64,000 bases of DNA from Dictyoglomus thermophilum H-6-12. GTDB taxonomy: Bacteria > Dictyoglomota > Dictyoglomia > Dictyoglomales > Dictyoglomaceae. A program made the position numbers and the translations under genes. The DNA lies in NCBI RefSeq assembly GCF_000020965.1, contig NC_011297.1, positions 1,460,525 to 1,524,524 on the forward strand, written 5' to 3'. Below the pieces are notes generated by a model that saw only the letters and a list, made by a program, of their open reading frames with translations, did no database searches and was not told where the DNA came from. Of the stretch, positions 1 through 64,000 are shown one piece after another (the first letter of the stretch is position 1; every line of letters begins with the position of its first letter).

Positions 1-193
1 CTCTTCCACCCTCATAATCATCGCTTAACAAAACCTTTGCCTTTCCAGAATACACTATATACATGTCATTCACTTTCTTATGTACTTCTGTCTCACTTTT
101 AAAAGGAGCATTAAATCTTAGAAATCTAATCATAAAGTTTCCTCTTTTAAAATCCTCCAACTTCTCATCATTTAAAGAGAATCTACGGTACAT
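1..193 (-). CDS. partial cupin-like small protein (N-terminal part)
   Basis: Only the first 64 codons are inside the window; the rest lies to the left. It begins MYRRFSLNDEKL, with the ATG at 191-193 and a GGAGG SD just upstream (194-203 region). The visible part includes a segment like EVHKKVNDMYIVYSGKAKV, which resembles the start of a small beta-barrel (cupin-type) sensor or isomerase domain. Function cannot be assigned from this fragment. It is divergent from the homocitrate synthase operon, so the space from 194 to 295 should contain its promoter, though I could not pick one out convincingly. Confidence 0.6.
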   Translation of the reverse strand, partial: MYRRFSLNDEKLEDFKRGNFMIRFLRFNAPFKSETEVHKKVNDMYIVYSGKAKVLLSDDYEGGR

Positions 194-295
194 AACAACC
201 TCCTAAAAAAATAAGAAGTCTTAATTATTTTATCTTTTAAAGGTTATTTAAGCAACTTTAATTAATACTACTTTAAACATTTCATACCTTCTTTT

Positions 296-324
296 TTGAA
301 TAATTATGTGCTAAAATTTATAAT
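296..324 (+). promoter_or_regulatory. promoter of the homocitrate synthase operon
   Basis: TTGAAT at 296-301 and TATAAT at 319-324 are 17 bases apart, a near-consensus housekeeping promoter. It predicts transcription starting near 331, about 100 bases before the first gene, and places the hairpin at 351-385 inside the leader. Confidence 0.75.
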
Positions 325-350
325 GTAATTAAAAAGTAACAGAGAATGCA

Positions 351-385
351 AAGGTGCTTTGGAGTGAGCTCCGAAGCACCTTTTT
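351..385 (+). terminator. leader hairpin with U-tract (possible attenuator)
   Basis: AAGGTGCTT (351-359) pairs with AAGCACCTT (374-382). GGAG (361-364) pairs with CTCC (369-372), with one T-G wobble between the two helices, giving a 14-bp stem closed by a TGAG loop. TTTTT follows at 381-385. It lies between the promoter and the first gene, and no gene upstream on this strand needs terminating, so a regulated attenuator or protein-binding hairpin is plausible. No T-box or known riboswitch consensus was recognised in the short leader. Confidence 0.65.
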
Positions 386-429
386 AGTTTTATAAATAAA
401 ATTTATGTCAGAACGGGAGGCGTAAAATT

Positions 430-1578
430 ATGAAAAATACCGATATAAAAATTGTAGACACCACATTAAGAGACGGAGAACAAACAGCAGGTGTGGTATT
501 TTCAAAAGCTGAAAAACTACAAATAGCCAGAATGCTTGATGAGATAGGAGTACATCAAATTGAAGCAGGCATCCCTGTGATGGGAGGAGACGAAGAAGAA
601 GCAATAAAAGCCATAGTTAAAGCAGGATTAAAAGCAAGCATAATGGGATGGAATAGAGCTGTGATAAGTGACATTGAAGCATCTCTAAGATGTGGGGTAG
701 ATGCTGTAGCTATCTCCATTTCTACCTCTGACATCCACATTAAGTATAAACTCAAAAAGACCAGAGAATGGGTTTTAGAAAACATGGTAAAAGCCACAGA
801 ATTCGCAAAAAAGCACGGAGTATATGTATCAGTGAATGCTGAAGATGCATCAAGAACTGATATGGAATTTCTATTACAATTTGCAAAGGCTGCAAAAGAG
901 GCAGGAGCAGACCGACTCAGATATTGCGATACTGTAGGAATTATGGAACCTTTCACTATGTATGAGGTTATAAAAACTATAATTGAGAAAGTAGGCATAC
1001 CTGTAGAAATGCATACTCACAATGACTTTGGAATGGCCACTGCCAATGCTTTGGCAGGAGTTAGAGCAGGAGCTACCTATGTAGGGGTAACAGTAAATGG
1101 CCTTGGAGAAAGGGCAGGTAATGCTGCATTAGAAGAAGTGGTGATGGCCTTAAAGTACATCTACAATATAGACTTAGGTATCAAAACCTATAAATTAAGA
1201 GAACTTAGCGAATATGTAGCAAAAGCTTCTCAAAGGGAACTACCAGTAAATAAGGCAATTGTTGGTAAGAATATCTTTGCCCATGAGTCTGGAATACACG
1301 CTGATGGCGTGATTAAGTATCCAAAAACTTATGAAGTCTTCTCTCCTGAAGAAGTAGGAGGAGAGAGACAAATTGTAATTGGAAAACATTCTGGAACCCA
1401 TGCTCTTATAAGGAAATTCCAGGAGTATGGTATAAATCTTCCTGAAGAAGATGCTCAAGAATTGCTTAAGAAAGTAAGAGCCCTTGCGGTAGAACTTAAG
1501 AGACCACTGTTTGACAAAGAATTAATGTATCTTTATCAAGATTACTTAAAGGAAAAAGCTAAGAAAGAAGGAGAGTGA
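430..1578 (+). CDS. homocitrate synthase / 2-isopropylmalate synthase family (NifV-like)
   Basis: A 382-residue acyl-transferring TIM-barrel synthase that condenses acetyl-CoA with a 2-oxoacid. The N-terminal DTTLRDGEQ motif, the metal-binding MHTHNDFG near residue 195 and the NGLGERAGNA segment are intact. The short length, without the C-terminal regulatory domain of LeuA, and the IMGWNRA...DIHIKYKL region resemble homocitrate synthases (NifV/AksA/lysine-pathway type) more than LeuA. With (homo)aconitase subunits next door it probably starts a 2-oxoglutarate chain-elongation or alpha-aminoadipate route; isopropylmalate or citramalate synthesis is the alternative. The start has a GGGAGG SD at 415-420. 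There are no nif genes in the window. Confidence 0.85.
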   Translation: MKNTDIKIVDTTLRDGEQTAGVVFSKAEKLQIARMLDEIGVHQIEAGIPVMGGDEEEAIKAIVKAGLKASIMGWNRAVISDIEASLRCGVDAVAISISTSDIHIKYKLKKTREWVLENMVKATEFAKKHGVYVSVNAEDASRTDMEFLLQFAKAAKEAGADRLRYCDTVGIMEPFTMYEVIKTIIEKVGIPVEMHTHNDFGMATANALAGVRAGATYVGVTVNGLGERAGNAALEEVVMALKYIYNIDLGIKTYKLRELSEYVAKASQRELPVNKAIVGKNIFAHESGIHADGVIKYPKTYEVFSPEEVGGERQIVIGKHSGTHALIRKFQEYGINLPEEDAQELLKKVRALAVELKRPLFDKELMYLYQDYLKEKAKKEGE

Positions 1579-1583
1579 AAAAA

Positions 1584-2840
1584 TTGGGGAAGACAATAGC
1601 TGAAAAAATCTTTTCAGCTCACACAGGAAAGGATGTTAAAGCTGGTGATTTAGTAATTGCAAAACTTGATGCCCTAATGGGGCAGGACGGAACATCTCCT
1701 CTTGCAATTAAGGTCTTTGAAGAATTGGGAGGAGAAAAGGTCGTTAACGCAGAAAGGGTACTCTTAGTAATGGACCACTCTGTCCCACCCCCAAATGAGG
1801 GGGTTGCAAATCTTCATAAACTGATGAGAGACTTTGCAGAAAAATACGGCACTCAAATTACAGAATTTGGAGAAGGAGTATGCCACCAAGTATTTATGGA
1901 AAGAGGACTTGCTACACCTGGGGGCCTCGTTATTGGCGCAGATTCTCATACTTGTACATATGGAGTTTTAAACTGCTTTTCCACAGGAGTTGGCTCCAGT
2001 GAGCTTGCTGCAGCAATGTACACTGGTAAATTATGGTTTAAAGTACCCAATACTGTAAAGATCATTTTAAATGGAAAACTTCCTAAAGGTGTCGTTTCTA
2101 AAGACGTGGTATTATTTCTTGCAGGGTATTTTAAGGCTGACGGCCTAACCTATAAAGCTATAGAGTTTGATGGAGAAGTAATCAGAGACCTTTCTATAGA
2201 TGGTAGGGCAACTATAACCAATATGGTAGTTGAAATGGGAGCAAAAGCAGGTATTATGCCCTTCGATGAAAAAACAAAAGAATTCTTTAAAAGTATTGGC
2301 TTTCCACAAGAAAAAGGGGTTGAAGCGGATCCCGATGCGGAATATGAGGCTATTTATGAGTTTAATTTATCTAACTTAGAGCCCCAAGTGGCTATGCCCC
2401 ATACTGTGGACAATGTCTACCCTATCTCTCAAATAGATAATGTCAAAATACACGAAGCCTTTATTGGTACATGCACTAATGGCAGATTAGAAGACCTAAG
2501 ACTAGCCGCATCAATTCTAAAGGGTAGAAAAGTATCCAAAAATGTAAAAATGATCATAACACCTGCCTCTAAAAGGATTTTTATACAAGCTATGAAAGAG
2601 GGCCTTATAGATATATTCTTAGAAGCAGGCGCTATAGTAACAAATCCAGGGTGTGGACCATGTGTAGGGACTCATCAAGGCATACCTGCAGATGGGGAGA
2701 ATGTTATCTCTACTGCTAATAGAAATTTCAAAGGAAGAATGGGAAACAACAAAGCTTTTATACATTTAGCTTCGCCCCTTACCGTAGCTGCCTCAGCAAT
2801 CTTAGGAAAAATTACTGATCCAAGAGAACTAATGGATTAG
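1584..2840 (+). CDS. homoaconitase / 3-isopropylmalate dehydratase large subunit
   Basis: Large subunit of a two-subunit [4Fe-4S] hydro-lyase that isomerises homocitrate (or 2-isopropylmalate) through the cis-unsaturated acid. Cluster cysteines are in FIGTCTNGR and NPGCGPCVG, and the DSHTCTYG substrate motif is present. I prefer the TTG start at 1584 (protein begins MGKTIAEKIFSAH, the usual family start), because AAGGAG at 1568-1573 is 10 bases away. A GTG at 1575 overlaps the upstream stop but sits 1 base from the SD. It is 418 residues long, normal for the family. The small subunit follows after 13 bases. Substrate cannot be decided from sequence alone. Confidence 0.88.
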   Translation: MGKTIAEKIFSAHTGKDVKAGDLVIAKLDALMGQDGTSPLAIKVFEELGGEKVVNAERVLLVMDHSVPPPNEGVANLHKLMRDFAEKYGTQITEFGEGVCHQVFMERGLATPGGLVIGADSHTCTYGVLNCFSTGVGSSELAAAMYTGKLWFKVPNTVKIILNGKLPKGVVSKDVVLFLAGYFKADGLTYKAIEFDGEVIRDLSIDGRATITNMVVEMGAKAGIMPFDEKTKEFFKSIGFPQEKGVEADPDAEYEAIYEFNLSNLEPQVAMPHTVDNVYPISQIDNVKIHEAFIGTCTNGRLEDLRLAASILKGRKVSKNVKMIITPASKRIFIQAMKEGLIDIFLEAGAIVTNPGCGPCVGTHQGIPADGENVISTANRNFKGRMGNNKAFIHLASPLTVAASAILGKITDPRELMD

Positions 2841-2853
2841 GAGGAAGTCTATT

Positions 2854-3354
2854 ATGCTAATTAGGGGAAGAGCTCACAAATTTGGAGATGATATAAACAC
2901 CGATTACATAATATCAGGAAAATACAAATTTAAAAGTTTAGACTTTAACGAAATGTCCAAGCACCTTTTTGAAGATCTTGATCCAGAATTCTATAAGAAA
3001 ATAACTCCTGGAGATATCATTGTGGCTGGCAAAAACTTTGGATGTGGTTCTTCCAGAGAACAGGCACCTTTAGTAATCAAACATGCAGGAATAAGCCTGG
3101 TGATAGCTAAAAGTTTTGCAAGAATATTCTACAGAAACTCTATAAATGTAGGTTTACCTTTATTAGAGGCAGATACAGATCAAATAGATCAGGGGGATGA
3201 GTTGGAAGTGGATCTTTTTAATGGTAAAATTTTTAACAAGACAAAAAATATAGTGATAAATTCTAAGAGCACATTTCCAGATATAATGGTAAAAATATTA
3301 CAAGCAGGAGGCCTTGTAGAGTACCTTAAGAAAGAGGGAGATTTCAAAATTTAG
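2854..3354 (+). CDS. homoaconitase / 3-isopropylmalate dehydratase small subunit
   Basis: A 166-residue swivelling-domain subunit of the hydro-lyase encoded just upstream. It has the KFGDDINTDYI opening, the GCGSSREQAP substrate-phosphate/carboxylate loop and the SFARIFYRNSINVGLP signature. The specificity loop after NTDYI reads SGKYKF, which looks more like the GKY loop of homoaconitase-type small subunits than the loop of typical bacterial LeuD; this is a weak hint towards homoaconitate. The SD is AGGAGG at 2839-2844. It ends flush against the next gene. Confidence 0.87.
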   Translation: MLIRGRAHKFGDDINTDYIISGKYKFKSLDFNEMSKHLFEDLDPEFYKKITPGDIIVAGKNFGCGSSREQAPLVIKHAGISLVIAKSFARIFYRNSINVGLPLLEADTDQIDQGDELEVDLFNGKIFNKTKNIVINSKSTFPDIMVKILQAGGLVEYLKKEGDFKI

Positions 3355-4506
3355 ATGCAACATTTTAATTTTTACATTCCAGTAATGATAAAGTTTGGAA
3401 TAGGACTCTGGGAGAAAATTCCCGAGGAGTCCTATTCCTTAGGAGCAAAGAAAGTTCTAATAGTAACTGGTAAAAAACACCTAAAAAGCACTGGAATTTT
3501 AGATAAGCTTTTAAACATATACAATAATTATCCTATTGATGTATATGTTTTCGACGAGGTACCTCCTGAACCTCCTTATTATATAGTAGATCAAGGAGCA
3601 GAAATCGCTAAAACAAAAGGTATAGACCTTGTTATTGGTATTGGAGGTGGAAGTGCCCTTGATGTGGCAAAAGCAATTGCAGTCAAAGTAAATCTACCTG
3701 GCACCATATGGGATTATATAGGAGACAACAGTAATAAAATAACAATTAAGGGTTTACCTACTATTCTAGTGCCCACTACAGCAGGAACTGCAAGTGAAGT
3801 TACACGAGTTTCAGTGCTTATTAATCCTGAAACAAAAGAAAAATTAAGCATAAGACACGATTTTTTATATGCCACCCTTGCCATTATAGACCCATATCTT
3901 ACCCTTTCCTTACCAAAAGAAAATACTGCTTACAGTGGTATTGATGCTTTTATACACTCTTTAGAGTCCTTTTTATCAGTTAATAGTAATATGGTTACAG
4001 AGCCCCTTGCTCTAACCGCACTAAGGACCATATATAAATATCTTCCCAGGGTATACAATAATCTAGAAAGAATTGATTTAAGAGAAAAAGTATTATATGC
4101 CAGCACCATTAGTGGGATAGCTTTTACCCAAACAGGACTTGGAGGTATACATGCTCTTGCTCATCCTATTGGGGTTTATGCCAATATTCCCCATGGACTT
4201 GCTTGTGCCTTAGTTACCATTCCTACCTTAGAATATAACTTAGAAATACTTTCCAGAGAAAAAATCTCTGCTTTAGGAAGAGCCATAGGGGTATATTCTT
4301 TAAGATCTGCCAAAGAAAAGATCTTGAAAAAAATAGATGAATTCTTCTCTATACTTAACATCAAACTTGGCCTTCACAATTATGGAATAAAATGGGAAGA
4401 TCTCCCTAATATAGCCCAAGAAGTACCAAAATCAGGATCTTACAAAACAAATCCACGAACACTGAACTATGAAACTGTACTTGAAATACTAAAAAAAGCC
4501 TTTTAA
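3355..4506 (+). CDS. iron-containing alcohol dehydrogenase
   Basis: A 383-residue group III (Fe-dependent) NAD(P)H alcohol dehydrogenase, close in layout to butanol dehydrogenases. The GGGSALDVAKAIA nucleotide-binding motif and the metal site (GIDAFIHSLESFLS with its His, then HALAHPIGVYANIPHG) are present. The ATG comes directly after the stop of the small-subunit gene with no clear SD, so translational coupling is likely. Its link to the homocitrate operon is unexplained: it may reduce an aldehyde product or simply share the promoter. The 3' end overlaps the convergent hexapeptide-repeat gene by 4 bases. Confidence 0.88.
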   Translation: MQHFNFYIPVMIKFGIGLWEKIPEESYSLGAKKVLIVTGKKHLKSTGILDKLLNIYNNYPIDVYVFDEVPPEPPYYIVDQGAEIAKTKGIDLVIGIGGGSALDVAKAIAVKVNLPGTIWDYIGDNSNKITIKGLPTILVPTTAGTASEVTRVSVLINPETKEKLSIRHDFLYATLAIIDPYLTLSLPKENTAYSGIDAFIHSLESFLSVNSNMVTEPLALTALRTIYKYLPRVYNNLERIDLREKVLYASTISGIAFTQTGLGGIHALAHPIGVYANIPHGLACALVTIPTLEYNLEILSREKISALGRAIGVYSLRSAKEKILKKIDEFFSILNIKLGLHNYGIKWEDLPNIAQEVPKSGSYKTNPRTLNYETVLEILKKAF

Positions 4507-5186
4507 GTTCTGTCTATTATGTCTATAATGTCTAAATTAGGCTTGAATTTTACAATACTTTTTTCTGGAATAAATCCTCTTACACTTGCATTAGGGTAAA
4601 TAAGTACCCTCTTACCTATAATAGTCCCAGGATTAAGCACAGAGTTACATCCAGTCTCACTATCATCCCCAATAATAGCTCCTAATTTTCTAAGCCCTGT
4701 ATCATACACTTCTCCATTCACCTTTATTTTAACTGTACCACTAAGTCCTATTTTTAAGTTTGATATCTTAGTACCTGCTCCCAGATTCACATTGTGTCCA
4801 AGGATGCTATCACCTACATAATTAAAATGAGGAGCTTTTGCTCCAGAAAGTAGAATGCTATTCTTAATCTCTGTAGTATGTCCTACTACACAGTTATCTC
4901 CAATAAATACATTACCTCTTATATAGGCACCCTGCCTTATCTCACAATTCTTACCAATATACGCAGGACCCTTTATATAAACAAAGGGCTCAATAACTGT
5001 TCCCTCATCTATAAACACGTTTCCCTCTATAAAAACCCCTCCCTTGATTATTCCTCTAATTTCAGGCTTTGCATACTTCCTTAAGAATTTTTCAAGAGTT
5101 TTCAAAGCATCCCAAACCAAGTTCATATCCCTAAAAAGCTCTCCTTCAATACCAGACAATTCAAAAAACCTTTCGGGTTCCAACAC
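4503..5186 (-). CDS. left-handed beta-helix (hexapeptide-repeat) sugar-nucleotide acyltransferase-like protein
   Basis: A 227-residue protein made mostly of hexapeptide repeats (for example VFIEGNVFIDEGTVIEPFVY) forming a left-handed beta helix from about residue 45 to 220, like the C-terminal half of GlmU or of archaeal sugar-1-phosphate nucleotidyltransferases. It lacks the N-terminal nucleotidyltransferase domain, so it is either a stand-alone acetyltransferase or a regulatory relative. The start is GTG (MLEPERFF) with a GGGAGG SD. It lies 16 bases after metF and is probably the last gene of the one-carbon operon. Substrate unknown. Confidence 0.75.
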   Translation of the reverse strand: MLEPERFFELSGIEGELFRDMNLVWDALKTLEKFLRKYAKPEIRGIIKGGVFIEGNVFIDEGTVIEPFVYIKGPAYIGKNCEIRQGAYIRGNVFIGDNCVVGHTTEIKNSILLSGAKAPHFNYVGDSILGHNVNLGAGTKISNLKIGLSGTVKIKVNGEVYDTGLRKLGAIIGDDSETGCNSVLNPGTIIGKRVLIYPNASVRGFIPEKSIVKFKPNLDIIDIIDRT

Positions 5187-5202
5187 CTCACTGTGCCTCC
5201 CT

Positions 5203-6069
5203 TCACCAATTTAATAAATCTAATACTTTAATTATATCTGAAGGTCTAGAAGCAAGAAAATGAATCCCATCAAGCAGTTTACTCTCTTTTAGCTTAGAAC
5301 AAAACTCAGCACAAAACTCAATACTTAAAGACTTTATATCCTTAGTATTCCTAAACATATCTAAAATCTCAGTAGGAATTTTTATACCAGGAACACTACT
5401 CATCATATACTCCAGCATCTCTATAGACTTAAAAATGGTAACCCCAGCTATAATTTTTATCTCATTTCCAACCCTTTCTCTCACTCTTTCCATTACCGAA
5501 AGATCAAAAAAAAGCTGTGTTTGAAAGAATTCTGCTCCTGCCTTTTTCTTTTTTAGTAATTTCAAAATCTCTATCTCCAAAGGAACAAGATTTGGATTAA
5601 ATACTGCTCCCAAGAAAAAATCGGGATTTTTGTTTAGTTTTTTACCTGAAAAATCTTCGCCATCTTCCAATCTTTTTGCAACCACCAATATATTAGTTGC
5701 ATCCAGATCAAACACAGGCTTTGCAGATTTTGCTATCCCAGTAGTAGTGTAATCTCCTGTTAAAACAAGTACATTTCTAATACCAAGAGTATAAGCACTC
5801 AAAAGCTCTCCTGAGATGGCAACCCTATTTCTATCCCTTGCGGTTATTTGAAATATTGGCTCCATTCCTTCCCTAAGAAGTAGATAACTTCCCACAAGAG
5901 ATGTAATTCTCACTCCCACATTTTGAAAATCGGTAACATTTACAGCATCAACCCTGTCTTTTAAAAGTAAAGTTTTTTCGATAAAAGAACTAACATCCAC
6001 CCCTCTCGGTGGACTCACCTCTGCAGTTATAACAAATTTACCAGATTTTAACCTCTCCTCAAAGTTCAT
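5203..6069 (-). CDS. metF: methylenetetrahydrofolate reductase
   Basis: A 288-residue flavin TIM-barrel enzyme reducing 5,10-methylene-THF to 5-methyl-THF. The family acid in EVSPPRG near the N-terminus, the LTGDYTT motif and QTQLFFD are all visible. It overlaps metV by 4 bases (ATGA). The MetF-MetV pair is the short bacterial form of the enzyme, known from acetogens and other anaerobes, where MetV supplies a zinc/Fe-S domain and electrons come from partner proteins rather than directly from NADH. No such partner (Hdr or RnfC2-like) is in the window. Confidence 0.92.
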   Translation of the reverse strand: MNFEERLKSGKFVITAEVSPPRGVDVSSFIEKTLLLKDRVDAVNVTDFQNVGVRITSLVGSYLLLREGMEPIFQITARDRNRVAISGELLSAYTLGIRNVLVLTGDYTTTGIAKSAKPVFDLDATNILVVAKRLEDGEDFSGKKLNKNPDFFLGAVFNPNLVPLEIEILKLLKKKKAGAEFFQTQLFFDLSVMERVRERVGNEIKIIAGVTIFKSIEMLEYMMSSVPGIKIPTEILDMFRNTKDIKSLSIEFCAEFCSKLKESKLLDGIHFLASRPSDIIKVLDLLNW

Positions 6070-6671
6070 TCTTGAAGTAGTATTTTGCTAAAATCTTTAG
6101 GAGGAATTATTCTTAAAAACTCTTCCTCTGTTATTCTCTTATTTCTAAAGAGAATAACCCAAGGGCATAATCTATTAAATACCTCACATATACCCTCTTC
6201 TGCTCCACCACAAGGGCCATTTCTCATCTTTTTTGGACATAACTTCTCCATACACAAATTTCCAGTATAGTATATCCAGCACTCTCCACATGCAGAACAC
6301 AGTCTTGCAAAACTTCCAAGACTTCTACCAGGTTCTATTTTCAAAGTGTTTGTTGCAGGAAAGACCTGTTTTTTTATATAGTTAGGAATAATCTGAGGAA
6401 GCCCCCCACAAGTGAAGGTTAAAATCGTATCTGCCTCATTTATTTCACTTAAATTATCAATAATTCTTAAAAAAGAACCTACATTACAATCATCCTTCTT
6501 TAAAGTATACATACCTACTAATTCATAACCTAAACCCTCAACAAATTTTAAAACTTGCTGATTCTTTTCCTCCACATCTATAAAACCACAATTATCACAT
6601 GAAAAAACAAAAACTTTATTCCCCTTAACAAAATTTTTCACCTCTTCTGCAGGCTTAATTTCGAGCCTCAT
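6066..6671 (-). CDS. metV: MetV-type methylenetetrahydrofolate reductase C-terminal domain protein
   Basis: A 201-residue cysteine-rich partner of MetF. The C-terminal half holds CSACGECWIYYTG, then CMEKLCPKKMRNGPCGG and a final CEVFNRLCPW, the typical MetV pattern that binds zinc and probably an Fe-S cluster. The N-terminal part has CDNCGF and resembles a CoB/CoM-reductase-linked domain. It overlaps folD by 17 bases upstream and metF by 4 bases downstream, so expression is tightly coupled. Confidence 0.88.
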   Translation of the reverse strand: MRLEIKPAEEVKNFVKGNKVFVFSCDNCGFIDVEEKNQQVLKFVEGLGYELVGMYTLKKDDCNVGSFLRIIDNLSEINEADTILTFTCGGLPQIIPNYIKKQVFPATNTLKIEPGRSLGSFARLCSACGECWIYYTGNLCMEKLCPKKMRNGPCGGAEEGICEVFNRLCPWVILFRNKRITEEEFLRIIPPKDFSKILLQE

Positions 6672-7506
6672 TCTTTTCCACCGCCTTGAGAAGATTCATA
6701 GCAAGAACTCGAGTAGTTATTATACCTATACCTCCTGGAACAGGAGTTATGTAACCAACCTTATCCTTTACTTCTTCAAAGTTTACATCACCTACAAGCT
6801 TCCCTTCTACCACATTAGTACCTATATCAATTACTACTTGACCTTCCTTTACCATATCTTTACCTATAAAATGAGGCCTTCCTACAGCCGCAACAAGGAC
6901 TTCTGCTCTCCTCGTAAGTTCTTCTAAATTTTTAGTTTTAGAATGACATATGGTAACCGTTGCATTCCTATTGAGAAGTAGTATAGAAAGGGGCTTTCCC
7001 ACCGATATACTTCTTCCAACCACCACTACATCTTTCCCCTCTACAGAAATTTTATAAAAATCCAAAAGTTCAATAACTGCCTGAGGTGTGCAGGGATGGA
7101 AACATTTCTCACCAACAAAAAGCTTTCCTAAATTTTCATAAGTTATACCTTCCACATCTTTATCAGGAGACAAAAACCGAAAAGCTTTTTGTCTTTCTAA
7201 TTCTTCCGAAAGAGGTCTCAATATCAATATTCCATGTACTTTATTATTTTTTTCTAATTCCTTTAAAGCCTTCTGAAATTCTAGCAGAGAGACATTTTCA
7301 GCAAAATTCTTTCTCTCCACATTAATTCCTATCCTCGAGAAAAATCTTTCTATACTCTTTGCGTAAGCTTCCGCCTCTTCATTTTCGCCAACCTTTACTA
7401 TACACAAATTAGGAATAATACCCTTTGTTTTATAAATCTCTATTTTCTCTTTAATTTCTTTTTCTAACTTCTCAGCCACAGGCTTTCCTTCAAGAATAAC
7501 TCCCAT
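6655..7506 (-). CDS. folD: FolD, methylene-THF dehydrogenase (cyclohydrolase site altered)
   Basis: FolD family, interconverting methylene-THF and methenyl-THF with NAD(P) and normally also hydrolysing methenyl-THF. I start at the ATG 7504-7506 (MGVILEGKPVAEK) because the GGAGGT SD is 7 bases upstream; a GTG at 7521 would contain the SD. Length 283. PDKDVEG, PCTPQ and TPVPGGIG are family motifs. Oddity: in the E. coli active-site pattern Y-x-x-x-K the Lys is replaced by Ile52 (Tyr48 kept), and the usual Gln of QLPLP is Leu. These residues serve the cyclohydrolase, so this enzyme may be dehydrogenase-only. It sits between fhs and metV. Confidence 0.9.
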   Translation of the reverse strand: MGVILEGKPVAEKLEKEIKEKIEIYKTKGIIPNLCIVKVGENEEAEAYAKSIERFFSRIGINVERKNFAENVSLLEFQKALKELEKNNKVHGILILRPLSEELERQKAFRFLSPDKDVEGITYENLGKLFVGEKCFHPCTPQAVIELLDFYKISVEGKDVVVVGRSISVGKPLSILLLNRNATVTICHSKTKNLEELTRRAEVLVAAVGRPHFIGKDMVKEGQVVIDIGTNVVEGKLVGDVNFEEVKDKVGYITPVPGGIGIITTRVLAMNLLKAVEKNEARN

Positions 7507-7521
7507 CTGAATTACCTCCAC

Positions 7522-9156
7522 TTAGGAAAGACCTATTATATTTCCATTATCATCTAAGTCCATTTGAAAAGCAGAGGGAACCTTAGGAAGACCTGGCATA
7601 GTCATTATATTACCTGTGTAAACTACCAAAAAACCTGCTCCACCTGAAACTTTTACTCCTTGAACATTTATAACAAAATCCTCAGGTTTACCTATAAGTT
7701 TAGGATTGTCAGATAAAGAGTATTGGGTTTTTGCCATACAAACAGGCAAGTTTATAAAGCCCCAACCCTCAATCTTTTTTAACTCTTCTTTTGCATTCTC
7801 AGAAAATACCACGTCTTTTGCCCCATAAACCTCTTTACAAATTTTTTCTATCTTATCTTTATAACTTTCACTTAGGTCATATAAATAAGAAAACTCATTT
7901 TTATCTTCTTCTATAGCCTTAATCACTTCTTGAGCAAGCTGAATTCCTCCTAACCCTCCTTTTTCATAAACCTCAGAGATAGCCACCCTTATATTTCTCT
8001 CTTTAAGTTCACTAATCACATACTCTATTTCCTTTTTCTCATCTTTAGGAAATTTGTTCAAAGCTACCACCACAGGAAGTTTAAATACATCCCTCACCAC
8101 GCTTACATGATGTAAGAGATTAGACATCCCTTTCTTTATAGCTTCCATGTTCTCATTATCAAAATCTTTCTTCACTCCCCCATGAAATTTCAATGCTCTT
8201 ATAGAGGCAACAATTACCACCGCACTTGGTCTTATATTTCCCAATCTACATTTAATATCAAAAAATTTCTCTGCGCCAAGATCCACACCAAAACCAGCCT
8301 CTGTTACAACATAATCAGAAAGTCTAAGAGCCATCTCAGTAGCAATAAGGGAATTTGTACCATGAGCAATATTAGCAAAGGGACCACCGTGTACAAAAGC
8401 AGGAGTACCCTCAAGGGTTTGAACCAAATTAGGAGATATAGCATCTTTTAATATAACACTCATGGCACCCTGTGCCCCTATATCTTTACATAAAATGGGC
8501 GTATTATTCTTATTGATTCCAACTATAATATTTCCCAATCTCTCCTTTAATTCAGAGACACTCCTAGATAAGGAAATGATAGCCATAACCTCAGATGCCG
8601 CAGTAATATCAAAGCCGTCCTCACGAGGTACACCGTTGGCCTTTCCTCCAAGTCCACTTACAACAAATCTTAACTGTCTATCATTCATATCCAGACATCG
8701 CTTCCAAAGAATTTGTCTGACATCTATATTCAATTCATTCCCATGGTAGATATGATTATCAACTAAAGCCGAAAGTAGATTGTGGGCAGAAGTAACAGCA
8801 TGGATATCTCCTGTGAAATGAAGATTAATACTATCTTCAGGTACTACTTTTGCCTTACCTCCTCCTACTGCTCCTCCCTTTATACCAAAAACAGGCCCCA
8901 TAGATGGTTCACGAATACAAACAAAAGACCTATAAGAAAGTCTTCTGATGGCATCTCCTAATCCAATAGTTGTGGTAGTCTTACCTTCTCCATAAGGAGT
9001 AGGATTCATAGCGCTCACAAGAATCAATTTACCTGAAGGGTTTTTCTGAATTTCCTTATAATAATCCCATTTAACTTTTCCAATATACCAACCATATGGA
9101 ATAAAAAATTCTTCTGGAATCCCCAAATCCGATATGATTTCTAAAATTCGTCTCAA
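7522..9156 (-). CDS. fhs: formate--tetrahydrofolate ligase
   Basis: A 544-residue ATP-dependent 10-formyl-THF synthetase, near the normal length of about 555. The P-loop region TPYGEGKTTTTIGLGDA is near residue 55, and the family motifs EPSMGPVFGIKGGA and PGLPKVPSA are present. The start is TTG with a strong GGAGGGAG SD. It begins the folate section (fhs-folD-metV-metF), which builds the formate-to-methyl-THF half of the Wood-Ljungdahl route; no CO dehydrogenase/acetyl-CoA synthase genes are present here, so purine, Met and serine C1 supply is the safe interpretation. Confidence 0.95.
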   Translation of the reverse strand: MRRILEIISDLGIPEEFFIPYGWYIGKVKWDYYKEIQKNPSGKLILVSAMNPTPYGEGKTTTTIGLGDAIRRLSYRSFVCIREPSMGPVFGIKGGAVGGGKAKVVPEDSINLHFTGDIHAVTSAHNLLSALVDNHIYHGNELNIDVRQILWKRCLDMNDRQLRFVVSGLGGKANGVPREDGFDITAASEVMAIISLSRSVSELKERLGNIIVGINKNNTPILCKDIGAQGAMSVILKDAISPNLVQTLEGTPAFVHGGPFANIAHGTNSLIATEMALRLSDYVVTEAGFGVDLGAEKFFDIKCRLGNIRPSAVVIVASIRALKFHGGVKKDFDNENMEAIKKGMSNLLHHVSVVRDVFKLPVVVALNKFPKDEKKEIEYVISELKERNIRVAISEVYEKGGLGGIQLAQEVIKAIEEDKNEFSYLYDLSESYKDKIEKICKEVYGAKDVVFSENAKEELKKIEGWGFINLPVCMAKTQYSLSDNPKLIGKPEDFVINVQGVKVSGGAGFLVVYTGNIMTMPGLPKVPSAFQMDLDDNGNIIGLS

Positions 9157-9170
9157 CTTCTCCCTCCAAA

Positions 9171-9668
9171 TTAGATCTCAATTGGTATTATTTCTCCCCA
9201 TACTTTGTCTTTATCTACGTATAAATAACCTATAGTATTCTTATCTGTAAAAAACTTATCAGTAGGAGATCCTGGATTAAAAAAGAATATGTTGTCTTCC
9301 CATTCCATCATTGGTTTGTGAGTATGTCCAAAGACAATAACCTTCAAATCCTCTCCCTCAAAAACTTCTCTAACCCTATCTTTAATCCCCCAAGGAGCTC
9401 CACTTCCATGAGTAATACCAATTTTTATGCTTTCAATAGTTATTATCTTCTTTGCAGGAAGTATTCTTTTTACCTCAAAATTATCCATATTACCATGCAC
9501 GCCAATAACTTCTGCAATCCTTTGAAGTTCTGGCAAAAAGAAGGTATCTTCCCAGTCTCCAGCATGAATAATAAGATCAACTCCTTGAAGTTTGTCTATT
9601 ATTACCTGAGGAAGATAAGGAAAACGAGAAGGAAGATGAGTATCTGAAATTACTCCAATCTTTACCAT
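9171..9668 (-). CDS. YfcE/MJ0936-family metallophosphoesterase
   Basis: A 165-residue single-domain calcineurin-like phosphodiesterase. Metal motifs run in the usual order: SDTHLPSR, HAGDWED, HGNMD, THGSGAPWG and FGHTHKPM. Family members hydrolyse phosphodiesters with Mn or Ni, but the physiological substrate is unknown. The SD is GGAGGACTC before the ATG. It is 48 bases downstream of tRNA-Ser and 14 bases upstream of fhs, so it probably belongs to the tRNA-led operon. Confidence 0.85.
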   Translation of the reverse strand: MVKIGVISDTHLPSRFPYLPQVIIDKLQGVDLIIHAGDWEDTFFLPELQRIAEVIGVHGNMDNFEVKRILPAKKIITIESIKIGITHGSGAPWGIKDRVREVFEGEDLKVIVFGHTHKPMMEWEDNIFFFNPGSPTDKFFTDKNTIGYLYVDKDKVWGEIIPIEI

Positions 9669-9716
9669 TGAGTCCTCCTTCTCTAATATTCATACCATTA
9701 TTTTATATCAAAAAAA

Positions 9717-9806
9717 TGGCGGGGAGGGTGGGACTCGAACCCACATGGCCGCGAAGGCCTTACCGGTTTTCAAGACCGGCCCCTTAGCCAATTCGGACAC
9801 CTCCCC
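9717..9806 (-). tRNA. tRNA-Ser (UGA)
   Basis: Class II tRNA of 90 bases including encoded CCA. On the minus strand the acceptor GGGGAGG (9800-9806) pairs with CCTCCCC (9721-9727), with discriminator G. The anticodon stem CCGGT/ACCGG encloses loop CTTGAAA with anticodon TGA. A long variable arm has GGCC/GGCC around TTCG. The T arm is GTGGG-TTCGAGT-CCCAC. A TTTTTTT run follows the CCA. Confidence 0.97.
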
Positions 9807-9819
9807 GATGTCCAAGAAA

Positions 9820-9867
9820 ATTATACCATAAAAATTTTAATTTTAAATTAAAATTTTGTGGTATAAT
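9820..9867. promoter_or_regulatory. symmetric divergent promoter (tRNA-Ser / nitroreductase)
   Basis: Two extended -10 elements TGGTATAAT face outward: minus strand 9820-9828 for tRNA-Ser (start about 8 bases before the tRNA) and plus strand 9859-9867 for the nitroreductase. Between them AAAATTTTAA (9831-9840) and TTAAAATTTT (9848-9857) are also inverted copies, so the 48-bp block is almost one inverted repeat. No good -35 is visible on either side, as expected for extended -10 promoters. Confidence 0.7.
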
Positions 9868-9904
9868 CTTATCTACAAGTAAAAAAATAAAAAAGGTGAA
9901 AGAT

Positions 9905-10459
9905 ATGGAAGTAAAAAAGGCGATTCTTGAAAGAAGAGCTTTGAGATCTATTGAACCCTTTGAAGTAACCCAAGAATTAATATACGACTTAGCTGAATCA
10001 GCTTCTTTAGCTCCATCCTGTTTTAATAATCAACCATGGAGATTCATTTTTACTTATGATCCAGATATTCTTAAAGAATTATATACTGCGCTAACACCAA
10101 GAAATAACTGGGCTAACAATTCTTCTCTAATAGTTACAGTCTTTACAAAAGAAGACTTAGACTGCCAAATAAAAGGAAGAAACTACGCTTTACTTGATAC
10201 AGGAATGGCTGTTGGATTTATGCTTTTAAGGGCTACTGAGTTAGGCCTTATTGCCCACCCTATAGCAGGCTATGACGAGGAAAAGGTAAAAAAGATCTTG
10301 AATATACCAGAAGACATGACTGCAATACTTCTTATCGTCTTTGGAAAAAGAGCAAAAGAAATAAATCCTAATCTCTCTGAAGAACAAAAAGAAAGGGAAT
10401 TTAAAAGACCTGAAAGATTGCCAATTAAAGAGTTTGTATACCTTAATAAATACAAGTAA
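9905..10459 (+). CDS. nitroreductase family protein
   Basis: A 184-residue FMN-dependent NAD(P)H oxidoreductase of the nitroreductase fold. The opening ILERRALRSIEPFEV and the SLAPSCFNNQPWRF segment carry the conserved FMN-phosphate residues; AHPIAGYDEEKVKKIL is the typical second half. I start at ATG 9905, with AAGGTG 6-7 bases upstream; the GTG at 9896 overlaps the SD. The true substrate (flavin, quinone or nitro compound) cannot be told. The next gene starts 12 bases later. Confidence 0.85.
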   Translation: MEVKKAILERRALRSIEPFEVTQELIYDLAESASLAPSCFNNQPWRFIFTYDPDILKELYTALTPRNNWANNSSLIVTVFTKEDLDCQIKGRNYALLDTGMAVGFMLLRATELGLIAHPIAGYDEEKVKKILNIPEDMTAILLIVFGKRAKEINPNLSEEQKEREFKRPERLPIKEFVYLNKYK

Positions 10460-10471
10460 AATAAAAGAAAA

Positions 10472-11284
10472 ATGTTAATCTCTTGTTCAACTGCGGCATT
10501 TTTAAAACCAGAAATGACAACGGAAGAAAAATTAAAAAATTCCATTGAAGCTTTAAATATTATTTTGGAAAACCACTACGATGGAATTGAACTTTTTCTT
10601 CCTAAAGATTTTGACGAAGAAAAGAAAGAGATACTCTTTGAGGAAGCTAAAAAGTTAAAAGGAAAAATATTAACACTTCATGCTCCTAAAAACACGCTCC
10701 ACAAGCCAATAAAATCAATATTCCCTGATTTAGTAAAATTAATCAAAAAATGTAGTGATCTTGAAATAAAAGTCATTGTTCTACATCCTCCTTTTCAAAA
10801 AACAATGAATTCACTTTTAAGAACCATCTTCTATATATTTGACAATGTGATTCACTTTTCTGCAAGACACAATGTTTTACTAACGATAGAAAATGTACCT
10901 TATCTTCTCGATCCTCCAGAGTTTTATTCTGCCCTTGCCCAAAGATACAAAAACCATGTGGGTATAACTATCGATATAGAATATTTACATTCCACCCAAT
11001 ATTCACTTAACAAATATTCTGAAGAATTATTAAAGAACCATCTTAGGAATATACATATAAGAGATTATGACGGACAAAGTTTTGATGACGAGGGCAAGAG
11101 AAGGTATTTAAAACTAGGAGAAGGATTAATCAATTTTAGGGAGTTATTTGAGAAAATATTTAAACTTGGCTATAACGGACCTTTAACAGTAGAAACCGTC
11201 TTTGATAATAAAATAGAAGACTTAAAGCACAGTAGAGAATTTATTATAAACAATTTTCCTCAAAAATCATTAGCTTCTGGATAG
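10472..11284 (+). CDS. sugar phosphate isomerase/epimerase-like TIM barrel (AP endonuclease 2 superfamily)
   Basis: A 270-residue xylose-isomerase-like TIM barrel. Metal-site residues appear in LTLHAPK, VIVLHPPF, LTIENVPY, ITIDIEYLHSTQ, NIHIRDYDGQ and LTVETV, in the order seen in endonuclease IV and sugar epimerases. Its small size and lack of a DNA-binding C-terminus favour an isomerase or epimerase over a repair enzyme. SD is weak (aaaagaaaa). Its last 25 bases overlap convergent pheA. Confidence 0.75.
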   Translation: MLISCSTAAFLKPEMTTEEKLKNSIEALNIILENHYDGIELFLPKDFDEEKKEILFEEAKKLKGKILTLHAPKNTLHKPIKSIFPDLVKLIKKCSDLEIKVIVLHPPFQKTMNSLLRTIFYIFDNVIHFSARHNVLLTIENVPYLLDPPEFYSALAQRYKNHVGITIDIEYLHSTQYSLNKYSEELLKNHLRNIHIRDYDGQSFDDEGKRRYLKLGEGLINFRELFEKIFKLGYNGPLTVETVFDNKIEDLKHSREFIINNFPQKSLASG

Positions 11285-12330
11285 GAGCCTAAAACCTTAA
11301 AATCAATACACTCCTCCTTTATCTTCTCAAGGGCACAGGATACCTTTTCATCCTCTATATGCCCCTGAAAATCAACAAAGAACCTATATTCAAAAGGTTT
11401 AGCAGGTACTGGCCTTGACTGAATCAAAGTCATATTTAATCCAAAATCATGTAAAGGCCTTAACGCTCTATATAATGCTCCAGCCTGATGCTTTACAGAA
11501 AAAATTATAGAGGTTTTGTCTTTTCCTGTAGGTTTTGGAATTTCCCTTCCAAGTACTAAAAACCTTGTTTTATTATTCCAAAAATCTTGAATATTTTCAG
11601 CAAGAATATTCAATCCAAAAATGTTAGCCGCAAAGTTACTCGCAATAGCAGCACTTCCTCTTTCTTCCTTTACCAATTTAGCAGCAAAACTAGTACTTGA
11701 AGTTGGAATCTCCTCTACATTTGGCAAGTTTTGTCTTAGCCATTTCTTACACTGAGCAAGGGCTTGAGGATGCGAATAAACTTTTCTTATCTTGTCAATA
11801 GAATCTTCAAAAGATATCAACGAATGTTTCACATCTAAATAAACTTCCCCAATAACCTTCTTAGTAGTGATAGCAAGAAGATCCATAGTACTTCCTACAG
11901 TACCTTCCAAAGAGTTCTCTATAGGAACTACTGCATATTCTGCCCCTTCCTCTAAAGATTTGAATATATCTTCCACTAATAATAAAGGTTTAAACTTAGA
12001 GCCTTCTCCAAAAAATTTTACAGCAGCTTGATGAGTAAAACTACCCTCAGGTCCTAAATACAAAACCTCGATTTCTTTTTCTAAAGATCGCAAATAACTA
12101 ATAATTGTCTTAAAAATACCAATTACTGCATCTTTATCTAAAGGTCCTTTATTCTCTTTAACCAGTCTATCCAAAAGTTCTTTCTCTCTCGAAGGGTCAA
12201 ATGTAGGATAATTATTTTTAATCTTCCAATCTCTTATTTGAAGCACTATTTGCGCCCTTCTATTTAATATATCAAGTAACTTTTTATCCAATTCATCAAT
12301 TTCTTTTCTAAGCTCTTCCAATTCCCTCAC
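11260..12330 (-). CDS. pheA: chorismate mutase / prephenate dehydratase (P-protein)
   Basis: Bifunctional enzyme converting chorismate to prephenate and on to phenylpyruvate for Phe synthesis. It has an AroQ chorismate mutase helix domain (about 1-85, RELEELRKEIDELDKKLL), a prephenate dehydratase domain (LGPEGSFTHQAA, ENSLEGTVGSTMDLL, TSTSFAAKLV) and a C-terminal ACT domain. I choose the GTG at 12328-12330: an AGGGAGA SD precedes it and the promoter at 12368-12396 starts transcription near 12361, inside the longer reading frame. Length 356. The ACT motif ESRP reads QSRP here, so feedback inhibition by Phe may differ. Confidence 0.92.
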   Translation of the reverse strand: MRELEELRKEIDELDKKLLDILNRRAQIVLQIRDWKIKNNYPTFDPSREKELLDRLVKENKGPLDKDAVIGIFKTIISYLRSLEKEIEVLYLGPEGSFTHQAAVKFFGEGSKFKPLLLVEDIFKSLEEGAEYAVVPIENSLEGTVGSTMDLLAITTKKVIGEVYLDVKHSLISFEDSIDKIRKVYSHPQALAQCKKWLRQNLPNVEEIPTSSTSFAAKLVKEERGSAAIASNFAANIFGLNILAENIQDFWNNKTRFLVLGREIPKPTGKDKTSIIFSVKHQAGALYRALRPLHDFGLNMTLIQSRPVPAKPFEYRFFVDFQGHIEDEKVSCALEKIKEECIDFKVLGSYPEANDF

Positions 12331-12367
12331 AGAGCATCTCTCCCTAAGCTTAAAATGTATTTTATAA

Positions 12368-12396
12368 ATTCTATAGAAATATCTCTGTAAGGTCAA
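12368..12396 (-). promoter_or_regulatory. pheA promoter
   Basis: On the minus strand TTGACC (12391-12396) and TAGAAT (12368-12373) are 17 bases apart. Transcription should start near 12361, which supports the shorter pheA start. It lies back to back with the promoter of the sugar ABC operon. Confidence 0.7.
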
Positions 12397-12398
12397 TA

Positions 12399-12427
12399 TT
12401 GCATTTTTTTCAAAATAAAACTATACT
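12399..12427 (+). promoter_or_regulatory. promoter of the first sugar ABC operon
   Basis: TTGCAT (12399-12404) and TATACT (12422-12427) are 17 bases apart. The short leader holds ATCGATAACGTAAAC (12439-12453), a possible repressor site with central CG as in LacI-family operators; this last point is a guess. Confidence 0.6.
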
Positions 12428-12470
12428 ACTATTGGGAAATCGATAACGTAAACTTTTAAGAGAGGGGTTG

Positions 12471-13427
12471 ATGAAGATAAGACCTAATAATCAAAAGCCT
12501 AAGTTTTATTTTCGTGAATTGAACATTCTTCTCGCTCTTATTGTATTATGTGTATTTATCACTATAATGAACCCCAAATTTATCACCCCCTTTAACCTAC
12601 AAGTCGTTGCTAGACAAATAGCGATTTACGGTCTTCTTGCTATAGGAGAAACACTAATAATAATTGGGGGTGGCATAGACCTTTCCGTTGGCTCTCTTGT
12701 TGCCCTTACAGGAGTTTTAGTAGCTCTTTTTATGAAAAATGGAATAGACATGATATTAGCAATACTCATAGTTTTACTCATCTCATGTCTTATAGGACTC
12801 TGGCATGGACTTTTTGTCACAAAACTTAACGTTCCTCCCTTCATAATAACCTTAGGAACTCTTACTGCAGCAAGAGGTCTTGCTTCAGTAATCACTAAAG
12901 GGTGGCCTATTATTGGCCTTCCCGAAAAATTCTTTTTTATAGGTCAAGGCGATCTTTGGGGTATTCCTTTTCCTACTGTTATATTAATAGTTTTTGCAAT
13001 AATAGCTTTCTTTATTACAAAATACACAGTGTTAGGTAGAAACCTATACGCCGTGGGTGGAAACATTGAAGCTGCGAGACTCTCTGGTATAGATGTTGAT
13101 AAAATAAGAATGTTTACCTATGTTTTCGGTTCTTTCCTTGCAGGAATTACAGGAATAATTATTGCTTCAAGATTAAGCCAAGGACAAGCAGGAGTTGGAG
13201 GCGGATATGAATTAAGTGCTATAGCTGCAGCCGTAATAGGAGGCACTTCTCTTTCTGGAGGAGAGGGAACCATATTAGGTACCATAATTGGTGCAAGCAT
13301 CATGTCGGTAATTTATAATGGTCTTATACTCCTTGAAATCTCCTCATATTGGCATGATGTAGTAATGGGACTTGTAATAGTCACAGCCGTCACCATAGAT
13401 ATTTGGAGGAAGAGAAAAAGAAAGTAA
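12471..13427 (+). CDS. ribose/monosaccharide-type ABC transporter permease
   Basis: A 318-residue RbsC/XylH-family inner-membrane permease with about 8-10 hydrophobic segments. The family signature [16 protein letters not shown] is near residue 65 and AAVIGGTSLSGGEGT near 255. I start at ATG 12471 rather than the TTG at 12468, which touches the SD. It is the first gene of an operon in the unusual order permease, binding protein, ATPase, then an SDR enzyme. Substrate is probably a pentose or hexose but is not determined. Confidence 0.9.
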   Translation: MKIRPNNQKPKFYFRELNILLALIVLCVFITIMNPKFITPFNLQVVARQIAIYGLLAIGETLIIIGGGIDLSVGSLVALTGVLVALFMKNGIDMILAILIVLLISCLIGLWHGLFVTKLNVPPFIITLGTLTAARGLASVITKGWPIIGLPEKFFFIGQGDLWGIPFPTVILIVFAIIAFFITKYTVLGRNLYAVGGNIEAARLSGIDVDKIRMFTYVFGSFLAGITGIIIASRLSQGQAGVGGGYELSAIAAAVIGGTSLSGGEGTILGTIIGASIMSVIYNGLILLEISSYWHDVVMGLVIVTAVTIDIWRKRKRK

Positions 13428-13509
13428 AAATAATTTAGGGGGGTGAGAAAATATTTAATCTTTCTCATTTTACCAATTTCTCAAAAAATTTTAATGGGAG
13501 GTGTTTGAA

Positions 13510-14526
13510 ATGCGTAAGATTTTAGTTGCTATTCTAATTATTCTTTTCCCTCTTATCTTCTCTATAGGATATTCCAAAGAGATACATGTAGCAGTTATTG
13601 GAAAATCAGTACACCCTTACTGGGCAGAAGTAGAGCTTGGAGTTAAACAGGCAGCTAAAGATTTAGGGGTAAAAGCCACATTCTTCGTACCTCAGAAAGA
13701 AGATATTCCTGCTCAAATATCTCAAATGGAATCCTTTATCGCTATGGGCGTTGATGGTATTGCTATTGCTCCTTCCGACCCAACAGCTATAGCGCCAACT
13801 ATTGAAAAAGCAATGGCAAAAGGTATCCCAGTGATTACTCTTGATACCGATGCTCCTCAAAGTAAAAGATTAGTCTATATTGGAACCGACAACTACTCTG
13901 CAGGTAAAATTGCTGGAATGGTCATGAATGATCTTCTTGGAATAAAAGGTGGTAAAGTAGCCATAGGTACAGGATCTCTAACCGCAATGAACTCTTTAGA
14001 AAGAATCCGTGGTTTTATGGACGGTATAGCCTCCAACAAGAGAATCGTAGTAGTGACAAAACCAGCCCTTTGCGACTTCGAGGATACAGGAAGAGCAGTT
14101 ACCCTTGCAGAACAAGCCCTCTTAACATATCCTGATCTAAGAGGATTCTTTGGCGTTTATGCTTTCAATGGACCTGCCGCAGCAAAAGCAGTGAAGGCCG
14201 CAGGAAAAGTAGGACAAGTATTAATAGTATGTTTTGATACTACTGCAGAACATATGCAACTTATAAAAGAAGGAGTAATTTCTGCTACCGTTGGACAAAG
14301 ACCATACATGATGGGATACAAGAGTGTTGAAGTTCTAACTAAGATGGCACAAAAAGGCGTTGATGCAACTCTTAAAGAACTCCCAGCCAATAGAATAATT
14401 GATACTGGTGTAGATGTGGTAGCAGGTGATAAATACGTAAAGAGCATCAAAAGCGTACAAGCTTTAACAGTAGAACAATATAGAAAGAAACTTCAAGAAC
14501 TCGGAATACCTGTACAAGGGTGGTAA
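13510..14526 (+). CDS. periplasmic sugar-binding protein (RbsB-like)
   Basis: A 338-residue type 1 periplasmic binding protein with an N-terminal signal peptide (MRKILVAILIILFPLIFS, no lipobox Cys). Family features include IGKSVHPYWAEVELG, GVDGIAIAPSDPTAI, ITLDTDAP and ALTVEQYRKK at the end. Start at ATG 13510 with GGGAGGTG 6 bases upstream. Between the permease gene and this one, 13428-13500 contains another possible small stem (GAGAAA/TTTCTC). It delivers sugar to the permease and ATPase that flank it. Confidence 0.9.
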   Translation: MRKILVAILIILFPLIFSIGYSKEIHVAVIGKSVHPYWAEVELGVKQAAKDLGVKATFFVPQKEDIPAQISQMESFIAMGVDGIAIAPSDPTAIAPTIEKAMAKGIPVITLDTDAPQSKRLVYIGTDNYSAGKIAGMVMNDLLGIKGGKVAIGTGSLTAMNSLERIRGFMDGIASNKRIVVVTKPALCDFEDTGRAVTLAEQALLTYPDLRGFFGVYAFNGPAAAKAVKAAGKVGQVLIVCFDTTAEHMQLIKEGVISATVGQRPYMMGYKSVEVLTKMAQKGVDATLKELPANRIIDTGVDVVAGDKYVKSIKSVQALTVEQYRKKLQELGIPVQGW

Positions 14527-14537
14527 TTAAAAAATAA

Positions 14538-14558
14538 GGGGGGAGAAGTTCTCCCCCC
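14538..14558 (+). repeat. intercistronic hairpin after the binding-protein gene
   Basis: GGGGGGAGA (14538-14546) and TCTCCCCCC (14550-14558) form a 9-bp stem with loop AGT. It is not followed by a U-tract, so it should protect the upstream mRNA end or slow read-through rather than terminate fully. This would raise binding-protein over ATPase levels. Confidence 0.7.
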
Positions 14559-14584
14559 TATACCCTTTTAAGGAGGCTTAAAAG

Positions 14585-16072
14585 ATGAATCAAGAGCTCC
14601 TACTAAAAATTGAGAAAATATCAAAAAGTTTCCCTGGGGTAAAAGCTTTAGATGAAGTAGATTTAGAAGTTTACAAAGGAGAAATTCTTGCCCTTGTAGG
14701 AGAAAATGGCGCTGGAAAATCTACCCTTATGAAAATTCTTACGGGAGTATATCAAAAAGACGAAGGGAAAATTATATTCAAAGGGAAAGAAATAAATCCC
14801 CAAAATCCTCATGAAGCCCAAAGTTTAGGAATATCCATCATCTATCAAGAATTCAATTTGGCTCCAAACCTTGATATCGCCACCAACATATTCTTAGGTA
14901 ATGAACCTAAAAAGGGTAAGTTTATAAAGATTTTTGATTACAAAAAAGCCTATGAAGAATCCTTAAAATTATTAGCACTACTCGGCTTAGAACTACCTCC
15001 AGAAACTTTAGTAAAAGATCTTACTGTGGCTGAACAACAGATGGTAGAAATTGCAAAGGCTCTTGCTCAAAAATCAGAGCTGATTATTATGGATGAGCCA
15101 ACCTCTGCTCTTGCTGGAAGAGAAGTTAAAAAACTGTTTGAAATAATGAGAAAACTAAAAAATGAAGGTATTTCAATTATATTTATCACCCATAGACTTG
15201 AGGAGGTATTTGAAATTGCGGATAGAATTGTGGTACTAAGGGATGGAAAAAGAGTTGGAGAATTACCTGCTCAAAAAGATAGATATGATGATGTAATAAG
15301 AATGATGGTAGGAAGAGAAATAAGAGTAATACCCAAACCATCTACAAAAACAGAAGAAGTTATTTTAGAAGTAAGAAATCTATCCTCTAAAAAGGTCAAA
15401 AATATATCTTTTGAACTTAGAAAGGGTGAGGTGTTAGGAATTGCAGGGCTTGTTGGAGCAGGAAGAACAGAAATTATAAGAGCAATATTTGGAGCTGATC
15501 CTATAATCTCTGGGGAAATATATCTAGAAGGTAAAAAAATAGAGATAAAATCTCCTAAAGATGCCGTGAGATATAAAATAGGCTTGGTGCCAGAAGATAG
15601 GAAGCTTCAAGGACTTATTCTTGATATGATGGTTTATGAGAACATTTCATTACCCTCCCTAAGGTATTTATTCCCTAATGGAATTATAAAGAGAAAGATA
15701 GAATATGATCTTGCAGAACATTTCGTCCAAAAATTACAAATAAAAACTCCAAGTATTTTTCAAAAAGTTGTAAATCTTTCTGGAGGGAACCAACAAAAAG
15801 TTGTACTTTCAAAATGGCTTGCTCTAAAGCCTAAAATCCTAATACTTGATGAACCCACTCGCGGAATAGATGTAGGAGCAAAAGCAGAAATACATAAATT
15901 AATTGGAGAGATGGCCAAAGAAGGTATTGGAATTATTCTTATCTCTTCAGAGCTTCCAGAAATTCTTGCCCTCTCCGATAGAATTCTTGTGGTTTCAAAA
16001 GGGAGGATTACTGCAGAGATAAGTAAAGAAGAAGCTACCCAGGAAAAGATAATGCAATACGCCATAATATAA
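14585..16072 (+). CDS. sugar ABC transporter ATP-binding protein (RbsA/MglA family)
   Basis: A 495-residue fused double ATPase. First half: Walker A GENGAGKST, signature region LTVAEQQMVEIAKAL, Walker B LIIMDEPTSAL. Second half: degenerate Walker A GLVGAGRTE, then LSGGNQQKV and ILILDEPTRGIDVG. This asymmetric pattern is standard for the family. SD AAGGAGG at 14571-14577. It powers the permease encoded two genes earlier. Confidence 0.93.
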   Translation: MNQELLLKIEKISKSFPGVKALDEVDLEVYKGEILALVGENGAGKSTLMKILTGVYQKDEGKIIFKGKEINPQNPHEAQSLGISIIYQEFNLAPNLDIATNIFLGNEPKKGKFIKIFDYKKAYEESLKLLALLGLELPPETLVKDLTVAEQQMVEIAKALAQKSELIIMDEPTSALAGREVKKLFEIMRKLKNEGISIIFITHRLEEVFEIADRIVVLRDGKRVGELPAQKDRYDDVIRMMVGREIRVIPKPSTKTEEVILEVRNLSSKKVKNISFELRKGEVLGIAGLVGAGRTEIIRAIFGADPIISGEIYLEGKKIEIKSPKDAVRYKIGLVPEDRKLQGLILDMMVYENISLPSLRYLFPNGIIKRKIEYDLAEHFVQKLQIKTPSIFQKVVNLSGGNQQKVVLSKWLALKPKILILDEPTRGIDVGAKAEIHKLIGEMAKEGIGIILISSELPEILALSDRILVVSKGRITAEISKEEATQEKIMQYAII

Positions 16073-16109
16073 TATATACTATTACCAAAACAAAAGGGAG
16101 GATTCTCGT

Positions 16110-16811
16110 ATGTCAAACTATATTGTTTTTATAACAGGTGCTTCAAAAGGTTTAGGTTTTTCTCTTACAGAACTTTATCTTGATAAAGGCCACAAAGTGA
16201 TAGCAACTTACCGAAAAAATCTTGAAAAATTAGAAGAAATCAAGAATCATCCAAACCTAATTCTGCATCCTATGGATGTCTCCGATGAAGAATCCGTTAG
16301 AAATACTTATGAATATTTGAAAAACAAGATTAACTACATTGATATACTTATAAATAATGCAGCAGTTTACCTAGAAGATAAAAGTAAAACTATAGAAAAC
16401 ATAGACATAGAAAAAGCTATAGTAACCATGAATGTAAACTCTATTGGACCTTTAAGGGTGCTAAAGTATTTTTATTCCCTTGTCGAAAAGGGAAATAAAA
16501 AACTAATAATAAATATATCATCAGAAGCTGGAAGTATCTCTAATTGTTGGAGAGATAGAGAATATGCCTATTGCATGTCAAAATCAGCCCTAAATATGCT
16601 CTCTGCTATTTTACAAAACTACAGTATTCCTAAAGGCATAAAAGTTTTATCTATCCATCCTGGATGGATGAGAACTGATATGGGAGGACCAGATGCAGAT
16701 ATTGACCCTAAAGAGGCAGCAGAAGGTATATACAATCTCTCTGTGAAAGATTGGGATCCTAAGGACAAAAATATTTATATGGATTACAAAGGGAACCTAA
16801 TGACTTGGTAA
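16110..16811 (+). CDS. short-chain dehydrogenase/reductase
   Basis: A 233-residue Rossmann-fold SDR. TGASKGLG nucleotide motif at residues 9-16, NNAAVY, the catalytic Ser in NISSEAG and YCMSK as the catalytic Tyr-x-x-x-Lys. The SD is GGGAGG. As the last gene of the sugar ABC operon it may oxidise or reduce the imported sugar or polyol, but some sequence features (PGWMRTDMGG) are shared with SDRs of unknown substrate. A terminator follows directly. Confidence 0.85.
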   Translation: MSNYIVFITGASKGLGFSLTELYLDKGHKVIATYRKNLEKLEEIKNHPNLILHPMDVSDEESVRNTYEYLKNKINYIDILINNAAVYLEDKSKTIENIDIEKAIVTMNVNSIGPLRVLKYFYSLVEKGNKKLIINISSEAGSISNCWRDREYAYCMSKSALNMLSAILQNYSIPKGIKVLSIHPGWMRTDMGGPDADIDPKEAAEGIYNLSVKDWDPKDKNIYMDYKGNLMTW

Positions 16812-16814
16812 TAA

Positions 16815-16838
16815 GGGGGCGTTAAGCCCCCCATTTTT
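16815..16838 (+). terminator. rho-independent terminator after the SDR gene
   Basis: GGGGGC (16815-16820) and GCCCCC (16826-16831) flank the loop GTTAA and are followed by CATTTTT. It ends the first sugar ABC operon. The convergent gene on the minus strand stops at 16837-16839. Confidence 0.85.
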
Positions 16839-17376
16839 ATTGGAGTATCTCAAAGGTACTTAAGCTCTCCTCAAAAAGAGGCAGATATTTCTCAAAAGTA
16901 TCTTCCAAAGAAGTAAACGTAAAGATATAAAATTTCCCTCCTTGAAGAACATAGACCTGTTTTTGTTCTAAAGTCAAATCTTCACTCAAATTAATAGTGT
17001 ATACAATTTCATATCCCTTGTAGTTTGATACTTCCCTTTCTCCTTCCGAAACAAATTCCAAAGAACCATAATATTCTCCTGCAGCCTTTAACTCTTCCTT
17101 TATCTCTCTTAAAAGATCTTCGTTAATCTCCGTAACCTCCGAAGGAACAGCTACTATGTTTAAATTGAAATTTGGCATAAAACCTTCATCTGCAGGGCCA
17201 ACAAAAATTACAGCCAAGTTATAAGGCTTTCCATCCTTTACCTCCCACCCTTCAGGAGGCACAATAGAAAAACCTAAATCCTTATCCACATATTTCTCAG
17301 TCTCAGCTAAAATAATATTGAAAGAAAGTCCTAAAACTAATAGAGAAAAAATCAAAAACCTTAATAATTTTCTCAT
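16837..17376 (-). CDS. secreted PsbP/DcrB-like protein of unknown function
   Basis: A 179-residue protein with a signal peptide ending around FNIILA-ET. The mature part (YVDKDLGFSIVPPEGWEV...) has the beta-sheet pattern of PsbP/DcrB-type domains: a 'GFSI.PP.GW' opening and a late QKQVYVLQGGKFYIFTFTS strand pair. No catalytic motif is seen. SD AGGAGG. It lies 18 bases after the xylanase and should be the last gene of that operon. Its role may be at the cell envelope. Confidence 0.7.
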   Translation of the reverse strand: MRKLLRFLIFSLLVLGLSFNIILAETEKYVDKDLGFSIVPPEGWEVKDGKPYNLAVIFVGPADEGFMPNFNLNIVAVPSEVTEINEDLLREIKEELKAAGEYYGSLEFVSEGEREVSNYKGYEIVYTINLSEDLTLEQKQVYVLQGGKFYIFTFTSLEDTFEKYLPLFEESLSTFEILQ

Positions 17377-17394
17377 TTAAACCTCCTATACAAC

Positions 17395-18453
17395 CTAAAA
17401 CTTTACAATCTCCCAGAAAGCCTTCTTAGGATTGTGATTCTTATCAAAGAGTAATGGATAATCTTCTCTTCCTCTAACAGGCCAGAAATAGAGCCAAGTA
17501 TAGTCATCTGCTACACCCCAGAAAGTAACACCAGTAACTATTCCTTTGTATTTTCTTAAGATTTCAAAAGCCTCCTTATAAAGCTGAGCTTGTCTTTCAA
17601 GCCTATCTTCAGGCGGAACCTTAAAATTATTATTTTCATTTCTATCGTAGTAAATAGAAATATCAAACTCTGTAACTTGTACTTCAACTCCAAGCTCTGC
17701 AAATCTCTTTATGGAATCCTCAAGCATCTTTGGAGTTGGCCATGCTAATGTCCAATGTCCCTGTATTCCAATACCATGAATAGGAACTCCTTTATCCTTG
17801 AGCTTCTTAACTAATTTATAAGCCTTTTCTCTCTTTATAGGATCTTCTAAATTGTAATCGTTATAAAATAATTTAGCATCAGGATCTACCTCATGAGCCC
17901 AAATAAATGCCTTTTCAATAACTTCTTCACCACAAATATCATACCAAGGAGCTCTTCTCAAAAATTCATTAGGATTATCCGATAAGGCCTCGTTAACCAC
18001 ATCCCAAGCATAAACTTTACCTTTATAATGTCCTACTACCTCTTTAATGTGTTCCTTTAATCTTGCAAGAATTTCATCCTTTGTACCTGCATAAACCCAT
18101 CCTGGAGTCTGATTATGCCAAACCAAAGTATGCCCTCTTACCTTCATACCATTCTTCATTGCAAAATCTACGATCTCATCGGCAGGTCCAAAATCATAAA
18201 CATATGGTTTAGGATGAATAACTTCCCATTTCATTTGATTTTCAGGAGTTAAACTATTAAAATGCTTCTTCAAAAGATTCTCATAATGATAAATATTTAA
18301 GTGACTAACTGCCGCTCCAATAGTAAAGTAATCTTTATAAACTTCTTTCAGTGATGGAATCTCCATACCTTTAGCCTCCTCCTTTAAAAATCCTAATGAG
18401 AAAGTGAGCAAAATTAGAAGAAGCACAAGGATAGAAAACCTTTGCTTAATCAT
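17395..18453 (-). CDS. xynA: endo-1,4-beta-xylanase, GH10
   Basis: A 352-residue secreted GH10 xylanase cutting internal beta-1,4 bonds of xylan. A signal peptide (about 1-29) is followed directly by one catalytic domain with no binding module. The acid/base is Glu155 in WDVVNEAL and the nucleophile Glu262 in VTEFDIS; WHNQTPGW and GIGIQGHW are family motifs. The size matches the characterised Dictyoglomus XynA, from memory. Neighbours on the same strand are TraB-like and MscS genes upstream (45 bases gap) rather than other glycosidases. Confidence 0.95.
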   Translation of the reverse strand: MIKQRFSILVLLLILLTFSLGFLKEEAKGMEIPSLKEVYKDYFTIGAAVSHLNIYHYENLLKKHFNSLTPENQMKWEVIHPKPYVYDFGPADEIVDFAMKNGMKVRGHTLVWHNQTPGWVYAGTKDEILARLKEHIKEVVGHYKGKVYAWDVVNEALSDNPNEFLRRAPWYDICGEEVIEKAFIWAHEVDPDAKLFYNDYNLEDPIKREKAYKLVKKLKDKGVPIHGIGIQGHWTLAWPTPKMLEDSIKRFAELGVEVQVTEFDISIYYDRNENNNFKVPPEDRLERQAQLYKEAFEILRKYKGIVTGVTFWGVADDYTWLYFWPVRGREDYPLLFDKNHNPKKAFWEIVKF

Positions 18454-18498
18454 TTTACCATCATCCCCTTTCCATTAAAATTTTACTTACTTTAACCC

Positions 18499-19365
18499 CT
18501 AATTTTGTAATAATTTTACCACGTTTTCTTCACCTATTAAATGACCTGCACCTATTACCACAAATATAGATTTGTAATCTTTCATTAGGCTCTTTATTCT
18601 TTCCGCAAATCTAAAATTCCTTTTAATATAGACATATTGGTAAAATACATCATAACCTTCTTTCTTCAAATCACCCAACAACAATTCCTCAAGCTTCTCC
18701 TTATCCCCATTTTTATAGGCATTAAGTAGCTCCGAATAATACTCTTCGATTTTTTTATCTTTCAAATCCTTCAATTCTTCCAAGTTAGATTTTAAAATTT
18801 TTAACTGATCTTCCTCTGGTATCTCTGAAAATGCATCAAGTTGCTCTTCTACAGTTTCCAAGGCCACGATCTTTTTATCTGATTCCTCTGCCTTGTTTAT
18901 AAAATAGAAATCAATTCCATATTTTACATCCAAGGTATTATAAGCCAAAGAAGAGCTGATCTGAAAAAGTAACACCCAGGGCTTATAAAACTTTATTTTC
19001 TCAAAATTCTCCTCTCCTAAAACTTCTTTTAAATCTTTTACCAATTCTGGATCTGCATGATTTTCAATGCTATCTCCCTTTTTATATAAGCCTTTTTTAA
19101 GTATGTAAGCTTGTGCTTTGAACACATTTTTAGGATCAGTTATATCAAGTTCAACTGCTAAAACTTCAGATTTCTCAAAAGCCTTTTCAATTATAGGATC
19201 AAGAGGATATAGATCTGGGGTCCCCAAATGTATAGACCCCAAAGTATAAACCCTTGAATCATCAGAACTTATCTCATAAAAAACCCCCTTAGTTTGACAG
19301 AAGATGAAGTTGAGAAGCAAAATAAAAATTAGTAAATAAAAAACAATCTTTTTAAGATATCTCAT
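18499..19365 (-). CDS. TraB/GumN-family protein (Tiki-like putative metalloprotease)
   Basis: A 288-residue protein with an N-terminal hydrophobic signal (residues about 7-24, with a Cys at 23 that may be lipidated). It has the family's two GxxH motifs: GSIHLG near residue 43 and GAGHLIGEENVV near the C-terminus, plus ALETVEEQLDAF in the middle. Some TraB/Tiki relatives are metalloproteases; no activity can be asserted here. The SD is GGGGGAAGGG. It lies between mscS and xynA. Confidence 0.8.
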   Translation of the reverse strand: MRYLKKIVFYLLIFILLLNFIFCQTKGVFYEISSDDSRVYTLGSIHLGTPDLYPLDPIIEKAFEKSEVLAVELDITDPKNVFKAQAYILKKGLYKKGDSIENHADPELVKDLKEVLGEENFEKIKFYKPWVLLFQISSSLAYNTLDVKYGIDFYFINKAEESDKKIVALETVEEQLDAFSEIPEEDQLKILKSNLEELKDLKDKKIEEYYSELLNAYKNGDKEKLEELLLGDLKKEGYDVFYQYVYIKRNFRFAERIKSLMKDYKSIFVVIGAGHLIGEENVVKLLQN

Positions 19366-19398
19366 TTACCCTTCCCCCTAAATTTTTATTTCCCCTAA

Positions 19399-20175
19399 TT
19401 AATTCTTTTGAGATACCCTTAAATCCACAATCATATATGGAATAGAAATATTATTTTCCTCAAAAATCTTTTTAATCCTCGCACTCAAAGCATTTATAGC
19501 ATTAAAATAATTTTCCCTATCTACCCAAAAGTATACGGTATAAGTTATTCCAGAACTTCCATACTCCTTAAAAACAACTATATTACTCACACTCTCATCT
19601 TTTACTACAAGATCTTCCTCCTCCAATGCTCTTCTTAATAAACTTATAACCTTTTCAAGATCCGAAGAGTAATCCACACTTACATCAAAGCTCACTCTTC
19701 TGTAAGGACCTGGCCAAAACTTTGTTACAGTTCCAGACCATACCTTTCTATTGGGTATCAAAACCATTTTCCCATCAAAAGTTTTTATCCTAGTATGGTT
19801 CATCTCTACCATATCTACTACTCCGCTAATCCCATCTATATCTAAAGCCTCTCCCTCAAAAACCTTTCTTGTAACAAGCACTAAGACTCCAGAAAGAAAA
19901 TTTGTGAGTGGCTCTTGGAAAGCAAGACCTAAAACCACACCAGAAATTCCAAGACCTGTAAGATATGGCATTAGATTAATATTCCATATGGACATTATAA
20001 TAGCAATACCAAAACCATAAATTAGGAACCCAATAATCATAGATATGGTTTTAGGAGCCTTTATCTCCTTACCTACATGAGACACAGTTCTATTAATAGC
20101 TCTCATTATTAAGTTATGAGAAAGAAAACATAGAAAAATCACCAGAAGACTCCAGAACAGATTAATATAAAGCAT
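19399..20175 (-). CDS. small-conductance mechanosensitive channel (MscS family)
   Basis: A 258-residue MscS-type channel that opens under membrane tension. Hydrophobic helices lie at about 3-25 and 40-65, followed by the pore-lining TM3 (GISGVVLGLAFQEPLTNFLSG) and a cytoplasmic beta domain (ALDIDGISGVVDMVEMNHTRI). I use the ATG at 20173-20175 because AGGAGG is 9 bases upstream; an earlier ATG at 20199 has no SD and would contain it. Short MscS form. First gene of the mscS-traB-xynA-psbP group. Confidence 0.88.
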   Translation of the reverse strand: MLYINLFWSLLVIFLCFLSHNLIMRAINRTVSHVGKEIKAPKTISMIIGFLIYGFGIAIIMSIWNINLMPYLTGLGISGVVLGLAFQEPLTNFLSGVLVLVTRKVFEGEALDIDGISGVVDMVEMNHTRIKTFDGKMVLIPNRKVWSGTVTKFWPGPYRRVSFDVSVDYSSDLEKVISLLRRALEEEDLVVKDESVSNIVVFKEYGSSGITYTVYFWVDRENYFNAINALSARIKKIFEENNISIPYMIVDLRVSQKN

Positions 20176-20275
20176 AGAAAAATAACCTCCTAAACTCATG
20201 ATTAAAAAGTAAAAAATTATATTACAATTTTATCATAAAGGGGTTTTTAATGTTTAAAGAGGGTCAAACAAAAAA

Positions 20276-20297
20276 GGGGAGAGAAGATTCTCTCCCC
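20276..20297 (-). terminator. terminator of the rubrerythrin gene
   Basis: GGGGAGAGAA and TTCTCTCCCC form a 9-10 bp stem; on the minus strand it is followed by TTTTTTGTTT. It separates rubrerythrin from the mscS operon. Confidence 0.88.
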
Positions 20298-20303
20298 AAA
20301 ATC

Positions 20304-20816
20304 TTACACTGAAAACTCTTTATAAGAACTTTTTGGAGCACCACATACAGGGCATTTCTCAGGTGGTTCACCCTCTATCGTATGTCCACAAACAGGACAT
20401 ATATAAATCTTATTTGCTGGATAATCTTCATTTTTACTTACAAGCTCCTTAGCCTTCTTATACATCTCTGCGTGAATCTTTTCTGCTTCCCAAGCAAATC
20501 TTGTACTTCTCTCTGCTCCCTTTTCATTCTGAAATACTGCTGTGTTGTTATATACTGGATACATCTCTTCAATCTCATAAGTTTCGCCATCTATACATTG
20601 TTGAACATTATCTATCATCTCTTGTTTTAAAAGCCCTAATTCTCTAAAATGATTCCTAGCATGTACAAACTCTGCATAAGCAATAGCCCTAAATAAATTG
20701 GCAAGTTTAACTAACCCCTTTCTCTCTGCCTCATCAGCGAAGATTAGATATTTCATATGAGCCATACTTTCCCCTGCAAAAGCGTTGTGAAGAAACTCTT
20801 CGGTCATTTTCCTCAT
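20304..20816 (-). CDS. rubrerythrin
   Basis: A 170-residue non-haem iron peroxidase that reduces hydrogen peroxide in anaerobes. A ferritin-like four-helix domain (about 1-130) has diiron Glu/His motifs in EFLHNAFAGESMAHMKY, AYAEFVHARNH and EAEKIHAEMY; a C-terminal rubredoxin domain has CPVCGHTIEGEPPEKCPVCG. Length is slightly shorter than classical rubrerythrin (about 190). It has its own strong promoter and terminator, so it is monocistronic. Confidence 0.95.
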   Translation of the reverse strand: MRKMTEEFLHNAFAGESMAHMKYLIFADEAERKGLVKLANLFRAIAYAEFVHARNHFRELGLLKQEMIDNVQQCIDGETYEIEEMYPVYNNTAVFQNEKGAERSTRFAWEAEKIHAEMYKKAKELVSKNEDYPANKIYICPVCGHTIEGEPPEKCPVCGAPKSSYKEFSV

Positions 20817-20844
20817 AGATCCACCCCCTTACTTATTTTTAAAA

Positions 20845-20873
20845 ATTATAACACTTAAGTTTTTTATATGCAA
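20845..20873 (-). promoter_or_regulatory. rubrerythrin promoter
   Basis: On the minus strand TTGCAT (20868-20873) and TATAAT (20845-20850) are 17 bases apart, with TGT before the -10. A small palindrome ACTTAAGT (20853-20860) sits in the spacer and could be an operator. Confidence 0.7.
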
Positions 20874-20921
20874 TCAAAAATTATTCTTAATATAATTTTA
20901 ATACAAAAATCTACATTAAAA

Positions 20922-20930
20922 TGGTATAAT
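20922..20930 (+). promoter_or_regulatory. extended -10 promoter of the DOMON gene
   Basis: TGGTATAAT at 20922-20930. No good -35 was seen. Transcription should start near 20937, about 30 bases before the gene. Confidence 0.6.
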
Positions 20931-20968
20931 TTATATTGTGAAAAATTTAACAAAAGGAGGTGCTAAAA

Positions 20969-21520
20969 ATGAGGAAGGCTTTAATATTAGCCATAACCTT
21001 GTTTCTTCTAACCTTTGCCTTTGCTCAAACTTCAAAGCCTAAAATTGATGGAAAACTTTCCCCAAATGAATATCCGTATTATGCCTCTTTTTCCAACGGA
21101 GATTTTCAGATATATTGGAAAATAGAAGGCGATGAAGTCTACATACTCATGATAGGCAAAACAAAGGGTTATGTAGCTTTAGGAATTAATCCTACAGTAA
21201 AAGCAGGAGATGCAGACTACATCATAGGATATGTAACCGATAAAGGAGCACAAGTTTTAGACTATTATGCCCCTGAAAAACATATGGGACATACTCTTGA
21301 CGAAAAACTTGGTGGAAAAAACGATATTCTTGAGCTTGCAGGTACAGAAGATAAAGAATACACCTATATTGAGTTTAGAAGAAAATTAGATACAAAAGAT
21401 AAGTATGATAAGGTATTTCCTAAAACAGGAACGCTAAAAATAGTTTGGGCTTTAGGAAATTCCGATGATCCCAACTCCATGCATGTAAAGAGAGGATACG
21501 GTGAACTAAAGATAAATTAA
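20969..21520 (+). CDS. secreted DOMON-domain protein
   Basis: A 183-residue exported protein: signal peptide MRKALILAITLFLLTFAFA then one DOMON domain with IYWKIEGDEVYILMIGKTKGYVALG, DADYIIGYV and a central VLDYYAPEKHMGH. DOMON beta sandwiches bind haem or sugars; the Met/His pair in KHMGH could be haem-related, but this is a guess. Start at ATG 20969 with AAAGGAGG 8 bases upstream (a GTG at 20960 overlaps the SD). It stands alone between rubrerythrin and an ABC exporter, with its own promoter. Confidence 0.8.
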   Translation: MRKALILAITLFLLTFAFAQTSKPKIDGKLSPNEYPYYASFSNGDFQIYWKIEGDEVYILMIGKTKGYVALGINPTVKAGDADYIIGYVTDKGAQVLDYYAPEKHMGHTLDEKLGGKNDILELAGTEDKEYTYIEFRRKLDTKDKYDKVFPKTGTLKIVWALGNSDDPNSMHVKRGYGELKIN

Positions 21521-21526
21521 AAGATT

Positions 21527-21554
21527 AGAGGGGAGAAACTACTCTCTCCCCTCT
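21527..21554. terminator. hairpin terminator between convergent DOMON and ABC exporter genes
   Basis: AGAGGGGAGA (21527-21536) and TCTCCCCTCT (21545-21554) make a 10-bp stem. On the minus strand it is followed by AATCTTTTAATTT. The exporter's stop codon (21539-21541) lies inside the loop, so the terminator begins within the coding sequence. Confidence 0.75.
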
Positions 21555-23317
21555 CTTCCGTTTACTTGAAACCCTTTATCCCAAAGCTCCTTATACTTTC
21601 CACCCTTTTCTAATAATTCTGAATGATTTCCTTCTTCTACTATTTTTCCTCCATCTATGACTATGATTCTATCAACGTCTTTTACAGTAGATAGCCTGTG
21701 GGCAATAATTAATGCAGTTTTATCCTTTATCAAATTATTTAGTGCTTGAATTACTAAGTTTTCTGATTCAGAATCAAGAGAAGAAGTAGCCTCATCAAGA
21801 AGTAAAATAGGAGAATTCTTCAATATAGCCCGAGCAATACTTAACCTTTGTCTCTGGCCTCCCGAAAGAAATACTCCTCTTTCTCCCACCTTTGTACTTA
21901 AACCGTCAGGAAGTTTAATTACAAAATCATAAGAATTAGACCTTTTTAGAGCCTCAGTTATTTCTCCATCCTTTGCCCTTAAATTACCATACCTTATGTT
22001 CTCATAAACCGACGTGTTGAAAAGATAAACATCCTGAGGCATATAACTTATTAAATTTCTTAACTCTTCTAAAGTATATGATCTTATTTCTTTTCCCAAA
22101 ACATAGATATTTCCATCATAATGAGGATAAAATCCCAATAATAATTTAAAAATAGTACTTTTTCCTCCGCCACTAGGACCAACAATTGCAATTTTCTCTC
22201 CTTCTTTCACCTCAAAGGAGATGCCTTTAAGAACCTCCTGAGTACTATCGTAGGAAAAAGAAACATTTTCAAACCTAATCACCCAATTATTCTTATTTAT
22301 AATGTGAATATTCTTTTCATATTTTTTTCTTTCATTCTCTTCTTTAGATTTATCTAAAATCTCAAATATTCTCTCCGCTCCTGCAAGAGATATTTGTAAA
22401 TTTGTCAAGAAGTTACCCAAAGAGCCAAAAAAATATACTACAGGTCCCATCAACTGAACAGCAGCCACCATATTTCCAAAAGTGATTTTATCCCTTATCA
22501 TAAGATAACCTCCAAGAGCCAACATACCAAAGAATATAAAATATCCTACGGTGTAATTAAAAGAAGCCAGAATAGAGCTATAATTTACCCTTCTTAGAGC
22601 AAGTCTATAAAGGAGAGAGTTTATCTCCACATATTTCTTAAATATCATATCTGCGATATCAAAAGCACGTATTATGTAAGCTCCTCCAACAATATCTGAC
22701 AATTTTTGAGTAACCTTAGAAAAAGCTTCCTGTATTTTATTACTTATCTCTCTTAGCCTTTTCATAAAAATAGCATTTACCAAAATATTCACAGAAGTTA
22801 CTAAAACCACATAGAAGAATATGATTTTGTTGATAAGAAAGATTGCTACACTACATCCTATAGCACTTACAATGGACATCAATAAAACCATTAATTGCCA
22901 GGAATAAACTCCTTCTGCTGTATTTACATCAAAATTTATCCGAGACAAAAAATCTCCTGTATGATTTTTTTCAAACTCATACATAGGAAGATCTATTATG
23001 TGCTCAAAAAGTCTTCTTCTTATTATAATTGTGGTTTTTCTAACAGCATACTGATACAAGTAAGCAAAAATAGGTATTATTAAAAGAAACAAACCAAATC
23101 TTGTAAGCAAGTACCATACTCCCTCGGCAAGCTTATTTGTACTCTTCTCTATCATTCCATCGGAGATTAATTTTAAACTTATTGCTGCAAAATAATTTAA
23201 TAGAAATACTTGAGAGGATAAGAATAACAAAGAAACTAAGTACATAATCCCTAAAAATATACTTCCCCCATCTTTCCACATAAAAGAAAAAAGTCTTATG
23301 AGCCTATTATTATTCAT
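21539..23317 (-). CDS. ABC exporter subunit (membrane domain + ATPase), partner 2
   Basis: A 592-residue half-transporter of the type IV (multidrug/lipid exporter) class: six hydrophobic helices in about 1-315, then an ATPase domain with Walker A GPSGGGKST, signature LSGGQRQR, Walker B ILLLDEATSSLD and a switch His in AHRLS. All catalytic residues are intact. It starts 3 bases after the upstream exporter gene, so the two proteins should form a heterodimer. Substrate (drug, lipid, peptide) is unknown. Confidence 0.9.
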   Translation of the reverse strand: MNNNRLIRLFSFMWKDGGSIFLGIMYLVSLLFLSSQVFLLNYFAAISLKLISDGMIEKSTNKLAEGVWYLLTRFGLFLLIIPIFAYLYQYAVRKTTIIIRRRLFEHIIDLPMYEFEKNHTGDFLSRINFDVNTAEGVYSWQLMVLLMSIVSAIGCSVAIFLINKIIFFYVVLVTSVNILVNAIFMKRLREISNKIQEAFSKVTQKLSDIVGGAYIIRAFDIADMIFKKYVEINSLLYRLALRRVNYSSILASFNYTVGYFIFFGMLALGGYLMIRDKITFGNMVAAVQLMGPVVYFFGSLGNFLTNLQISLAGAERIFEILDKSKEENERKKYEKNIHIINKNNWVIRFENVSFSYDSTQEVLKGISFEVKEGEKIAIVGPSGGGKSTIFKLLLGFYPHYDGNIYVLGKEIRSYTLEELRNLISYMPQDVYLFNTSVYENIRYGNLRAKDGEITEALKRSNSYDFVIKLPDGLSTKVGERGVFLSGGQRQRLSIARAILKNSPILLLDEATSSLDSESENLVIQALNNLIKDKTALIIAHRLSTVKDVDRIIVIDGGKIVEEGNHSELLEKGGKYKELWDKGFQVNGREGRE

Positions 23318-23320
23318 AGA

Positions 23321-25048
23321 CTATACCCCCAACTCAACCTCTCCCAATTGTTTTGAATACAATTTATAATAAACTCCCTTTTTCTTTAACAAATACTCAT
23401 GAGTTCCATCTTCTACAATTTTGCCATCCTCTATAACCAAAATCCTATCAACAAACTTTATAGAAGAATATCTATGCGCTATAACAATTAGGGTTTTGTC
23501 TTTTAACTTTTCAAAAAGAGTCTCTTGTATCTGAGCTTCTGTATTCGAATCAAGAGCAGAGGTAGCCTCATCCATAATAAAGATATCCGCTTCTTTTAAT
23601 AGAAATCTCGCAAGGGCTATTCTCTGCCTCTCTCCTCCAGAAATCTTAAGAGCTCTTTCCCCTATCTCTTTATCAAAACCTCCAAGGTCAGAAATTATAA
23701 AATCATAAGCAAGAACCTTCTTTGAAACCTCCTCAATTTTTTTATTGTCCACATTGTAGTTTCCATACCTTATATTCTCCTCTACAGACTCAGGAAACAG
23801 ATAAACATCCTGATTTGCCACAGATATCCTACCTCTAAGAGAAGAAAGATTCCATTCATTAAGATCTATTCCCAACACCTTTATATGGCCTTTTGTAGGT
23901 TTATAAAGTCCAAGAATAAGCTTTACTATAGTAGATTTACCTCCACCACTTTCACCTACTATAGCCACCTTCTCCTCTTTCTTAATCTTAAAAGACACAT
24001 CTTTAAGAATGTAATCAGCCCCATCATAAGAAAAACTCACATTCTCAAACTCCACAACATAAGGACAATCTGGATCGTATTCATTGATAATTCCACTTCT
24101 CTCCTCTTCTGCCGACAATATTTCCCAAATTCTCTCTAAAGCTGCCTTAGCTTTTCGGTAGGAGTTTATAATGTTAGGAAGTACATTCATGGGTGCTATA
24201 AAAATATTGATTAATCCTATAAAAGATATTATTCCGCCAACACTTATCTCACCACTTATCACTAACCTTCCTCCAAATAGAAACATCATTATAAAGGGAC
24301 TTAAAGAAATAATCTCTTTCATAGGATCAAGAATCACTTCAAAGCTTGCAGATCTTAATCCCTCTTTGAATGCTCTTTTAATCTTTTCATCAAATAAACT
24401 CACCATTTCAGACTTGAGATTAAAAGCTTTTATTACTGTTATCCCTGATAATGTATCTTGAACTAAAGTGTTCACATTTCCATACTCATCTTGCTGTTTT
24501 TTTGTATACTTTTCCACGGGTTTTGAGATAATGATTGAAAGATAAATACATATAGGGATTATGACAAAAGTAAAGAGAGTCAACTTCCAGCTTATCTGGA
24601 AGGCAAGAATTACCCCAAAAATAAACACAAAAGGCTGGTAAAAAATATCTCCTAAAGAAGAGTTAAGAAAATTTTGTATCAAAGATAGATCATTAGAAAG
24701 ATTTGATATAAAATCTCCGGTAGCCCTCTTTTCGATAAATTCTAAATTAACTTTTGTCAACTTTTTACCAATATCTAACCTTAACTCATTCATATATTTT
24801 TCGGCAAATTTTCCTAAGTTAAAGGCCTTAACATACTCTAAAAAAATTCTTACAATAGAGATTAAAAGTACTGTAAGAAAAACCCTCTTAAAGCCCTCCA
24901 GATTCTTTGCTAGAACAAAATCTATCAGGTATCTCTCCATATTTCTAAAATAAATATTAATAAATGCCACCATAAGAGATAAAAGAATTATAGACAATAA
25001 CAAAGACAGATTTTTCCTTAAAATAGAATAAATAAATCCCTTTCTCAT
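23321..25048 (-). CDS. ABC exporter subunit (membrane domain + ATPase), partner 1
   Basis: A 575-residue half-transporter with six helices (about 1-310) and an ATPase domain: Walker A GESGGGKST, signature ISGGERQR, Walker B IFIMDEATSALD, switch His in AHRYS. Both nucleotide sites of the expected heterodimer look catalytically competent, unlike the many heterodimeric exporters with one degenerate site. SD GAGGTG before the ATG. Promoter at 25087-25116. The spacer from 25117 to 25222 shows nothing else recognisable. Confidence 0.9.
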   Translation of the reverse strand: MRKGFIYSILRKNLSLLLSIILLSLMVAFINIYFRNMERYLIDFVLAKNLEGFKRVFLTVLLISIVRIFLEYVKAFNLGKFAEKYMNELRLDIGKKLTKVNLEFIEKRATGDFISNLSNDLSLIQNFLNSSLGDIFYQPFVFIFGVILAFQISWKLTLFTFVIIPICIYLSIIISKPVEKYTKKQQDEYGNVNTLVQDTLSGITVIKAFNLKSEMVSLFDEKIKRAFKEGLRSASFEVILDPMKEIISLSPFIMMFLFGGRLVISGEISVGGIISFIGLINIFIAPMNVLPNIINSYRKAKAALERIWEILSAEEERSGIINEYDPDCPYVVEFENVSFSYDGADYILKDVSFKIKKEEKVAIVGESGGGKSTIVKLILGLYKPTKGHIKVLGIDLNEWNLSSLRGRISVANQDVYLFPESVEENIRYGNYNVDNKKIEEVSKKVLAYDFIISDLGGFDKEIGERALKISGGERQRIALARFLLKEADIFIMDEATSALDSNTEAQIQETLFEKLKDKTLIVIAHRYSSIKFVDRILVIEDGKIVEDGTHEYLLKKKGVYYKLYSKQLGEVELGV

Positions 25049-25086
25049 CCGTCACACCTCTAAAATTTTTAATTTTTACTTGTAAT

Positions 25087-25116
25087 ATTTTAAAATTTAA
25101 ACTCAATTTTTGTCAA
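25087..25116 (-). promoter_or_regulatory. promoter of the ABC exporter operon
   Basis: On the minus strand TTGACA (25111-25116), an 18-base spacer and TAAAAT (25087-25092). Transcription should start near 25080, 32 bases before the ATG. Confidence 0.65.
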
Positions 25117-25222
25117 TATAAGAGTTAAAAATTTAAATCACAGTTTCAAAAATAGCAAAAAAATTGATGCAATTAAAAATTAACCACTGTAACACGAGAA
25201 ACAATATTTACTATTTGTAAAA

Positions 25223-26158
25223 TTACCTTCTTCTAACCTTTATATCAAAGGCTTCACCTGGATTGTCTACAAGTAATCTATTAATAATATCCTCTCCAAT
25301 ATTTCTCTCTACAAGTTTAGGAATGAGCTTGTAAGATATATCAGTATAAGGCCTTATATTTTGAGATTCTTTAGGCTTTCCTACTGTAAACCAACCAGCA
25401 TCATGAGAAATTAAAATCCTATCTATAAATCCTTCTTTTATAACTCGCTCTATTAGATTTAAATGATATTCTATTGGCCTTCCTCCTACGGAATCATATT
25501 CAAGAAAAGCCCCTCTATCTAATAACTCAAGGTGAACATCAAAATCCTCAATAGCATCTGCATGGACAATAATAAGAGCAGAAAGATCTACTTTTTCTTC
25601 TTCAAAAATCTTTGCAACTTCAAGAGCGCATTGCTTTTCTCCAGTATGGCACGCCACTGTAAGTCCAGTCTCAAGATGAGCAAAGGCAGAAGCTCTTATT
25701 AATTTTTCATCTATATCATTTAAAGGACCAGGATTTACAGCAGTTTTAATAAAACCAGGTTTAATTCCATCTTCAATACTATTTTTCCATTCATTAATCC
25801 ACATCTCTGCGAAATCTTCCGGAGAAAGTTGCCGGTACTTTTTGGGAACATGCTTATCCTCTCCTGCCCCATAAAAACCTGTATTTGTTATAATATTCAA
25901 ACCGGTTTTTTCTGATAATATTCTTAAAATCTTTACATCTCTTCCCACATATTTAGGAGTGCACTCAAAAAAGCTGTTATAACCCAATTCTTTGATTTCT
26001 ACTAAATAGGGTAGCATAACTTCCACAATATCGTTTCTTAAATTGTCATCAATAACTATCTGTTCTTCAGCAGAGGAAAAATCCACCAGAATATGCTCGT
26101 GTACCAAACTTTTCCCTATTTCTTTTCTATCTACTGCCCCTCTTACAGTCATAATCAT
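25223..26158 (-). CDS. phosphotriesterase-family metal hydrolase
   Basis: A 311-residue amidohydrolase-superfamily TIM barrel. Metal ligands in order: HEH near residue 20, the bridging Lys candidate in FIKTAVNPG, HTGEKQC, a His in IIVHADAIEDF and the late Asp in ISHDAGW. Relatives are lactonases or organophosphate hydrolases; the natural substrate is more likely a lactone, but this cannot be shown here. SD GAGGTG 7 bases before the ATG. Divergent from the DUF523 gene, with only 62 bases between the starts. Confidence 0.85.
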   Translation of the reverse strand: MIMTVRGAVDRKEIGKSLVHEHILVDFSSAEEQIVIDDNLRNDIVEVMLPYLVEIKELGYNSFFECTPKYVGRDVKILRILSEKTGLNIITNTGFYGAGEDKHVPKKYRQLSPEDFAEMWINEWKNSIEDGIKPGFIKTAVNPGPLNDIDEKLIRASAFAHLETGLTVACHTGEKQCALEVAKIFEEEKVDLSALIIVHADAIEDFDVHLELLDRGAFLEYDSVGGRPIEYHLNLIERVIKEGFIDRILISHDAGWFTVGKPKESQNIRPYTDISYKLIPKLVERNIGEDIINRLLVDNPGEAFDIKVRRR

Positions 26159-26207
26159 AATAGATCACCTCATTTCTTTTTTTAAAATATTCTCTCACAA
26201 AAAAAGA

Positions 26208-26213
26208 TATAAT
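26208..26213 (+). promoter_or_regulatory. -10 element directly before a start codon (leaderless transcript candidate)
   Basis: TATAAT at 26208-26213 ends 7 bases before the ATG at 26221. Initiation at the usual distance would fall on or next to the A of the ATG, and no SD exists between. The -35 region is poor. Confidence 0.55.
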
Positions 26214-26220
26214 ATAAGAT

Positions 26221-27168
26221 ATGAGGAAGTTTAACAAACCCAAAATAATATATAGCACTTGTCTTACCTCAGAACCTGTGAGGTATGATGGAGGCATAAT
26301 AAGAGATGCCTTTGCCTTAAAGCTAAAAGAATTTTGCGAAGTGATAACTGTATGTCCTGAGATCTCTATAGGCCTTGGAGTCCCAAGAGATAAAATAATA
26401 TTATATGTTGAAGAAAATAGAATAAAGGTTTATCAGCCCAAAACAGGCTTAGACCTTACCAATAAGATGTTGGATTTTTCTGAAGATTTCTTAGGTAAAC
26501 TTCCAGAGGTAGATGGCTTTCTGTTAAAAAGCAAATCACCTTCTTGCGGTTTATCAAATACTATGATCTATAAAGATAAAGAAGGAAAAATCTTTCATTC
26601 TAAGGGAATAGGTCTTTTTGCTCATAAAGTTTTAGAAAAATTCCCCAATATTCCTGCAGAAGATGAGGGAAGACTTAGAAATCCAGAAATTCGAGAAAGA
26701 TTCTTGACGAGAATATTTGTATTGGCAGATTTGAGAATTCTAAAAGAAAGACCCCCAAAAATAAGAGACCTAATAGAATTTCACCAGAATAATAAATATC
26801 TTCTTATGGCTTATTCCCAAAAACACCTAAAGGAGCTAGGAAACCTATTGGCAAATCAAACTAAATACTCTTTTGAGGAATTAATAGAGAAATATACCAT
26901 TTTCTTCAGAGAGGCCCTTTCTGTGATTCCTAAAAGAGGAAACCATACAAATGTTATCTTCCACATATATGGATACTTTTCAAAAAAATTAAAAGAAGGA
27001 GAAAAAAACCATTTTTTATATCTTCTCAATCTATACAGAAAGGCAAAAATCAATTTAAGACCAATTATTGAAATTTTAAAAAGTTGGGCATATAGATTTG
27101 ATGATCAGTACCTTTTAAATCAAACCTACCTAAATCCATATCCTGATGAACTTACACATATTGAATAA
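26221..27168 (+). CDS. DUF523-DUF1722 fusion protein (YbgA-like)
   Basis: A 315-residue two-domain protein. DUF523 (about 1-155) has STCLTSEPVRYDGG, VCPEISIGLGVPRD and LKSKSPSCGL with conserved cysteines. DUF1722 (about 185-310) has LIEFHQNNKYLLMAYS and the HLKELGNLLAN region. The family is widespread but its biochemical role is not settled; the conserved Cys suggest sulfur or redox chemistry. No SD precedes the ATG, and a -10 box sits 7 bases upstream. Its stop overlaps the -35 of the thiamine operon. Confidence 0.82.
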   Translation: MRKFNKPKIIYSTCLTSEPVRYDGGIIRDAFALKLKEFCEVITVCPEISIGLGVPRDKIILYVEENRIKVYQPKTGLDLTNKMLDFSEDFLGKLPEVDGFLLKSKSPSCGLSNTMIYKDKEGKIFHSKGIGLFAHKVLEKFPNIPAEDEGRLRNPEIRERFLTRIFVLADLRILKERPPKIRDLIEFHQNNKYLLMAYSQKHLKELGNLLANQTKYSFEELIEKYTIFFREALSVIPKRGNHTNVIFHIYGYFSKKLKEGEKNHFLYLLNLYRKAKINLRPIIEILKSWAYRFDDQYLLNQTYLNPYPDELTHIE

Positions 27169-27190
27169 ACCTCGATCTTTATGATATAAT
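27161..27190 (+). promoter_or_regulatory. thiamine operon promoter
   Basis: TTGAAT (27161-27166), 18 bases, then TATAAT (27185-27190) preceded by TGA. The -35 lies inside the last codons of the DUF523-DUF1722 gene. Predicted start near 27197, just ahead of the riboswitch. Confidence 0.75.
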
Positions 27191-27220
27191 TTCTAAAACT
27201 AAAAATTGAATATAGGTTTC

Positions 27221-27316
27221 CAGGGGAGCTGAGGGGATAAGCTCGGCTGAGAGGAGACCTAAAATCCCGGTCTCGACCCTTTGAACCTGACCCGGGTAAT
27301 GCCGGCGGAGGGAGAG
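27221..27316 (+). promoter_or_regulatory. TPP riboswitch (THI element)
   Basis: Contains the conserved TPP-aptamer strings in order: CAGGGGAGCT, CGGCTGAGAGGAG, GACCCTTTGAACCTGA, CCGGGTAATGCCGG and GGAGGGA. It precedes thiS by about 70 bases and controls the whole thiamine operon. Binding of thiamine pyrophosphate should favour the terminator at 27331-27370. Confidence 0.97.
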
Positions 27317-27330
27317 AACATAAGGAAAAT

Positions 27331-27370
27331 AAAGGACCGCTCGGTATAAACCGGGCGGTCCTTTATGTTT
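27331..27370 (+). terminator. riboswitch expression-platform terminator
   Basis: The arms 27331-27344 (AAAGGACCGCTCGG) and 27351-27364 (CCGGGCGGTCCTTT) form a 14-bp stem with one T-G pair and loop TATAAA, followed by a T-rich tail. It lies between the TPP aptamer and thiS, so it is a regulated terminator. Confidence 0.88.
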
Positions 27371-27387
27371 AATTAGGAGGGAAGAAC

Positions 27388-27576
27388 ATGCTTGTAAACG
27401 ATAGAGAAATAAAATTTAAAGGCAATCTAAAAGACCTACTTCTTTTTCTAAATTATCCCACAGAGAAAATCGTAGTATTGGTAAACGGAGAGATTGTAAA
27501 AAAGGAAAACTGGGAAAACATGAAGTTAAAAGATGAAGATTATATAGAAATTGTCTCCCTTGTAGGAGGAGGTTAA
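27388..27576 (+). CDS. thiS: ThiS sulfur carrier
   Basis: A 62-residue ubiquitin-like sulfur carrier for thiazole formation. It starts MLVNDREIKFKGN and ends SLVGGG, giving the required C-terminal Gly-Gly for adenylation and thiocarboxylation. SD TTAGGAGG at 27373-27380. First gene under the TPP riboswitch and partner of ThiF and ThiG in the same operon. Confidence 0.95.
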   Translation: MLVNDREIKFKGNLKDLLLFLNYPTEKIVVLVNGEIVKKENWENMKLKDEDYIEIVSLVGGG

Positions 27577-27581
27577 ATAAC

Positions 27582-28355
27582 ATGAGCTTGATTATTGCGA
27601 ACACCGTTGTAAATAATCGTTTATTTGTAGGCACAGGAAAATTACCTGATTATAGTATCATCCCTAAAATGCATGAGGAACTCAAAATAGAAGTGTTTGC
27701 TGTAGCAGTAAGAAGAATAAATCCTGAAAGTGGTAAGGGATATTCTATTTTAGATTTCCTCCCCAAAACTGCCAAAATAATGGTAAATACTTCTGGAGCA
27801 AGAAATCACAAAGAAGCTGTAAAAATTGCGGAAATAGGGAGAGAACTGACAGGTTCTGACTGGGTAAAGATAGAGATATCAGGGGAACTAAAATATCTAT
27901 TACCTGATAATGAAGAGACTATAAAAGCAGCAGATATACTTGTTAAGGAAGGATTTAAAGTATTTCCTTACATATCACCAGACCTGGTGGTGGCAAAAAA
28001 ATTAGAGGAAATAGGGGTTTCTGCAGTAATGCCTTTAGGTTCTCCTATAGGAAGCAATAAAGGCATAGACTGTGAAACCTTGTTAAAAGCAATTATAGAT
28101 GAAATATCTCTACCTGTAATAATTGATGCAGGTATAGGAAAACCCTCTCATGCCTCAAAAGCTATGGAATTAGGAGCTGATGCAGTACTCATAAATACTG
28201 CTATAGCCACATCAAATGATCCCTTTAAAATGGCACAAGCTTTTGATTTAGCGGTAAAAGCAGGAAGATTAGCTTACGAAATTGGCCTTCCTCAAGAAAA
28301 AGAATATGCTGATGCTTCATCTCCATTAGTAGATTTTATAAAAGGAATTAGGTGA
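27582..28355 (+). CDS. thiG: thiazole synthase
   Basis: A 257-residue TIM-barrel enzyme that joins dehydroglycine, DXP and ThiS thiocarboxylate into the thiazole phosphate. The Schiff-base Lys lies in the segment AVRRINPESGKGYSIL..., and PYISPDLVVAKKLEE, MPLGSPIGSNKG and IDAGIGKPSHA are family motifs. It follows thiS by 5 bases with SD GTAGGAGG. Confidence 0.95.
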   Translation: MSLIIANTVVNNRLFVGTGKLPDYSIIPKMHEELKIEVFAVAVRRINPESGKGYSILDFLPKTAKIMVNTSGARNHKEAVKIAEIGRELTGSDWVKIEISGELKYLLPDNEETIKAADILVKEGFKVFPYISPDLVVAKKLEEIGVSAVMPLGSPIGSNKGIDCETLLKAIIDEISLPVIIDAGIGKPSHASKAMELGADAVLINTAIATSNDPFKMAQAFDLAVKAGRLAYEIGLPQEKEYADASSPLVDFIKGIR

Positions 28356-28359
28356 GATT

Positions 28360-29466
28360 ATGTTAGAAATCTTAAAAGAAGCAGATGAAATTTTGAAAAA
28401 TCTTAATAATCTAGAACATAAAGGGGTTAATATAAAGAAAATCTTAGAGAAAGCTAAAATATCAAGGGAAGAACTAATCATTCTTCTCACGGACAATTCT
28501 GACGAAAACCTTATACTCATGGCTAAAAAAGCTAAGCAACTTACTGAGAGATACTTTGGAAAGACTATAACTCTTTTTACTCCTCTTTATCTTTCCAATT
28601 ACTGCTTTTCTCCTTGTGATTATTGTGGTTTCTCAGCTAAAAATAAAATTTTTAGAAAGAAGCTTGATCAACAAGAAATAGTAAAAGAATATGAGGCAAT
28701 CAAAGAAATGAATATTGATAGTATTTTACTTCTTACGGGATGCGATAAAATAAATACACCTTTCGAGTACATACTTGATGCAGTAAAGCTTGCAAAAAAT
28801 TATTTTTCTGAAATTTCCATAGAGGTTTACCCTATGGAAGAAGAGGAATATGAGATATTAGTAAAAGAAGGACTAACAGGAGTAGTACAGTATCAAGAAA
28901 CATACAATCAGGAAACTTATAAAAAACTTCATCCTATAGGTCCAAAAAGTGATTATGAATATAGACTGTATACTCAAGAAAGAGCTCTAAAGGCGGGAGT
29001 TTATGAGGTAACTGTAGGAGTACTATTAGGACTCCATGATCCTGTGGAAGATGTATTTAAAACAATCCTTCACGCAGAGTACCTCTCTAAAAAATATCCT
29101 AAGGCAGAAATTAACATATCCTTCCCAAGATTTAGAGATCCCCAAACAGGCTTCAAACCTAAATATGAGGTAAACGAAAAATCTCTCTTAAGATTTATCC
29201 TCTGTGCAAGAATATATTTACCTCACGTAGGAATAACTATATCCACAAGAGAAAGCAGTATGTTTAGAGATAGTATTATAGGCTATGGCGTTACTAAAAT
29301 GTCTGCAGGATCAAGAACCACTGTAGGAGGATATTCCAAGATTGAAAATACCAACGCTCAGTTTGAGACTGATGATAAAAGAAGTGTAAACGAAATTGTT
29401 AAAGCAATAAAAAATAAAGGATATAGACCAGAATTTACAAATTGGATAAGAGGAGGTCTTTATTAA
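28360..29466 (+). CDS. thiH: 2-iminoacetate synthase
   Basis: A 368-residue radical SAM enzyme that cleaves tyrosine to dehydroglycine, the anaerobic alternative to glycine oxidase ThiO. The cluster motif is CFSPCDYCGF (Cys-x3-Cys-x2-Cys). The C-terminal SAGSRTTVGGYS segment is typical of ThiH/BATS domains. It starts 4 bases after thiG and its stop shares a base with the thiF start. Confidence 0.95.
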   Translation: MLEILKEADEILKNLNNLEHKGVNIKKILEKAKISREELIILLTDNSDENLILMAKKAKQLTERYFGKTITLFTPLYLSNYCFSPCDYCGFSAKNKIFRKKLDQQEIVKEYEAIKEMNIDSILLLTGCDKINTPFEYILDAVKLAKNYFSEISIEVYPMEEEEYEILVKEGLTGVVQYQETYNQETYKKLHPIGPKSDYEYRLYTQERALKAGVYEVTVGVLLGLHDPVEDVFKTILHAEYLSKKYPKAEINISFPRFRDPQTGFKPKYEVNEKSLLRFILCARIYLPHVGITISTRESSMFRDSIIGYGVTKMSAGSRTTVGGYSKIENTNAQFETDDKRSVNEIVKAIKNKGYRPEFTNWIRGGLY

Positions 29467-30071
29467 TGAACTTTTTTGAAGAAATGTTATTAAGCTATTT
29501 TACCAAAGAACAACTTGATAAGATACAAAAAACCCGCATAGTAATAATGGGCTGTGGTGGGCTTGGCTCAAATGGAGCCATCACATTAACCAGAACAGGA
29601 TTTAAAAATTTCATACTCATAGATCATGATAAGGTAGAGATTTCAAACCTAAATCGTCAAGCTTATTTTTTTAATCAAATAGGAATGCCTAAGGCAAAAG
29701 CCTTGAAGGAAAACATATTAAAAATAAACCCTGATTGTTACATTGAAGAGTATGTAGAAAGAATAACCTCTGAAAACATAGAGAGCTTTATGCATAAAGG
29801 AGATATCATCATGGAAGCAGTAGACTCCGCTCAGACAAAAGCCCTCATTTTAAACACTGCTATAAAACTTAATAAAAAAGTAGTTTCTGCCTCAGGAGTG
29901 TGTGGCTATGGAAATTCTGAAAAGATAAAAATAAGAAGAATTAATAATAATGTGTCTATTATTGGAGACTTTGAAAGTGACAACTCGGTTTTTAAACCAT
30001 ATGCCCCTAAAGTAATTGCCATATCAAGTCTTCAGTGTGATGAAATATTGAGGATGGTGCTTTATGAATAA
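29466..30071 (+). CDS. thiF: ThiF-type E1-like adenylyltransferase
   Basis: A 201-residue E1-like enzyme that adenylates the C-terminus of a ubiquitin-like sulfur carrier. It has GCGGLGSNGA for ATP and the DHDKVEISNLNRQAYF segment; the Zn-binding CxxC pairs of full-length ThiF/MoeB are missing, as in the short (family 2) ThiF. I start at ATG 29466 (TAATG overlap), with GGAGG 9 bases upstream. It is the only E1 in this window and might also serve the GGR-tailed carrier at 43029. Confidence 0.9.
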   Translation: MNFFEEMLLSYFTKEQLDKIQKTRIVIMGCGGLGSNGAITLTRTGFKNFILIDHDKVEISNLNRQAYFFNQIGMPKAKALKENILKINPDCYIEEYVERITSENIESFMHKGDIIMEAVDSAQTKALILNTAIKLNKKVVSASGVCGYGNSEKIKIRRINNNVSIIGDFESDNSVFKPYAPKVIAISSLQCDEILRMVLYE

Positions 30072-30735
30072 AGGAGAAAAACTAAGCTTATTTAAAGATT
30101 ATAATTTGTACTGTTTAACTTGTGAAGATTACTCCTTAGGTAGAAGAAATATCGATGTGGTAAGAGAAATTCTTAATGCAGGTGTTAGGATAATTCAATA
30201 CCGAGAAAAGAAAAAAACTATGAGAGAAAAATACCAAGAAGCAAAGAAAATAAGAGAATTAACAGCTCAATACAATGCCCTGCTCATAATAAACGACCAT
30301 CTGGACCTTGCTAAAATCGTCGAAGCCGATGGAGTACACATTGGTCAAGAAGACTATCCCATAGAAGTTGCTAAAGAGTATTTAGGTGATGAATTTATTA
30401 TAGGTCTTACCACTCATACAAAGACACAAGTTATAGAAGCATTTCAAAAAGGAGCCGACTACATTGGTCTTGGTCCTATCTTCCCAAGCTATACAAAGGA
30501 AAAACCCCATCCTCCCATAGGCTTAGAGATAATTGAGTGGGCTGTAAACCACGTCCATATTCCCATAGTAGCCATTGGAGGCATAAAAGAATCTAACATT
30601 TACGAAGTCCTAAAACATGGAGCAAAGTGTATTGCAATGGTAACCGAAATAGTTTCTTCTCAGGATATTTATGAGAAAACAAAGAATATTATTCGTATAT
30701 TGGAGGGATATAAAAATGGAAAAAACCTTGCTTGA
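30064..30735 (+). CDS. thiE: thiamine phosphate synthase
   Basis: A 223-residue TIM barrel that couples the thiazole and HMP-PP moieties. Motifs: IQYREKKKTMREK, LLIINDHLDLAKIVEADGVHIGQED, and YIGLGPIFPSYTKE followed by VAIGGIKESN. Its start overlaps thiF by 8 bases, and its 3' end overlaps thiC by 20 bases. Confidence 0.94.
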   Translation: MNKGEKLSLFKDYNLYCLTCEDYSLGRRNIDVVREILNAGVRIIQYREKKKTMREKYQEAKKIRELTAQYNALLIINDHLDLAKIVEADGVHIGQEDYPIEVAKEYLGDEFIIGLTTHTKTQVIEAFQKGADYIGLGPIFPSYTKEKPHPPIGLEIIEWAVNHVHIPIVAIGGIKESNIYEVLKHGAKCIAMVTEIVSSQDIYEKTKNIIRILEGYKNGKNLA

Positions 30736-31969
30736 AAAAGCCAAAAACAAAGAAATATCCATAGAAATAAAATCTGCCTTTGAAAATGAAGAAATTCCAT
30801 CCCTTGAGATCTTGTTACAAAATATATCCGAAGGAAAAACAGTTATTCCAGCAAATAAAAAAAGAAAAAGAGAAAAATATTATGCCATTGGAAAAGGTTG
30901 TACCGTAAAGATTAACGCAAATATTGGAGTAACAGCAAATTATTCTAGTTTTGATAAAGAGCTAAAGAAGGCCGAACTTTGTGAAAAATATAATGTGGAA
31001 TCAGTTATGGACCTTTCCTGTGGCGCCTTTGCCCAAAGATTCAGAGAAAAACTTATAAGAGAATTTTCTTTCATAGTAGGAAGTGTACCAGTGTATGATC
31101 TTTCTGGCAGATTTAAAGATTTTACAAAAGCAAAACCTAAAGACTTTTTAGAAGTCCTTGAGGAACATGTAGAAACAGGAGTTGATTTTGTCACCATACA
31201 TGCAGGAATAAACAGAGAACTCGTTGAAAAGATAAGCACTAAAAACCGTATACTCAACATCGTATCTCGCGGTGGATCTATGATCTACAAATGGATGAAA
31301 GAAAATAAAGCTGAAAATCCATATTTTGAATACTTTGATGACGTGCTTAAGATATTAAAAAAATATGATGTAACCATAAGTATAGGAGACGCTTTTAGAC
31401 CAGGATGCGTAGAGGATGCAGGAGAAGAACTACAAATAAGAGAAACCTACATAGTAAGCCAACTTGCAGAAAAAGCAAGAGAATATGGCATACAAGTAAT
31501 TATAGAAGGACCTGGTCATGTAAGAGCCAACGAAATATACTGGACTGTTAAAATGATTAAGAAAATATGTAAGGATGCTCCCCTCTATGTTTTAGGACCT
31601 CTTACCACAGATATAGCAGCAGGATATGATCATATATCCGGAAGCATGGGAGCATTGATTGCATCTCTTGCTGGAGCTGACTTTCTATGTTACGTTACTC
31701 CAGCAGAACATTTGAGATTGCCTGATCTGGAAGATGTAAAAGAAGGAATTATTGCCTTCAAGATTGCAGCCCATAGTGCAAATATAGCAAGAGGCTTTAA
31801 AAAAGCCTTAGAAAGAGATATAGAGATTTCTATAGCAAGAAGAGATTTAAATTGGGAAAAGATCATAAATCTATCTATAGATCCTGAAAAAGCTAAAAGG
31901 TACAGAGGAGAGCTTAACAACATTTGTACCATGTGTGGTGAACTTTGTGCCATCAAAAACAGTAACTAA
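30716..31969 (+). CDS. thiC: HMP-P synthase
   Basis: A 417-residue non-canonical radical SAM enzyme that rearranges aminoimidazole ribotide to HMP-phosphate. The C-terminal cluster motif is CTMCGELCAIK. MDLSCGAFA, TIHAGINRELVEKI, SRGGSMIYKWM and IEGPGHVRANEI mark the family. Start at ATG 30716 with GGAGG 9 bases upstream; a longer frame from 30671 lacks an SD. It is a bacterial short form without the long N-terminal domain. Confidence 0.95.
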   Translation: MEKTLLEKAKNKEISIEIKSAFENEEIPSLEILLQNISEGKTVIPANKKRKREKYYAIGKGCTVKINANIGVTANYSSFDKELKKAELCEKYNVESVMDLSCGAFAQRFREKLIREFSFIVGSVPVYDLSGRFKDFTKAKPKDFLEVLEEHVETGVDFVTIHAGINRELVEKISTKNRILNIVSRGGSMIYKWMKENKAENPYFEYFDDVLKILKKYDVTISIGDAFRPGCVEDAGEELQIRETYIVSQLAEKAREYGIQVIIEGPGHVRANEIYWTVKMIKKICKDAPLYVLGPLTTDIAAGYDHISGSMGALIASLAGADFLCYVTPAEHLRLPDLEDVKEGIIAFKIAAHSANIARGFKKALERDIEISIARRDLNWEKIINLSIDPEKAKRYRGELNNICTMCGELCAIKNSN

Positions 31970-32738
31970 GATATTAGTCATAGCTGGATTTGATCCATCA
32001 GGCGGTGCAGGAATACTATTAGACACAAAGATAATCCATTATCTTGGAGGTTATGCCTTTTGTATTCCTACCTGTCTTACTGTTCAAAACACTCAAAAAG
32101 TTTACAAAACCTATGAGATAAACCCAAAATATTTTTTAAAAACCTTTGAAGCCCTAATAAAGGACGTTGATTACTTTGATGGTGTAAAAATAGGCGCACT
32201 ATATTCAAAAAAGATAATTGATTTAATAATAAATTTAATAATAACATACGAACTCAAAAATATAATCCTTGATCCAGTTATTAATCCCACAAAAGGTAAA
32301 CCGCTTCTGAAAAAGGATGCCTTTTCTTCCTTACTTCAACTTATATCCCTTTGCAGTGTTATAACCCCTAATATACCAGAGGCAGAATTTTTAAGTGGAA
32401 TAAAAATAAAGTCCCTTGATGATATGGAGTTTTCCTTACTAAAAATTAGAGATAAATTTAATATCAAAAATATTATCCTAAAAGGTGGACACTTAGCCAT
32501 AGGAAACGAAGTATATGATTTGCTATATACCGAAGACAAGATTATATCCTTTAAAAAGGAATATTTGAAAAATAAGCACATTCATGGAACAGGATGCCTT
32601 TTTTCATCAATTCTTACCTTTTTTCTTGCCCAAAATCTAAGTATAGAGAAGGCATTTTATGAAACAGAAAACAATTTTAACAAATTTATTAAAAGGGCTA
32701 TAAAAATCTCAAAAGGACAATACGTGATAAATTTATAA
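31947..32738 (+). CDS. thiD: hydroxymethylpyrimidine (phosphate) kinase
   Basis: A 263-residue ribokinase-fold kinase for HMP and HMP-P. LVIAGFDPSGGAGILLDTK near the N-terminus, ITPNIPEAEFLSG and the anion hole HGTGCLFSS near the C-terminus are clear. Start is uncertain: GTG 31947 has GGTGA 5 bases upstream; GTG 31935 or 31938 are alternatives. It overlaps thiC by at least 23 bases and is the last thiamine gene. No clear terminator follows. Confidence 0.92.
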   Translation: MPSKTVTKILVIAGFDPSGGAGILLDTKIIHYLGGYAFCIPTCLTVQNTQKVYKTYEINPKYFLKTFEALIKDVDYFDGVKIGALYSKKIIDLIINLIITYELKNIILDPVINPTKGKPLLKKDAFSSLLQLISLCSVITPNIPEAEFLSGIKIKSLDDMEFSLLKIRDKFNIKNIILKGGHLAIGNEVYDLLYTEDKIISFKKEYLKNKHIHGTGCLFSSILTFFLAQNLSIEKAFYETENNFNKFIKRAIKISKGQYVINL

Positions 32739-32771
32739 GAAAGAACTAAAATGCAAAGAAAATGTTTATAC

Positions 32772-32822
32772 AATAGTTTTTATCTGAAACTATTTACATT
32801 TATGAACTCCTTGTGTTATAAT
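32772..32822 (+). promoter_or_regulatory. promoter with overlapping inverted repeat (CBM lipoprotein gene)
   Basis: TTTACA (32793-32798), 18 bases, TATAAT (32817-32822), with TGT before the -10. The inverted repeat AATAGTTT (32772-32779) and AAACTATT (32787-32794) with a 7-base spacer overlaps the -35. Its halves resemble those bound by XylR/ROK-type sugar repressors (AGTTT...AAACT), and two ROK genes are in the window. Confidence 0.65.
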
Positions 32823-32860
32823 TTATCCGTAAATTTTCTTAAGGGGGAGGTTTAGAATTT

Positions 32861-33499
32861 ATGAGAAAAAATTTGTTAATCTCACTATTAATCATTTCTT
32901 TTCTCTTTTTGATCTTATCCAGCACTGCTTGTGCTCCCTCCAAACCACCAACTCCACCACAGCCCGAGCAAGACACAGCAATATATAACTTTGAAGATGA
33001 AACTCAAGGGTGGCAACAAGCAAGTGGAGATGATGGTTCAGCAGTAATAAATGTATCACAGGATACCTCAAAAGCATATAAAGGGAGTGGTAGTTTAAAG
33101 GTAGATGTAAAACTAATTAAAGGAACACAAGAAAAAGCAGGCGTGGAAGTATATTTTGCTAATCCTGTAGATATGACAGGAAAAACATTAACAATTCATA
33201 TGTATATTGACCCTGCCATAAAAGGAACAAACAATGGTATACAAATCTTTGCAAAAGATGATGACTGGTCCTATGGAGCAGGTCCATGGATCTCAGTAAC
33301 AGATGACAAAGTAGGTAAATGGATAGAAGTGTCTCTAAACTTTGACAATCCTGGATGGAGCTGGTCAGGTGGCGGAAGTGATAATAACTTAGACATAACT
33401 AAAATAAAAGCAATTGGAGTTAAAATTCAAATGGGTGGACAAACTCCAGCAGGCGAAACTTTAGAGGGCTCATACTGGCTTGATTCAATTAATTACTAA
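32861..33499 (+). CDS. lipoprotein with a carbohydrate-binding-module-like jelly roll
   Basis: A 212-residue protein: signal peptide with probable lipid-anchor Cys in SSTACAPS, a Pro-rich linker (KPPTPPQPEQ), then one domain of about 170 residues beginning YNFEDETQGWQQASG and ending YWLDSINY. The pattern 'FEDxxxGW...GSxSLKV' and the final 'LDSI' are typical of jelly-roll carbohydrate-binding modules. There is no catalytic domain, so it may hold polysaccharide at the cell surface. GGGGGAGG SD. The promoter and the hairpin after it mark a single-gene unit. Confidence 0.75.
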   Translation: MRKNLLISLLIISFLFLILSSTACAPSKPPTPPQPEQDTAIYNFEDETQGWQQASGDDGSAVINVSQDTSKAYKGSGSLKVDVKLIKGTQEKAGVEVYFANPVDMTGKTLTIHMYIDPAIKGTNNGIQIFAKDDDWSYGAGPWISVTDDKVGKWIEVSLNFDNPGWSWSGGGSDNNLDITKIKAIGVKIQMGGQTPAGETLEGSYWLDSINY

Positions 33500-33512
33500 A
33501 TCAGCTAAGATT

Positions 33513-33553
33513 GAGCGAGGAGCTTAACAATTTTAGGTATAAGCTCCTCGCTC
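33513..33553. terminator. long hairpin between convergent genes
   Basis: GAGCGAGGAGCTT (33513-33525) and AAGCTCCTCGCTC (33541-33553) form a perfect 13-bp stem with a 15-base loop. There is no proper T-tract, yet its position just after the CBM gene and flush with the stop of the convergent phosphoesterase suggests it ends both messages. Confidence 0.7.
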
Positions 33554-34312
33554 TTACCAGTTTAATCTCACTACTTCCTCTTTTATTCCCTTATCGGTAA
33601 CTTCCATCAAAACAAAATGAGGTTTTCCTTCATCTAGATCTGACGAAACATAAGGGCGTGCTCCCCCAATACCAGAAATAATATATACTACCCCATTAAT
33701 TTCTTTTCTGTAGTACATATGAATATGTCCAGAAAAAACATAATTTACTTTATACTCTTCAAATAACTTCATTAGCATCTTTGATTCCACAGGATCAGCT
33801 TTATGAAGCAGAAAAAATAAACCTGGAGATATAACTGGTTGATGCATAAAGACGAATTTATACTTCTTATCGTTCTCTTTAAGTACATTAGTTAACCATT
33901 CAAGTTGAGTTTTTCCAAGAATTCCCGAAGAATTATTTAAAATTATAAATCTTGCGTTTTCATAATCAAAATAATAATACAAAGGCCTACCAGTAAATTT
34001 TTGAAATTTTTCTCCCCTTGGATCCTTATAAAGATCATGATTTCCAGGAACAATGTAAAAGGGTATATTAACATTTCTTAAAAGTTCGCCTATATATTTA
34101 TATTCTTTCTCAGTACCCTCTACTAATATGTCTCCAAGCTGGATAATAAAATCAGGCTTCCTTTTTAGAATTTCAGAAAGATTTCTTTCAAAAACCCCTG
34201 GCACAGGCCTTCCTGCTCTATCTCCTATTACTGCAAAAGTAAAACCATAAGCAAAAGAGCACAGACCTATGATTAAGAGAATTATGGTTATTAACTTCTT
34301 TATTTGCTTCAT
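33554..34312 (-). CDS. secreted calcineurin-like metallophosphoesterase
   Basis: A 252-residue protein with signal peptide (about 1-23) and a metallophosphoesterase domain: VIGDRAGRP, QLGDILVEG, VPGNHDLYKD, VFMHQPVI and FSGHIHMYYR, the five classic motifs in order (first motif has Arg in place of His). It is probably exported and may hydrolyse phosphodiesters or nucleotides. It lies 11 bases after the DUF4388 gene and could be the last gene of the second sugar ABC operon. Confidence 0.82.
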   Translation of the reverse strand: MKQIKKLITIILLIIGLCSFAYGFTFAVIGDRAGRPVPGVFERNLSEILKRKPDFIIQLGDILVEGTEKEYKYIGELLRNVNIPFYIVPGNHDLYKDPRGEKFQKFTGRPLYYYFDYENARFIILNNSSGILGKTQLEWLTNVLKENDKKYKFVFMHQPVISPGLFFLLHKADPVESKMLMKLFEEYKVNYVFSGHIHMYYRKEINGVVYIISGIGGARPYVSSDLDEGKPHFVLMEVTDKGIKEEVVRLNW

Positions 34313-34323
34313 TTGTTATCTCT

Positions 34324-35721
34324 TTACCTTATTAAATTAGTATATATCTCCTTTGTTTTCCCAATTTTATCCTCTATTTCTCTTATAATTTTACTAAGAA
34401 TTTCTTCTTTAATATCTTTCCCCAATCTACCCTCCAATGTATTATATATTACCTCCATGCTACTAATTATGAAACTCTTAATCTCATCCTCTCCATACTT
34501 GTCCTTTTCTTTATAAAAGTATATAAAATTCGGTTTTTTATCCAAGATTATATGTCCGAATAAATATTTCACATCAAGCAAACAGCCCTCCTTAAACTCG
34601 CTCCATACTCTTTCGATCTCCCGAATTAAGCTTTTATCTTTTAACTCTCTGGTTAAATTACTCCAGAAAATATAAAAAGAGTGGATCAAAGCAAGCTTAT
34701 AATCAGTTTTAATATTTATCAAACAATTATTATTTATTAACGTTGTAATCACATTTTGTGTATGGATTTTTTCAAAAGGTGAGTAATCAAAAACTTGCCT
34801 TAGGGTTCTTTCCCCATTAAATAGGTAAGATATTATAAACTCGTCGGTTTTTAAATCTCTGCCTACGGGAAGAAATATATCACTTCCTTCAGATTTTAAT
34901 ACTGTGGAGAACTGTTCAGACTTTGTCTTATCAATTTCACTCTTTACATACTTGTTTAAAAAATCAAATACATTTCTTATAAACACTTCAATCTCGTTAG
35001 CTCCCATTCTCAACAAATGCCTATAAAAGTAGTGCCACGATGTTTTTTCAGAATTTATCAAATCCTCTAATAATCCTGAAATATCCTCCTCCATCTTAGA
35101 TATGAAAGTCTGGATATCTTTTCTTAAAGCTCTCTCATTGGTTAGATACTTTCTACCATCTTCCTGAGTCAAAAATCTCCAAAATCTCCACAATATGTAT
35201 ACCCAAAATACCCTTTCATCATCATCTACTCTAATAAGCTTCTCTTCATCTATCAGCTTTCGAAGCAACTCTAAAGTTTTTAATTCTCCCAAAGGAGAGG
35301 TCATTACCACATCTCTTACTTTGGCAATACCATCAAAAGACGAGGACACCACCTCTTCCTCTAATGCAAGACCATCTATTCTAACAGGAAGTAAAACAAA
35401 ATCACCCAAATAATTCATCAAGTCAAGATTTTGAGAAAGATTGACAATAATTTCTAAAGGATCCAAGTTCAAAATTTTATTTTGTGCCTTTTCATCAGGA
35501 TAGAATACAAAATCCCCCCTATCCCACAAAGCAAGACCTAAAATTGCATTATATCCTTCTATAAAACCACTTCTAACATTTACTATTTTTCCATTCTCAA
35601 AGAATATTTCTGCCTTCTTTACCCCAGTATCTATCTCAAGTCTCCCTGTTTTTTTCCCTATAGAAAGAGTCTGAAGTACTTCCCAAAGAGGAATACTCTG
35701 CAAATCTCCTCTTATCCCCAT
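34324..35721 (-). CDS. DUF4388 (PATAN-like) domain protein
   Basis: A 465-residue cytoplasmic protein. The N-terminal 85 residues (GDLQSIPLWEVLQTLSIGKK, IFFENGKIVNVRSG, ALWDRGDFVF) are a DUF4388 domain, known from bacterial signalling proteins. The rest is helical and Leu/Lys/Glu-rich, with a winged-helix-like SFIISYLFNGERTLRQVF part, and has no recognised catalytic motif. It starts 35 bases after the permease gene and should be co-transcribed. A role in sensing or in surface polysaccharide control is possible but is inference. Confidence 0.72.
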   Translation of the reverse strand: MGIRGDLQSIPLWEVLQTLSIGKKTGRLEIDTGVKKAEIFFENGKIVNVRSGFIEGYNAILGLALWDRGDFVFYPDEKAQNKILNLDPLEIIVNLSQNLDLMNYLGDFVLLPVRIDGLALEEEVVSSSFDGIAKVRDVVMTSPLGELKTLELLRKLIDEEKLIRVDDDERVFWVYILWRFWRFLTQEDGRKYLTNERALRKDIQTFISKMEEDISGLLEDLINSEKTSWHYFYRHLLRMGANEIEVFIRNVFDFLNKYVKSEIDKTKSEQFSTVLKSEGSDIFLPVGRDLKTDEFIISYLFNGERTLRQVFDYSPFEKIHTQNVITTLINNNCLINIKTDYKLALIHSFYIFWSNLTRELKDKSLIREIERVWSEFKEGCLLDVKYLFGHIILDKKPNFIYFYKEKDKYGEDEIKSFIISSMEVIYNTLEGRLGKDIKEEILSKIIREIEDKIGKTKEIYTNLIR

Positions 35722-35756
35722 AATATTTCCCCTTCTAAAAATTTATTAATATTTAA

Positions 35757-36740
35757 TTATCTTATTAATCCCATTCTTCTCTTTCTATACTGGTCAAACA
35801 TAATAGCAAGTATGATTATTGCACCTATAGCAGAGGGTTGCCAGTAAGCAGGAAAGCCTAATAACACCATTCCTGTTCTTAAAACTTGCATAATAGCCGC
35901 ACCAATAATAACTCCAAGAACAGTTCCTTCACCTCCAGTAAGTGAAGCTCCCCCTATAACAGCAGCAGCTATAACATCAAGTTCATATCCCAAAGCTGCC
36001 GTAGGAGCAGCTACCCCTAATCTTGCAGTCATTAGGATACCACCAATAGCTGTAAGAGCTCCACAAAGAGTATAAACCAGTACCTTTATTCTTCCAGTAT
36101 TGATACCAGAAAGCCTTGCAGCCTGTTCATTTCCTCCAACAGCATATATTTTATATCCCCAAGAGGTTCTATTAAGGAAGATCGATGTAATTATACCCAG
36201 CACTATCATAAATATAACGGGAAGAGGAATACCTACCCCTAAAAAAGGCACGTCATATTGCCCAAGAGTAATGAAAGATTTCGGTAAATCTCTAACAGGC
36301 CATCCTCCCGTTACACCATAGCAAAAGCCTCTCGCAATATTCATTGTACCAAGAGTAGCAATAAAGGGCGGAAGATTAGTTTTACTTATCAATATACCAT
36401 TTATAAAGCCTATTAATCCTCCAATAAATATTCCACCAAGAATAGAAAGAAATACACCAAAATTAGCCTTAAGCATCATAGCTGTTATCAAACCTGCCAT
36501 AGCCATTACTGAACCAACCGAAAGATCTATTCCTCCCGTAATAATAACCATCAATATTCCAAAACCACTAATAGCAATCCATGAAAAAGCGCGCAAAATA
36601 TTAAAAATGTTAGTAGAAGTCAAAAAAGTCTCAGTGGTCAAACTTAGAAATAGAGATAATAAAAATAATATGACAAGAATTCCGAGCTCCTGAATTCTAG
36701 ACGTCTTTATCAATCTTTTACTTTTTACCCCTTCTTTCAT
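35757..36740 (-). CDS. sugar ABC transporter permease (RbsC-like)
   Basis: A 327-residue membrane permease with about 8-10 hydrophobic segments. [16 protein letters not shown] and [18 protein letters not shown] are signatures of the RbsC family, and it is clearly related to the permease at 12471. GAGGGGAGG SD before the ATG. Third gene in the order binding protein, ATPase, permease. Confidence 0.92.
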
Positions 36741-36757
36741 TTACAATCCTCCCCTCA

Positions 36758-38266
36758 TTAATTAACTATATTTCCTGAAGCATAAGCCATAATCTTCTCT
36801 TGAGTAGCTTCCCTCCTGGGTACCTCTGCCACAATTTTCCCTTCATTCATGACAAGAATTCTGTCACTCATGGCAAGTACTTCAGGCATCTCTGAAGATA
36901 TCATAATTATAGAAATCCCAGACTTGGCAAGTTGACTCATAATTGCATGTATTTCAGCCTTTGCTCCCACATCTATACCTCGGGTAGGCTCATCAAGGAT
37001 AAGTATCTTTGGCTCAGAGGCAAGCCACTTTGAAAGAACTACCTTTTGTTGATTTCCTCCAGAAAGATAAAGAACTTTCTCAAATACTGATGGAGTTTTG
37101 ATATTTAATCTCCTAACAAAATCTTCAGAAATTCTTGTGAGTTTAATTTTATCAACAAAATTAAGAAATTTCAGTATCTTCTTTATAATAGTTATACCTA
37201 TATTCTCCCGGAGAGACATCTTTAATATTAATCCCTGATTTTGCCTATCCTCAGGAACTAAACCAATTCCCAATTTGACAGCGTCTTCAGGAGAATTTAT
37301 CTCTACTCTCTTACCTTCAATTAATATTTCACCAGATTTCTTAGGATCAGCACCAAAGATTAGCCTTACAAGTTCTGTTCTGCCAGAACCTACAAGTCCA
37401 GCAATACCAAGAATCTCTCCTTTATAAAGAGTAAAACTAACATTCTTAACTACATCACTACTTAAGTTTTTAACTTCAAGAATTGGTTCTCCCCTTACCA
37501 CTTCTTCTTTCCTAAACATATCTCCAATAGGCCTATTTACCATAAGATAAATGACCTTATCGGGAGTAGCCTCCTCTCTGGACATATATCCTACCAATTT
37601 ACCATCTCTTAGAATTGTTATTCTATCAGCAATCCTAAATACTTCCTCCAACCTATGAGAGATAAAAACAATAGCAATACCTTGTTCTTTCAACTGTTTT
37701 ATTACTTCAAAAAGTTTTTCTACCTCCTCTGGACCAAGAGCAGATGTCGGCTCATCCATGATTATTACCTTCGCCTTAAAGGATAAGGCTTTTGCTATTT
37801 CTACAAGTTGTCTCTGAGCTACCGATAAATTTTTAACCAATTCATCAGGAGGAATGTCAGCCCCTACCCTTTCTAAAAGTTCCTTTGCTCTCCTTTCCAT
37901 CTCCCTTTTATCCACAAAACCTAAGACTCCCAATATTCCTCTTCTCCTGATTTCTCTTCCAAGAAATATATTTTGAGCAACAGTCTGATTGGGAGTAACC
38001 ATCAATTCTTGATGAATTGTACTAATTCCCATAAGTTGAGCATGATAAGGATCCTGTATTTCAACCCTTTTACCCTCAAAATAAATTCTGCCTGAGTCTC
38101 TTTTGTAAACCCCACTTAAAATTTTAACAAGGGTCGATTTGCCTGCTCCATTCTCTCCCACAAGTGCCATTACCTCGCCCGCATATGCTTCAAAATCTAC
38201 TCTATCAAGAGCTTGAACTCCTGGAAATACCTTAGATATTCCCTCTACTCTTAAAATTGGCTCCAA
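36758..38266 (-). CDS. sugar ABC transporter ATP-binding protein (RbsA/MglA family)
   Basis: A 502-residue double ATPase. First half: GENGAGKST, LSVAQRQLVEIAKAL, VIIMDEPTSAL; second half: GLVGSGRTE, LSGGNQQKV, ILILDEPTRGIDVG. Start is TTG (MEPILRVEGISK) with GGGGGTG upstream. Close relative of the protein at 14585. It lies between binding protein and permease. Confidence 0.93.
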   Translation of the reverse strand: MEPILRVEGISKVFPGVQALDRVDFEAYAGEVMALVGENGAGKSTLVKILSGVYKRDSGRIYFEGKRVEIQDPYHAQLMGISTIHQELMVTPNQTVAQNIFLGREIRRRGILGVLGFVDKREMERRAKELLERVGADIPPDELVKNLSVAQRQLVEIAKALSFKAKVIIMDEPTSALGPEEVEKLFEVIKQLKEQGIAIVFISHRLEEVFRIADRITILRDGKLVGYMSREEATPDKVIYLMVNRPIGDMFRKEEVVRGEPILEVKNLSSDVVKNVSFTLYKGEILGIAGLVGSGRTELVRLIFGADPKKSGEILIEGKRVEINSPEDAVKLGIGLVPEDRQNQGLILKMSLRENIGITIIKKILKFLNFVDKIKLTRISEDFVRRLNIKTPSVFEKVLYLSGGNQQKVVLSKWLASEPKILILDEPTRGIDVGAKAEIHAIMSQLAKSGISIIMISSEMPEVLAMSDRILVMNEGKIVAEVPRREATQEKIMAYASGNIVN

Positions 38267-38291
38267 ACTTATTCACCCCCTTATTTAAAAG

Positions 38292-38323
38292 GAGGGTACG
38301 GCTTATTTTTACGCCGTACCCTC
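38292..38323 (-). repeat. intercistronic hairpin after the second binding-protein gene
   Basis: GAGGGTACGGC (38292-38302) and GCCGTACCCTC (38313-38323) form a perfect 11-bp stem with a 10-base loop. On the minus strand it is followed by CTTTTAAATAA, a weak U-tract. It probably works as a partial terminator or 3' protector that lowers ATPase relative to binding protein. Confidence 0.75.
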
Positions 38324-38345
38324 TATTCTTTAAGCTAACTACAGT

Positions 38346-39341
38346 TTAGAAAGCAGGTGGAAGTGGAGTCTTGAAATCTTTTAATAGCCATGCTCTAATC
38401 ATTGCATCTACATTCTTCTGTGTTACAATATCCATTCCAGAATCAATCCAATCTGGGAATTTTTCATTATTAACTACTTTCCTGTAAAGAATATCTATAG
38501 CATCATAACCCCAACCCCAATATTTTTGTCCTACTAAGCCACAGAGATATCCTTCTTTGAGAAGCTGAAGCTCTACAGGTAACGTATCAAAGGCAACAGT
38601 AAATACTTTTTTAGCTTTTGCAGCTTTTTCCCAAAGAGGCATAGATCCCCTCTCAGCAAGGAGAGGCCAAAGACCTACAAAGAACCAACCTCTAAGCTTT
38701 GGATACTTTTGCATTGTTTCTTCTACTACTTGTACTCCTCTATTAATGTCGTCATAACAAGCTACAGTAGTTACAATTTTTATCTTTGGATATTTCTTAA
38801 TCTCATCTTTAAATCCTCTCATTCTCTCTTCTAAATTAAGAGCTCCAGGTACTCCAGTCAAAAGTGCTACATCTCCACTAGTACCCATAGCTCTCACAAG
38901 AAGTTTCGCAGCCCATTTACCACCCTCATAGTTATTAACACCAAGGTAAGTAAATCTCTTACTCTTAGGAGAATCAGCATCAAAGGTCATTACAGGAATT
39001 CCTGCTTCCACAGCTTTGTTAATGACATCTATCAAGGCTGTAGGATCATTACAAGAGATAGCTATACCATCAACCTTTCTTGCCACCACATCTTCCACAA
39101 CTCTTGCCTGCTCAGTAGCATCGGATGCTACTGATGCCACATATAGAACTTCTACCTTGTAAGGACCTTTCTTAGATAACTCCTCAGCTCTCTTGAATGC
39201 TCCATCTCTACCAAGCTCAAATACTGGATTATTTAAAGCCTTAGGAATCCATGCAAACACAAGTTTTTTAGGAGTTTGAGCAGTAGTAGCCATTAAGAGG
39301 AAGATAACAACAATAAAGAAAATCATTAAAAACTTTTTCAT
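38346..39341 (-). CDS. periplasmic sugar-binding protein
   Basis: A 331-residue type 1 binding protein with a signal peptide ([22 protein letters not shown]). Motifs: [48 protein letters not shown] and [14 protein letters not shown]. It is only distantly similar to the protein at 13510, so the two systems may carry different sugars. First gene of the second sugar ABC operon, with a good promoter about 115 bases upstream. Confidence 0.9.
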
Positions 39342-39454
39342 AAACCCACCCCCTATAAGTTAATTAGTAAGGTTCATAAATAAAGAGAATTTTAAACATT
39401 TTTTAATCTTCCTAAACCTTTACAATCACCCCTTCCCTTCTCAAGATAGGGATA

Positions 39455-39483
39455 TTATATAACACTTGCTAAAACTTGACAAT
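39455..39483 (-). promoter_or_regulatory. promoter of the second sugar ABC operon
   Basis: On the minus strand TTGTCA (39478-39483), 17 bases, TATAAT (39455-39460). Predicted start near 39448, giving a leader of about 107 bases in which I recognise no riboswitch. Confidence 0.7.
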
Positions 39484-39524
39484 AACTAAAATATTTAAAA
39501 TTTAAAACAAAATCTAAAATTAAT

Positions 39525-39533
39525 GTTATAATA
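39525..39533 (+). promoter_or_regulatory. serpin promoter (extended -10)
   Basis: TGTTATAAT at 39525-39533, about 30 bases before the serpin ATG. There is no clear -35 at 17 bases; a TTGACA at 39477-39482 is too far away. Confidence 0.5.
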
Positions 39534-39563
39534 AAATATTAAAACTTCTTAGAGGAGGGTACT

Positions 39564-40769
39564 ATGAAACTTCTAATTAGAATTTATATTTTAGCGTTCC
39601 TTTTAATCATTATTTCCTTTAGTTTTGCAGAAGGTATAGATAATAACCTACTTACAATAGCTAAAGGGAATAACATCTTTGGCTTAGACCTTTACCAGAT
39701 ACTAACTGCAAAAGAAGATGGAAACATTTTTATCTCCCCTTATAGCATTTCTTCAGCCCTTGCCATGACCTATGCTGGTGCAAATGGCAACACAAAGAAA
39801 CAAATGGCAGAGGTTTTGTATTTTAATTTACCTGATAATGAACTACACTCTGCCTTCTCAAAGCTGAACTCTATATTCAACGCTCCTAAAAATGATTTTC
39901 AACTTGCCATTGCTAACTCTCTTTGGGGACAGATAAATTATCCTTTTAGAGAAGATTTCATTGAGCTTGTTAAAAAATATTATTCTGCTGGGTTCAATTT
40001 AGTAGATTTCGTAAACGATCTTAATAGGGAAAAAGCAAGAAATGAAATAAACAAATGGGTAGAAGATCGTACCAACCAAAAAATAAAGGAATTAATACAA
40101 AAAGGAGATCTCACCTCTTTAACAAGACTTGTATTAGTTAATGCCATTTACTTTAAGGGTAAGTGGAAGTATACCTTTAACAAAAAAGAAACAAAAGAAA
40201 TACCATTCTTTGTTGATGAGAAAAGGACTTCAAAAGTCCCTATGATGCACCAAGTTAATGATTTTAATTACTATGAAGACAAAGATTTACAAGCCATCGA
40301 GCTTCCATACTCAGGAGATGAACTTTCAATGATAGTAATTCTACCTAAAGAAAGAACTCTATCAAAGCTTGAAAAGAATTTGAATTATACTTTGTTAGAT
40401 AAAATCAGTACTAATATGGCAAAGGAAAAAATCGAAGTATACTTTCCTAAGTTTAAAATAGAAAAAAGATATATATTAAATGAGCCTTTAATAAAATTGG
40501 GAATGTCTGATGCCTTTGATGATATGCTAGCTGATTTTTCAGGAATGACTGGAAGCAGAGATCTTTATATAAGTAAAGTAATCCATCAATCCTTTATAGA
40601 GGTTAATGAAGAAGGAACAGAAGCAGCTGCAGCAACAGCAGTTATAATGTCAGGGAAAAGTATTTCCCTCGGTCCAAAAATCTTTAAAGCGGATCACCCA
40701 TTCCTTTTCTTCATCATACACAAACCTACAAATACAATTCTCTTTATGGGAAGGTTTATAGAACCTTAA
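39564..40769 (+). CDS. serpin (secreted serine protease inhibitor)
   Basis: A 401-residue complete serpin with a signal peptide (residues 1 to about 22). Family landmarks include FISPYSISSALAMTYAGANG, LVLVNAIYFKGKWKY, MIVILPKE and the C-terminal DHPFLFFI...TILFMGRF. The reactive-loop hinge EEGTEAAAATAV fits the inhibitory consensus (P15 Gly, P14 Thr, P12-P9 Ala). Counting from the hinge, P1 is about Lys-Ser (SGKS), suggesting a trypsin-like target. It may protect cell-surface or secreted enzymes from proteases. GAGGAGGG SD. It has its own promoter and precedes the GH36 gene by 54 bases. Confidence 0.92.
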   Translation: MKLLIRIYILAFLLIIISFSFAEGIDNNLLTIAKGNNIFGLDLYQILTAKEDGNIFISPYSISSALAMTYAGANGNTKKQMAEVLYFNLPDNELHSAFSKLNSIFNAPKNDFQLAIANSLWGQINYPFREDFIELVKKYYSAGFNLVDFVNDLNREKARNEINKWVEDRTNQKIKELIQKGDLTSLTRLVLVNAIYFKGKWKYTFNKKETKEIPFFVDEKRTSKVPMMHQVNDFNYYEDKDLQAIELPYSGDELSMIVILPKERTLSKLEKNLNYTLLDKISTNMAKEKIEVYFPKFKIEKRYILNEPLIKLGMSDAFDDMLADFSGMTGSRDLYISKVIHQSFIEVNEEGTEAAAATAVIMSGKSISLGPKIFKADHPFLFFIIHKPTNTILFMGRFIEP

Positions 40770-40770
40770 A

Positions 40771-40792
40771 TTTTTGATAATTTTTTGATAAT
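40771..40792. repeat. tandem duplication of an 11-mer
   Basis: TTTTTGATAAT occurs twice, back to back, at 40771-40781 and 40782-40792, between the serpin stop and the GH36 start. It may be replication slippage in AT-rich DNA; GATAAT could act as a weak -10. Confidence 0.6.
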
Positions 40793-40823
40793 ATTAATAA
40801 AAAATACTTTTTGAGGTGATAGA

Positions 40824-43004
40824 ATGCCTATCATATACGATAGAGATAATAATATTTTTCATTTAATGGCAGGAGACTCTAGCTATATAATAAAAATCTT
40901 TAAAAATAAATATCCTGTACATCTTTACTGGGGCAAAAAATTAAATCACTCCCATTTTTCAGAAGCTTTTATCACCTCTCCTTTTGGACCTAATCCAGAT
41001 CCAAATGACAAATCTTTTACCTTTGACAGGATGCTATTAGAATATCCATCCTATGGGAATTCTGACTTCAGACACCCAGCCTTTCAAATCGAACAAGAAG
41101 ACGGTTCTCGAATAACTCAGCTTGTTTTTAATAATTATAGAATATACAAAGGCAAACCTAAACTTGAGGGATTGCCAGCAACCTATGTAGAGACAGAAGA
41201 TGAAGCAGAAACCCTGGAGTTAGAACTCATTGATGAGCTCATAAACCTCAAAGTAATCTTATTCTATACTGCTTATAACGACTACAATGTGATCACAAGG
41301 AGTGTTAAGTTTATAAATGAAGGTAACCAGAAACTAAAAATTTTGAGAGCCTTAAGTACATGTGTTGATTTTGACCATTGTAATTTTGATCTTCTTCATC
41401 TCTGGGGATCTTGGGCAAGAGAAAGATATGTAGAAAGAGTACCCCTAATGCATGGAATAAAGATTATTGAAAGTTCTCGTGGAGAAAGTTCTCATCAACA
41501 TAATCCCTTTATAGCGCTACTTTCTAAAGATGCAACCGAAAAGAACGGAGACGTGTATGGATTTAGCTTAGTATATAGTGGAAACTTTGCAGCAAACGTA
41601 GAGGTAGATCAATTTAACACTACTAGAGTAACCATGGGTATAAACCCCTTTGAATTTACATGGATCCTTGACAAAGGAGAAACCTTTCAAACTCCAGAGG
41701 TGGTAATGGTCTACTCATCTCAGGGTATAGGAGAAATGTCTAGAACCTATCACAGATTATATAGGAAAAGACTCGTGAGAGGAGTATATAGAGACAAGAG
41801 AAGACCTATCCTTGTAAATACATGGGAGGCGGTCTATTTTAATATAAACGAAGAAAAACTTCTTTCCTTAGCCAAAGAGGCTAAAGAACTTGGGATTGAG
41901 CTTTTCGTACTTGATGACGGATGGTTTGGAAGAAGAGACGATGATACCAGCTCTCTTGGAGATTGGTACGTAGATAGAAGAAAATTACCCAGTGGCCTTG
42001 AAGGATTAGGAAATAAATTAAAAGAAATGGGACTTAAATTTGGCTTATGGTTTGAACCTGAGATGGTCTCACCAGACAGCGAGCTATATTGTAAACATCC
42101 TGATTGGTGTATACAGATTAAAGGAAGAACTCTTTCCCAGTGCAGGAATCAGTATGTGCTTGATATAACAAGAAAAGAAGTAAGAGATGAAATATTGAGA
42201 ATGATGAAAGAAATTATAAAAAGTGCACCTATCGAGTATATTAAGTGGGACATGAATAGACCATTAACTGAGGTGGGCTCTTTAGCTCTTCCCCCTGAAA
42301 GACAAAAAGAGGTATTTCACAGATATGTATTGGCCCTTTATGAAATGATAGAGGAATTAACCACAGAATTTCCATATATTCTTTTTGAAGGATGCTCGGG
42401 AGGGGGAGGAAGATTTGATCCTGGAATCCTCTATTATATGCCTCAGATTTGGACCAGTGACAATACCGATGCTATTGAGAGGCTAAAAATACAATGGGGA
42501 ACAAGCATAGTATATCCTGCTTCCACCATGGGAGCTCATGTTTCTGCAGTACCAAACCATCAGGTAGGAAGAATCACCCCACTAAAAACAAGAGGGTATG
42601 TGGCTATGTCAGGTGTCTTTGGTTATGAGATGGACCTAACAAAATTAACTCCTGAAGAAAAGGAATTAGTGAAAGAGCAGATAGAAATGTATAAAAGAGT
42701 GTGGTATATTGTTTTTGAAGGAGATTTATATCGCCTAATAAATCCTTTCGAAGAAAATTCAGCCTCTTGGATGTTTGTCACACCCGATAAAAGAGAGGCC
42801 TTTGTAATTTATGTAAATATATTAGCGGAGCCCAATCCTCCTTTCAAAAAACTTAAACTTGACGGCTTAGATCCTAATAAAAAATATATAATAGAAGGCA
42901 CAGACAAAGAATATTATGGAGATGAATTGATGAATATTGGCATAAATATACCTCCAATGAGGGATTTTGACTCTTTTGCCTTTATATTAAAGGAAAAATC
43001 CTAA
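40824..43004 (+). CDS. alpha-galactosidase, GH36
   Basis: A 726-residue cytoplasmic alpha-galactosidase (no signal peptide) removing terminal alpha-galactosyl groups from raffinose-type sugars or galactomannan fragments. An N-terminal beta-sandwich (about 1-325) precedes the (beta/alpha)8 barrel: VNTWEAVYFN, LDDGWFGRRDD, LWFEPEMVSPDS. Nucleophile Asp476 in YIKWDMNRP; acid/base Asp546 in SDNTDAIERLK. Length matches the large bacterial GH36 group. SD GAGGTGA. The ubiquitin-like gene follows after 24 bases in the same direction and may be co-transcribed. Confidence 0.95.
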   Translation: MPIIYDRDNNIFHLMAGDSSYIIKIFKNKYPVHLYWGKKLNHSHFSEAFITSPFGPNPDPNDKSFTFDRMLLEYPSYGNSDFRHPAFQIEQEDGSRITQLVFNNYRIYKGKPKLEGLPATYVETEDEAETLELELIDELINLKVILFYTAYNDYNVITRSVKFINEGNQKLKILRALSTCVDFDHCNFDLLHLWGSWARERYVERVPLMHGIKIIESSRGESSHQHNPFIALLSKDATEKNGDVYGFSLVYSGNFAANVEVDQFNTTRVTMGINPFEFTWILDKGETFQTPEVVMVYSSQGIGEMSRTYHRLYRKRLVRGVYRDKRRPILVNTWEAVYFNINEEKLLSLAKEAKELGIELFVLDDGWFGRRDDDTSSLGDWYVDRRKLPSGLEGLGNKLKEMGLKFGLWFEPEMVSPDSELYCKHPDWCIQIKGRTLSQCRNQYVLDITRKEVRDEILRMMKEIIKSAPIEYIKWDMNRPLTEVGSLALPPERQKEVFHRYVLALYEMIEELTTEFPYILFEGCSGGGGRFDPGILYYMPQIWTSDNTDAIERLKIQWGTSIVYPASTMGAHVSAVPNHQVGRITPLKTRGYVAMSGVFGYEMDLTKLTPEEKELVKEQIEMYKRVWYIVFEGDLYRLINPFEENSASWMFVTPDKREAFVIYVNILAEPNPPFKKLKLDGLDPNKKYIIEGTDKEYYGDELMNIGINIPPMRDFDSFAFILKEKS

Positions 43005-43028
43005 AAAGGAGGGAAAAACATCTATAAA

Positions 43029-43226
43029 ATGAGAGTAATATTACGTAGAAATAATGAAGTCAAAGAGATGGAAGGAGATCTTAAAGTAAGCGAAATATTA
43101 AAAATCTTGAATATAAACCCAGAAACAGTCCTTGTGGTAAGAGGAGAGGAAATCTTAACTCCGGACAAAATAGTAAAAAATAACGAAGAGGTAGAAATCA
43201 TACCAGTAATTTCTGGAGGAAGATAA
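43029..43226 (+). CDS. ubiquitin-like sulfur carrier with Gly-Gly-Arg tail (TtuB/ThiS-like)
   Basis: A 65-residue beta-grasp protein (MRVILRRNNEVKEMEGD...), the same fold class as ThiS, MoaD and TtuB. It ends PVISGGR: the di-glycine needed for adenylation is followed by one extra Arg. Carriers with extra residues (for example QbsE) need a JAMM peptidase to expose Gly-Gly, and one is encoded 0.9 kb away. It is joined to the TtuA gene with no gap. The ATG is 15 bases from its GGAGGG SD, which is long; an in-frame ATC at 43020 is 6 bases from it. Probably the sulfur donor for tRNA thiolation. Confidence 0.85.
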   Translation: MRVILRRNNEVKEMEGDLKVSEILKILNINPETVLVVRGEEILTPDKIVKNNEEVEIIPVISGGR

Positions 43227-44183
43227 ATGCGTTGCACAAAATGTCATAATGAAGCAACTATTTACATAAGAAGGCACAATACTGCTTTCTGTAAAGAACA
43301 CTTTATAGAATACATATATGGACAAGTAGAAAAAGCAATAAAGAAATACAAAATGTTTGAAAAAACTGATAAAATTTTAGTTGCAGTCTCAGGAGGAAAA
43401 GATAGCCTTGCTTTATGGGATATCTTAAATTCCCTCGGATATAATTCCGATGGTTTATATATTGATCTTGGAATTTCAGAATACTCTGAGAAATCAAAAG
43501 AGGTTGCACAGAAATTTGCAGAAAGTAGAAACTTAAAACTTCATGTTGTTTCAATTAAAGATATTTATGGCGTAGGAATAAAGGAGATAGCTCATAAAAA
43601 TAGAAAACCTCCATGCTCCACCTGTGGTGTAATAAAGAGATATATCATGAATTTAACAGCAAAAGAACTACAATACAAGGTAATTGCTACAGGCCACAAC
43701 CTTGACGATGAATCTGCAATACTCCTTGGAAATATTCTTCACTGGCAAATAGACTATCTTAAGGCTCAATCTCCAATACTTTTTGAAGATGAAGCTGGAT
43801 TTGCAAGAAAAGTCAAACCTTTATATAGGATTTCCGAATACGAAACTTCTGCCTATTGTATTATGAAAAAGATTGAGTACATACTTGATGAATGCCCTAT
43901 GTCTATCGATGCCCAATCTCTCAGGTATAAGGGAATGTTAAATACCCTTGAAAAAGATTCTCCAGGAACCAAAGAACAATTTTATTTTGGTTTTTTAGAA
44001 AAGGGCAAAAATTACTTTATACCTGAAAAAAGGGAAATAAAACTAAACAGTTGCAAAATTTGTGAACAACCTACCACATCAGAAATATGTGGATTCTGCC
44101 GACAAATAACAAAAGCTAATTTAGAACCTTTAAACATGAAAGAGTTTATACTAAGACTAAAAGATTCTAATGGGCAAGTCTAA
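43227..44183 (+). CDS. ttuA: tRNA-5-methyluridine(54) 2-sulfurtransferase (TtuA family)
   Basis: A 318-residue ATP-pyrophosphatase that thiolates U54 of tRNA, a heat-stabilising change in thermophiles. N-terminal zinc finger (Cys3, Cys6, Cys22, His25), PP-loop VAVSGGKDS at 52-60, Cys130 and Cys133 (KPPCSTC) plus Cys223 as the expected [4Fe-4S] ligands, and a C-terminal zinc finger (CKICEQ...CGFC). These match Thermus TtuA. It uses a ubiquitin-like thiocarboxylate donor, here encoded immediately upstream. Its 3' end overlaps the convergent JAMM gene by 27 bases. Confidence 0.93.
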   Translation: MRCTKCHNEATIYIRRHNTAFCKEHFIEYIYGQVEKAIKKYKMFEKTDKILVAVSGGKDSLALWDILNSLGYNSDGLYIDLGISEYSEKSKEVAQKFAESRNLKLHVVSIKDIYGVGIKEIAHKNRKPPCSTCGVIKRYIMNLTAKELQYKVIATGHNLDDESAILLGNILHWQIDYLKAQSPILFEDEAGFARKVKPLYRISEYETSAYCIMKKIEYILDECPMSIDAQSLRYKGMLNTLEKDSPGTKEQFYFGFLEKGKNYFIPEKREIKLNSCKICEQPTTSEICGFCRQITKANLEPLNMKEFILRLKDSNGQV

Positions 44184-44573
44184 TATATCCTCGTTCTTTT
44201 TAAGATAAGCCTTAAGTTTTATAACAGGATTATTAAATCTCACAGAGAAAATCAAATAACAAATATTAGAGAGCATATCCTCTTTATCCTTATCTGATAG
44301 ATACTCATCTCCATCAGGATGAGAATGATAAACTCCAACAAAATTCTGTCCTACTTTATTCATATATCTAAAAATCTTAATCTCTTCTAAAGGGTCGATC
44401 AAGTATTCTCTATAAGGATTAGGAGCGACATTCTTAGTTATGAAATAACTCTTAATATTGATATTTTTATCTCCCATCTCACCCCCAAGAATCCCACAAG
44501 CCTCAAAAGGATACTCATGGATAGAATGGACAACCAGAATCTTAAAAATATCTTTAGGAAGGAGAATCTCCAT
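44157..44573 (-). CDS. JAMM/MPN+ metallopeptidase (Mov34/PAD-1 family)
   Basis: A 138-residue single-domain zinc peptidase. The full JAMM set is present: Glu24 (FEACGILGG), His83-x-His85 (YHSHPDGDEYLSD), Ser93 and Asp96. Prokaryotic members either trim ubiquitin-like precursors to expose Gly-Gly (QbsD) or release conjugates (Mec+). The neighbouring carrier ending GGR is an obvious substrate. It starts 5 bases after the radical SAM gene with only a weak SD, so translation is likely coupled to it. Confidence 0.9.
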   Translation of the reverse strand: MEILLPKDIFKILVVHSIHEYPFEACGILGGEMGDKNINIKSYFITKNVAPNPYREYLIDPLEEIKIFRYMNKVGQNFVGVYHSHPDGDEYLSDKDKEDMLSNICYLIFSVRFNNPVIKLKAYLKKNEDILDLPIRIF

Positions 44574-44578
44574 TTCTT

Positions 44579-45559
44579 TTATCTTGAAGGAGATAAAACC
44601 TTAGGACAATAAGGATCGGGCTTGCTAATATCATTCTCTAGGATATAAGCTCTTGCGTAGCAACCACCCTTGCAAAACGTTGCTACATTACATCCTAAGC
44701 ACAGTTTATCTCTCTCTTTAAGTAAATTATAAAGCTTATTCTGTTCTACCTCCTTTAACGCCTCTAAAAGAGATTTTGTTCTTATCTCAGAAAGAGGCAT
44801 ATCGATTACATCACAAAGCATAATATCGCCAGTTGGAGCAAGATCTATGTAATCAAGGACATGACACTCATCTATAACAACATAATTAAAATTCATACTC
44901 TTCATGAAAGGAACACACCACAGAACCACAGAATACTTTTCTCTTTCAGCTTCTTCTGAAACCTCTCTAATTGTTCTTATCAAAAGATCAGAACCTATAT
45001 AAATTCTAGTATTTTTTGCCTCACCTGATGGAATCACTGGTATCATACATAGCTCTCTTGCACCAATATTCTTAGCAAACCTTACCATATTACTTGCATC
45101 AAAATAATTTAAAGAAGAAATGGAAAAAATCACAGAAAAAGGAATTTCAAATTTATTTATTAACTCTATACTATTAAGCAGTCTATCAAAATTGTCCTTA
45201 CCTCTCATTTTCTCAAATACATCCTTATTAGAACCATCTATAGAAACGTAGAGATACACCTCATTATCTTTTAAAAACCTTGCTATTTCTTTATTAAGGA
45301 GTAATGCATTAGAATTTAATGAGACTTCAAGACCCAAAGAACGAGCCTTCTCTATATACTCAAACACTTCCTTTACTAAAAGAGGCTCTCCTCCAGTAAA
45401 ATCTATCCCCTTAATAGACAATTCCTTTGCTTCCTCTATTAATCTTAGAGCTCTTTCTTTTGATATTTTTACTTCCCAATTTCTTTTATGAACATAGCAA
45501 TGAGGACAGCTTAAATTACATTTTGTGTCAAGAATCCAAATGATATTGGTAATGAATAT
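44579..45559 (-). CDS. radical SAM / SPASM domain protein with apparent non-AUG start
   Basis: The frame encodes a radical SAM cluster motif CNLSCPHC (Cys14, Cys18, Cys21 if translation starts at 45559), DFTGGEPLL, VYVSIDGS-like strands, and a C-terminal SPASM region with CHVLDYIDL, CLGCNVATFCKGGCY and a last PYC. No ATG, GTG or TTG occurs in frame between an upstream TGA (45572-45574) and the Cys motif; the first conventional start (TTG, 45419-45421) would delete the motif. An ATA at 45557-45559 lies 5 bases from a GGGAGG SD and gives 326 residues. Substrate unknown; the relatives modify peptides or act as enzyme-maturation (SPASM) proteins. Operon with the JAMM gene. Confidence 0.8.
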   Translation of the reverse strand: MFITNIIWILDTKCNLSCPHCYVHKRNWEVKISKERALRLIEEAKELSIKGIDFTGGEPLLVKEVFEYIEKARSLGLEVSLNSNALLLNKEIARFLKDNEVYLYVSIDGSNKDVFEKMRGKDNFDRLLNSIELINKFEIPFSVIFSISSLNYFDASNMVRFAKNIGARELCMIPVIPSGEAKNTRIYIGSDLLIRTIREVSEEAEREKYSVVLWCVPFMKSMNFNYVVIDECHVLDYIDLAPTGDIMLCDVIDMPLSEIRTKSLLEALKEVEQNKLYNLLKERDKLCLGCNVATFCKGGCYARAYILENDISKPDPYCPKVLSPSR

Positions 45560-45595
45560 ATCAACCTCCCTTCACAAAATTTTTACAGCAAGTAT

Positions 45596-45625
45596 ATTTT
45601 ACTATTAATAAAAATTTTGTGTCAA
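45596..45625 (-). promoter_or_regulatory. promoter of the radical SAM-JAMM operon
   Basis: On the minus strand TTGACA (45620-45625), 18 bases, TAAAAT (45596-45601). Transcription should start near 45589, 20-30 bases ahead of the SD/ATA start at 45559, which supports the long reading of the gene. Confidence 0.7.
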
Positions 45626-45716
45626 AGTCTTCTAAAATCACGCTAAAAAATCGAATTTTTAAACATCATGAATTATAATGATGCAAATAACAAAAATGTA
45701 ACCGATACCAATAGGT

Positions 45717-45746
45717 TTGACAAAAAAATTAAATCTATGTTAAACT
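45717..45746 (+). promoter_or_regulatory. amylase promoter
   Basis: TTGACA (45717-45722), 18 bases, TAAACT (45741-45746) with TGT before it. The predicted leader (about 45753-45851) carries a strong hairpin and, at 45827-45840, TTAACACATGTTAA, a short inverted repeat next to the SD. Confidence 0.6.
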
Positions 45747-45773
45747 CTAACCAAGAAGCGTAGGGTAGGAAAA

Positions 45774-45809
45774 AAGCCCGGGATAATTGGATTTTATCCA
45801 CCCGGGCTT
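45774..45809 (+). promoter_or_regulatory. leader hairpin upstream of the amylase gene
   Basis: AAGCCCGGG (45774-45782) and CCCGGGCTT (45801-45809) form a 9-bp stem; inner ATAA/TTAT can extend it. It is not followed by a T-run, so it is more likely an mRNA stabiliser or regulator site than a terminator. Confidence 0.6.
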
Positions 45810-45851
45810 CTAAAATTTAAATTTATTAACACATGTTAACGGAGGTGAAAA

Positions 45852-47351
45852 ATGAAGATAAAGTTTTTTATCAAAAGAACTCTTATTTTCATATTCATCT
45901 TAGTTACTTTTCTAACTTATATTCATGGATATAATGAGCCATGGTATAAAAACGCGATTTTTTATGAAGTCTTTGTAAGATCTTTTGCAGATAGCGACGG
46001 GGATAGAGTAGGAGATTTAAATGGACTTATAGACAAATTAGATTACTTTAAAAATCTAAATATTACTGCTCTATGGCTAATGCCTATCTTCCCCTCAGTG
46101 AGTTATCATGGATATGATGTCACAGACTATTATGATATCCATCCAGGTTATGGTACCATGGAGGACTTTGAAAACCTAATAAGAAAAGCCCATGAAAAAA
46201 ATATTAAAATAATTCTTGATTTGGTAGTAAACCACACCTCTTCAAGGCATCCATGGTTTGTTTCTTCTGCCTCTTCTTACAATTCTCCGTATCGCGATTA
46301 TTATATATGGAGTACTGAAAAACCTGAAAAAAATTCTAATTTATGGTATAAAAAACCTACAGGATACTACTATGCATTATTCTGGTCAGAAATGCCCGAT
46401 CTAAACTTTGATAATCCAAAAGTAAGAGAAGAGGTCAAAAAAATTGCAAAATTTTGGATAGAAAAAGGTGTTGACGGATTTAGACTCGACGCAGCAAAGC
46501 ATATTTATGATGATGACTCTAAAAACATTCAGTGGTGGAAAGAATTTTACTCATATTTAAAGAGTATAAAACCCGATGTATACCTTGTTGGTGAAGTTTG
46601 GGATAACGAGTATAAGATAGCAGAATACTATAAAGGATTACCCTCAAACTTTAATTTTCCTCTTTCTGACAAAATAATGAACTCAGTAGCAAATCAAAAA
46701 GACTTAGGAATTATAGAATTTCTCGAATTTGAAAGAGAACTTTTTGGGGAAAACAATACAGACTTTGCTGATGCCATATTTTTAAGAAACCACGATCAAG
46801 TAAGAGTTAGGACATTCTTTGGTGGAAGCATAGATAAAAGTATTTTGGCAGGATCTATTTACTTAACTTTGCCGGGAATACCTTTCATATACTACGGAGA
46901 AGAAATAGGAATGGAAGGATCAAAACCTGACGAATATATAAGAGAACCGTTTAAGTGGACTGACGATATGAAATCTAAATACCAAACCTATTGGATTATT
47001 CCACGATATAACTTACCAGGAAATGGTATAGCCCTCGATACCGAAGAAAAAGATCCAAATAGCATATACAATCACTATAAAAAACTCTTAGAAATAAGAG
47101 TCAAATGCAGAGCTTTATCTAATGGAAAAATAGAGAGAATAAAGACTCAAGATAGATCTATACTTGCCTATAAGTTAGAATTAGAGGATGAAAAAATAAT
47201 GGTAGTCCACAATCTAAATAGGATTGAAAATACCTTTAACTTTAACAACGAGATAAAAGAAAAAGACATACTATATATTAGAAACGCTAAAACTGAAAAA
47301 AATAAAATAATCTTAGGACCTTATAGCACTGTTATAGTCAAAATCCCATAA
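45852..47351 (+). CDS. secreted alpha-amylase family glycoside hydrolase, GH13
   Basis: A 499-residue GH13 enzyme with a signal peptide (1 to about 26). Catalytic residues: Asp213 in GFRLDAAKH, Glu248 in LVGEVWD and Asp315 in LRNHDQVR; DLVVNHTS is region I. The overall form (FYEVFVRSFADSDGDRVGDL, single chain, short C-terminal beta domain) resembles alpha-amylases and neopullulanase-like oligosaccharidases acting on starch or maltodextrin. GGAGGTGA SD. The last 39 bases overlap the convergent kinase gene. Confidence 0.93.
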   Translation: MKIKFFIKRTLIFIFILVTFLTYIHGYNEPWYKNAIFYEVFVRSFADSDGDRVGDLNGLIDKLDYFKNLNITALWLMPIFPSVSYHGYDVTDYYDIHPGYGTMEDFENLIRKAHEKNIKIILDLVVNHTSSRHPWFVSSASSYNSPYRDYYIWSTEKPEKNSNLWYKKPTGYYYALFWSEMPDLNFDNPKVREEVKKIAKFWIEKGVDGFRLDAAKHIYDDDSKNIQWWKEFYSYLKSIKPDVYLVGEVWDNEYKIAEYYKGLPSNFNFPLSDKIMNSVANQKDLGIIEFLEFERELFGENNTDFADAIFLRNHDQVRVRTFFGGSIDKSILAGSIYLTLPGIPFIYYGEEIGMEGSKPDEYIREPFKWTDDMKSKYQTYWIIPRYNLPGNGIALDTEEKDPNSIYNHYKKLLEIRVKCRALSNGKIERIKTQDRSILAYKLELEDEKIMVVHNLNRIENTFNFNNEIKEKDILYIRNAKTEKNKIILGPYSTVIVKIP

Positions 47352-48293
47352 ATAACTCCACATATCTTCTGTCAAAATATAGCCACCTTTTTCATAAGCA
47401 ATCAATGCTGCTCCAACCGCAGGTGGAATTTTTAAAGGAACAACCCTGCATCTTTCTGCATAAACTCTCAATTTAGCCTGAATATACTCTGGAAGCCATG
47501 CTGCACCCTTATAAATACTCCCTGCAATAACTACAGGAGTTTCTTCGTTTAAAAGATCTAATTTTTTCATAAGATTGTAAGCTGAAATAACAGTCTCATC
47601 AACAATTCTCTCTACAATTCTTATAGCTACCTTATCACCCATCTTTACAGCTTCAAAAAGCAAAGGAGCAAGACCTAAGGCTCTATGATACTCTGAAGAG
47701 TTATAATAAAGTCTTTTAGCAAGATTTATATAATCCTTTTCCCCAAAAAAACTAAGAACCATCTCTTCCAATACTGTTTTTTCTCCTCTACCATCATAAG
47801 ACCTAAAAGCACTAAAAAGCATCTCTTGCACTATAGATGAAGCACCACCCCAGTCCCCAAATATATATCCTTCTCCAAAATATCTATACCATCTACCGTC
47901 CTTTGATCTTCCATACCCATTGTTGCCTGTACCCATAACAATAATCACACCCCAAAACTCCTTATTTCCAGCCCTAAGGGCAATAGGAGCATCATTCTCT
48001 ACTACAAATTCCTTAGCTATACTAAGATCTCCAACCTCTTTTTCAAGCATAACAAAATCTTCAGGAAAATCTGCTCCAGCAAGACCAAAACAAGCAAAAT
48101 CAAATTCTATATTTTTAAGGGGACCTTTTGCCTTTTCAATCGCATCAATCCAATTTTTCTTTGCCTCTTCAATACCTATTCCTTCGTAATTTCCCGGCCC
48201 AGATCTACCAATCCCCACGATCTCTCCCTTTTCATTCAAAATAACCGCCTCAGTTTTTGTTCCTCCTGCATCTACACCAAGGAAATACCTCAT
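47313..48293 (-). CDS. BadF/BadG/BcrA/BcrD-type sugar kinase (N-acetylglucosamine kinase-like)
   Basis: A 326-residue ASKHA-fold kinase: GVDAGGTKTEAVILN phosphate-1 motif, FACFGLAGADFPED, VENDAPIAL, MGTGNNGYGRSKDGR, and WGGASSIVQEM. Family members phosphorylate GlcNAc or other hexosamines, though some activate other substrates. AAGGAGG SD. It follows the GH4 gene by 28 bases, so a joint role in glucoside or aminosugar use is likely. Confidence 0.83.
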   Translation of the reverse strand: MRYFLGVDAGGTKTEAVILNEKGEIVGIGRSGPGNYEGIGIEEAKKNWIDAIEKAKGPLKNIEFDFACFGLAGADFPEDFVMLEKEVGDLSIAKEFVVENDAPIALRAGNKEFWGVIIVMGTGNNGYGRSKDGRWYRYFGEGYIFGDWGGASSIVQEMLFSAFRSYDGRGEKTVLEEMVLSFFGEKDYINLAKRLYYNSSEYHRALGLAPLLFEAVKMGDKVAIRIVERIVDETVISAYNLMKKLDLLNEETPVVIAGSIYKGAAWLPEYIQAKLRVYAERCRVVPLKIPPAVGAALIAYEKGGYILTEDMWSYLWDFDYNSAIRS

Positions 48294-48321
48294 ATTATTT
48301 CCTCCTTAATTAGATTATCAC

Positions 48322-49572
48322 TTACTTTAGCTCTGGAAAAAGTTCTCTATTTACTTCAATTAACCTATTCAAAAGCTTTTCAGCAAGAGATAAAGAGGAA
48401 ACAAGAGGATGTTGAGAAATAGCTAAAAGTGCTTTTCTATATGATCCCTCCATGGCTGCCTCAATAGTAAGTCTTTCATAAGCTTTTACTCCTTGTATTA
48501 AACCTCTAACTTCCATTGGCAAATTACCAATAGAATACCTATGAAATCTATCTTTTTGTATATAAACAGGTATCTCTACCACACCATCATAAGGAAGATC
48601 ATAAATACTACCATCATTTTTCACATTAATTATCTGAAAACCTTCCTCTAAACCATAAAGATGAGAAATCAAATTTACAGCAGCCTTTGAATATAAAGCT
48701 CCTCCTCTCTTAGAGAGCTCTACCGGTTTAGTATCTAAATTAGGATCTTGATAAAGCCTTAAAAGATCTTCTTCTACTTTCATAACCTCTTCTGCTCTTT
48801 TAGGTTTATGTTTTAACTCCTCAACCATCTCTTCCCTAAAGTAGTAATATCTGAGATAATAATTAGGAAACATGTTTAAATAGTCTATTATCTTTTTCTC
48901 TTTATCTGAGACTTTTTCCTTTGCCTTCTCAAAAAGCTCTTCAGTCTTATCTTCACCCTTTATAAAAACCCTTCTAACAAAACTTAAATGGTTTAAACCA
49001 AAATAATCCATAAAAACATCATCCATGTTAACCCCTGCAAGATCTGCAAAAAATCTTTGAAAATTGATAGGTACATTACATAAACCTATGGCCTTTATTT
49101 TTGTATAATTCAGAAGCATTTCTGTAATAATTCCTGAAGGATTAGTAAAATTAATAAAATGCGCATCTGGAGCATATTTTTCAACCTTCTTAGCAATATC
49201 ATAAACCACAGGTATGGTTCTTAAGGCATTAGCAAAACCACCTGGGCCTGTAGTCTCTTGCCCTAAAAGATTAAATTCCAAGGGAATTGTTTCATCAAGA
49301 AGCCTTGCTTTATTTCCCCCTACCCTGATCTGATTTATCACAAAGTCTGTTCCCTGAAGTACACTATCAAGATCAATGCTCTTTTTGAGTTCTATTTTGG
49401 CTTTAACCCTATTTATCATCCTCTTCAAAAATTCATATACAATATTTAATCTATGCTCATCTATATCCACAAGTACTATTTCTAAAGCTTCAACTTTATT
49501 CCATATATCAAAAAAACCCTCAATTAATTCTGGGGTATAAGTACTTCCTCCTCCAATAACAACTACCTTCAT
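48322..49572 (-). CDS. GH4 family glycosidase (6-phospho-beta-glucosidase-like)
   Basis: A 416-residue NAD- and Mn-dependent GH4 enzyme that works by redox-assisted elimination. VVVIGGGSTYTPELIEG is the NAD motif; CNVPINFQR and FGLNHLSFVR contain the metal-binding Cys and His. Similarity of the ends (SKRGGALYSKAA) is to 6-phospho-beta-glucosidases, but GH4 also includes alpha-galactosidases and glucuronidases. Start moved to ATG 49572, where GAGGAGG is 10 bases upstream; the longer frame begins with 31 non-family residues. Promoter at 49606-49634. Confidence 0.9.
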   Translation of the reverse strand: MKVVVIGGGSTYTPELIEGFFDIWNKVEALEIVLVDIDEHRLNIVYEFLKRMINRVKAKIELKKSIDLDSVLQGTDFVINQIRVGGNKARLLDETIPLEFNLLGQETTGPGGFANALRTIPVVYDIAKKVEKYAPDAHFINFTNPSGIITEMLLNYTKIKAIGLCNVPINFQRFFADLAGVNMDDVFMDYFGLNHLSFVRRVFIKGEDKTEELFEKAKEKVSDKEKKIIDYLNMFPNYYLRYYYFREEMVEELKHKPKRAEEVMKVEEDLLRLYQDPNLDTKPVELSKRGGALYSKAAVNLISHLYGLEEGFQIINVKNDGSIYDLPYDGVVEIPVYIQKDRFHRYSIGNLPMEVRGLIQGVKAYERLTIEAAMEGSYRKALLAISQHPLVSSLSLAEKLLNRLIEVNRELFPELK

Positions 49573-49605
49573 AAGAGTAAACCTCCTCAAAAGGATTTTG
49601 AAAAG

Positions 49606-49634
49606 AGTATAAAATATTTTAAAATATTTGTAAA
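49606..49634 (-). promoter_or_regulatory. GH4 operon promoter with perfect 18-bp palindrome
   Basis: On the minus strand TTTACA (49629-49634), 17 bases, TATACT (49606-49611). The AT-only sequence 49612-49629 (AAATATTTTAAAATATTT) is a perfect palindrome that fills the spacer exactly and could be an operator. Confidence 0.65.
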
Positions 49635-49693
49635 GTATGTTTACTAAATTTAGAAGAAAGAACAAGAAAAATCAAAATAATAGTACCACTAAC

Positions 49694-50548
49694 TTACTGA
49701 AATTCTTTCACTATTCTTTCAAAAATCTCAAAGGGAGACCTAACCTTTTTGTACAGAGGTTCACCTTGCAATTGTGGCAAAATCTCTTCAAAAATTGGCT
49801 TTTCATTTTTATAAATAACACCTATAGGGATTTTATCACCCCATTCTAAAGATTTCTCAAAAGCCTTTATAATATCAGTAGGATCATAATCAGAGTCAAG
49901 CTTATAAATTCTCTCCCTATACCATTGATAAGTATTTACCTTGTTAAAGGTAACACAAGGTTGAAGAATATCTAATAAAGCAAAACCCTTATGTAAAATA
50001 GCTTGCTTCATCATCTCTACTAAATGATCAGGCTCTCCTGAAAAGGACCTTGCTACAAAAGATGCTCCTTGAGAAATTGCTAAAGCTATAGGATTTAAAG
50101 GGCCATAAGGAACTCCTAAAGGTTGTACCTTTGTTTTCATTCCTCGATCGCTAGTAGGTGATGCTTGTCCCTTAGTAAGACCATAAATCTGATTGTTATG
50201 TACAAAAACTTTTATATTTAGGTTTCTCCTAATATTGTGTATCAAATGATTTCCACCTTCTCCATAGGTATTTCCATCTCCAGACTCACAAATAACTACA
50301 AGATTTTTATTGGCAATTTTTGCTCCTACACCTGCAGGAATATCTCTTCCATGGAGTCCATTAAAAAGATTACATTTGAAGTAATGTGGCGCTTTCGCTG
50401 CCTGACCTATACCTGACACCATAAGAACCTCATGAGGTTTAAGGTCTAATTCTGCAAGGGCTCTTTTTATACAATTTAAAATAGACCAATTTCCACAACC
50501 AGGACACCACGCAGGAACTTGATTATTCTCAAAATCCTCTACTCTCAT
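49694..50548 (-). CDS. 2-oxoacid:ferredoxin oxidoreductase beta subunit (KorB-like)
   Basis: A 284-residue thiamine-pyrophosphate subunit. WCPGCGNWSILNC holds cluster Cys, GDGNTYGEGGNHLI is the TPP/Mg motif, and CVTFNKVNTYQWYRERIY is typical of 2-oxoglutarate:ferredoxin oxidoreductase beta chains. It overlaps the alpha gene by 4 bases (ATGA). The enzyme would make succinyl-CoA from 2-oxoglutarate with reduced ferredoxin; other 2-oxoacids are possible. Confidence 0.9.
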   Translation of the reverse strand: MRVEDFENNQVPAWCPGCGNWSILNCIKRALAELDLKPHEVLMVSGIGQAAKAPHYFKCNLFNGLHGRDIPAGVGAKIANKNLVVICESGDGNTYGEGGNHLIHNIRRNLNIKVFVHNNQIYGLTKGQASPTSDRGMKTKVQPLGVPYGPLNPIALAISQGASFVARSFSGEPDHLVEMMKQAILHKGFALLDILQPCVTFNKVNTYQWYRERIYKLDSDYDPTDIIKAFEKSLEWGDKIPIGVIYKNEKPIFEEILPQLQGEPLYKKVRSPFEIFERIVKEFQ

Positions 50549-52224
50549 CCCATTAACTCCTTTACCCCCTTTATAATTTCTTCCACATAAAAAGGAAAAC
50601 CATTATATTTAACCAAACCCCTTTTTACATCTACTCCTGTCTCTTTTCTCAATAAAGCAGCAAATTGGCCTTGATAATTCTGTTCTATGGTGTACAATTT
50701 GATCCCTTTATACTTTTCTAAGTGTTCATTAACTATTGGATATACATCAGAAAAATGTAAGTGCCCTATAGGATAACCTTCCCTAATTAACCTTTCTATT
50801 CCCTCTTTTATTACCCCATAAGTAGATCCCCAGCCAATAAATATAATCTCCGGATTTTCCACCCCAAAATATGAGGGCTCTTCTATTTCCTTTAACAAAA
50901 GATTAAGCTTTTTCATTCTTTTCTCAACCATTCTCTTTCTAATACTAAGATCTTCAGTTATATGCCCCTCCTCATCATGTTCATCGCTGTCAGTAATAAC
51001 AAGAGCTTCTGACTCACCAGGTATAGCAAAAGGTGAAACTCCATCCTCAGTGATTTTATGCCTCAAATAGTTAGTATCAGCTTTAACTCTGTAGAACTTT
51101 ATCTCAGAAGGAGGATTAAGCTCTTCTATTACTGCCTTAGAATCAATCAAATATTGATCTGTAAGAATTATAGAAGGAATTTGATATTTTTCAGCTAACT
51201 CAAAGGCTTTTATAGTTTTATAGAAAGCGTCTTTTTGATCTCTTGGAGCTGTAACATATCTCACAAACTCTCCGTGTCCTGCATGCACTACAAAGTTTAG
51301 ATCTCCTTGTTCAGTCCTTGTAGGAAGACCCGTTGCAGGACCAGGACGTTGACCTATATGAATAACCACAGGAGTTTCAGTCATACCTGCTAAACTCAAT
51401 CCCTCTACCATCAATGCAAAACCACCACCAGAAGTTGTAACCATTGATCTTGCGCCCGCGAAGAACGCTCCAATTGCCATATTAATTGCAGCAATTTCAT
51501 CCTCTGCTTGCTCTACCACCACATCAAAATCTAATTCATGTTCAGCAATAAAATTCATTACTGCAGTACCAGGAGTCATAGGGTAAGAAGCCAAAAATTT
51601 ACAACCTGAAACCATTGCTCCAAAACCTACAGCTTCAGCCCCGTTTAGCAACAATCTGTTATCTCTACCTCTTTTAAGAAAACTTCCACAACTTCTATTT
51701 AGATCACGAGCATATTTATATCCTTCTTCCAGAGCCCTCATATTTATGTCAAAATATTCCTGTTTAAAAGTTTCAGCAATAATTTTTCTCATTTCATCAA
51801 TGTCCCCACTACTCAAAGCAAGAAGAGCCCCAACAAAAATAGTATTTTCAACGAGCTTTGATTTCAATTCTTGAGTTATTTGTTTAACTGGAATTTTAAT
51901 GATTCTATCATCTCCTAAAAATTCCTCAGTTTTTATAGATTCATCACAAAAAATATGACCCCCTTCTTTTACTTCATTAAGGTGTAATCTTATGGTCTCC
52001 AAATTCAAAGCAATAAGAATATCTACCTTTTCATTATCAATAGCATATATAGGTTTATCAGAAATCCTTAAAAGACTATAATTATGCCCTCCTCTAATAC
52101 GAGATTGATAACTCTCAATAGTAAAAACATAATACCCTATCCTAAAAAAATACTTTGAGAGTATATTTGATATTGTTTGAATTCCTTGGCCTGCTTCTCC
52201 CCCTATCAAAATTTTGCATTCCAT
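50545..52224 (-). CDS. 2-oxoacid:ferredoxin oxidoreductase gamma-alpha fusion subunit (KorA-like)
   Basis: A 559-residue chain with an N-terminal gamma domain (1 to about 180: GGEAGQGIQTISNIL, SRIRGGHNYSLLR) fused to the alpha domain (about 190-559: NGAEAVGFGAMVSGCKFLASYPMTPGTA..., VVEQAEDEIAAINMAIGAFFAGARS). This gamma-alpha fusion is common in KorA/OforA enzymes. There is no separate ferredoxin-like delta subunit gene here. GGGGGA SD before the ATG. Runs with the downstream beta gene. Confidence 0.92.
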   Translation of the reverse strand: MECKILIGGEAGQGIQTISNILSKYFFRIGYYVFTIESYQSRIRGGHNYSLLRISDKPIYAIDNEKVDILIALNLETIRLHLNEVKEGGHIFCDESIKTEEFLGDDRIIKIPVKQITQELKSKLVENTIFVGALLALSSGDIDEMRKIIAETFKQEYFDINMRALEEGYKYARDLNRSCGSFLKRGRDNRLLLNGAEAVGFGAMVSGCKFLASYPMTPGTAVMNFIAEHELDFDVVVEQAEDEIAAINMAIGAFFAGARSMVTTSGGGFALMVEGLSLAGMTETPVVIHIGQRPGPATGLPTRTEQGDLNFVVHAGHGEFVRYVTAPRDQKDAFYKTIKAFELAEKYQIPSIILTDQYLIDSKAVIEELNPPSEIKFYRVKADTNYLRHKITEDGVSPFAIPGESEALVITDSDEHDEEGHITEDLSIRKRMVEKRMKKLNLLLKEIEEPSYFGVENPEIIFIGWGSTYGVIKEGIERLIREGYPIGHLHFSDVYPIVNEHLEKYKGIKLYTIEQNYQGQFAALLRKETGVDVKRGLVKYNGFPFYVEEIIKGVKELMG

Positions 52225-52286
52225 ATCAATGATCCCCCATTTTTTTTAATTATTATACTATACAAAAATAAAAAATAGAATGATTT

Positions 52287-53414
52287 TTATTTTACCAATT
52301 CTCTAAAATAATTTGTAAAGCCTAAGATGCCTGCCCCAATAAGCAGGCCATCATTTCCAAGAGGTGATGCATAAAAGTATATTTTATCCTTTAGATATTC
52401 AAAAATATACTTATCAACTTCTTTTTTAAGAATCTCGGTAAACAGGTTCAAAATATTCCTTGTCATTCCCCTATTTCCAGCAACGCATATTGCTTCAGGA
52501 GCAATAATGTGCACAGCATTTGCCAAGGATATACCGAGATATCTGAAGATTTCTTCTAAGAAAGGATCTTTATCCCCTTGATTATAGCTTTTAAGGCTTT
52601 CTTCTAAAAGTTTAAAATCTGAAAATTTTTCTTGAATCTTTGGGAAAGACGCAATAGTTTCCAGACAGCCTTTATTTCCACACCAACATATCTCTGCTAT
52701 ATCTCCATTTACTATGGTATGACCTATCTCTCCCTCAATATTATTAAAGCCTTCTATGATATTACCATTATAATAAATTCCAAGTCCTATTCCTTTCTCA
52801 AACAATAAGTAGAAAAGAATATTAAATTTCTTACCTTCGCCAAACCAGAGTTCCGATAAAAGTCCCGAATTAGTATCCTTCTCAATGTAAATAGGAAGAT
52901 TAGGATACCTCTCTTTCAAAAATTCCTTTAAAAGAAAATTTCTCCAATTGAGTCCCACCGAAAGTATTACCTCTCCATTATACTTATTTATAATACCAGG
53001 AACTGAAATAGATATGGCTATTATATTTTTATACTTCTTGAGAAGAGGATCTATAAGCTCAAAAAGGTCTTCCTTCCTCTTTATAGGATAATAAAAATCT
53101 TCTTCAACCTTTCCTGAGGCATCAACAATTCCTGATCTTCCTTCTAAACCGCTTAAATCAATTGCTAAAATCTTTAAATCAGGATTAATAGTTAGTTTTG
53201 TGGGTCTTCTCCCCCTTGAAGTCTCAACTTTTCCAATCTCCACAAGAATATTTTTCTCAATGAGTTCATCTACTATCTCAGATATGGCTGTCTTTGTTAG
53301 TTTAGAAATTCTTGCAAGTTCTGCCCTCGACTTAGGACCAGTTTTTATAAGAATCTCAAGAACAAGATTTTTATTATACAAGCCTATATATTCTGGTTTT
53401 CTTCCCTCTCTCAT
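52287..53414 (-). CDS. ROK family transcriptional regulator 1
   Basis: A 375-residue NagC/XylR-type regulator: N-terminal winged helix (about 1-70; KSRAELARISKLTKTAISEIVDELI) and a sugar-kinase-like ROK domain with a C-x-C-G-x-x-G-C-L-E zinc site (CWCGNKGCLETIA) and EGEIGHTIVNGD. I start at ATG 53414, since TGAGGT is 8 bases upstream; the 53429 ATG has no SD. Divergent from the znu operon, with overlapping promoters. It probably represses sugar genes in response to a sugar; whether it also touches the metal operon is open. Confidence 0.87.
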   Translation of the reverse strand: MREGRKPEYIGLYNKNLVLEILIKTGPKSRAELARISKLTKTAISEIVDELIEKNILVEIGKVETSRGRRPTKLTINPDLKILAIDLSGLEGRSGIVDASGKVEEDFYYPIKRKEDLFELIDPLLKKYKNIIAISISVPGIINKYNGEVILSVGLNWRNFLLKEFLKERYPNLPIYIEKDTNSGLLSELWFGEGKKFNILFYLLFEKGIGLGIYYNGNIIEGFNNIEGEIGHTIVNGDIAEICWCGNKGCLETIASFPKIQEKFSDFKLLEESLKSYNQGDKDPFLEEIFRYLGISLANAVHIIAPEAICVAGNRGMTRNILNLFTEILKKEVDKYIFEYLKDKIYFYASPLGNDGLLIGAGILGFTNYFRELVK

Positions 53415-53440
53415 AGTATCTAACCTCATTCTGTTTATTT

Positions 53441-53488
53441 TTTATAATTTTTATAAATTTTAACACAAAATTTTTATTGTGATATAAT
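53441..53488. promoter_or_regulatory. overlapping divergent promoters of ROK1 and the Zn/Mn ABC operon
   Basis: Minus strand (ROK1): TTGTGT (53463-53468), 16 bases, TATAAA (53441-53446). Plus strand (znu): TTAACA (53460-53465), 17 bases, TATAAT (53483-53488) preceded by TGA. The inverted repeat CACAA (53464-53468) and TTGTG (53477-53481) sits between them and covers both -35 regions, so one regulator could control both directions. Confidence 0.6.
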
Positions 53489-53524
53489 TTGACATAACAT
53501 GGTAAAGTACAAAAGAGGTGAAAA

Positions 53525-54370
53525 ATGAACAAACCTAAAATAAAACTTATATTAACCCTATTACTTATAATATTTATTATACCTTCAACCTCTCTTTCGC
53601 AAGAGAGGAATATTGCTGTATCCATTCCTCCTATTGGTAGTATCACCAAATATATTGTGGGAGACTTATGGAAGATATCGGTTTTATTGCCTTCAAATAC
53701 TAATCCTCATCTTTTTGAACCTACACCTCAAATTATGAAAGAATTAGAAAAAGCAAAGATTGTAGTCATTAATGGGAAAGATGTAGATCTATGGGCTAAA
53801 AAATTGGCAGATTCTGCCCAAAAGGATACTTTGGTGTTGTCCGATTATTTAAAAATCAAAGAAGAAAATCCCCATTTTTGGCTTGATCCAATCTTAGCAA
53901 AAGATATAGCAAATATAATCTATAAAAAGGTTTCAAGCATTGATCCTTCAAACAAAAATTATTATCTAAAGAATTTAAACAAGTTTAATAAACAAATAGA
54001 CGAACTAAATAAATACATAATAAAGGAACTTTCTATTTTTAAAAATAAAGAAATAATAGCCTATCACCCTTCCTTTTATTATTTCTTCAAAAGGTATAAT
54101 ATAAAGGTTTTGTCTTACATAGAAGAAGGAGAGGGAAAAGAACCATCCCTCAAGAAAATCTCAGAAATTATCAGGCTTATAAAGAGTAAAAACATAAAGT
54201 ACATAATCAAGGAACCATTTATAAATACTCCAACCTTAGGGACTATTCAAAAGGAGACAAAGGTAAAAATAGTAGATATGGACCCTATAGGATATAATAA
54301 AGATTATTTTGAACTGATAAAGGAAAATGTGAAAATATTAAAGGAGATATTTTATGAACAAAATCGTTGA
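53525..54370 (+). CDS. zinc/manganese ABC transporter substrate-binding protein
   Basis: A 281-residue cluster 9 (ZnuA/TroA) binding protein. Signal peptide about 1-26 with no lipobox Cys. Metal ligands in order: His of NPHLFEPTP, His of PHFWLDP, His of AYHPSFYYF and an acidic residue in the VDMDPIG region. It lacks the His-rich loop that marks many ZnuA proteins, so Zn or Mn cannot be separated. SD GAGGTG. The 3' end overlaps the ATPase gene by 17 bases. Confidence 0.88.
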   Translation: MNKPKIKLILTLLLIIFIIPSTSLSQERNIAVSIPPIGSITKYIVGDLWKISVLLPSNTNPHLFEPTPQIMKELEKAKIVVINGKDVDLWAKKLADSAQKDTLVLSDYLKIKEENPHFWLDPILAKDIANIIYKKVSSIDPSNKNYYLKNLNKFNKQIDELNKYIIKELSIFKNKEIIAYHPSFYYFFKRYNIKVLSYIEEGEGKEPSLKKISEIIRLIKSKNIKYIIKEPFINTPTLGTIQKETKVKIVDMDPIGYNKDYFELIKENVKILKEIFYEQNR

Positions 54371-55097
54371 GATAAAAAATTTATACCACCGTTATGACCA
54401 AGACTTAATTTTAGAAAATGTAAATATGGAGGTATTAGAAGGAGAATTTTTAGCAATAATAGGACCAAACGGGGCAGGAAAATCTACCTTATTGAAAATA
54501 ATCGTAGGAATAATAAAACCATTAAAAGGAATTGTGAAGGTTTTCAATAAAGATGTTCAATCTTTAAAAGAAGAAAGAAAATGGATAGGTTATGTTCCTC
54601 AAAAACCCGATTTGGAAAAATATTTACCATTAAAGGTTAAGGATATTGTTGCCTTAGGAAGAAGAGTAGTAAACAATTGGCAAAAGCTAACCTATTATGA
54701 TTTTGAGATTATGGATAAAGTTATGGAAGATATGGAAATTAAAAGCATAGAAGATAAAATATATGGGGAACTTTCTGGGGGACAACAGCAAAGAGTTCTT
54801 ATTGCAAGAGCTCTTGCTCAAGAACCTAAATTATTAATTCTTGATGAACCTACTGTAGGTATAGATGTTAAGACCCAGAACAAATTTTATACTTTACTTA
54901 GAGATTTAAAAAAACAAAATAAGTCAATTATTTTAGTATCTCATGATATAGGTATAATCTCAAAAGAGGTAGACAGACTGGCGTGTATAAATAGAAAACT
55001 ATACCTTCACGGCTGTCCTGAGGAAATACAAATTCACGGTGCTTTGAAGGAATTATATGGAGAAAACTTCCTACTTCTCACTCACAAGGAGGAATAA
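54354..55097 (+). CDS. zinc/manganese ABC transporter ATPase
   Basis: A 247-residue ATPase: Walker A GPNGAGKST, Q-loop VPQKP, signature LSGGQQQRVLIARAL, Walker B LLILDEPTVGID, switch His in SHDIG. It sits between binding protein and permease genes with overlapping ends. SD AAGGAGA about 8 bases before the ATG. Confidence 0.92.
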   Translation: MNKIVEIKNLYHRYDQDLILENVNMEVLEGEFLAIIGPNGAGKSTLLKIIVGIIKPLKGIVKVFNKDVQSLKEERKWIGYVPQKPDLEKYLPLKVKDIVALGRRVVNNWQKLTYYDFEIMDKVMEDMEIKSIEDKIYGELSGGQQQRVLIARALAQEPKLLILDEPTVGIDVKTQNKFYTLLRDLKKQNKSIILVSHDIGIISKEVDRLACINRKLYLHGCPEEIQIHGALKELYGENFLLLTHKEE

Positions 55098-55900
55098 TGG
55101 AGATATTTGCTTACAGTTTCACTCAAAGAGCTCTCATTGCAGGATTTTTAATAAGTATAATTTCAAGCATTATAGGGCTCTACTTAATCTATCGTAGAAT
55201 GACATTTATGAGCGCAGGAATAAGCCATGCTGTCTTTGGAGGGCTGTCTATCGGATATCTCTTAGGAATAAATATGACTTTAACCGCTATTGTTTTTACT
55301 ATTTTACTAATATGGAGCATACCGTACATTGTAAAAAGATCTAAATTACAGCAAGAGATTCCTGTAGGAATTTTTTATTCATCTTCCATGGCTTTAGGTG
55401 CTCTTCTACTCTCCTTTCACAAAGGCTACACTACCGATCTTTTTAGCTTTCTTTTTGGAAGCATTCTCTCTGTGAAGGAAGAAGACCTTATATTAACATT
55501 ACTTTTCACAATTGGGATCTTAGTATTCTTTATCAAAAACTATTGGAAAATAATATTTATCATCTTTGACAAAGAAACTGCGGAAGCATCAGGCTTAAAT
55601 GTTTACAAACTTGAAAGGTGGATTCTTACGCTTACTGGTATTGCTATTGTACTTACAAGTAAATTAGTGGGAATTATATTATCTTCAGCCCTTATAATAA
55701 TTCCTGCTGCTACAGTTATTCCCTTTATTAAAGATATTAAAAAATCGGTTTTTGCTACGATTTCCTTAAACCTAATCTCTATCTTTTCTGGATTGATTTT
55801 TTCATACTACTTTAATATTCCCACAGGTGCTACTATTGTTATGGTTGCTACGATATTTTTCCTAAGCTCGCTTTTTATAAAGAAGCCCACAAATCATTAA
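55097..55900 (+). CDS. zinc/manganese ABC transporter permease
   Basis: A 267-residue ZnuB/TroC-type permease with about 7-8 hydrophobic helices. SAGISHAVFGGLSIGYLLG and the SALIIIPAATVIPF region are family signatures. The ATG overlaps the ATPase stop (TAATG) with a GGAGG SD. It ends flush with the convergent ROK2 stop. Confidence 0.92.
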   Translation: MEIFAYSFTQRALIAGFLISIISSIIGLYLIYRRMTFMSAGISHAVFGGLSIGYLLGINMTLTAIVFTILLIWSIPYIVKRSKLQQEIPVGIFYSSSMALGALLLSFHKGYTTDLFSFLFGSILSVKEEDLILTLLFTIGILVFFIKNYWKIIFIIFDKETAEASGLNVYKLERWILTLTGIAIVLTSKLVGIILSSALIIIPAATVIPFIKDIKKSVFATISLNLISIFSGLIFSYYFNIPTGATIVMVATIFFLSSLFIKKPTNH

Positions 55901-57103
55901 CTACTCTTCTACCTTTTCAAAAATCTTCTTTAGCAAAGTTTCTTCTATCACCTCAGAAGCAGCCCCGATGGGACCTGTTAAAGCGCCAAGTTTAGTTACC
56001 ATTATCTCTGGTATAGGAGGAAAAGCGTGAAGATTAATAACCCTTTTTACAGGATCTAAAAGAAGATCTCCTGCTTTAGATAATCCTCCCGCAATTATTA
56101 TTATCTCTGGATTGAAAAGATTTATAAGATTCGCTATTCCAAGTCCTAAATAAGTTCCCATCTCTTCAAAAATATTTAGGACAAATCTATCTCCATTTCT
56201 TCCTGCTTCTATGATTTCATCTAATATTTCATCCTTTGACTTATTTTCAATATTTACCTTTGTATATGCGTTTCTTTGAATACCATCATAAACTCTTTCA
56301 TAAAGTACCTGAGTAGAAACATAGGTTTCTAAACATCCATAACTACCACATTTACATTTTTTTCCATTCCTTTCTATAACTGTGTGCCCAAACTCTCCAG
56401 CCCTATCATTAGGACCTCTATAGAGTCTTCCATCAAGTACAAAACCTGCACTAACCCCACTACCAACCCTCACACATATGATATTATCCTTCCCAATACC
56501 AGCCCCATACCACATTTCTCCATAAGTTACTGCCTTTATTATATGTTCAATAAATAATGGATAATCCTTGATATATCTTCCTAAATAATCTTTAATATTC
56601 ACGTTTCTCCAACCAAGATTTGGAGAAAAAATACATACTCCTTCCTTTCGATTTATAGTTCCTGGAACTGCAACCCCAATTCCTATTATCTCTTCTTTAT
56701 TTACATCCTCTATAAGAAATCTGTACACTTCTATTACAGTATCCAAGACCTCTTCCACATTAGTAGTATTTAAATTTATTACTTTACTCTTCAATATCTT
56801 TCCCGAAAGGGCCATAAGTATTCCCGTTATCTTATCTTTTTCAATTTCTATACCTATAGGATAATATCCTGTTTCATTTAAGGTAAGTTCTATAGGTCTC
56901 CTCCCCACTTTAGTTACTTTAGCAGGAGTCTCCTTAACAATACCCACATTTATTAAATTTTCCACAATACTAGAAACCGCAGAAGGACTTAATTTTGTAA
57001 TTTTAGAAATATCATAGCGAGATATAGGCCCCATTCTCCTTATGGTGTCCAAAACAAGAGAAACATTTGTTATTCTCATACTTTTAATATTTACAGGTTT
57101 CAA
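55901..57103 (-). CDS. ROK family transcriptional regulator 2
   Basis: A 400-residue NagC/XylR-type regulator: winged helix in the first 75 residues (PISRYDISKITKLSPSAVSSIVENL), then a ROK domain with VAVPGTIN, AGEFGHTVIERNGKKCKCG and zinc-site CKCGSYGCLETYV. TTG start with a GGAGGT SD. Its own promoter (57147-57176) carries an inverted repeat, suggesting autoregulation. Targets are unknown; sugar operons in this window are the first candidates. Confidence 0.88.
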   Translation of the reverse strand: MKPVNIKSMRITNVSLVLDTIRRMGPISRYDISKITKLSPSAVSSIVENLINVGIVKETPAKVTKVGRRPIELTLNETGYYPIGIEIEKDKITGILMALSGKILKSKVINLNTTNVEEVLDTVIEVYRFLIEDVNKEEIIGIGVAVPGTINRKEGVCIFSPNLGWRNVNIKDYLGRYIKDYPLFIEHIIKAVTYGEMWYGAGIGKDNIICVRVGSGVSAGFVLDGRLYRGPNDRAGEFGHTVIERNGKKCKCGSYGCLETYVSTQVLYERVYDGIQRNAYTKVNIENKSKDEILDEIIEAGRNGDRFVLNIFEEMGTYLGLGIANLINLFNPEIIIIAGGLSKAGDLLLDPVKRVINLHAFPPIPEIMVTKLGALTGPIGAASEVIEETLLKKIFEKVEE

Positions 57104-57146
57104 TTTTTCCTACCTCCAAATCAGACTAATTTTTTAACACTAAAAA

Positions 57147-57176
57147 ATTATATTATTAATATAAAATATAAGTCAA
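57147..57176 (-). promoter_or_regulatory. ROK2 promoter
   Basis: On the minus strand TTGACT (57171-57176), 18 bases, TATAAT (57147-57152). TTATATT (57148-57154) and AATATAA (57158-57164) form a small inverted repeat over the -10, a possible autoregulatory site. The VIT gene's -10 (TATAAT, 57185-57190, plus strand) lies just beyond. Confidence 0.6.
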
Positions 57177-57216
57177 TTATCAGGTATAATATGAAAGCTA
57201 GAAAGGAGGAGGTAAT

Positions 57217-58086
57217 ATGAATAAAGAATTAATCATAATTCTTGAAAAAATGCAAGAAAACGAAATTACAGAACATTTCATATACAAGAAACTATCAGAA
57301 TGGGAAAAGGAAGAAAATAATAAAAGAATCTTTTTAGAAATAGCTGAGGATGAACTAAAACACTTTGAAAAACTTAAGACATATACTAATAAAGAGCCAA
57401 AGCCCAAAAAATTAAAGATTTTTCTTATTCTATTACTAACTAAAATATTAGGATTTACCTTTACCACAAAGCTCATGGAAAGGGGAGAAGATAAGGCTAT
57501 AGAAGGATATGGTCATATTCTGTCCTCTATACCTGATATAAGCAAAATTATAGAAGAAGAAAAAAATCATGAACAAAAACTATTAGGAATTCTTGATGAG
57601 GAAAGATTGAATTATGTAGGATCCATGGTTTTAGGACTTTCTGATGCACTGGTAGAGTTAACAGGAACCTTAGCAGGATTAACCTTTGCCTTCCAAAATA
57701 ATAAACTTATATCCCTCTCAGGACTTGTCACTGGTATTGCAGCTGCTCTTTCTATGGCTGGCTCAGAATATCTTTCTACAAAAGCCGAAAGTGATGAAAG
57801 AAATCCTATAAAAGCAGCCATCATAACAGGTTTAACTTATATAACTACAGTAATAATATTAATCTTACCTTATTTACTAACCTCCAATTACATATTATCT
57901 CTTGTATTAGCACTAATCTCCTCTCTATTATTAGTATTAATTTTCAATTACTACGTCTCAGTAGCCAAAGACTTGGAATTTAAAAGAAGGTTTATTGAAA
58001 TGCTAATCATAATATTCTCAGTTTCCTTTATAAGCTTTGCTATCGGGCTAATTATCAAAGGAGTTCTTGGTGTAAATTTGGACTAA
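57217..58086 (+). CDS. ferritin-like domain fused to VIT1/CCC1 iron/manganese transporter
   Basis: A 289-residue membrane protein of the MbfA (Er-VIT) kind. The N-terminal 130 residues are a ferritin/rubrerythrin-like helix bundle (Glu-x6-Tyr and EIAEDELKHFEK; KIIEEEKNHEQKLL). The rest has five hydrophobic segments: MVLGLSDALVELTGTLAGLTFA, AAALSMAGSEYLSTKAE and so on, as in VIT1. Known relatives export Fe or Mn and protect from metal/peroxide stress. GGAGGAGG SD. Next to the Zn/Mn ABC genes, it extends a metal-homeostasis theme. Confidence 0.86.
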   Translation: MNKELIIILEKMQENEITEHFIYKKLSEWEKEENNKRIFLEIAEDELKHFEKLKTYTNKEPKPKKLKIFLILLLTKILGFTFTTKLMERGEDKAIEGYGHILSSIPDISKIIEEEKNHEQKLLGILDEERLNYVGSMVLGLSDALVELTGTLAGLTFAFQNNKLISLSGLVTGIAAALSMAGSEYLSTKAESDERNPIKAAIITGLTYITTVIILILPYLLTSNYILSLVLALISSLLLVLIFNYYVSVAKDLEFKRRFIEMLIIIFSVSFISFAIGLIIKGVLGVNLD

Positions 58087-58096
58087 TTAAAAATCA

Positions 58097-58118
58097 AGGG
58101 GAAGCTCATGCTTCCCCT
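58097..58118. terminator. terminator between convergent VIT and NuoF-like genes
   Basis: AGGGGAAGC (58097-58105) and GCTTCCCCT (58110-58118) form a 9-bp stem with loop TCAT. On the minus strand it is followed by TTGATTTTTAATT. The NuoF-like stop codon (58106-58108) lies in the loop. Confidence 0.8.
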
Positions 58119-59743
58119 ACCAAGCTTAGCTTTGGTTTACATCTCCCACTAACACAATATTTGTCTTTAAAATGAGAGATGAATTCATCCCTAAAATACT
58201 TTATTGCAGAACTTACAGGCAAGTATACTGACTGTCCCAAAGGACAAAAAGAAGTATCTTTCATAACCAAACTTATATTAAGCATTTCATCTAAATCTTC
58301 TTCCGTACCTTCCAGAGAAGCAAACTTTTCAATTATCTCTACAAGTCTTTTTGTACCTACCCTACAAGGAGTACACCTACCACAGGACTCATGTTTAAAG
58401 AATCTGAGGATACTTTTAAGCATATCTACTATACAAACGCCATCACTCATGACTAAAATAGCTCCAGATCCAAGTACTGCCTTGTATTCCTTGAGGTTAT
58501 CAAAATCCATCTTCACATCAAGCATCTCATTACCTAAAAATGCCCCTGCAGCACCTCCTACTAATGCACACTTAAATTTCTTGCCATCTTTAATTCCACC
58601 ACCATATTGAAAGATAATATCCCTTAATGGAGTACCCATTTCTACCTCAATTAACCCTGCATTAACCACATCTCCAAGAATAGTATAAACCTTTGTGCCA
58701 GGACAACTTTCTGTGCCAAATTGTCTAAACCATTGAGCCCCATTTTTTATAATATCAGGCACATTAGCCAATGTCTCCACATTATTGACCAAAGTAGGTT
58801 TATTTCTCAAACCTTGAGATACAGGATAGGGGGGCTTTATACGAGGAATACCCCTTTTACCTTCTAAAGATTCAATTAAGGCAGTCTCTTCTCCACAGAT
58901 ATATGCTCCTGCACCCTTTCTTACCTCTAAATCAAAGGAAAAATTAGTACCTAATATGTTATCTCCTAAAAGCCCATATTCTTTTGCAACATTTATGGCT
59001 TTTTGCATTCTATCGATAGAAAGCTTATACTCTCCCCTTATATATATGTAACCCTTCTTAGCCCCAATAGCATAGCCTGCTATGGCCATCGCTTCTACAA
59101 TCCTGAAAGGATCACCCTCAAGAATCAATCTATCCTTAAAAGTTCCAGGCTCACCCTCATCAGCATTGCATACTACATATTTTTCATCCGAAGGCACTTT
59201 GTAAGTAAACTCCCATTTCAAACCTGCAGGAAATCCTGCTCCTCCCCTTCCTCTAAGTCCCGAGGCTTTTATTTCTTTTATAACATTTTCAGGTGTCATC
59301 TCGGAAAGAGCCTTTGAGAGTCCCTCAAAGCCACCTTGCGCGATGTATTCTTCTATACTCTCTGGATTTATTACTCCACTATTTCTAAGTACTATCCTTA
59401 CTTGTTTTCTTGTAAGACCAACTTCCTCCTTTGTTACCACACTTGGCAAAGTAGCACCTTCTATCATAAGCCTTTTTAAAGGCCTTCCTTTTATGAAATG
59501 TTCTTCGACAAGCTCTGGTATATCCTCCACCTTTACGTTGCCATAATAAATTCCCTCCGGATAAACTACCATAACTACACCTTTTCCAATAATTCCTAAA
59601 GGTCCAGTCTCAATAACTGCTATCTCTTTATCTAAACCCCTTTCCTTTAATTCTCTTATCAAGGCCTCTTCAACCTCTTTTGCTCCTGCAAGAAGAGTAT
59701 TGGCATCTATGGAAATAAGTACATGACTCCTCGCTATACTCAT
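58106..59743 (-). CDS. NADH-binding NuoF/HndC-like subunit with cysteine-free N-terminal domain
   Basis: A 545-residue flavoprotein. Residues 1 to about 95 have the thioredoxin-like ferredoxin fold of NuoF/HydB N-terminal domains but contain no Cys, where four should bind a [2Fe-2S] cluster. Then the FMN/NADH domain (SGLRGRGGAGFPAGLKWEF, ADEGEPGTFKDRL, GAYICGEETALIESL) and the [4Fe-4S] site (ESCGRCTPCRVG plus a later CPLGQS). It stops after YCVSGRCKPK, where longer homologues gain two more ferredoxin clusters. Overlaps the NuoE-like gene by 4 bases. Probably an NADH dehydrogenase module for an unseen partner. Confidence 0.88.
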   Translation of the reverse strand: MSIARSHVLISIDANTLLAGAKEVEEALIRELKERGLDKEIAVIETGPLGIIGKGVVMVVYPEGIYYGNVKVEDIPELVEEHFIKGRPLKRLMIEGATLPSVVTKEEVGLTRKQVRIVLRNSGVINPESIEEYIAQGGFEGLSKALSEMTPENVIKEIKASGLRGRGGAGFPAGLKWEFTYKVPSDEKYVVCNADEGEPGTFKDRLILEGDPFRIVEAMAIAGYAIGAKKGYIYIRGEYKLSIDRMQKAINVAKEYGLLGDNILGTNFSFDLEVRKGAGAYICGEETALIESLEGKRGIPRIKPPYPVSQGLRNKPTLVNNVETLANVPDIIKNGAQWFRQFGTESCPGTKVYTILGDVVNAGLIEVEMGTPLRDIIFQYGGGIKDGKKFKCALVGGAAGAFLGNEMLDVKMDFDNLKEYKAVLGSGAILVMSDGVCIVDMLKSILRFFKHESCGRCTPCRVGTKRLVEIIEKFASLEGTEEDLDEMLNISLVMKDTSFCPLGQSVYLPVSSAIKYFRDEFISHFKDKYCVSGRCKPKLSLVGEA

Positions 59744-60201
59744 AAATTCCCCCTCTTTTCTTCTAAAATTTTATCTATCTTTTCAAAAGTAAGATTACCA
59801 TAGACTTCGTCATTAATCATCATAGCAGGAGCAACAGCGCACACTCCAAGACAACTGGTAAGCTCCAAAGTAAATAGTTTATCTTCTGTAGTTTCTCCCA
59901 CTTTTATATTCAATTTCTTCTCCAAATACTCAAGCAAAGATTCTGAGCCTACTAAATGGCATGGAGGAGAATCACAAAGCCTTATCACATACCTACCCCT
60001 TGGCTTCAAGCTAAACATAGAGTAAAAAGATGCGACACCCTCCACATAGCTTACTGGAAGTCCTAAATACTCTGCACAGGCCTTTATATCCTCTGGAGTA
60101 AGATAGTTATAAGGGTTTCTGTTTTGTAATTCATGGAGAATTTCAATAATATAATCTGGATCCCGAGGAAAGGATTCCAAAATCTTTTGACGATCTTCCA
60201 T
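59740..60201 (-). CDS. NuoE/HndA-like [2Fe-2S] subunit
   Basis: A 153-residue thioredoxin-like ferredoxin that passes electrons from NuoF-type flavoprotein. The four cluster cysteines are in CDSPPCHLVGS and SCLGVCAVAPAMMIND, as in NuoE, HndA and HoxE. VSYVEGVASFYSMF is a family motif. Paired with the NuoF-like gene only; no NuoG, hydrogenase or formate dehydrogenase gene is adjacent. The upstream region 60202-60269 shows only a weak promoter. Confidence 0.9.
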   Translation of the reverse strand: MEDRQKILESFPRDPDYIIEILHELQNRNPYNYLTPEDIKACAEYLGLPVSYVEGVASFYSMFSLKPRGRYVIRLCDSPPCHLVGSESLLEYLEKKLNIKVGETTEDKLFTLELTSCLGVCAVAPAMMINDEVYGNLTFEKIDKILEEKRGNL

Positions 60202-60269
60202 TTTTTAGCCCCCCATAATATAGTTCTTTTATACCTTTTAAATAGTGTAAAAAATAACGAAATATTCTG

Positions 60270-62234
60270 TCAAGATTTCTTTTGAATCTCTTCTTTGATG
60301 ATCTCAATCATTACCTCTGCCAACCTTGGATCAAACTGAGTACCCTTATTTCTTTCTATTTCTTCAATAGCCTCTTCTAAAGTCAAAGCCCTTTTATAAG
60401 GTCTTTCTGCTGTCATTGCTTCAAAGGCATCTGCAACAGCAATTATCCTTGACTCAAGAGGAATTTCTTCCGCAGAAAGTCCATCAGGATACCCCTTACC
60501 ATCCCATCTTTCATGATGATGTCTAACTATTCTTGCTAACTCTTTCAATTCCTCAACTTGAGAAAGAATTTCTTCGCTCTTAACAGGATGTATTTTTACA
60601 AACTCATACTCATCCTCGGTAAACTTTCCATTTTTGTTGAGAAGAGTTTGAGGAATATATATCTTTCCAATATCATGAACCAAAGAAGCCCAATAAATCT
60701 TTTTAATTCTTTCCTTATCAAGGCCGATTCTTTCTGCAATCTTAACAGCATATCTTGCTACCCTTTCAGAGTGTCCTTGAGTATATCTATCATAATACTC
60801 CAAAGTTTTTATTAAAACGGTGATCAAATTGGTCAAATAAATTTCTCTCTCTTTCAAATAATTCCTAAAGCCATAGAAGACAGAAATGATATTTGTAAAT
60901 TGTTCTACCAGACTAATATCTAACTCATCAAAACTCTCCTTACTTTCTTTAGAGATATCAAGACAAAAATACCCCCATATATTACCATCTAATTTTAAAG
61001 GCACTATTAGAGATTCCTTAGTAGGTTTACTATGTTTTAATAATATCTCTTTTACTTTTTCATCTTTTCTTTCGATATTTAAAAGATCTTTAACGATAAT
61101 TGGTTTATCAGGTCCCAAATAATTTCCCTCGCTTAAAATAATTCCCTCCAAATTTTTATCATGTCCAAGAGTGGCTATTAGTTTTAAGTCATTTCCTTCT
61201 TTTAAAAAGATACTACCATAATTTGCCTTAGAAATAATTCCAATAATAATGTCAAGAACTTTTCTTAAAAACTCCTCATCTCTTAGATTCAAATTTGAGA
61301 TCTCAGATATATCCTTAAAAAAGCCCCAAAACTTCTCTATCCATTCTTCAAGAGCTTGCCTCACCCTTCTAATTTCCCGAGAAAGTAAAGTAAAATAAAG
61401 AAATGCAAAAAAACCTAAAACCAAAATAAAGATAAGAATATAATGAACATTCTTTTCAAACCAAGTTTTTTCAGCTTTTTTAGATACTACATATCTCTCT
61501 GTTAATTCAGCTAATTCTTCTTTGGTAATCTTATCTAAGGTTCTATTTATAAGATCTATTAATTCACCTTTATTCTTAAGGGTTGCCACATGGAGGTAAT
61601 TGGTAGTAATTAGGGGACCTTTGACAAATTCATAAACAAGATCATATTTAACAAGATAATAATTTGCTGGTATATCATCCATAATAAAAACACTTATATC
61701 ACCCTTTTTCGCAGATTTAATAATGTCCAAATAATTATCAAAATATTTAAAAATAACATGTGGATTTTCCTTTAGGGTTAATTCTATTACAGCATCGCCC
61801 TTTTTTACGCCTACCACATAAGGAGTTAAATCTTTTGGAGAATAAATCTTAGGCATACCAACCCTATAATATATGCTGGATGTTATTTCAAAAATGGGCT
61901 TTGAAAAAACTAAATATTTCTCCCTTTCTGAGGTCTTAAATATAGTATCAATAGCATCAAAATTACCTTTAACAAGACTCTCTTGTGCCTTTTCCCATTC
62001 CATAGGAAAAAGTTCCACTTTTATTCCAGTCTTTTTACTCCATAAATTCCAAAACTCTACTGAAATTCCAACTAAATTCCCTTTTTCATCAATATACGTA
62101 AAGGGAGGGTAGTCTTTATCGATTAAAACTTTTAATGGGTTTTGAGCATTAGCGTTAAAACTAACAAGAAGAGATATCAATAATAGTAATATTAACAAAT
62201 TTTTAAAATCCTTAAATCTCATCTTCTCACACAT
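60270..62234 (-). CDS. periplasmic-binding-domain sensor with GAF and HD-GYP domains
   Basis: A 654-residue signalling protein. Signal/anchor at 1-28, then a type 3 solute-binding domain (about 32-260: DYPPFTYIDEKGNLVGISVEFW), a transmembrane helix near 270-290, a GAF-like part (about 320-460) and an HD-GYP domain with SLVHDIGKIYIP and HHHERWDGKGYPDG. HD-GYP domains often hydrolyse cyclic-di-GMP. The extracytoplasmic domain suggests control by an amino acid or similar small ligand. An alternative ATG is at 62222; the -10 TATAAT (62255-62260) lies just upstream and neither start has a strong SD. Confidence 0.88.
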   Translation of the reverse strand: MCEKMRFKDFKNLLILLLLISLLVSFNANAQNPLKVLIDKDYPPFTYIDEKGNLVGISVEFWNLWSKKTGIKVELFPMEWEKAQESLVKGNFDAIDTIFKTSEREKYLVFSKPIFEITSSIYYRVGMPKIYSPKDLTPYVVGVKKGDAVIELTLKENPHVIFKYFDNYLDIIKSAKKGDISVFIMDDIPANYYLVKYDLVYEFVKGPLITTNYLHVATLKNKGELIDLINRTLDKITKEELAELTERYVVSKKAEKTWFEKNVHYILIFILVLGFFAFLYFTLLSREIRRVRQALEEWIEKFWGFFKDISEISNLNLRDEEFLRKVLDIIIGIISKANYGSIFLKEGNDLKLIATLGHDKNLEGIILSEGNYLGPDKPIIVKDLLNIERKDEKVKEILLKHSKPTKESLIVPLKLDGNIWGYFCLDISKESKESFDELDISLVEQFTNIISVFYGFRNYLKEREIYLTNLITVLIKTLEYYDRYTQGHSERVARYAVKIAERIGLDKERIKKIYWASLVHDIGKIYIPQTLLNKNGKFTEDEYEFVKIHPVKSEEILSQVEELKELARIVRHHHERWDGKGYPDGLSAEEIPLESRIIAVADAFEAMTAERPYKRALTLEEAIEEIERNKGTQFDPRLAEVMIEIIKEEIQKKS

Positions 62235-62310
62235 TTTTAAAAACTTTTTAAGTAATTATAACAAAAAAATGCTATACTACATCAATAATATATTTTAGTT
62301 CTCTCAAAAT

Positions 62311-63000
62311 ATGATACTTTTTATATTAGGTCTTGCTCCAGGAGTAGCAATAGCCTGGTATGTATATAACAAAGACAGATGGAATAAAGAGCCATCAAGA
62401 CTAATCTTTTGGTCCTTTGCTCTTGGAGTTCTTATATCCTTTCCTGCCGGTATATTTGAACTAATTGTAGAACCCCTTCTTCCTTTTAAAACTAAAAGCA
62501 ATCTTGTTTCTCTTTTTTTATATTCTCTCTTAGGAGTTGCCTTAATAGAAGAAGGACTAAAGTATTATGTAATATACAAGTTTCTATATCCAAAAGAAGA
62601 ATTTGATGAGCCTTTTGATGGAATAGTGTACTCAGTGATGGTAGGAATGGGGTTTGCTACCCTGGAGAACATCTTATACGTAACATCCGGTGGATATCTT
62701 GTGGGAATTACAAGAGCTTTTCTTGCAGTTCCTGCCCACTTTGTTCTTGCTCTATTTATGGGCTACTCTTTTGGCCTTGCAAAATTCGGAATAAATCCCG
62801 AAAAACATCTACTACAGGCCCTTTATTATCCCGTTTTTTGGCATGCTTTGTACGATTTCTTAATTTTCACTGAAAAATGGTATTTCTCAATTTTCATTTT
62901 GGTGATAGTCTATGGAGTAGGAAGATGGATGTGGAAAAGGGGGCAAAAACTTATTATATTCACAACGGAGGAGAAAAATGATAAAAGCAGTTCTCTTTGA
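62311..63000 (+). CDS. PrsW-family intramembrane protease
   Basis: A 229-residue membrane protein with about seven hydrophobic segments. Motifs known from PrsW/CPBP-like proteases: APGVAIAWYVYNKDRWNKEP, EEGLKYYVIYKFLY (Glu-Glu-x3-Lys), FDGIVYSVMVGMGFATLEN and HFVLALFMGYSFG, plus FWHALYDFLI. Relatives cleave anti-sigma factors in the membrane; the target here is unknown. There is no SD before the ATG and TATATT lies at 62289-62294, so the transcript has a very short leader. It overlaps the HAD gene by 23 bases. Confidence 0.85.
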   Translation: MILFILGLAPGVAIAWYVYNKDRWNKEPSRLIFWSFALGVLISFPAGIFELIVEPLLPFKTKSNLVSLFLYSLLGVALIEEGLKYYVIYKFLYPKEEFDEPFDGIVYSVMVGMGFATLENILYVTSGGYLVGITRAFLAVPAHFVLALFMGYSFGLAKFGINPEKHLLQALYYPVFWHALYDFLIFTEKWYFSIFILVIVYGVGRWMWKRGQKLIIFTTEEKNDKSSSL

Positions 63001-63691
63001 TCTGGATGGTACGCTCCTTATAAATGACCTTGATCTATTTATGAAAAACTATTTTTCTCTTTTAAGGGAAGACTTCAAAAAAATAGGTGATGAAAAAGAA
63101 CTTTTCAAAAATTTAAATATTGCCATTGAAAAAATGCTTCTAAATAAAGGGCCTAAAACCAATTATGAGGTATTCTGGGATGAGTTTACAAAACTTACAG
63201 GCAAAGATAGAAAAAATATGGAAGAATTCTTTAATAACTTCTACTCTCAAAAGTTCCCTCTTTTGAAAGACCTTTCGCAAGCGAGAACAAACTTCTACGC
63301 TAAAGAGGTTATTGAAAGAAGTTTTGAATTAGGATTAAAAGTTGTAATTGCTACCAATGCAGTATTTCCCATCATAGCTATAGAAGAAAGGCTTAGATGG
63401 GGAGAACTTCAAAATTATCCTTACGATCTGATAACCTCTATGGAGAAAATGCATTCCTGTAAGCCAAACGTGGAATATTACAAGGAAATTTTAGAGAAAA
63501 TCAATGTACCTCCAGAAAGAGCTATTATGGTAGGAAATGATATAAAGGAAGATTTGTCTGCCTCTAAATTAGGAATCCTCACCTTTTTATATAATCATGA
63601 AAATATTTTTCTTAACAATATTGAGTACAAGCCAGATTTTATTGGAACCTTAAAAGATTTTTTTGAAATCTTACCCCTTCTTGCTAAATAA
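62978..63691 (+). CDS. HAD-superfamily hydrolase
   Basis: A 237-residue HAD phosphatase-like protein. Motif I FDLDGTLL (nucleophile Asp at 8), motif II VIATNAVFP (Thr/Asn), a Lys in the HSCKPNVEYY segment and motif IV MVGNDIKEDLSASK. Helical cap domain about 20-110. Subfamily resembles phosphoglycolate phosphatase-like enzymes but the substrate is not clear. GGAGG SD within the PrsW gene; co-transcribed with it. Confidence 0.87.
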   Translation: MIKAVLFDLDGTLLINDLDLFMKNYFSLLREDFKKIGDEKELFKNLNIAIEKMLLNKGPKTNYEVFWDEFTKLTGKDRKNMEEFFNNFYSQKFPLLKDLSQARTNFYAKEVIERSFELGLKVVIATNAVFPIIAIEERLRWGELQNYPYDLITSMEKMHSCKPNVEYYKEILEKINVPPERAIMVGNDIKEDLSASKLGILTFLYNHENIFLNNIEYKPDFIGTLKDFFEILPLLAK

Positions 63692-63737
63692 AGTACTATA
63701 AATATAATAGTTTTCAAATCTTTTGGGAGGTGCAAAA

Positions 63738-63932
63738 ATGTTGAGTAAAATCTTAATAATCCTCTTTGGAATTGTATCTATAGTTTTAGGAGTATGGGGA
63801 CTAATAATTTGGTGGTCTTACTTTGTTAAGGCCCTCATGGCAGTAGTACCAATATTTCTTGTATTCTTAGGAATAATATTAATCATCTTCGGATACTCAG
63901 AATTGAAAGATCAACTTTCCAAAAAAGAATAA
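63738..63932 (+). CDS. small two-helix membrane protein
   Basis: A 64-residue protein: hydrophobic helices at about 3-27 and 32-54 and a charged tail (SELKDQLSKKE). No family recognised. Start at ATG 63738 with GGGAGG 8-10 bases upstream. TATAAT at 63703-63708 suggests its own promoter, 35 bases after the HAD stop. The hairpin GGGAGGG/CCCTCCC (63946-63964) follows and may be its terminator. Confidence 0.65.
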   Translation: MLSKILIILFGIVSIVLGVWGLIIWWSYFVKALMAVVPIFLVFLGIILIIFGYSELKDQLSKKE

Positions 63933-63945
63933 AATCTAATTTCAA

Positions 63946-63964
63946 GGGAGGGGTCAACCCTCCC
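63946..63964 (+). terminator. hairpin after the small membrane protein gene
   Basis: GGGAGGG (63946-63952) and CCCTCCC (63958-63964) with a GTCAA loop. No long T-run follows immediately; TTTTTATTT comes later. From here to 64000 I see no gene. Confidence 0.6.
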
Positions 63965-64000
63965 AAGAATTTAATATCCCAAATTTTTATTTACCACATT

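Follow-up and report, generated by a model that had tools for sequence, protein, structure and literature searches.

The JAMM peptidase QbsD reportedly cuts its carrier QbsE after Gly, exposing the carrier C-terminus. Exposure of a carrier Gly has also been described for two other JAMM enzymes, DR0402 acting on MoaD-MoaE (PMC8832034) and BilC acting on BilA (PMC11354881). The closest described relative of the locus considered here is the Thermus system, in which a single E1, TtuC, is shared, T. thermophilus TtuA is conjugated to the carrier TtuB at a position matching Lys137 of the Dictyoglomus enzyme, and the JAMM protein has been discussed as acting on TtuB conjugates (PMC3980101).

The window, by which we mean the whole 64,000-nucleotide stretch of Dictyoglomus thermophilum H-6-12 DNA that was analysed, comes from a genome (G000) that is one contig of 1,959,987 bases. 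An earlier note on this DNA described four adjacent genes, the last reaching position 45559, and open reading frames, family models and residues confirm all four. The first, ttuB (43029–43226, forward strand), encodes a 65-residue sulfur carrier precursor that a profile search places in the ThiS family of ubiquitin-fold proteins (E 4.5e-8), and its best match among solved structures is Thermus TtuB (1.1e-9). It lies beside ttuA and has Gly-Gly near its end, as a TtuB should, but it has no free C-terminal Gly: the encoded end is ...PVISGGR, one residue (Arg) past Gly-Gly, and trimming would probably be needed for this TtuB to work as in Thermus. The second, ttuA (43227–44183, forward strand), begins directly after the ttuB TAA stop without a gap. 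Its product matches a TtuA-type model with E 8e-95, versus 1e-36 for the NcsA model, and has the features of the TtuA family, namely a PP-loop, the catalytic Cys pair and third Cys (Cys130, Cys133 and Cys223), and an N-terminal LIM zinc finger and a C-terminal zinc finger with their cysteines present, although its score of 317 bits is below the cut-off of 450 for the NCBIfam TtuA equivalog. By these features it is a TtuA-type tRNA thiolation enzyme (tRNA 2-thiouridine synthase), with U54 as the predicted target. The third gene (44157–44573, reverse strand) is convergent with ttuA, with a 3′ overlap of 27 nt, and encodes a JAMM/Prok-JAB metallopeptidase (Prok-JAB E 1e-14 in a profile search) whose JAMM/MPN+ ligands (E, HxH, S and D), listed in the earlier note as Glu24, His83, His85, Ser93 and Asp96, are all present when checked letter by letter. 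The fourth, on the same strand, encodes a radical SAM/SPASM protein (44579–45559) and ends 5 nt upstream of the JAMM start.

The gene order from TtuA through JAMM to radical SAM, the 3′ overlap and the SGGR tail all recur in a second Dictyoglomus species (G003), with 80–85% identity between the two for the radical SAM protein and TtuA, and this is therefore not a chance set of open reading frames. A Dictyoglomus draft genome (G001) retains TtuA, JAMM and the radical SAM gene, the ttuB end being lost to a contig end. On the same strand as ttuB, and ending such that ttuB starts 24 nt downstream, is a GH36 alpha-galactosidase gene (40824–43004), with which ttuBA may be co-transcribed.

We consider it probable, with moderate confidence, that the locus as a whole is best explained by a trimmed TtuB precursor, a shared ThiF, a tail born of gene overlap and an independent radical SAM gene. 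TtuA and TtuB would form a tRNA-thiolation pair, with the carrier made as a precursor extended by one residue; the JAMM protein would take off the Arg, exposing Gly-Gly, and ThiF, the only E1, would adenylate TtuB. A cysteine desulfurase would then form the thiocarboxylate and TtuA would hand the sulfur to tRNA, as is known for Thermus. The same JAMM protein may also release TtuB from the proteins to which it is conjugated, an activity that the Thermus homologue of JAMM appears to have.

The supply of carriers and activating enzymes in the genome is small. ThiF is encoded within a thiamin operon (29442 or 29466–30071, forward strand), and the suggestion in the earlier note that it is an E1 shared with ThiS is strengthened by a genome-wide search, which shows it to be the sole E1 of the entire genome and not just of the part in view. 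The only ubiquitin-fold carriers found in the genome are TtuB and ThiS (27388–27576, forward strand), and ThiF probably activates both. One genome of the sister genus (G004) retains a lone ThiF with no ThiS detected, so that ThiF there probably serves TtuB. Wherever ThiS was found in the Dictyoglomota it ends in LVGGG, whether or not the genome has JAMM; as a candidate JAMM substrate its GGG end is weakened, since two JAMM-less genomes of the sister genus (G005 and G006) keep it. With ThiS and TtuB as the only carriers found, TtuB is therefore the likely JAMM client.

The prediction that the JAMM protein cleaves after the carrier Gly-Gly comes solely from the covariation of tail and JAMM, which is seen both in the phylum and in wider samples and lends support to the earlier proposal that JAMM trims the SGGR carrier. 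Within the Dictyoglomota, SGGR occurs with JAMM in two species (G000 and G003), and in the sister genus (G004, G005 and G006) TtuB ends in plain SGG and a genome search found no JAMM. In a tree, ttuA of the genus Dictyoglomus groups with those of Clostridia 41_269 and G407, and sister-genus ttuA is placed elsewhere; on this placement the two ttuBA pairs are xenologous and not vertical orthologues, and the contrast within the phylum thus counts as one event. For a first wider sample, 84,980 species were scanned and the best 80 TtuA loci kept. Among these, ttuB adjoins ttuA in 64, and of the 64 carriers 24 end exactly in GG, 39 have 1–15 extra residues (most commonly two) and one reads through into TtuA (L148). 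JAMM, called at E<1e-10 with weaker RadC-like matches left out, is present in 35 of 40 tailed or fused genomes versus 14 of 24 untailed ones (Fisher p 0.013), and the five tailed exceptions are MAGs without a detected JAMM. The second sample, of 386 genomes across 326 genera, yielded TtuA in 48; with the Dictyoglomota and the RadC fusions set aside, JAMM is present in 6/6 tailed versus 5/16 untailed genomes (p 0.012), carriers with KG, RG or TG ends being counted as untailed. A test on the two samples stratified by group gives p 0.003, though genomes may be common to both. The association is carried by groups where only some genomes have JAMM, such as the Chloroflexota (5/5 versus 3/9, p 0.03), and there is no association of tail and JAMM within the Nitrospirota. 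Overall, many TtuB proteins extend past Gly-Gly, and most of those that do come from JAMM-bearing genomes. Among carriers linked to TtuA, those at five loci in JAMM-less genomes (L225, L236, L228, L280 and L288) end in KG, RG or TG.

There is a confounder: at JAMM loci in the wider samples, JAMM genes are mostly beside MoeB/E1 or CysK genes. JAMM may be kept in such genomes for other carriers, with TtuB tails merely permitted, which fits a tail that depends on JAMM but not a JAMM kept on account of TtuB. Only in Dictyoglomus was JAMM seen beside ttuA, and the JAMM profile matched none of the 80 best ttuA loci. Two weak motif-scan matches at these loci were not counted as JAMM.

The tail itself appears to have its origin in the junction with ttuA. 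Of the 39 tailed ttuB genes, 24 have a stop codon that overlaps the start of ttuA as ATGA, versus 0 of 24 untailed ones (p 3e-7), and the commonest overlapping form, GGNGG followed by 6 nt and ATGA, sets the Gly-Gly codons at the distance of a ribosome binding site. The junction in the window reads GGAGGA-AGA-TAA-ATG, in which the Gly-Gly codons GGA-GGA (43215–43220, forward strand) would double as a Shine-Dalgarno GGAGG lying 7 nt upstream of the ATG of ttuA and the Arg codon (43221–43223) lies within the spacer. The sister-genus junction, GGAGGA-TAA-NNN-ATG, keeps a similar spacing with the extra codon after the stop, not before it. These arrangements suggest that the Gly-Gly codons are used as the ttuA ribosome binding site; GGAGG is not significantly enriched at short ttuB-ttuA spacing (17/31 versus 11/32, p 0.13). 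As the ATGA overlap is confined to tailed ttuB genes in this sample, the tail seems to be a side effect of the coupling between ttuB and ttuA, put up with since JAMM can trim it. With the Gly-Gly codons held at ribosome-binding distance, the ttuB stop probably drifted toward or into the ttuA start, adding an extra codon that would be tolerated only in a cell with JAMM. At L148, in an open reading frame from about 9704, TtuB and TtuA share one frame (SGG-SNPG-M), which may be either a real fusion or an indel or sequencing error in the MAG.

The rival that survives best is that the JAMM protein is a deconjugase only, of the desampylase type, acting on TtuB-TtuA and other conjugates, with the Arg either harmless or trimmed by another protease. 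The closest curated model is indeed that of the haloarchaeal desampylase HvJAMM1 (NF041370, E 3.6e-19; 69 bits, under its cut-off of 130), TtuA Lys137, which aligns with the TtuB conjugation site of T. thermophilus TtuA, is conserved, and many genomes with plain GG ends retain JAMM. In Thermus, moreover, TtuB is activated at its C-terminal Gly and loss of JAMM alters TtuB conjugates (PMC3980101). However, deconjugation by itself leaves unexplained both the rarity of tails without JAMM and why TtuB of the JAMM-less sister genus ends in SGG, and we regard it as unlikely. In a related reading, the tail could be tolerated untrimmed or be removed by a carboxypeptidase. It is improbable that JAMM is instead left over from a CysO/MoaD-type carrier system since lost, with the tail being neutral. 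Such a history would fit the relatives elsewhere that flank E1 or CysK genes, and broken ThiS-like and E1 fragments that adjoin a threonine synthase-like gene in the second Dictyoglomus species (G003:C1:497675-498324); these fragments are remains of another carrier/E1 pair, and JAMM in that species may formerly have served another client. Yet the JAMM ligands are intact in three species, though no other carrier was found in D. thermophilum, and the genes beside ttuA have kept their order.

The radical SAM gene requires separate comment. Its product has the CX3CX2C motif (Cys14, Cys18 and Cys21) and the full set of SPASM cysteines (232, 249, 287, 290, 296, 300 and 318) that define a radical SAM/SPASM protein, and its score is under the cut-off of every one of the 25 best-listed curated subfamilies. 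The open frame extends to 45559 with no ATG, GTG or TTG upstream of CX3CX2C, and ORF callers therefore start the gene at TTG 45421, dropping the first 46 residues. At 45557–45570 on the reverse strand, GGGAGG is followed 4–5 nt on by AUA, an arrangement kept in four species (the window, L003, L004 and L005) with AUA in three and AUC in one, which suggests a conserved non-AUG start. A frameshift rescuing an ATG was rejected, the other frames being closed.

As to its associations, the earlier expectation that the radical SAM gene would stand beside JAMM and TtuA in relatives holds inside the genus and fails outside it, and on this distribution its pairing with JAMM is particular to the genus. 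An orthologue in the sister genus (G004, 55%) follows galT-galK, and relatives in G132 and G407 (35–36%) are near sugar genes. Cooperation of the radical SAM/SPASM and JAMM proteins on the carrier or the TtuA pathway, the role offered in the earlier note, would suit their operon (0–5 nt spacing in three Dictyoglomus genomes) but is the least probable of the explanations, as the gene occurs without JAMM in G004, without TtuA (at 1e-40) or JAMM at the thresholds used in G132, not at all in the TtuA genomes G005 and G006, and has no homologue at the 80 best TtuA loci or at 80 JAMM loci. We therefore reject a pathway partner on co-occurrence; the enzyme is probably merely a genomic neighbor outside the TtuA pathway, and its gene would be older and of independent origin, having joined JAMM in one operon within the genus. 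The settings in which the gene is found (GH36 and amylase; galT-galK; GH42, FGGY kinase and AXE1) are suggestive, but they are few and were read after the fact, and we do not claim it as a carbohydrate-operon gene.

The function of RadC, which has a JAB domain, is unsettled. Two genomes of one family (G374 and G236) encode, directly upstream of ttuA, a single protein that joins a TtuB domain with an entire RadC (UPF0758_N plus RadC JAB; L274:1961-3421, reverse strand, and L284:471-1508, forward strand), and RadC retains the HNHPSG...SxxD motif. The fusions are an independent link of TtuB with a JAB domain. Proteolytic maturation might even be general in bacterial TtuA-type thiolation, with tails born of overlap and Gly-Gly exposed either by a separate JAMM protein in trans or, in cis, by a fused RadC JAB domain; this is possible though doubtful, and if true RadC would gain a testable peptidase role. 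TtuA/TtuB pairs turn up commonly in Nitrospira, Acidimicrobiia and Chloroflexota MAGs, many of which, to judge from their titles, seem to come from soil, groundwater or the like, and the pathway is probably not solely a heat adaptation. If the trimmed-precursor explanation is right, it would add a protease step to the bacterial tRNA-thiolation pathway, explain odd TtuB tails as the product of gene overlap, make precursor trimming, activation and deconjugation open to study together in a small set of carrier, JAMM, ThiF and TtuA, and remove the radical SAM gene from the suspects.

Among known systems, the locus most resembles TtuA/TtuB/TtuC and JAMM of Thermus thermophilus, with a TtuA-type enzyme, a TtuB-type carrier, a single genomic E1 and a JAMM homologue. 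It differs in the one-residue tail of TtuB, which in Thermus ends in Gly, and in the JAMM gene being convergent with ttuA. HvJAMM1 provides the closest curated model, although the score is under that model's cut-off. The predicted cut after Gly is like those in DR0402/MoaD-MoaE, BilC/BilA and QbsD/QbsE, whereas the clients and pathways differ and none of those clients is TtuB. JAMM maturation of ubiquitin-like carriers is thus of a known kind, and TtuB is its predicted new client.
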